11,833 nt of DNA from NCBI GenBank assembly GCA_021768055.1, contig JAASSE010000005.1, positions 1 to 11,833 on the forward strand, in the 5' to 3' direction. Origin of the DNA: Gammaproteobacteria bacterium (lineage in GTDB: Bacteria > Pseudomonadota > Gammaproteobacteria > SZUA-229). Positions 1 to 11,833 of this stretch are shown in pieces. The notes under the pieces were generated by a model. The model was given only the letters and a program-made list of their open reading frames with translations. It was not told where the DNA came from and made no database searches. Made by a program: the position numbers and the translations under genes. The stretch's first letter is position 1, and each line of letters opens with the position of its first letter.

Positions 1-510
1 ACAGGCCATGCCGATCTGGCCAAACCGGTGTCGGTACAGTTTCTCGCCCCTGGTCAGCAGTTCAGCCATCGGCCCGTCAGTTTGTACATTGACGATTTCC
101 CCTTTGGCAAGGTTGCGTATGAATGTTTCGAGGGCAACCAACTGTGGATCATCATAGATAAGAGGGAAGCGGTCCATGCTGATTTCCCAGCAGTCGTTTA
201 TTTTTTCCTGCAGGGTCACCAGGCCGCCCAGATTTTTATCATATATCGGGTAACGCGCAATACTTTTTACATCCAGTTTTTCGCCGTCACTGCCGTGGCA
301 ATTAGCGCAGGCATATTCTTCATCCGGACGGTGTTCATTAAACAGTGCCGTACCCTTGTCCACTGTGACATAACCCGGGTTTTCGAATTCATCATCCTGC
401 ATTGCCTGAGTTTCAGGCGATACAAATTCGTAACCTGAAATCGGCTCAGAGGCGGAAACCGGGGTTATGAAAACTGCAGCTAATAAAAAAACAATACCGT
501 TGATACGCAT
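1..510 (-). CDS. soxA: Sulfur-oxidation cytochrome SoxA, N-terminal part (runs off the window)
   Basis: Only the first 170 residues are in the window; the reading frame is open to base 1. SoxA pairs with SoxX as the periplasmic c-type cytochrome complex that couples thiosulfate to the carrier SoxYZ. A signal peptide covers about residues 1-20 (hydrophobic core, then PVSA before SEP). The family block NPGYVTVDKGTALF spans 44-57, and a haem site CANCH lies at 68-72, so the first haem site is intact as in dihaem SoxA. Cys107 lies in KINDCWE, matching the conserved RINxCR region of the family. The stretch GEKLYRHRFGQIGMAC at 155-170 leads into the second haem site, whose first Cys is the last visible codon. 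The ATG is 6 bases after the soxX stop, and the ribosome site GAGGTGA (517-523) overlaps that stop, so the two genes are translationally linked. The identity is confident; the C-terminal half cannot be judged. Confidence 0.93.
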   Translation of the reverse strand, partial: MRINGIVFLLAAVFITPVSASEPISGYEFVSPETQAMQDDEFENPGYVTVDKGTALFNEHRPDEEYACANCHGSDGEKLDVKSIARYPIYDKNLGGLVTLQEKINDCWEISMDRFPLIYDDPQLVALETFIRNLAKGEIVNVQTDGPMAELLTRGEKLYRHRFGQIGMAC

Positions 511-516
511 AGCTTG

Positions 517-972
517 TCACCTCAGTGTTTTCAGGTAAGCAACGATATCTTCAACCTGCTGTGCGGTCAGGATGGTCTTGCCCCAGTACTCGTCAGCGAC
601 GCGGCTGGCCAGGCGAGGGTCATGGTAAAAGCCTGGCATGACCGAATTCGGATTGAAGCGGCGCTGGTCAACCAGGTGCGCGCGTATCTGGCCTTCTGTC
701 ATGCGCGCGGCAAGACCGTGCAGGGGTGGCCCCACCGTTCCGTGCAAGGTTTCTTCGGGTATCGGCATCTGGTGGCAGGCAAGACAATTGCCGCCATGAG
801 TGTCGATGACGAGTTTTAGCCCGTTGGCACGGTCGCCTTCAAGGTTGCAAAGTGGTTCGTTAATCGCAAGCTCATGCATGCTCCAGTGACAATAGTCGGT
901 GGGCAATGGCGGATGATCACCGGCAACGGGTACGGCAATAAATGTCAGCATCAACAATAATTGAAGGCGCAT
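517..972 (-). CDS. soxX: Sulfur-oxidation cytochrome SoxX
   Basis: A 151-residue monohaem cytochrome c, the partner of SoxA in the SoxXA complex that starts periplasmic thiosulfate oxidation. A signal peptide covers about residues 1-18 (MRLQLLLMLTFIAVPVAG). The haem site CLACH is at 63-67, followed by the SoxX signature GTVGPPLHGLAARMTEGQIR from 78 and by RRFNPNSVMPGFY at 104-116, whose Met112 is the expected axial haem ligand. Cys28 and Cys42 are extra cysteines in the N-terminal extension. The frame is open 50 codons further upstream, but that part overlaps another ORF and would bury the signal peptide, so I start at 972. No Shine-Dalgarno sequence precedes this ATG; instead TATAAT ends 6 bases before it, which suggests a leaderless transcript or coupling to the ORF that stops 7 bases upstream. 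The gene looks complete and functional. Confidence 0.92.
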   Translation of the reverse strand: MRLQLLLMLTFIAVPVAGDHPPLPTDYCHWSMHELAINEPLCNLEGDRANGLKLVIDTHGGNCLACHQMPIPEETLHGTVGPPLHGLAARMTEGQIRAHLVDQRRFNPNSVMPGFYHDPRLASRVADEYWGKTILTAQQVEDIVAYLKTLR

Positions 973-978
973 TAACGA

Positions 979-984
979 ATTATA
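979..984 (-). promoter_or_regulatory. TATAAT just upstream of the soxX ATG (possible leaderless start)
   Basis: A perfect -10 hexamer lies on the minus strand, with 6 bases (TCGTTA) between it and the soxX ATG, so a transcript made from it would begin at or next to the start codon. The same nine bases TATAATTCG at the same distance precede the hydrolase ATG at 3243. No convincing -35 box is visible. The hexamer also contains the TAA stop of the upstream short ORF. Confidence 0.4.
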
Positions 985-1153
985 CTGGTGATTGCCGGTG
1001 CGTGGTTGTTTCCTGGTCCGCATCTTCGATTTCTTCATATGCTGCAATGGATACAGCGGGGTCGTTTTCAGAATTGGAGAGCTCGATAATGTGGCAGCCC
1101 TCTTCAAAATAAAATTCGTCATCAGGATTTATTTTAAAGATGGTTTCGTTCAT
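980..1153 (-). pseudogene. Short cupin-derived ORF with its barrel missing
   Basis: This is an intact 57-codon ORF whose ATG directly follows the TAA of the upstream membrane-protein frame. Residues 1-37 (MNETIFKINPDDEFYFEEGC, then HIIELSNSENDPAVSIA) match, from memory of the family, the N-terminus of small single-domain cupins in which SIA is followed by RARVEPGVTTRWHRL and the metal-binding barrel. Here SIA is followed at once by AYEEIEDAD, which resembles the far C-terminal end of the same proteins (TPRF..EAYEDIE). The central barrel, perhaps 70 or more residues, therefore seems to have been removed in frame, leaving GCAGCA at the join. The product would have no metal site and no fold, although the frame stays open. 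It may survive as a translational link between the membrane ORF and soxX. The alternative is a genuine small protein of unrelated function. Confidence 0.55.
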
Positions 1154-1389
1154 TTATTTGAGTACAAAAACTGCCAGCGCGATGCTGCAAACGACCAGGC
1201 CGATGCTCCAGGTAAACAACCACATCTGTCGGCCCTTTTTGCCCAGGTAGATGAGAATGATGCCGATGATAACACCCAGTATTGCCGTGAATACCAGCAT
1301 GTCATTGCTGGCATTCTTGGTGAGTATCTCGGCAGGTATGTTTTCAGGGTAACGTATGAGTATTTCCCGTTTTGTCAGATTGAAATCAT
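1154..1389 (-). pseudogene. Small two-helix membrane protein, 5' end probably frameshifted
   Basis: A frame ending at TAA (1154-1156) encodes LTKREILIRYPENIPAEI, then about 11 residues, then two hydrophobic helices: MLVFTAILGVIIGIILIYLG and, after KKGRQMW, LFTWSIGLVVCSIALAVFVL. The frame has no ATG, GTG or TTG before the internal ATG at 1300, which would give a 48-residue protein with just the helices. An ATG at 1389, 13 bases after the transporter stop, is out of frame by one base: it reads ATGATTTCAATCTGA. Adding one G (ATG GAT TTC AAT CTG) would give a 78-residue protein beginning MDFNLTKREI. Either a base was lost here or the shorter protein is used. I do not recognise the family. Its stop abuts the next ATG, so it is probably cotranscribed with the ORFs that follow. 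Confidence 0.5.
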
Positions 1390-1402
1390 GATGCCGGTAT
1401 TA

Positions 1403-2305
1403 TCAACCGGATTTTACCTGGGCATAATAACGCCGGCCAAGGATGACAGCCAGTATGCCACCGAGGATCAGTACTGAAGCAATAGCCAGACGCAGGGTAA
1501 TCACCTCATTGACAAAAACCACGCCGCCCGTGGCCGCAATGACCGGAACTGAAAGCTGAACAACAGCTGCTTCTGTGGTTGAAAGCCCACGCAGGGCGGT
1601 ATACCAGATGGTGTAGCCGAGACCGGATGCGACGGAACCTGACAGTACTGCGAGGATAATGCCTTCGGTCGTCAGTTCGATATAAGGCAGCGATATTAAT
1701 GCCAGCACGATGACGATCGGTGCGGTACGCAAAAAATTATACGCAGTATCGCTGAGCGGGTATTTTGATCCTCTACCGTTGAGTGTATACATACCCCACG
1801 CTATTCCGGCCATGGTCATCAACACGAAACCGATAAACGTGGGCGTTGTTACGTCCGGTAATACAAGATAGACAAAACCAGAGAACGCAATGAACACACC
1901 CAGCCACTCGGCAGTATGCAGCCGTGTGCCGGAAAACAAACTGATGAGAATCATCGTGATTTGAACAGAACCGAACAATACGAGTGCACCGGTACCGGTA
2001 TCAAGAGAAATATAGGAAAACGAAAAGGCAATTGCATAGATAAACAGCATCAAGGCAGACATCCAGCTGCCCTTGGTGGCCGCACTGTTTTTATTGCTGG
2101 TTAATTTCAGTATTACTGCCAGCGCGACGATACCGGAAAACAGGCGTATCACGGTAAAACTGGAGGCATCGATTGTTTGTTCGCCCAATGCGGCACGGCA
2201 TAATACGGAGTTGGCTGCGAATGCAACAAGCGCGCAGCAGGTAAGAAGTATGGTTTTAACGGGCGTCGTGTTTGTTTTTATTTGAGTTACCTCACCCGTG
2301 CGCAA
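1403..2305 (-). CDS. DMT-superfamily (EamA) transporter
   Basis: An inner-membrane protein of up to 300 residues with about ten hydrophobic segments in two EamA-like halves, as in drug/metabolite exporters. Recognisable points are the N-terminal ALVAFAANSVLCRAAL helix, the SFTVIRLFSGIVAL segment, GMYTLNGRGS in the middle, and the second-half EAAVVQLSVPVIAATGGVVF motif followed by a final helix and a short basic tail. Substrate cannot be inferred. The start is uncertain. The coordinates given use TTG at 2305, which has no ribosome site. A good GAGGTA site lies downstream of it, 8 bases before an ATA codon at 2279-2281 that begins (I)KTNTTPVKTILLTCC, exactly where ATG would be expected. From there the protein would be 292 residues. 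Its stop lies 13 bases before the next ATG. Confidence 0.85.
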   Translation of the reverse strand: MRTGEVTQIKTNTTPVKTILLTCCALVAFAANSVLCRAALGEQTIDASSFTVIRLFSGIVALAVILKLTSNKNSAATKGSWMSALMLFIYAIAFSFSYISLDTGTGALVLFGSVQITMILISLFSGTRLHTAEWLGVFIAFSGFVYLVLPDVTTPTFIGFVLMTMAGIAWGMYTLNGRGSKYPLSDTAYNFLRTAPIVIVLALISLPYIELTTEGIILAVLSGSVASGLGYTIWYTALRGLSTTEAAVVQLSVPVIAATGGVVFVNEVITLRLAIASVLILGGILAVILGRRYYAQVKSG

Positions 2306-2323
2306 TTATTTAGTCTGCAAACC

Positions 2324-2339
2324 AGCAGCTTTGGCTGCT
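2324..2339 (-). terminator. Small hairpin between hydrolase and transporter genes
   Basis: A perfect 6-base stem, AGCAGC and GCTGCT around a 4-base loop, lies 23 bases after the hydrolase stop. On the minus strand it is followed by GGTTTGC, so the T tract is poor. It may slow or partly end transcription from the hydrolase gene, or simply stabilise an mRNA end. Confidence 0.3.
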
Positions 2340-2361
2340 CATCCGACACCTGAGTCCGGGT

Positions 2362-3243
2362 TCATTGTGACAGGTGGGAACGTATAAAAAGTTCTGTCCG
2401 CCTGATAGCATCCTTCGCAGCCAGGTCATCTGCAAAGGTGCGAACATGTGGTGGGCGAAAATCAAAACCACGGCCGACGCCGGGGTAGACGATCAGTTGT
2501 GCGTTACGGCCCTTTTCCTGCAGGGTATTGATGCCTTCCATAATCGGTCGCAGCCGCTGGTATTGTTCGTGTTCGCCAAAAAATACCAGCGTGGGAACAA
2601 CCAGGTCATTGATTTCAGGCGCATACTGGTAGACCTGCATAGGCTCCGGCTTGTTCGGGTCCTGCCAATGTGGATAGTAAGACACATAACAGGCGATCTT
2701 GCCCTCCTGTTTTTTATGTGTAACTAGGGCCCTGAGCGTCAGGTAACCGCCGCGTGTATGTGAAACGGCGCAGGCCTTGTTGCCCTTGATGCCGGGCAGC
2801 TCCAGTAGCTTATCGATACCCCTGGCTACGTCCTGATCGCTGATGTAATCGTGCCCCATCGGGTAACGGTCAAAAAAGCGGCCGCTCCAGACATCCGGCG
2901 CGAGCACCACGAAGCCTCTGGCGGCCAGTCGTTTTGGTAGCAGCATGGTGAGGTCATCGAGCCCGCGGCGGCCGTGCTGAAACAGTACGGGCAGATATTT
3001 GCCCGGCTTTTTCGGACGGAACACATAGGCGGGGATGTCGGCATCGCCACTGGTGTAGCTGATTTCTTCGGCCGTGACTTCGTGGTTTTCCGGTACATCC
3101 AGTTTACCGTTTTCCCACCAGTCATCATCCCACCACAATTTTTCCTTGTCCTGCGGATACTCGGTTTTTACCCAGGGCTCGTGGGATGCATATACATGCA
3201 GAGCGGAAACCAGCAATATAATAATGGCAACTGTTCTTGTCAT
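2362..3243 (-). CDS. Exported dienelactone-hydrolase-like alpha/beta protein with altered catalytic residues
   Basis: A 293-residue protein with a signal peptide (about 1-19, MTRTVAIIILLVSALHVYA), so probably periplasmic. The fold is recognisable: the strand and oxyanion region LPVLFQHGRRG at 84-94, FVVLAPDVWSGR at 111-122, the nucleophile elbow around 159-166, VPTLVFFGEHE at 216-226, and YPGVGRGFDFR at 253-263, the counterpart of the family's YPGAGHGFDFR. At the three catalytic positions the usual residues are missing: the elbow reads SHTRGG (Thr163 where Ser or Cys sits), the acid position has Glu226, and the His position has Arg258. His266 in FRPPH is the only nearby candidate replacement. 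It may be a non-catalytic relative, or it may act by a changed mechanism. I chose ATG 3243 because it starts the signal peptide; GTG at 3258 in the same frame is the alternative. Confidence 0.82.
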   Translation of the reverse strand: MTRTVAIIILLVSALHVYASHEPWVKTEYPQDKEKLWWDDDWWENGKLDVPENHEVTAEEISYTSGDADIPAYVFRPKKPGKYLPVLFQHGRRGLDDLTMLLPKRLAARGFVVLAPDVWSGRFFDRYPMGHDYISDQDVARGIDKLLELPGIKGNKACAVSHTRGGYLTLRALVTHKKQEGKIACYVSYYPHWQDPNKPEPMQVYQYAPEINDLVVPTLVFFGEHEQYQRLRPIMEGINTLQEKGRNAQLIVYPGVGRGFDFRPPHVRTFADDLAAKDAIRRTELFIRSHLSQ

Positions 3244-3249
3244 GAGCGA

Positions 3250-3255
3250 ATTATA
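3250..3255 (-). promoter_or_regulatory. TATAAT just upstream of the hydrolase ATG
   Basis: A perfect -10 hexamer on the minus strand is separated by TCGCTC from the ATG at 3243, so RNA would start at about the start codon. There is no Shine-Dalgarno sequence in front of that ATG. The -35 region is poor (TTTTGG at 16 bases). It shares TATAATTCG and its spacing with the soxX upstream site. Confidence 0.45.
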
Positions 3256-3295
3256 CACATTTCAGCTGTTACCAAAATGTGCTGGTACAGCGGAA

Positions 3296-4327
3296 TTATT
3301 CCTTGGTGGAGTAGCGATAACGTTCTATTGCCTTTGAACGGGCAAACTGCTGGTAAGTCCAGTCCTTCAGATAGGCGTGTTCGAGCACATAGTCCATCGA
3401 ATTCATCAGGCGCTGCCGTAGTATCAGCGTATCTGTTTTCAGCACTTCCTCGCCTTTTGTGTTGAAGAACAGTAATGAGGGTACGCGGGTAAAGCCGGAT
3501 GCTTCGTATAAAGCAGCGGGTGTAATCGCCTTGCCATCAGGCATAATGATTTTACTGTGTGTGTCGTCGGCATCGAGCTGTACGATATCGAACCATTCCA
3601 TCGTTTCCCTGATATCGTCCAGATTCAACACTTCGTAATGAAATTCTTCGCATGCCACGCAGTTCTTTTTCTCCAGTATCACCAGTATCGGATATTTGCC
3701 TGGGCCGCTTCTTCGGTCGAGATTATGGGGAGGTTCTTCAAACAAGGGGTCCGGAGTCAGGCGGTCTTTCGCAACAATGGTCGAGTCTTTGGATAGTCTC
3801 TCCTTGATAAAGTCACCCAGGCGCATGCTGTTGTAATAATCATTGACGACATATTCAAGCGAAAGGGTGAAGCGCTCGGGCGACTGGTAACCCACCAGCC
3901 GCAGCAATCGTGCGCCATCCTTGCCGTAGAACAGAACAGTCGGCGAGTACTCAACACCTTCTTTCAACGCAAATTGTTTGATTGAAATGGAATTGCCCTT
4001 TGGGTCAACCATTTCGACGTCATCGAAAATCTCGAAACCGATGGAATCGAAATCCTTCTGTACTGCCGCGGCGATAACCGGGTCACCCAGGCTTCTTTGT
4101 ATGAATACATGGCAGTAGGAACAGCCTTCTGTTATATAAAGCACCATAATGCCTTTTTTACCCTTCGCAAGTGCATTATCCAGCTCTTCCTGCAGATTGT
4201 TAAAGGGGTTTTCTATAAACCAGTCGGGGAACTCGATGTGGGTAACAACGCTGTCAATAAACAGTTCTTTTGCGCTAGCGTGGCTGGTTAAGCAAAACAA
4301 CAGGGTAAGGAAACACAGTCGTCGCAT
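3296..4327 (-). CDS. Exported protein with two thioredoxin-like domains
   Basis: A 343-residue protein with a signal peptide (about 1-19, ending SHASA), so periplasmic. Domain 1 has the CxxC site CSYC at 69-72 in LYITEGCSYCHVF and a cis-proline at 129 (YSPTVLFY). Domain 2, from about residue 211, has CVAC at 223-226 in ILEKKNCVACEEF and a cis-proline at 283 (RVPSLLFF). A linker rich in Pro and charged residues (about 180-210) joins them. Both sites keep two cysteines, so both halves could do thiol-disulfide exchange. Near sox genes such proteins (SoxW and relatives) are thought to reduce SoxYZ or assist cytochrome c maturation; that role is an inference here. The ATG lies 6 bases after the kinase-like gene's stop, so the two form an operon. 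The tandem arrangement is less usual than a single domain. Confidence 0.85.
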   Translation of the reverse strand: MRRLCFLTLLFCLTSHASAKELFIDSVVTHIEFPDWFIENPFNNLQEELDNALAKGKKGIMVLYITEGCSYCHVFIQRSLGDPVIAAAVQKDFDSIGFEIFDDVEMVDPKGNSISIKQFALKEGVEYSPTVLFYGKDGARLLRLVGYQSPERFTLSLEYVVNDYYNSMRLGDFIKERLSKDSTIVAKDRLTPDPLFEEPPHNLDRRSGPGKYPILVILEKKNCVACEEFHYEVLNLDDIRETMEWFDIVQLDADDTHSKIIMPDGKAITPAALYEASGFTRVPSLLFFNTKGEEVLKTDTLILRQRLMNSMDYVLEHAYLKDWTYQQFARSKAIERYRYSTKE

Positions 4328-4333
4328 AAATAA

Positions 4334-5062
4334 TCAGCCGTTTGTGAATAATATCCTGTAATCTTCAGGAAGCTTGTATCCCGCGTGCCCCATGCCTTCC
4401 AGTATCAATTCGACCAGTTGTACCGGGTCGTAGCGGTCGGAGTTAAGTACCAGGTCGTAATTCGAAGCGTCAGTGATATCGGCGTCATACAGTTTGCGCA
4501 CATACACGGCACGTTCGTTATTGACTTCCTGAATACGTTTATGAGCTTGCTCGATATCTATCTGCTCTCGTTCCGAGATCCGTTCGGCGCATTTATCCGG
4601 GCTGCCGGTGATGCGCACGCGAAACGACCTGCCTTTGCCGAGAATGTAGTTGGCACCGCGGCCGAGGATGACGCCGCCGGTGCGTGATATTGATAAAACT
4701 GTCTTGACCAGGTAGTGGTAATAATCTTCGTAAGAGAACGTTTCCTTGTGCAGCAGATGCTGCCACCAGTGCCCGTCTATTTTGCTGACATGTTCATCCA
4801 GGGCTTTAACCAGCTTCTCGTCAACATGAGCCCGTCTTGCAACCTCTTGCAGGATAAAGCGATTGCAGCAGCGAACTTCGAGCGTATCGGCAAGCAACTG
4901 GGCAACATCACCGCCCATTGCGCCGTAGTCTCTTGATACGGTTACCACCAGGGGTTTAGCCTTTGTGATCAGCTGTTGTTGGCGTGCTTCTTCCTCATGC
5001 CGCATATGGGTCAGCTCGACTGCGATCAGTGCCTCGACGACACGATCTGCATTACATCTCAT
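4334..5062 (-). CDS. Cytidylate-kinase-like protein
   Basis: A 242-residue cytoplasmic protein of the cytidylate-kinase-like family (Cytidylate_kin2 type). The phosphate-binding region VVTVSRDYGAMGGDVAQLLA at 39-58 matches the family's SRQxGSGGxxIAxxLA pattern. VILGRGANYILG follows at 131-142, FRVRITGSPDKCAERI at 147-162, and the C-terminal RKLYDADITDASNYDLVLNS at 189-208. The first 35 residues form a charged helical extension not expected in true CMP kinases. The actual substrate of this family is unclear, so it should not be called cmk. A ribosome site AAGGATG lies a few bases before the ATG. A gap of 162 bases separates it from dctM, so it probably has its own promoter, though I see no convincing one. 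The thioredoxin gene follows 6 bases after its stop. Confidence 0.85.
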   Translation of the reverse strand: MRCNADRVVEALIAVELTHMRHEEEARQQQLITKAKPLVVTVSRDYGAMGGDVAQLLADTLEVRCCNRFILQEVARRAHVDEKLVKALDEHVSKIDGHWWQHLLHKETFSYEDYYHYLVKTVLSISRTGGVILGRGANYILGKGRSFRVRITGSPDKCAERISEREQIDIEQAHKRIQEVNNERAVYVRKLYDADITDASNYDLVLNSDRYDPVQLVELILEGMGHAGYKLPEDYRILFTNG

Positions 5063-5224
5063 AAATCATCCTTTGTTATCTCCAGACCAGATATATGTTA
5101 GCACTTTGCTGTGCCTTTAATCATCAGGCCTTTGATCGGCTTATGTGGCGGGTTGTTATTGAACATCTTCAAATATGAAGCCGCGTTGTTCGGCAAAACT
5201 ATTCAGCTGATGCATTTCATGGCT

Positions 5225-6598
5225 TCAGGAAATACGCGTCGGCAGCCAGGTTGCCAGTTGCGGCCACCAGGCGATTAGCCCCATGGCAATAATCTGGATG
5301 ATGATGAAAGGCATGACACCTTTATATATATGTGTCGTCCTGATGGTATCGGGCGCGACGCCACGCAGGTAGAACAGGGCGAAGCCGAACGGCGGGGTAA
5401 GAAAGGATGTCTGCAGGTTGATCGCGATCATGATGCCGAGCCAGACCGGGTCGATGTCCATCGCCAGCAGTACCGGTCCGACGATGGGCACGACCACGAA
5501 GGTGATCTCAATGAAGTCAAGCACGAAGCCGAGCAAGAACATTACCAGCATGACGATCAGGACTGCGGTGAACTTGCCACCGGGCAGGTCGCTGAGCAGT
5601 TCCTGTACCAGTTCATCACCTCCGAAGCCGCGGAATACCAGTGAAAACAACGAGGCGCCGATCAGGATCATGAATACCATGCTGGTCACGCGCGTGGTGC
5701 TGCGCACGACTTCCGTGAGGTTGTCTTTAGTTAGCTGTCGCTTGAACGCGGCCAGTGCCATGGCGCCAACGGCGCCGATCGCGGCCGCTTCAGTCGGCGT
5801 GGCGAGGCCGCCGATGATGGAACCGAGTACGGCAACGATCAGCAGCAGCGGTGGCAGCAGGCTGATTAGTACATCTTCGAGTATGTGTGCACTGCTGTTA
5901 TGCGCATCTTTTGGAATCGCCGGCATAGCGGCGGGCCGGGTCAGCGCGATGAACGTTATGTATATAATGTATAAAGCGACCAGCATCAGACCGGGAATCA
6001 GCGCACCGACAAACAGATCGCCGACCGAGATGGTTTCCGGCGAGAAGATGCCCATGTCGAGCTGCGCCTGTTGATAGGCAGATGACAGCACATCACCGAG
6101 CAGCACCAGCACGATGGATGGCGGGATGATTTGCCCCAGCGTACCGGATGCACAGATGACGCCGGTCGATATTTGCGCATCATAGCCGCGCTTCAACATG
6201 GTCGGCAGTGACAGCAGGCCCATGGTCACCACGGTAGCACCGACAATGCCGGTACTGGCCGCGAGCAGCATGCCGACCAGCGTCACCGAGATACCCATGC
6301 CTCCGCGAACTGGCCCAAACAGGCGCGCCATGGTTTCGAGCAGGTTTTCCGCGAGTTTTGAACGTTCCAGCATCACGCCCATGAATACGAACAGGGGTAC
6401 CGCGATCAGGATCTGGTTAGTGATGATGCCGTACAGGCGGTTGGGCAATGCCTGCAAAAACGCCGGGTCGAAGGTACCGCTGGCTTCCCCGATAAAGGTA
6501 AACAGCAATGCTGTACCGGCCAGTGTAAACGCAACCGGGTAGCCGCTCAGCAATAGTACAAAGACCACGGCGAACAGATAAAAAGCCATCCACTCCAT
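5225..6598 (-). CDS. dctM: TRAP transporter large membrane subunit (DctM type)
   Basis: A 457-residue, highly hydrophobic inner-membrane protein with at least twelve likely membrane segments. It is the ion-coupled transport subunit of a tripartite (TRAP) carrier for organic acids. Typical landmarks are the N-terminal LLLSGYPVAFTLAGTALLF, the repeat-type segment VTMGLLSLPTMLKRGYD, GTLGQIIPPSIVLVLLGD, LATPTEAAAIGAVGAM, and near the end LQTSFLTPPFGFALFYLRGV. A hydrophilic loop (about 217-240, with RPAAMPAIPKDAHNSS) makes it slightly longer than common DctM proteins, as in the mannitol/chloroaromatic (FcbT3-like) branch. Its ATG overlaps the dctQ stop by one base (TGATG), which couples their translation. 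No gene for the binding protein DctP is in the window, so the substrate is unknown; organic acids are likely from the family alone. Confidence 0.93.
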   Translation of the reverse strand: MEWMAFYLFAVVFVLLLSGYPVAFTLAGTALLFTFIGEASGTFDPAFLQALPNRLYGIITNQILIAVPLFVFMGVMLERSKLAENLLETMARLFGPVRGGMGISVTLVGMLLAASTGIVGATVVTMGLLSLPTMLKRGYDAQISTGVICASGTLGQIIPPSIVLVLLGDVLSSAYQQAQLDMGIFSPETISVGDLFVGALIPGLMLVALYIIYITFIALTRPAAMPAIPKDAHNSSAHILEDVLISLLPPLLLIVAVLGSIIGGLATPTEAAAIGAVGAMALAAFKRQLTKDNLTEVVRSTTRVTSMVFMILIGASLFSLVFRGFGGDELVQELLSDLPGGKFTAVLIVMLVMFLLGFVLDFIEITFVVVPIVGPVLLAMDIDPVWLGIMIAINLQTSFLTPPFGFALFYLRGVAPDTIRTTHIYKGVMPFIIIQIIAMGLIAWWPQLATWLPTRIS

Positions 6599-7098
6599 CA
6601 GTGGCTGTTCCGTATGGTTTGTATCGAGCGCACTAGTTGAACCAACCCTTGCAGTATCAGCAGAACGGCGAGTACGATGATTAAACTTTTTAATAAATAC
6701 ACACCCGGCAGGCCGCCGGCTTCACGTGAACCTTCGAGAACATTCCAGCTGTCGATCACATATTCCCAGCTTACCCAGACGACGAACAGCATCACCGGTA
6801 ATAACAGTAATAATGTGCCCAGCAGGTCAACCCATGCGCGGGCCCTGTTACTGAAATTGCTGTAGAAAATATCAACGCGTACGTGCGCTTCCTGTTGCAT
6901 CGCCCAGGCTGCGCCTATCAGGAACACCATTGCATGCATGTAAGTTACCGATTCCTGCATCGCAATCCAGCCAATGTCGAAGATATAGCGCAAGCAAACA
7001 ACAACAAAGGTGATAATAACCATCAGCAATGTCAGCCATGATACGGTTCGGCCGGTCCAGTCGACAAAGCGTTCAATGGTATTTATCAGGGAATTCAT
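6598..7098 (-). CDS. dctQ: TRAP transporter small membrane subunit (DctQ type)
   Basis: A 166-residue inner-membrane protein with four hydrophobic segments: about 18-38 (WLTLLMVIITFVVVCLRYIF), 48-67, 88-110 and 133-155. It is the small subunit that partners DctM in TRAP carriers. The stretch SREAGGLPGVYLLKS near 123-137 and AHVRVDIFY near 71-79 are characteristic of the family, closest to the FcbT2-like branch. It lies 58 bases after thrB with no gene between. That gap holds a 25-base palindrome but no strong ribosome site. The stop TGA shares its A with the ATG of dctM. Confidence 0.92.
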   Translation of the reverse strand: MNSLINTIERFVDWTGRTVSWLTLLMVIITFVVVCLRYIFDIGWIAMQESVTYMHAMVFLIGAAWAMQQEAHVRVDIFYSNFSNRARAWVDLLGTLLLLLPVMLFVVWVSWEYVIDSWNVLEGSREAGGLPGVYLLKSLIIVLAVLLILQGLVQLVRSIQTIRNSH

Positions 7099-7126
7099 TT
7101 ATTAAATTATTGCAGGAGTTGTTTCA

Positions 7127-7151
7127 GCCTTTGCATTGCAATGCGAAAGGC
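7127..7151. repeat. 25-base palindrome between thrB and dctQ
   Basis: The core GCATTGCAATGC (7133-7144) is a perfect 12-base palindrome. It is extended on both sides by GCCTTT and AAAGGC, with one extra G on the right, giving 12 paired positions per arm. It begins 6 bases beyond the thrB stop and lies 28 bases before the dctQ ATG. With no T tract on either side it is not a standard terminator. An operator for a dimeric repressor of the TRAP genes, or an mRNA-stabilising hairpin, would fit. This reading is an inference. Confidence 0.45.
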
Positions 7152-7156
7152 AGTGT

Positions 7157-8110
7157 TCAAACCCAGTAATCCCGATAGGTATTATGATTTGCAGCGCGGT
7201 CGCGGATGATAGCTCTGAACTCGTCCGGGTTTTTCATATGTACCAGTTCGCCTTCACGCGGAAAGTACTTGTCATGCAAGCGTGATAACCAAAAACGCAG
7301 TGCGCCGGCGCGCAGCATGGTTGGCCAGTATTGTTGTTCATGTTCCTCGAACGGGCGGTACTGGTTATAGGCCTGTAGGGTGGCAATGACTTTTTCTTTA
7401 TCAAGGCCGGCATCACTATTATTGCACCAGTCGTTTACCAGTACGGCAACATCGTACAGCAGCACATCATCACAGGCGTAATAAAAGTCAATAATCCCGC
7501 TCAGCTTGTCGCCGTCCCATAGTGCATTGTCACGAAAAAGGTCCGCGTGTATCACGCCACGGGGTATGTCGGCGCCGCGGTTGGCTTTTTGATACGCGAC
7601 CTCGGTTTTGAGGAATTCAACATCTTCTTCGGACAGCTTGCTCTGGACTTTTGCAGCCGTGCTAATGCACCAGGCCGGGCCGCGTGGGTTGGGCTGGTGC
7701 CTGTCATAACTGCGCCCGGCGCTGTGCATTTTGCCCATCGCGGCGCCAATCTGGGCGCAATGCGAAACCGAGGTTTCGCGGATACTGCCGCCGTTCAAAC
7801 GGTATACCAGGGCGGCTGGCTTATCCTTGAGCACGCGCAAGTAGTTACCACTGCTGTCTGCGACCGGGTCGGCACTTGGTACCTGGTGATCTGCCAGATG
7901 ATGCATCAGGCCGATGTAGTACTGCATTTCCTCGAAATCGTGCTTTTCAAAAATGGTCAGCACGAAACGCCCACCGCTCTGTGTGTTGACGAAATAGTTG
8001 GTATTCTCGATGCCTTCGGTAATACCTTCGAAATCGGCCAGTTCACCCACGTCGTAGTTACTGAGGAAGTCTTCCAGCTCGGCTTGCTCGATGGTGGTGT
8101 AGACAGACAT
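7157..8110 (-). CDS. thrB: Homoserine kinase, aminoglycoside-phosphotransferase-like type
   Basis: A 317-residue cytoplasmic enzyme that phosphorylates homoserine with ATP in threonine synthesis. It belongs to the phosphotransferase (APH) fold used by Pseudomonas and relatives, not the GHMP fold of E. coli ThrB. Landmarks are YTTIEQAELEDFLSNYDVG at the start, the nucleotide loop GITEGIENTNYFV at 29-41, the catalytic loop HADLFRDN at 188-195 with Asp190, and the metal-binding Asp208 in GIIDFYYACDD. Length and motifs agree with an intact enzyme. It is divergent from polA with 145 bases between, an arrangement familiar in gammaproteobacteria. A TAAAAT box about 45 bases upstream is a possible -10, but no clear -35 accompanies it. 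Confidence 0.95.
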   Translation of the reverse strand: MSVYTTIEQAELEDFLSNYDVGELADFEGITEGIENTNYFVNTQSGGRFVLTIFEKHDFEEMQYYIGLMHHLADHQVPSADPVADSSGNYLRVLKDKPAALVYRLNGGSIRETSVSHCAQIGAAMGKMHSAGRSYDRHQPNPRGPAWCISTAAKVQSKLSEEDVEFLKTEVAYQKANRGADIPRGVIHADLFRDNALWDGDKLSGIIDFYYACDDVLLYDVAVLVNDWCNNSDAGLDKEKVIATLQAYNQYRPFEEHEQQYWPTMLRAGALRFWLSRLHDKYFPREGELVHMKNPDEFRAIIRDRAANHNTYRDYWV

Positions 8111-8216
8111 ATCCGGTGGGCAGTATTTGCGCGTTGGTAGAGAGACGGGGATTTTAGCCGATGTAGGGGCAAGATTCAGGCTTCACACTACCCCTCTGTG
8201 GTTCACCCTGAAAACC

Positions 8217-8225
8217 TGCGATAAT
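8217..8225 (+). promoter_or_regulatory. Extended -10 promoter of polA
   Basis: TGCGATAAT reads as an extended -10 element: TG, one base, then GATAAT (one mismatch to consensus). Transcription would begin near 8232, giving a leader of about 24 bases before the polA ATG at 8256. The -35 region is weak, as is usual for extended -10 promoters. An 8-base inverted repeat, GCAAGATT (8169-8176) and AATCTTGC (8223-8230), overlaps it, which may be chance. Confidence 0.45.
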
Positions 8226-8255
8226 CTTGCGCTGTTGATAAGTACTGGATTTTTC

Positions 8256-10955
8256 ATGGCTGAACAAGCTCCACCGGTTATTCTGGTTGACGGCTCATCC
8301 TACTTCTACCGTGCGTTTCACGTGCCGCAGCTGCAGCGCCTGACCACCAGCAAGAACCAGCCCACGGGTGCTGTGTATGGCGTGATCAACATGCTGCGCA
8401 AGTTGCGTAAGGAATACGAGCCCGAGTACATGGCCGTGGTATTTGATGCCAAGGGCAAGACCTTTCGCCATGACATGTACAAGGAATACAAGGCCAACCG
8501 ACCGCCGATGCCGGATGAGCTGCGCGCCCAGGTTGAACCCCTGCACGCGCTGGTCAGGGCAATGGGCTTTCCATTGATAATCGTTGACGGCGTTGAAGCC
8601 GATGATGTGATCGGTACGCTGGCGGTAGAACTGGGCAAGCAGGAAAAAGAAACCCTCATATCAACCGGCGATAAAGACCTGGCCCAGCTGGTCAACCCAC
8701 ACGTAACCCTGGTCAACACCATGACCGACACCGTCATGGATGAAGCCGGTGTAGAAAGCAAGTTTGAAATCACAGCCGATCTCATCATCGATTACCTCAC
8801 CCTGATAGGCGATACATCCGACAACATTCCGGGTGTGCCCAAGGTCGGACCCAAGACTGCAGTGAAATGGCTCAAGCAATACGGTTCGCTGGACAACATT
8901 ATCAAACACGCTGACGAGATCGGTGGCAAAGTGGGTGAGAACCTGCGTGACAGTCTCGAACAACTGCCGCTGTCGAGAGAGCTGGTCACGATCAAGTGTG
9001 ATCTTGATCTCGGCCTTGGTCTGGAAGACCTGAAAATGCAGAATGCTGACGAAACAACACTGCATGAGATGTTCGTTGATCTCGAGTTCCGTTCGTGGCT
9101 AGATGAGCTAGAAGGTGGCGGTGAAGAGAAAACCAGGGCAATCAAGTCAGAAACAAATTACCAGACTGTACTAACACAAAAGGAATTCGATGCCTGGTTG
9201 AAAAAACTGAAAAAAGCCAAGGCCTTTGCGTTTGATACCGAGACCACCAGCCTGGACTACATGCAGGCACGCATCGTCGGTGTGTCGTTTGCAATCGAAG
9301 CAGGTAACGCAGCTTATGTGCCCTTTGGCCATGATTACCCAGATGCGCCAAAACAACTCAGTGAACAAGATGTACTCGGTACGTTGAAACCTTTGCTTGA
9401 AGATCCCAAAACCAACAAGATCGGGCAGAACCTTAAATACGATGCACATGTACTGGCGAACCATGGCATAAACCTGCGCGGCATCGCTGAAGACACCATG
9501 CTTGAATCGTACGTGCTCGATTCAACCCAGCGTCATGACATGGACAACATGTCGTTACGCTTGCTCGGCCATAACACCATTCACTTTGAAGACATTGCCG
9601 GCAAAGGTGCGAAGCAACTCACCTTCAATCAAATCGATCTGGAGCAGGCCGGGCCGTATGCAGCGGAAGATGCCGACATTACCCTGCAAATACACCAGAA
9701 ACTGAGTGCAGACCTTAAAAGTAAAAAATCCTTAATGAAGGTCTATCGAGAGATTGAACTGCCGCTATTGCCGGTATTACTGAAGATAGAACGCAACGGT
9801 GTAAAGGTTGATGTTGCGATGCTGAAAAAGCACAGCAAGCAACTCGCCAAACGCATCGTTGAAATTGAAAAGCATGCGTTCGATGTGGCTGGTGAAGTCT
9901 TCAATCTCGCATCACCCAAGCAGATACAACAGATACTGTTTGAAAAACAGCAATTGCCGGTCATTAGAAAAACACCGAAAGGCCAACCGTCGACTGCCGA
10001 AGATGTTTTGCAGGAACTCGCCGAAGAGTATGAACTGCCAGAACTGATCCTCGAGCATCGCAGCATGAGCAAGTTGAAGTCGACCTATACCGACAAGCTA
10101 CCAGAACAGGTCGATAAAAAAACCGGGCGTGTGCATACCTCGTACAACCAGACGGTTGCAGCCACGGGGCGTCTGTCTTCGACCGACCCGAACCTGCAGA
10201 ACATCCCGGCGCGCAGCGATGAAGGCCGCCGCATACGCCAGGCGTTCATAGCCGAAAAAGGTAATTGTTTACTGGCGGCAGACTACTCGCAAATTGAATT
10301 GCGCATCATGGCGCACCTGTCAGGCGACAAAAACCTGTTAAAAGCATTCAGCGAAGGCAAGGATATTCATCGCGCCACAGCCGCCGAAGTCTTCGGCGTT
10401 GCGATCGATGAAGTCGATGATGATCAGCGCCGCCACGCGAAAGCGATCAACTTCGGCTTGATCTACGGCATGTCAGCATTTGGCCTGGCCAAGCAACTGG
10501 GTATCGGGCGTTACGAAGCACAGGATTATGTTGATCTGTATTTCCAGCGTTACCCAGGCGTCAAGGCTTACATGGATGAAACCCGTGCGAAAGCACACGA
10601 CCAGGGTTATGTTGAAACCGTGTATGGCCGACGCTTGTATTTACCGGAGATCAATGCGCGTAATGCGCAGCGCCGCCAGTACGCAGAACGCACCGCGATC
10701 AATGCACCGATGCAGGGCACAGCGGCGGACATCATCAAGCGCGCGATGATTTCAGTTGATGCCGCGCTCGATAACAGCAAGCTGGATGCACGCGTGGTGA
10801 TGCAGGTGCACGATGAGCTGGTACTCGAAGTCTCCGAGAAGCAGGTCGATAAATTGACCGAGCTGTTGCGTACCAGCATGGAAGGTGCCGCAAAGCTGAA
10901 AGTGCCGTTAATCGTGGGTATTGGGAGTGGTTCGAACTGGGACGAGGCGCATTAG
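8256..10955 (+). CDS. polA: DNA polymerase I
   Basis: An 899-residue enzyme (E. coli has 928) that fills gaps, removes RNA primers and serves in excision repair. The 5'-3' exonuclease domain starts at once (VILVDGSSYFYRAFHVPQL) and includes ISTGDKDLAQLV and IPGVPKVGPKTA. The 3'-5' proofreading domain keeps its acidic residues: Asp327 and Glu329 in FDTETTSL, Asp396 in GQNLKYDAHVL, and Asp472 in YAAEDADITL. The polymerase domain has motif A with Asp676 (ADYSQIELRIMAHLSGD), the O-helix RRHAKAINFGLIYG with Lys729, Phe733 and Tyr737, and motif C QVHDELVLEV with Asp853. All three activities should therefore be present. The frame is open upstream to 8127, but ATG 8256 begins the conserved N-terminus. 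It is convergent with engB across 482 bases. No T-rich terminator follows on the plus strand. Confidence 0.98.
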   Translation: MAEQAPPVILVDGSSYFYRAFHVPQLQRLTTSKNQPTGAVYGVINMLRKLRKEYEPEYMAVVFDAKGKTFRHDMYKEYKANRPPMPDELRAQVEPLHALVRAMGFPLIIVDGVEADDVIGTLAVELGKQEKETLISTGDKDLAQLVNPHVTLVNTMTDTVMDEAGVESKFEITADLIIDYLTLIGDTSDNIPGVPKVGPKTAVKWLKQYGSLDNIIKHADEIGGKVGENLRDSLEQLPLSRELVTIKCDLDLGLGLEDLKMQNADETTLHEMFVDLEFRSWLDELEGGGEEKTRAIKSETNYQTVLTQKEFDAWLKKLKKAKAFAFDTETTSLDYMQARIVGVSFAIEAGNAAYVPFGHDYPDAPKQLSEQDVLGTLKPLLEDPKTNKIGQNLKYDAHVLANHGINLRGIAEDTMLESYVLDSTQRHDMDNMSLRLLGHNTIHFEDIAGKGAKQLTFNQIDLEQAGPYAAEDADITLQIHQKLSADLKSKKSLMKVYREIELPLLPVLLKIERNGVKVDVAMLKKHSKQLAKRIVEIEKHAFDVAGEVFNLASPKQIQQILFEKQQLPVIRKTPKGQPSTAEDVLQELAEEYELPELILEHRSMSKLKSTYTDKLPEQVDKKTGRVHTSYNQTVAATGRLSSTDPNLQNIPARSDEGRRIRQAFIAEKGNCLLAADYSQIELRIMAHLSGDKNLLKAFSEGKDIHRATAAEVFGVAIDEVDDDQRRHAKAINFGLIYGMSAFGLAKQLGIGRYEAQDYVDLYFQRYPGVKAYMDETRAKAHDQGYVETVYGRRLYLPEINARNAQRRQYAERTAINAPMQGTAADIIKRAMISVDAALDNSKLDARVVMQVHDELVLEVSEKQVDKLTELLRTSMEGAAKLKVPLIVGIGSGSNWDEAH

Positions 10956-10957
10956 GT

Positions 10958-11038
10958 CAGGAACTAGGTGCTAGGCTCCACTGTTCAAATCTTGTCAGCT
11001 CTATCCAAAGCATCCTAGAACCTAGTACCTAGAACCTG
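10958..11038. repeat. Inverted repeat built from 7-base CTAGG units
   Basis: Two 18-base arms, CAGGAACTAGGTGCTAGG (10958-10975) and CCTAGTACCTAGAACCTG (11021-11038), are inverted copies with three mismatches. Each arm is made of 7-base units of the form NNCTAGG, and the right side has an extra unit from 11014. The arms enclose 45 bases without an ORF. The element starts 2 bases after the polA stop. It may be a dispersed intergenic repeat or the remains of a small non-coding element; nothing here shows mobility. Confidence 0.5.
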
Positions 11039-11060
11039 TTTTCGCGGAGCGAAAACCAGG
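11035..11060. repeat. Hairpin TTTTCGC/GCGAAAA downstream of polA
   Basis: A 7-base stem, TTTTCGC and GCGAAAA, surrounds the loop GGA. It is extended by CCTG and CAGG with one bulged C. No T run follows on the plus strand, so it is at best a weak end for polA RNA, or protects that RNA from 3' decay. Confidence 0.4.
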
Positions 11061-11061
11061 C

Positions 11062-11094
11062 AAAAAAACGCCCGGCCTAAAAAAGTGGCCGGGC
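11062..11094 (-). terminator. Strong rho-independent terminator (minus strand)
   Basis: Perfect 8-base GC-only arms, GCCCGGCC and GGCCGGGC (11070-11077 and 11087-11094), surround a 9-base loop. On the minus strand they are followed by G and seven Ts (11068-11062). On the plus strand the hairpin is followed by AATGAAAC, so it works only for leftward transcripts. No protein gene ends near it: the engB stop is over 340 bases upstream. It is therefore best explained as the end of a non-coding RNA. Confidence 0.85.
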
Positions 11095-11221
11095 AATGAA
11101 ACGGGACTAGCTTGGGGTTGCTAATCCCTAAACGGCCCACTCAGGGAGGTAAGCGGGCCTGCGCCGGGCTTCAGCGCATTCTCCAACACGGCAATAACAG
11201 GTAAGTCTCACACATTCCCTG
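11062..11221 (-). ncRNA. Candidate small RNA of about 160 nt between engB and polA
   Basis: Reading leftward, the region folds into a chain of hairpins. An imperfect one lies at 11198-11221. A 7-pair stem with loop AAGCC lies at 11160-11178, and a 10-pair stem with loop CCUCCC abuts it at 11134-11159. A 9-pair stem with loop AACCCCAA lies at 11103-11128, and the terminator closes the chain. The second, third and fourth stems contain one, two and one G-U pairs that would be A-C mismatches if the plus strand were transcribed, so the RNA is minus-strand. The CCUCCC loop is complementary to GGGAGG, a Shine-Dalgarno core, and the CCCC loop is similar, as in C-rich-loop regulators of translation. 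Spot 42 of E. coli lies in the same polA-engB gap but on the polA strand, so this is not a simple homologue. The 5' end is inferred from a promoter-like pair. Confidence 0.6.
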
Positions 11222-11227
11222 ATATTG

Positions 11228-11256
11228 ATTAAAGACCAACCAGCCGGGAATATGAA
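11228..11256 (-). promoter_or_regulatory. Possible promoter of the candidate small RNA
   Basis: On the minus strand TTCATA (11256-11251, four of six to consensus) and TTTAAT (11233-11228, five of six, but lacking the strongly conserved second-position A) are 17 bases apart. This would start RNA near 11221, exactly where the first hairpin begins. The boxes are weak; a better extended -10 lies further upstream at 11339-11347. Confidence 0.3.
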
Positions 11257-11314
11257 ATAGAACCGATGAGCGGTGTTAATTAGACAGCAAAAAGCGAAAA
11301 AATTTTAAGAAATT

Positions 11315-11375
11315 TGTGGAAAACTTTAGAATTTAATAATTATAACAACTACTTAAAAAACCGTCTTTATCCACA
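11315..11375. promoter_or_regulatory. Two DnaA-box-like sites around an AT-rich patch, with an extended -10
   Basis: A perfect DnaA box TTATCCACA lies at 11367-11375 (plus), and a one-mismatch box TTTTCCACA lies on the minus strand at 11323-11315. The DNA between and beside them (about 11281-11360) is very AT-rich. Within it the minus strand has TGTTATAAT (11347-11339), a perfect extended -10 that would start a longer RNA near 11332 and run into the small-RNA region. DnaA control of that transcript is possible. The region resembles part of a replication origin, but two boxes are too few to call one. Confidence 0.4.
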
Positions 11376-11391
11376 TTAAGAGCAGGTTGGC

Positions 11392-11414
11392 TTAACCGGG
11401 TGAGTGTCGGTTAA
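11392..11414. repeat. Hairpin TTAACCG/CGGTTAA after engB
   Basis: A perfect 7-base stem with a 9-base loop starts 23 bases beyond the engB stop. Neither side carries a run of Ts long enough for a standard terminator. It may mark the 3' end of engB mRNA by stabilising it, leaving some read-through into the small-RNA region. Confidence 0.35.
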
Positions 11415-11437
11415 CTTTCCACTATGGCAGGGTTAAA

Positions 11438-11833
11438 TCAGCCCAATTCGAACCAGTTATCGAGCTTTTTAACGAGTTCTTCAAGACCGGTTTTCTTCAG
11501 AGCAGAGAAGATTTGTACGCTGGCATCAAAGCCGCAGTCTTTTAGCTGCTTTTTCACTGCCAACAGGGTGTTCTGCCGGGCGCCGCGCTTGAGCTTGTCG
11601 GCCTTGGTCAGCAATATGTGCGCAGGCAGGCCGTAATACTGGCACCATTCCAGCATCTGCCAGTCGAATTCTTTCATCGGGTGGCGGATGTCGCTGATGA
11701 TCACCAGCCCACGCAGGCTCTGTTGCTGCTGCAGATAGGCCTCCATCAGCTGCTGCCAGTCGTGCTTCATTTTCTCAGGTACTTTTGCATAGCCATAACC
11801 CGGCAGGTCGACCAGGCGGCGCTGATCATCGAG
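11438..11833 (-). CDS. engB: Ribosome-biogenesis GTPase EngB/YsxC/YihA, C-terminal part
   Basis: The last 131 residues of a GTPase that normally has about 200; the start lies beyond the right edge. EngB is needed for assembly of the large ribosomal subunit and so for growth and division. The visible part begins LDDQRRLVDLPGYGYAKV, which holds the G3 motif DLPG, and continues through the G4 motif TKAD (in HILLTKADKLKRG) and the G5-like SALKKTG. It ends at NWFELG. The P-loop and switch I fall outside the window. The frame is open to the edge, so the internal ATG at 11770 is not the start. Its convergent position to polA is the usual gammaproteobacterial order. Confidence 0.95.
   Translation of the reverse strand, partial: LDDQRRLVDLPGYGYAKVPEKMKHDWQQLMEAYLQQQQSLRGLVIISDIRHPMKEFDWQMLEWCQYYGLPAHILLTKADKLKRGARQNTLLAVKKQLKDCGFDASVQIFSALKKTGLEELVKKLDNWFELG

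What the first reader, a model, noticed from the sequence alone, without database searches (positions are those of the whole stretch)
11062..11221. Candidate minus-strand small RNA with a CCUCCC loop in the polA-engB gap
Five consecutive hairpins fill this stretch, ending in a GC-only 8-pair terminator with seven Ts. Three separate stems (11103-11128, 11134-11159, 11160-11178) stay paired only on the minus strand, where their variable positions become G-U. That points to selection on an RNA of that strand. Two C-rich loops (CCUCCC and AACCCCAA) could pair with Shine-Dalgarno regions. E. coli keeps Spot 42 in this gap but on the other strand, so this could be a distinct regulator in a sulfur oxidiser.
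Basis: partly seen in the sequence, partly recalled or inferred. Interest (0 to 1): 0.75.

Follow-up and report, generated by a model that had tools for sequence, protein, structure and literature searches.

The report
Widespread small RNA beside polA
The stretch is very probably a real small-RNA gene; relatives occur in about half of the sampled genomes of its bacterial class, mostly beside the polA or engB gene where this was looked at, and they link small RNAs described separately in Burkholderia, Xanthomonas and perhaps Pseudomonas.

Summary
Window 11062-11221 (minus) is very probably a small-RNA gene. Three C-looped hairpins and a terminator are kept by compensatory changes in the window and 16 relatives (16 of 30 pairs change on both sides, 0 of 500 shuffles reach this); 71 G-U against 6 A-C cells fix the strand. 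A covariance model finds it in 42 of 54 genomes of the order, a broader one in 192 of 369 of the class; polA and/or engB stand beside 91 of 107 class loci examined. It misses every Rfam cut-off but is homologous to anti-hemB of Burkholderia and sX13 of Xanthomonas, possibly to ErsA of Pseudomonas; kinship with Spot 42 was not shown. Relatives mostly lie on the polA strand and half have a sigma-E-type promoter; in this family the promoter is sigma-70-like, and in this genus the gene is inverted. Best mechanism, inferred from sX13: C-rich loops pair with G-rich ribosome-binding sites. hfq is a candidate target in this family (34 of 41 sites against 10 of 249 background), but a class-wide test was negative. 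Transcription was not tested.

The parts
11062..11221 (-). small-RNA gene, about 160 nt; 5' end inferred about 7 nt after the -10 box
   Evidence: fold z -4.77; R1 match 11062-11178, 118.3 bits, by construction; conserved -10 box upstream
11160..11178 (-). hairpin 1, loop with CCC
   Evidence: 6 pairs, 97.1% of cells paired over 17 sequences, 1 pair with a change on both sides
11134..11159 (-). hairpin 2, loop CCUCCC at 11144-11149
   Evidence: 8 pairs, 99.3% paired, 5 with changes on both sides; CUCCC in this loop in 66 of 69 model-selected sequences
11103..11128 (-). hairpin 3, loop AACCCCAA at 11112-11119
   Evidence: 9 pairs, 96.1% paired, 7 with changes on both sides; CCCC in this loop in 66 of 69 model-selected sequences
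11062..11094 (-). intrinsic terminator: stem 11070-11077 with 11087-11094, T run 11062-11068
   Evidence: sequence; 7 pairs, 91.5% paired, 3 with changes on both sides; not listed by the consensus scan, loop too long for it
11228..11233 (-). -10 promoter element TTTAAT
   Evidence: TTGAC-N16-19-TTTA[AC]T upstream of the RNA in 20 of 28 family sequences, shuffled mean 0.04; the window and its genus keep the -10 but, by eye, no clear -35
11262..11274 (-). conserved upstream element ACCGCTCATCGGT (family form close to ACCNYTCRTCGG), possible regulator site
   Evidence: seen by eye in many family sequences, no statistic; binding protein unknown
11438..11833 (-). engB (yihA/ysxC), 5' end beyond the window
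   Evidence: TIGR03598, 141.2 bits, cut-off 124.45
8127..10955 (+). polA, convergent with engB; start codon not settled
   Evidence: ORF; its DNA matches the annotated polA of an E. coli record; C-terminal part used to find PolA loci in relatives

Best explanation
The stretch is a self-contained gene for a trans-acting small RNA: own promoter, three stable hairpins with C-rich loops and an intrinsic terminator. It belongs to a homologous group of RNAs found in about half of the sampled genomes of its class, mostly between polA and engB or beside one of them. The most likely action is that of sX13: the CUCCC and CCCC loops pair with G-rich stretches at ribosome-binding sites and lower translation of several mRNAs, hfq being a candidate in this family. 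In about half of the class copies examined the promoter looks sigma-E-type (envelope stress); in this family it is sigma-70-like with a conserved upstream element, and in this genus the whole unit is inverted. Shown by sequence: structure, strand, terminator, homologous group, locus, promoter motifs, inversion. Inferred: transcription, pairing with mRNAs, repression, targets, sigma factors.
For: Covariation: 96.1% of cells paired, 16 of 30 pairs and 62 cells changed on both sides, 0 of 500 shuffles as high on these; 69 sequences: 95.1% paired, 29 of 30 pairs changed on both sides, score 0.650 against 0.216 shuffled and at most 0.095 when slid. Strand: 71 G-U against 6 A-C cells (17 sequences), 158 against 18 (69 sequences). 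Spread: 42 of 54 genomes of the order, 21 of 22 good ones; 192 of 369 of the class, both counts including genomes used to build the models. Locus: 91 of 107 class loci and 29 of 30 family loci examined have polA and/or engB beside the RNA. Homology: 20 of 20 class loci given (the best-scoring ones) match RF02837 at E <= 0.01, 6 over its cut-off; R2 finds the RNA in 20 of 20 named loci given, of 120, Burkholderia among them, and two held-out sX13 genes at 38.1 and 34.8 bits. Promoters: sigma-E-type motif in 64 of 129 class upstream regions, shuffled mean 0.33. Expression of a relative: ncS04, named anti-hemB, was seen by dRNA-seq with its 3' end confirmed by RACE (PMC5688073, passages). Mechanism: sX13 represses through C-rich loops and G-rich motifs, hfq among its targets (PMC3771888, passages); hfq site GGGAG or GGGGA in 34 of 41 family genes against 10 of 249 ORFs of one family genome and 0 of 30 next-gene controls.
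Against: No expression data for this organism. hfq across the class: 4 of 35 genomes with the RNA have the G-rich site against 7 of 37 without, p 0.52, and those with the RNA more often have the ordinary AGGAG (29 of 35 against 16 of 37); hfq is at best a target in this family and in xanthomonads. The pairing proposed for hfq is only about five base pairs. Under the looser measure of further pair types, 44 of 500 shuffles reached the observed value. Weak matches to RF02837 are not specific: the whole-genome search rang in 3 of 14 control genomes, including Caulobacter and Deinobacterium, all under the cut-off, and in the class 27 of 56 genomes matched but 1 of 56 over the cut-off. A whole-genome sX13 search gave no match in the window's own genome at E <= 0.001. 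Three genomes of the genus show no match, one a single contig (G002). R1 gave at least one probable false match (L166, in a xanthomonad whose sX13 lies elsewhere). Against stress control in Burkholderia: ncS04 did not change significantly in the seven conditions tabulated.
Confidence: 0.78

Rival explanations
1. It is only the structured 3' end and terminator of the engB mRNA, without a role of its own.
For: In the window it lies downstream of engB on the same strand, where a terminator is expected; the consensus scan finds no minus-strand promoter.
Against: In other genera of the family and in 61 of 67 class loci with polA seen the RNA lies on the polA strand, facing engB; a -10 box and, in relatives, full promoter motifs precede it and turn with it; loops are conserved as well as stems; tandem copies occur, up to five.
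Confidence: 0.07
2. It is Spot 42 moved to the other strand.
For: Same gene gap as Spot 42 in E. coli; a review calls ErsA, a possible relative, a functional orthologue of Spot 42 (PMC8395346, passage).
Against: Window scores 14.2 bits for RF00021, cut-off 80; R2 gives E. coli Spot 42 13.3 bits, E 0.047, below the best background match of 23.5 bits in 380 kb.
Confidence: 0.04
3. The window RNA is real, but anti-hemB, sX13 and ErsA are separate inventions that converged on C-rich loops at the same gene gap.
For: C-rich loops occur in unrelated small RNAs (PMC3771888, passage); ErsA scores only 23.5 bits with R2, equal to the best background match, and its genome G214 has no R2 match at E <= 0.001; RF02837 weak matches ring in unrelated control genomes; Rfam lists no clan for these families.
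Against: Shared order of hairpins and shared locus; held-out sX13 at E 1.9e-7 and 9.9e-7; RF02837 over its cut-off in 6 of 20 polA-engB-type class loci; a sigma-E-type promoter, by eye, before the ErsA locus too.
Confidence: 0.18

Closest known systems
anti-hemB (Rfam RF02837, Burkholderia RNA 7; ncS04 of B. cenocepacia)
   Same: Hairpin with CCUCCC loop, further hairpin, terminator; beside engB; full-length match of 38.4 bits, E 1.7e-7; R2 finds the Burkholderia ambifaria copy, 43.3 bits.
   Different: Below the curated cut-off of 49.5; the Rfam alignment begins at hairpin 2; in B. ambifaria the other neighbour is hemB, here polA.
sX13 (Rfam RF02232, Xanthomonadaceae)
   Same: Beside polA; three stem-loops with C-rich loops; held-out match to R2; works, by published tests, on G-rich motifs (PMC3771888, passages).
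   Different: Window scores 25.5 bits, cut-off 50; the window's terminator loop has no C run; published as confined to Xanthomonadaceae.
ErsA / Pseudomon-1 (Rfam RF01719, Pseudomonas)
   Same: polA-engB gap in P. aeruginosa and sigma-22 control (PMC8575079, passages), like the sigma-E-type motifs of the group; C-rich loops in its two Rfam hairpins.
   Different: Window gives no RF01719 match at E <= 5; R2 scores it only at background level; a long unpaired 5' part; the window lacks a sigma-E-type promoter; published as Hfq-aided (PMC8395346).
Spot 42 (Rfam RF00021, E. coli)
   Same: Same gene gap.
   Different: No significant sequence-structure match; on the polA strand, the window's RNA on the other.

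Membership tests
anti-hemB RF02837 | Rfam gathering score 49.5 bits | tested here: not met
   38.4 bits, E 1.7e-7; 6 of 20 best-scoring class relatives pass it, 1 of 56 sampled class genomes
anti-hemB RF02837 | place beside engB | tested here: met
   engB at 11438-11833; 73 of 120 named pattern loci also show engB
anti-hemB RF02837 | hemB as the other neighbour (as in B. ambifaria) | tested here: not met
   polA here; hemB in L188
sX13 RF02232 | Rfam gathering score 50 bits | tested here: not met
   25.5 bits, E 0.0074; no match in the own genome at E <= 0.001
sX13 RF02232 | gene next to polA | tested here: met
sX13 RF02232 | three C-rich apical loops (4C, 4C, 5C in Xcv) | tested here: inconclusive
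   CCC, CUCCC and CCCC in hairpins 1-3 here, but no C run in the terminator loop
sX13 RF02232 | acts without Hfq on G-rich motifs | not testable with these tools
   needs reporter assays
ErsA RF01719 | Rfam model match | tested here: not met
   no RF01719 match at E <= 5 in 10900-11400
ErsA RF01719 | sigma-22 (sigma-E-type) promoter | tested here: not met
   strict motif in 0 of 28, relaxed in 3 of 28 family upstream regions; none seen in the window's own
Spot 42 RF00021 | Rfam gathering score 80 bits | tested here: not met
   14.2 bits, E 4.8
polA-engB C-loop RNA group defined here (R1, R2) | four helices with compensatory changes, C-rich loops 2 and 3, polA and/or engB beside it | tested here: met
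   the window is one of the sequences R1 and R2 were built from, so its own score is no test

The most novel reading that the evidence does not exclude
anti-hemB, sX13, ErsA and the window's RNA descend from one ancestral sigma-E-driven small RNA that stood downstream of polA early in the Gammaproteobacteria (including the former Betaproteobacteria). It would be among the most widespread envelope-stress small RNAs known, inverted in place several times, multiplied in tandem, moved to other loci, and, in the window's family, taken over by another promoter.
Probability: 0.52. Interest if true: 0.75.

Novelty: new member of a known kind. Interest (0 to 1): 0.57.

Why it matters
The authors of the sX13 study asked whether the polA locus of other bacteria also encodes small RNAs and whether structurally related ones act alike (PMC3771888, passage). 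The data here bear on the first half: RNAs of this group match in 192 of 369 sampled genomes of the class, and polA and/or engB stand beside 91 of 107 class loci examined. If the group is one family, results on sX13, anti-hemB and perhaps ErsA can be read together, unlinked Rfam families could become a clan, and sigma-E control, published for ErsA, becomes a testable prediction for many bacteria.

Tried and rejected
Fifth hairpin (11179-11221): not a hairpin of its own in the fold, not kept outside the genus by eye. Membership in any Rfam family at its curated cut-off: rejected. Spot 42 on the other strand: not supported. hfq as a target across the class: 90 loci given (40 from genomes with an R2 match, 50 without, picked by hand from the listed, best-scoring Hfq matches), start found in 35 and 37; 4 of 35 against 7 of 37, p 0.52; kept only as a family-level lead. 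ErsA by covariance model: 23.5 bits equals the best background match in 380 kb and its genome has no R2 match at E <= 0.001; kept as possible on locus, loops and promoter.

The hfq count used a wrong pattern and found none; repeated correctly. Pseudomonas genomes were sought with CrcZ: 143 genomes, none over the cut-off, then 369, one over it. That the class is Gammaproteobacteria is inferred from the sX13 and CrcZ carriers in it.

Paper searches. In one search no paper held two of the names anti-hemB, sX13, ErsA; this covers only the held open-access library. Of PMC3771888, PMC8575079, PMC3521395, PMC5688073, PMC12153292, PMC5819304 and PMC8395346 I saw found passages (parts of abstracts where a passage or listing showed them); of all other papers, search listings only.

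Full report
What is there. On the minus strand, window 11062-11221 folds into three hairpins and a terminator with z -4.77; the plus strand gives -2.15. The fifth hairpin claimed is not supported. polA (plus strand, stop at 10955) and engB (minus strand, stop at 11438; TIGR03598) converge on the gap, and the RNA lies on the engB strand. The simple consensus scan lists neither a minus-strand promoter nor this terminator.

Relatives. A DNA search matched 17 of 58 genomes, the own one included. One sequence from each of these 17 aligns over the core; a second match in one of them, L011, is cut by its contig end and was left out. The structure is the RNAalifold consensus of the same alignment (which counts 15 pairs with double changes). 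Counted pair by pair: 96.1% of cells paired, 16 of 30 pairs and 62 cells changed on both sides, none of 500 shuffles as high on these; for the number of further pair types 44 of 500 shuffles were as high. Sliding the partners by one column drops pairing to 41-47%. Paired columns hold 71 G-U and 6 A-C cells, which fixes the strand, since an A-C cell would be the wobble pair of the other strand.

Spread. Model R1 from this alignment matches 42 of 54 genomes of the order, 21 of 22 good ones and all 14 genera (the 17 source genomes are among them, and all 54 belong to one family), and 118 of 369 genomes of the class. I examined 107 class loci: 26 delivered, 80 fetched, plus one sX13 locus; ten low-scoring genomes were not fetched. 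polA and/or engB stand beside 91 of 107. The other 16 show neither in the stretch held; among those whose flanks I scanned, some have other genes there, for example a proteasome-type subunit and a radical-SAM protein (L120) or a ribose-5-phosphate isomerase (L142), and L166 is probably a false match. R2 matches 192 of 369 genomes, its source genomes included; the surroundings of these matches were checked only where they coincide with the 107 loci. In 380 kb of one family genome outside the locus R2's best match was 23.5 bits, E 0.0082.

Strand and copies. In the family the RNA is on the polA strand in 20 of 24 loci where polA is seen and opposite in 4, all four in the window's genus. In the class it is on the polA strand in 61 of 67 loci with polA seen; with one locus placed by engB alone, seven class loci are inverted, in five families, so six with the window's. 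Promoter elements turn with the RNA. Tandem copies reach five in L105 and four in L136 and L165. Three genomes of the window's genus have no match, one a single contig.

Known relatives. No Rfam family reaches its cut-off in the window; anti-hemB gives 38.4 bits, E 1.7e-7, and sX13 25.5 bits, E 0.0074. Of the 20 best-scoring class loci all match anti-hemB at E <= 0.01 and 6 pass the cut-off. In whole-genome searches anti-hemB matched 27 of 56 class genomes, 1 over the cut-off, but also 3 of 14 control genomes below it, so weak matches alone prove little; sX13 matched 3 of 56, 1 over the cut-off, not the own genome, and 1 of 14 controls. 74 of the 120 show engB and/or polA in the piece held; for the other 46 neither was detected. 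R2 matches 20 of 20 of these that I gave it, at 30.3 to 77.1 bits; as they were picked by a piece of hairpin 2, this is not fully independent. In Burkholderia ambifaria the RNA lies between engB and hemB, which may explain the name anti-hemB. Two held-out sX13 genes score 38.1 and 34.8 bits, E 1.9e-7 and 9.9e-7 in 13 kb; in the stricter whole-genome search two of three genomes of that family matched. The ErsA gene of a Pseudomonas-like genome (CrcZ; RF01719, 121.3 bits) scores 23.5 bits, no better than background, and that genome has no R2 match at E <= 0.001; its kinship rests on locus, loops and promoter. Spot 42 scores 13.3 bits, E 0.047. A review calls ErsA a functional orthologue of Spot 42 (PMC8395346).

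Promoters. A sigma-E-type motif (GAACT-N16-18-TCNNA) stands upstream of 64 of 129 class copies, shuffled mean 0.33, maximum 3; the strict form in 43 of 129; its -10 mostly ends 7-9 bases before the model start. The motif was written down after looking at 33 of these regions. Among the named pattern loci it is 27 of 117, and a sigma-70-like motif 12 of 117 (shuffled means 0.44 and 0.52). ErsA is transcribed by sigma-22, the sigma-E homologue (PMC8395346 and PMC5819304, passages). In the window's family the relaxed motif occurs in 3 of 28 and the strict one in none, while TTGAC-N16-19-TTTA[AC]T occurs in 20 of 28; the window itself keeps only the -10. RpoE is over its cut-off in 45 of 54 genomes of the order; the own genome shows a piece at a contig edge and lesser matches. 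So the promoter has probably been exchanged. Sigma-factor use is inferred from motifs alone, and the Burkholderia relative ncS04 did not change in the seven conditions tabulated (PMC5688073).

Mechanism. CUCCC in loop 2 and CCCC in loop 3 are each present in 66 of 69 sequences (selected by R1, which knows these loops). sX13, with the same plan, lowers protein synthesis through C-rich loops and G-rich motifs near start codons, without Hfq, and hfq is one of its targets (PMC3771888). In the window's family I looked at hfq in 41 of the 49 genomes with an Hfq match: 34 of 41 have GGGAG or GGGGA at the ribosome-binding site, the own genome reading GGGGAG; in 249 ORFs of one family genome it is 10, and in 30 next-gene controls, found in 30 of the 41 loci, none. 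The genes are related and the control starts were chosen by a crude script. A wider test went against hfq as a general target: 4 of 35 genomes with the RNA, 7 of 37 without, and AGGAG in 29 of 35 against 16 of 37 (5 and 13 loci dropped because the start was not found). I keep pairing at ribosome-binding sites as the most likely mechanism and hfq as a family-level candidate.

Odds.

Verdict. Very probably a real, conserved small-RNA gene; a homologue of known RNAs below their cut-offs; inverted and probably with an exchanged promoter in this lineage; part of a group wider than the papers found here describe.

Noticed in passing
window 10961-11038: Short repeats of the kind CTAGGTACTAGGTTCTAG between polA and the RNA, facing each other, like a small repeat element; seen by eye only.
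   Followed up: no
window 11038-11056: Palindrome GTTTTCGCGGAGCGAAAAC just beyond the terminator, seen by eye; may end polA transcription.
   Followed up: no
L105, L136, L165: Tandem arrays of five, four and four copies of the RNA beside polA.
   Followed up: partly
L120, L142 (and L126, same ORF layout as L120, flanks not scanned): Copies of the RNA beside other genes (proteasome-type subunit and radical-SAM protein; ribose-5-phosphate isomerase), each with a sigma-E-type motif upstream.
   Followed up: partly
G001, G002 (single contig), G005: Three genomes of the window's genus without a match to the RNA; loss or incomplete genomes, not settled.
   Followed up: no
L294 1224-1353 (sX13 locus): The sX13 gene also matches the alphaproteobacterial families Atu_C7 (33.6 bits) and ar14 (32.8 bits) below their cut-offs, a hint that the group may reach further.
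   Followed up: no
window 1-1122: SoxX (over its cut-off) and a SoxA piece cut by the window's edge, in line with a sulfur oxidiser.
   Followed up: yes
window 11262-11274 and relatives: Conserved upstream element close to ACCNYTCRTCGG before the RNA's promoter in this family; no regulator identified.
   Followed up: partly
L068 2100-2178: TwoAYGGAY RNA (RF01731) match just over its cut-off near one class relative.
   Followed up: no
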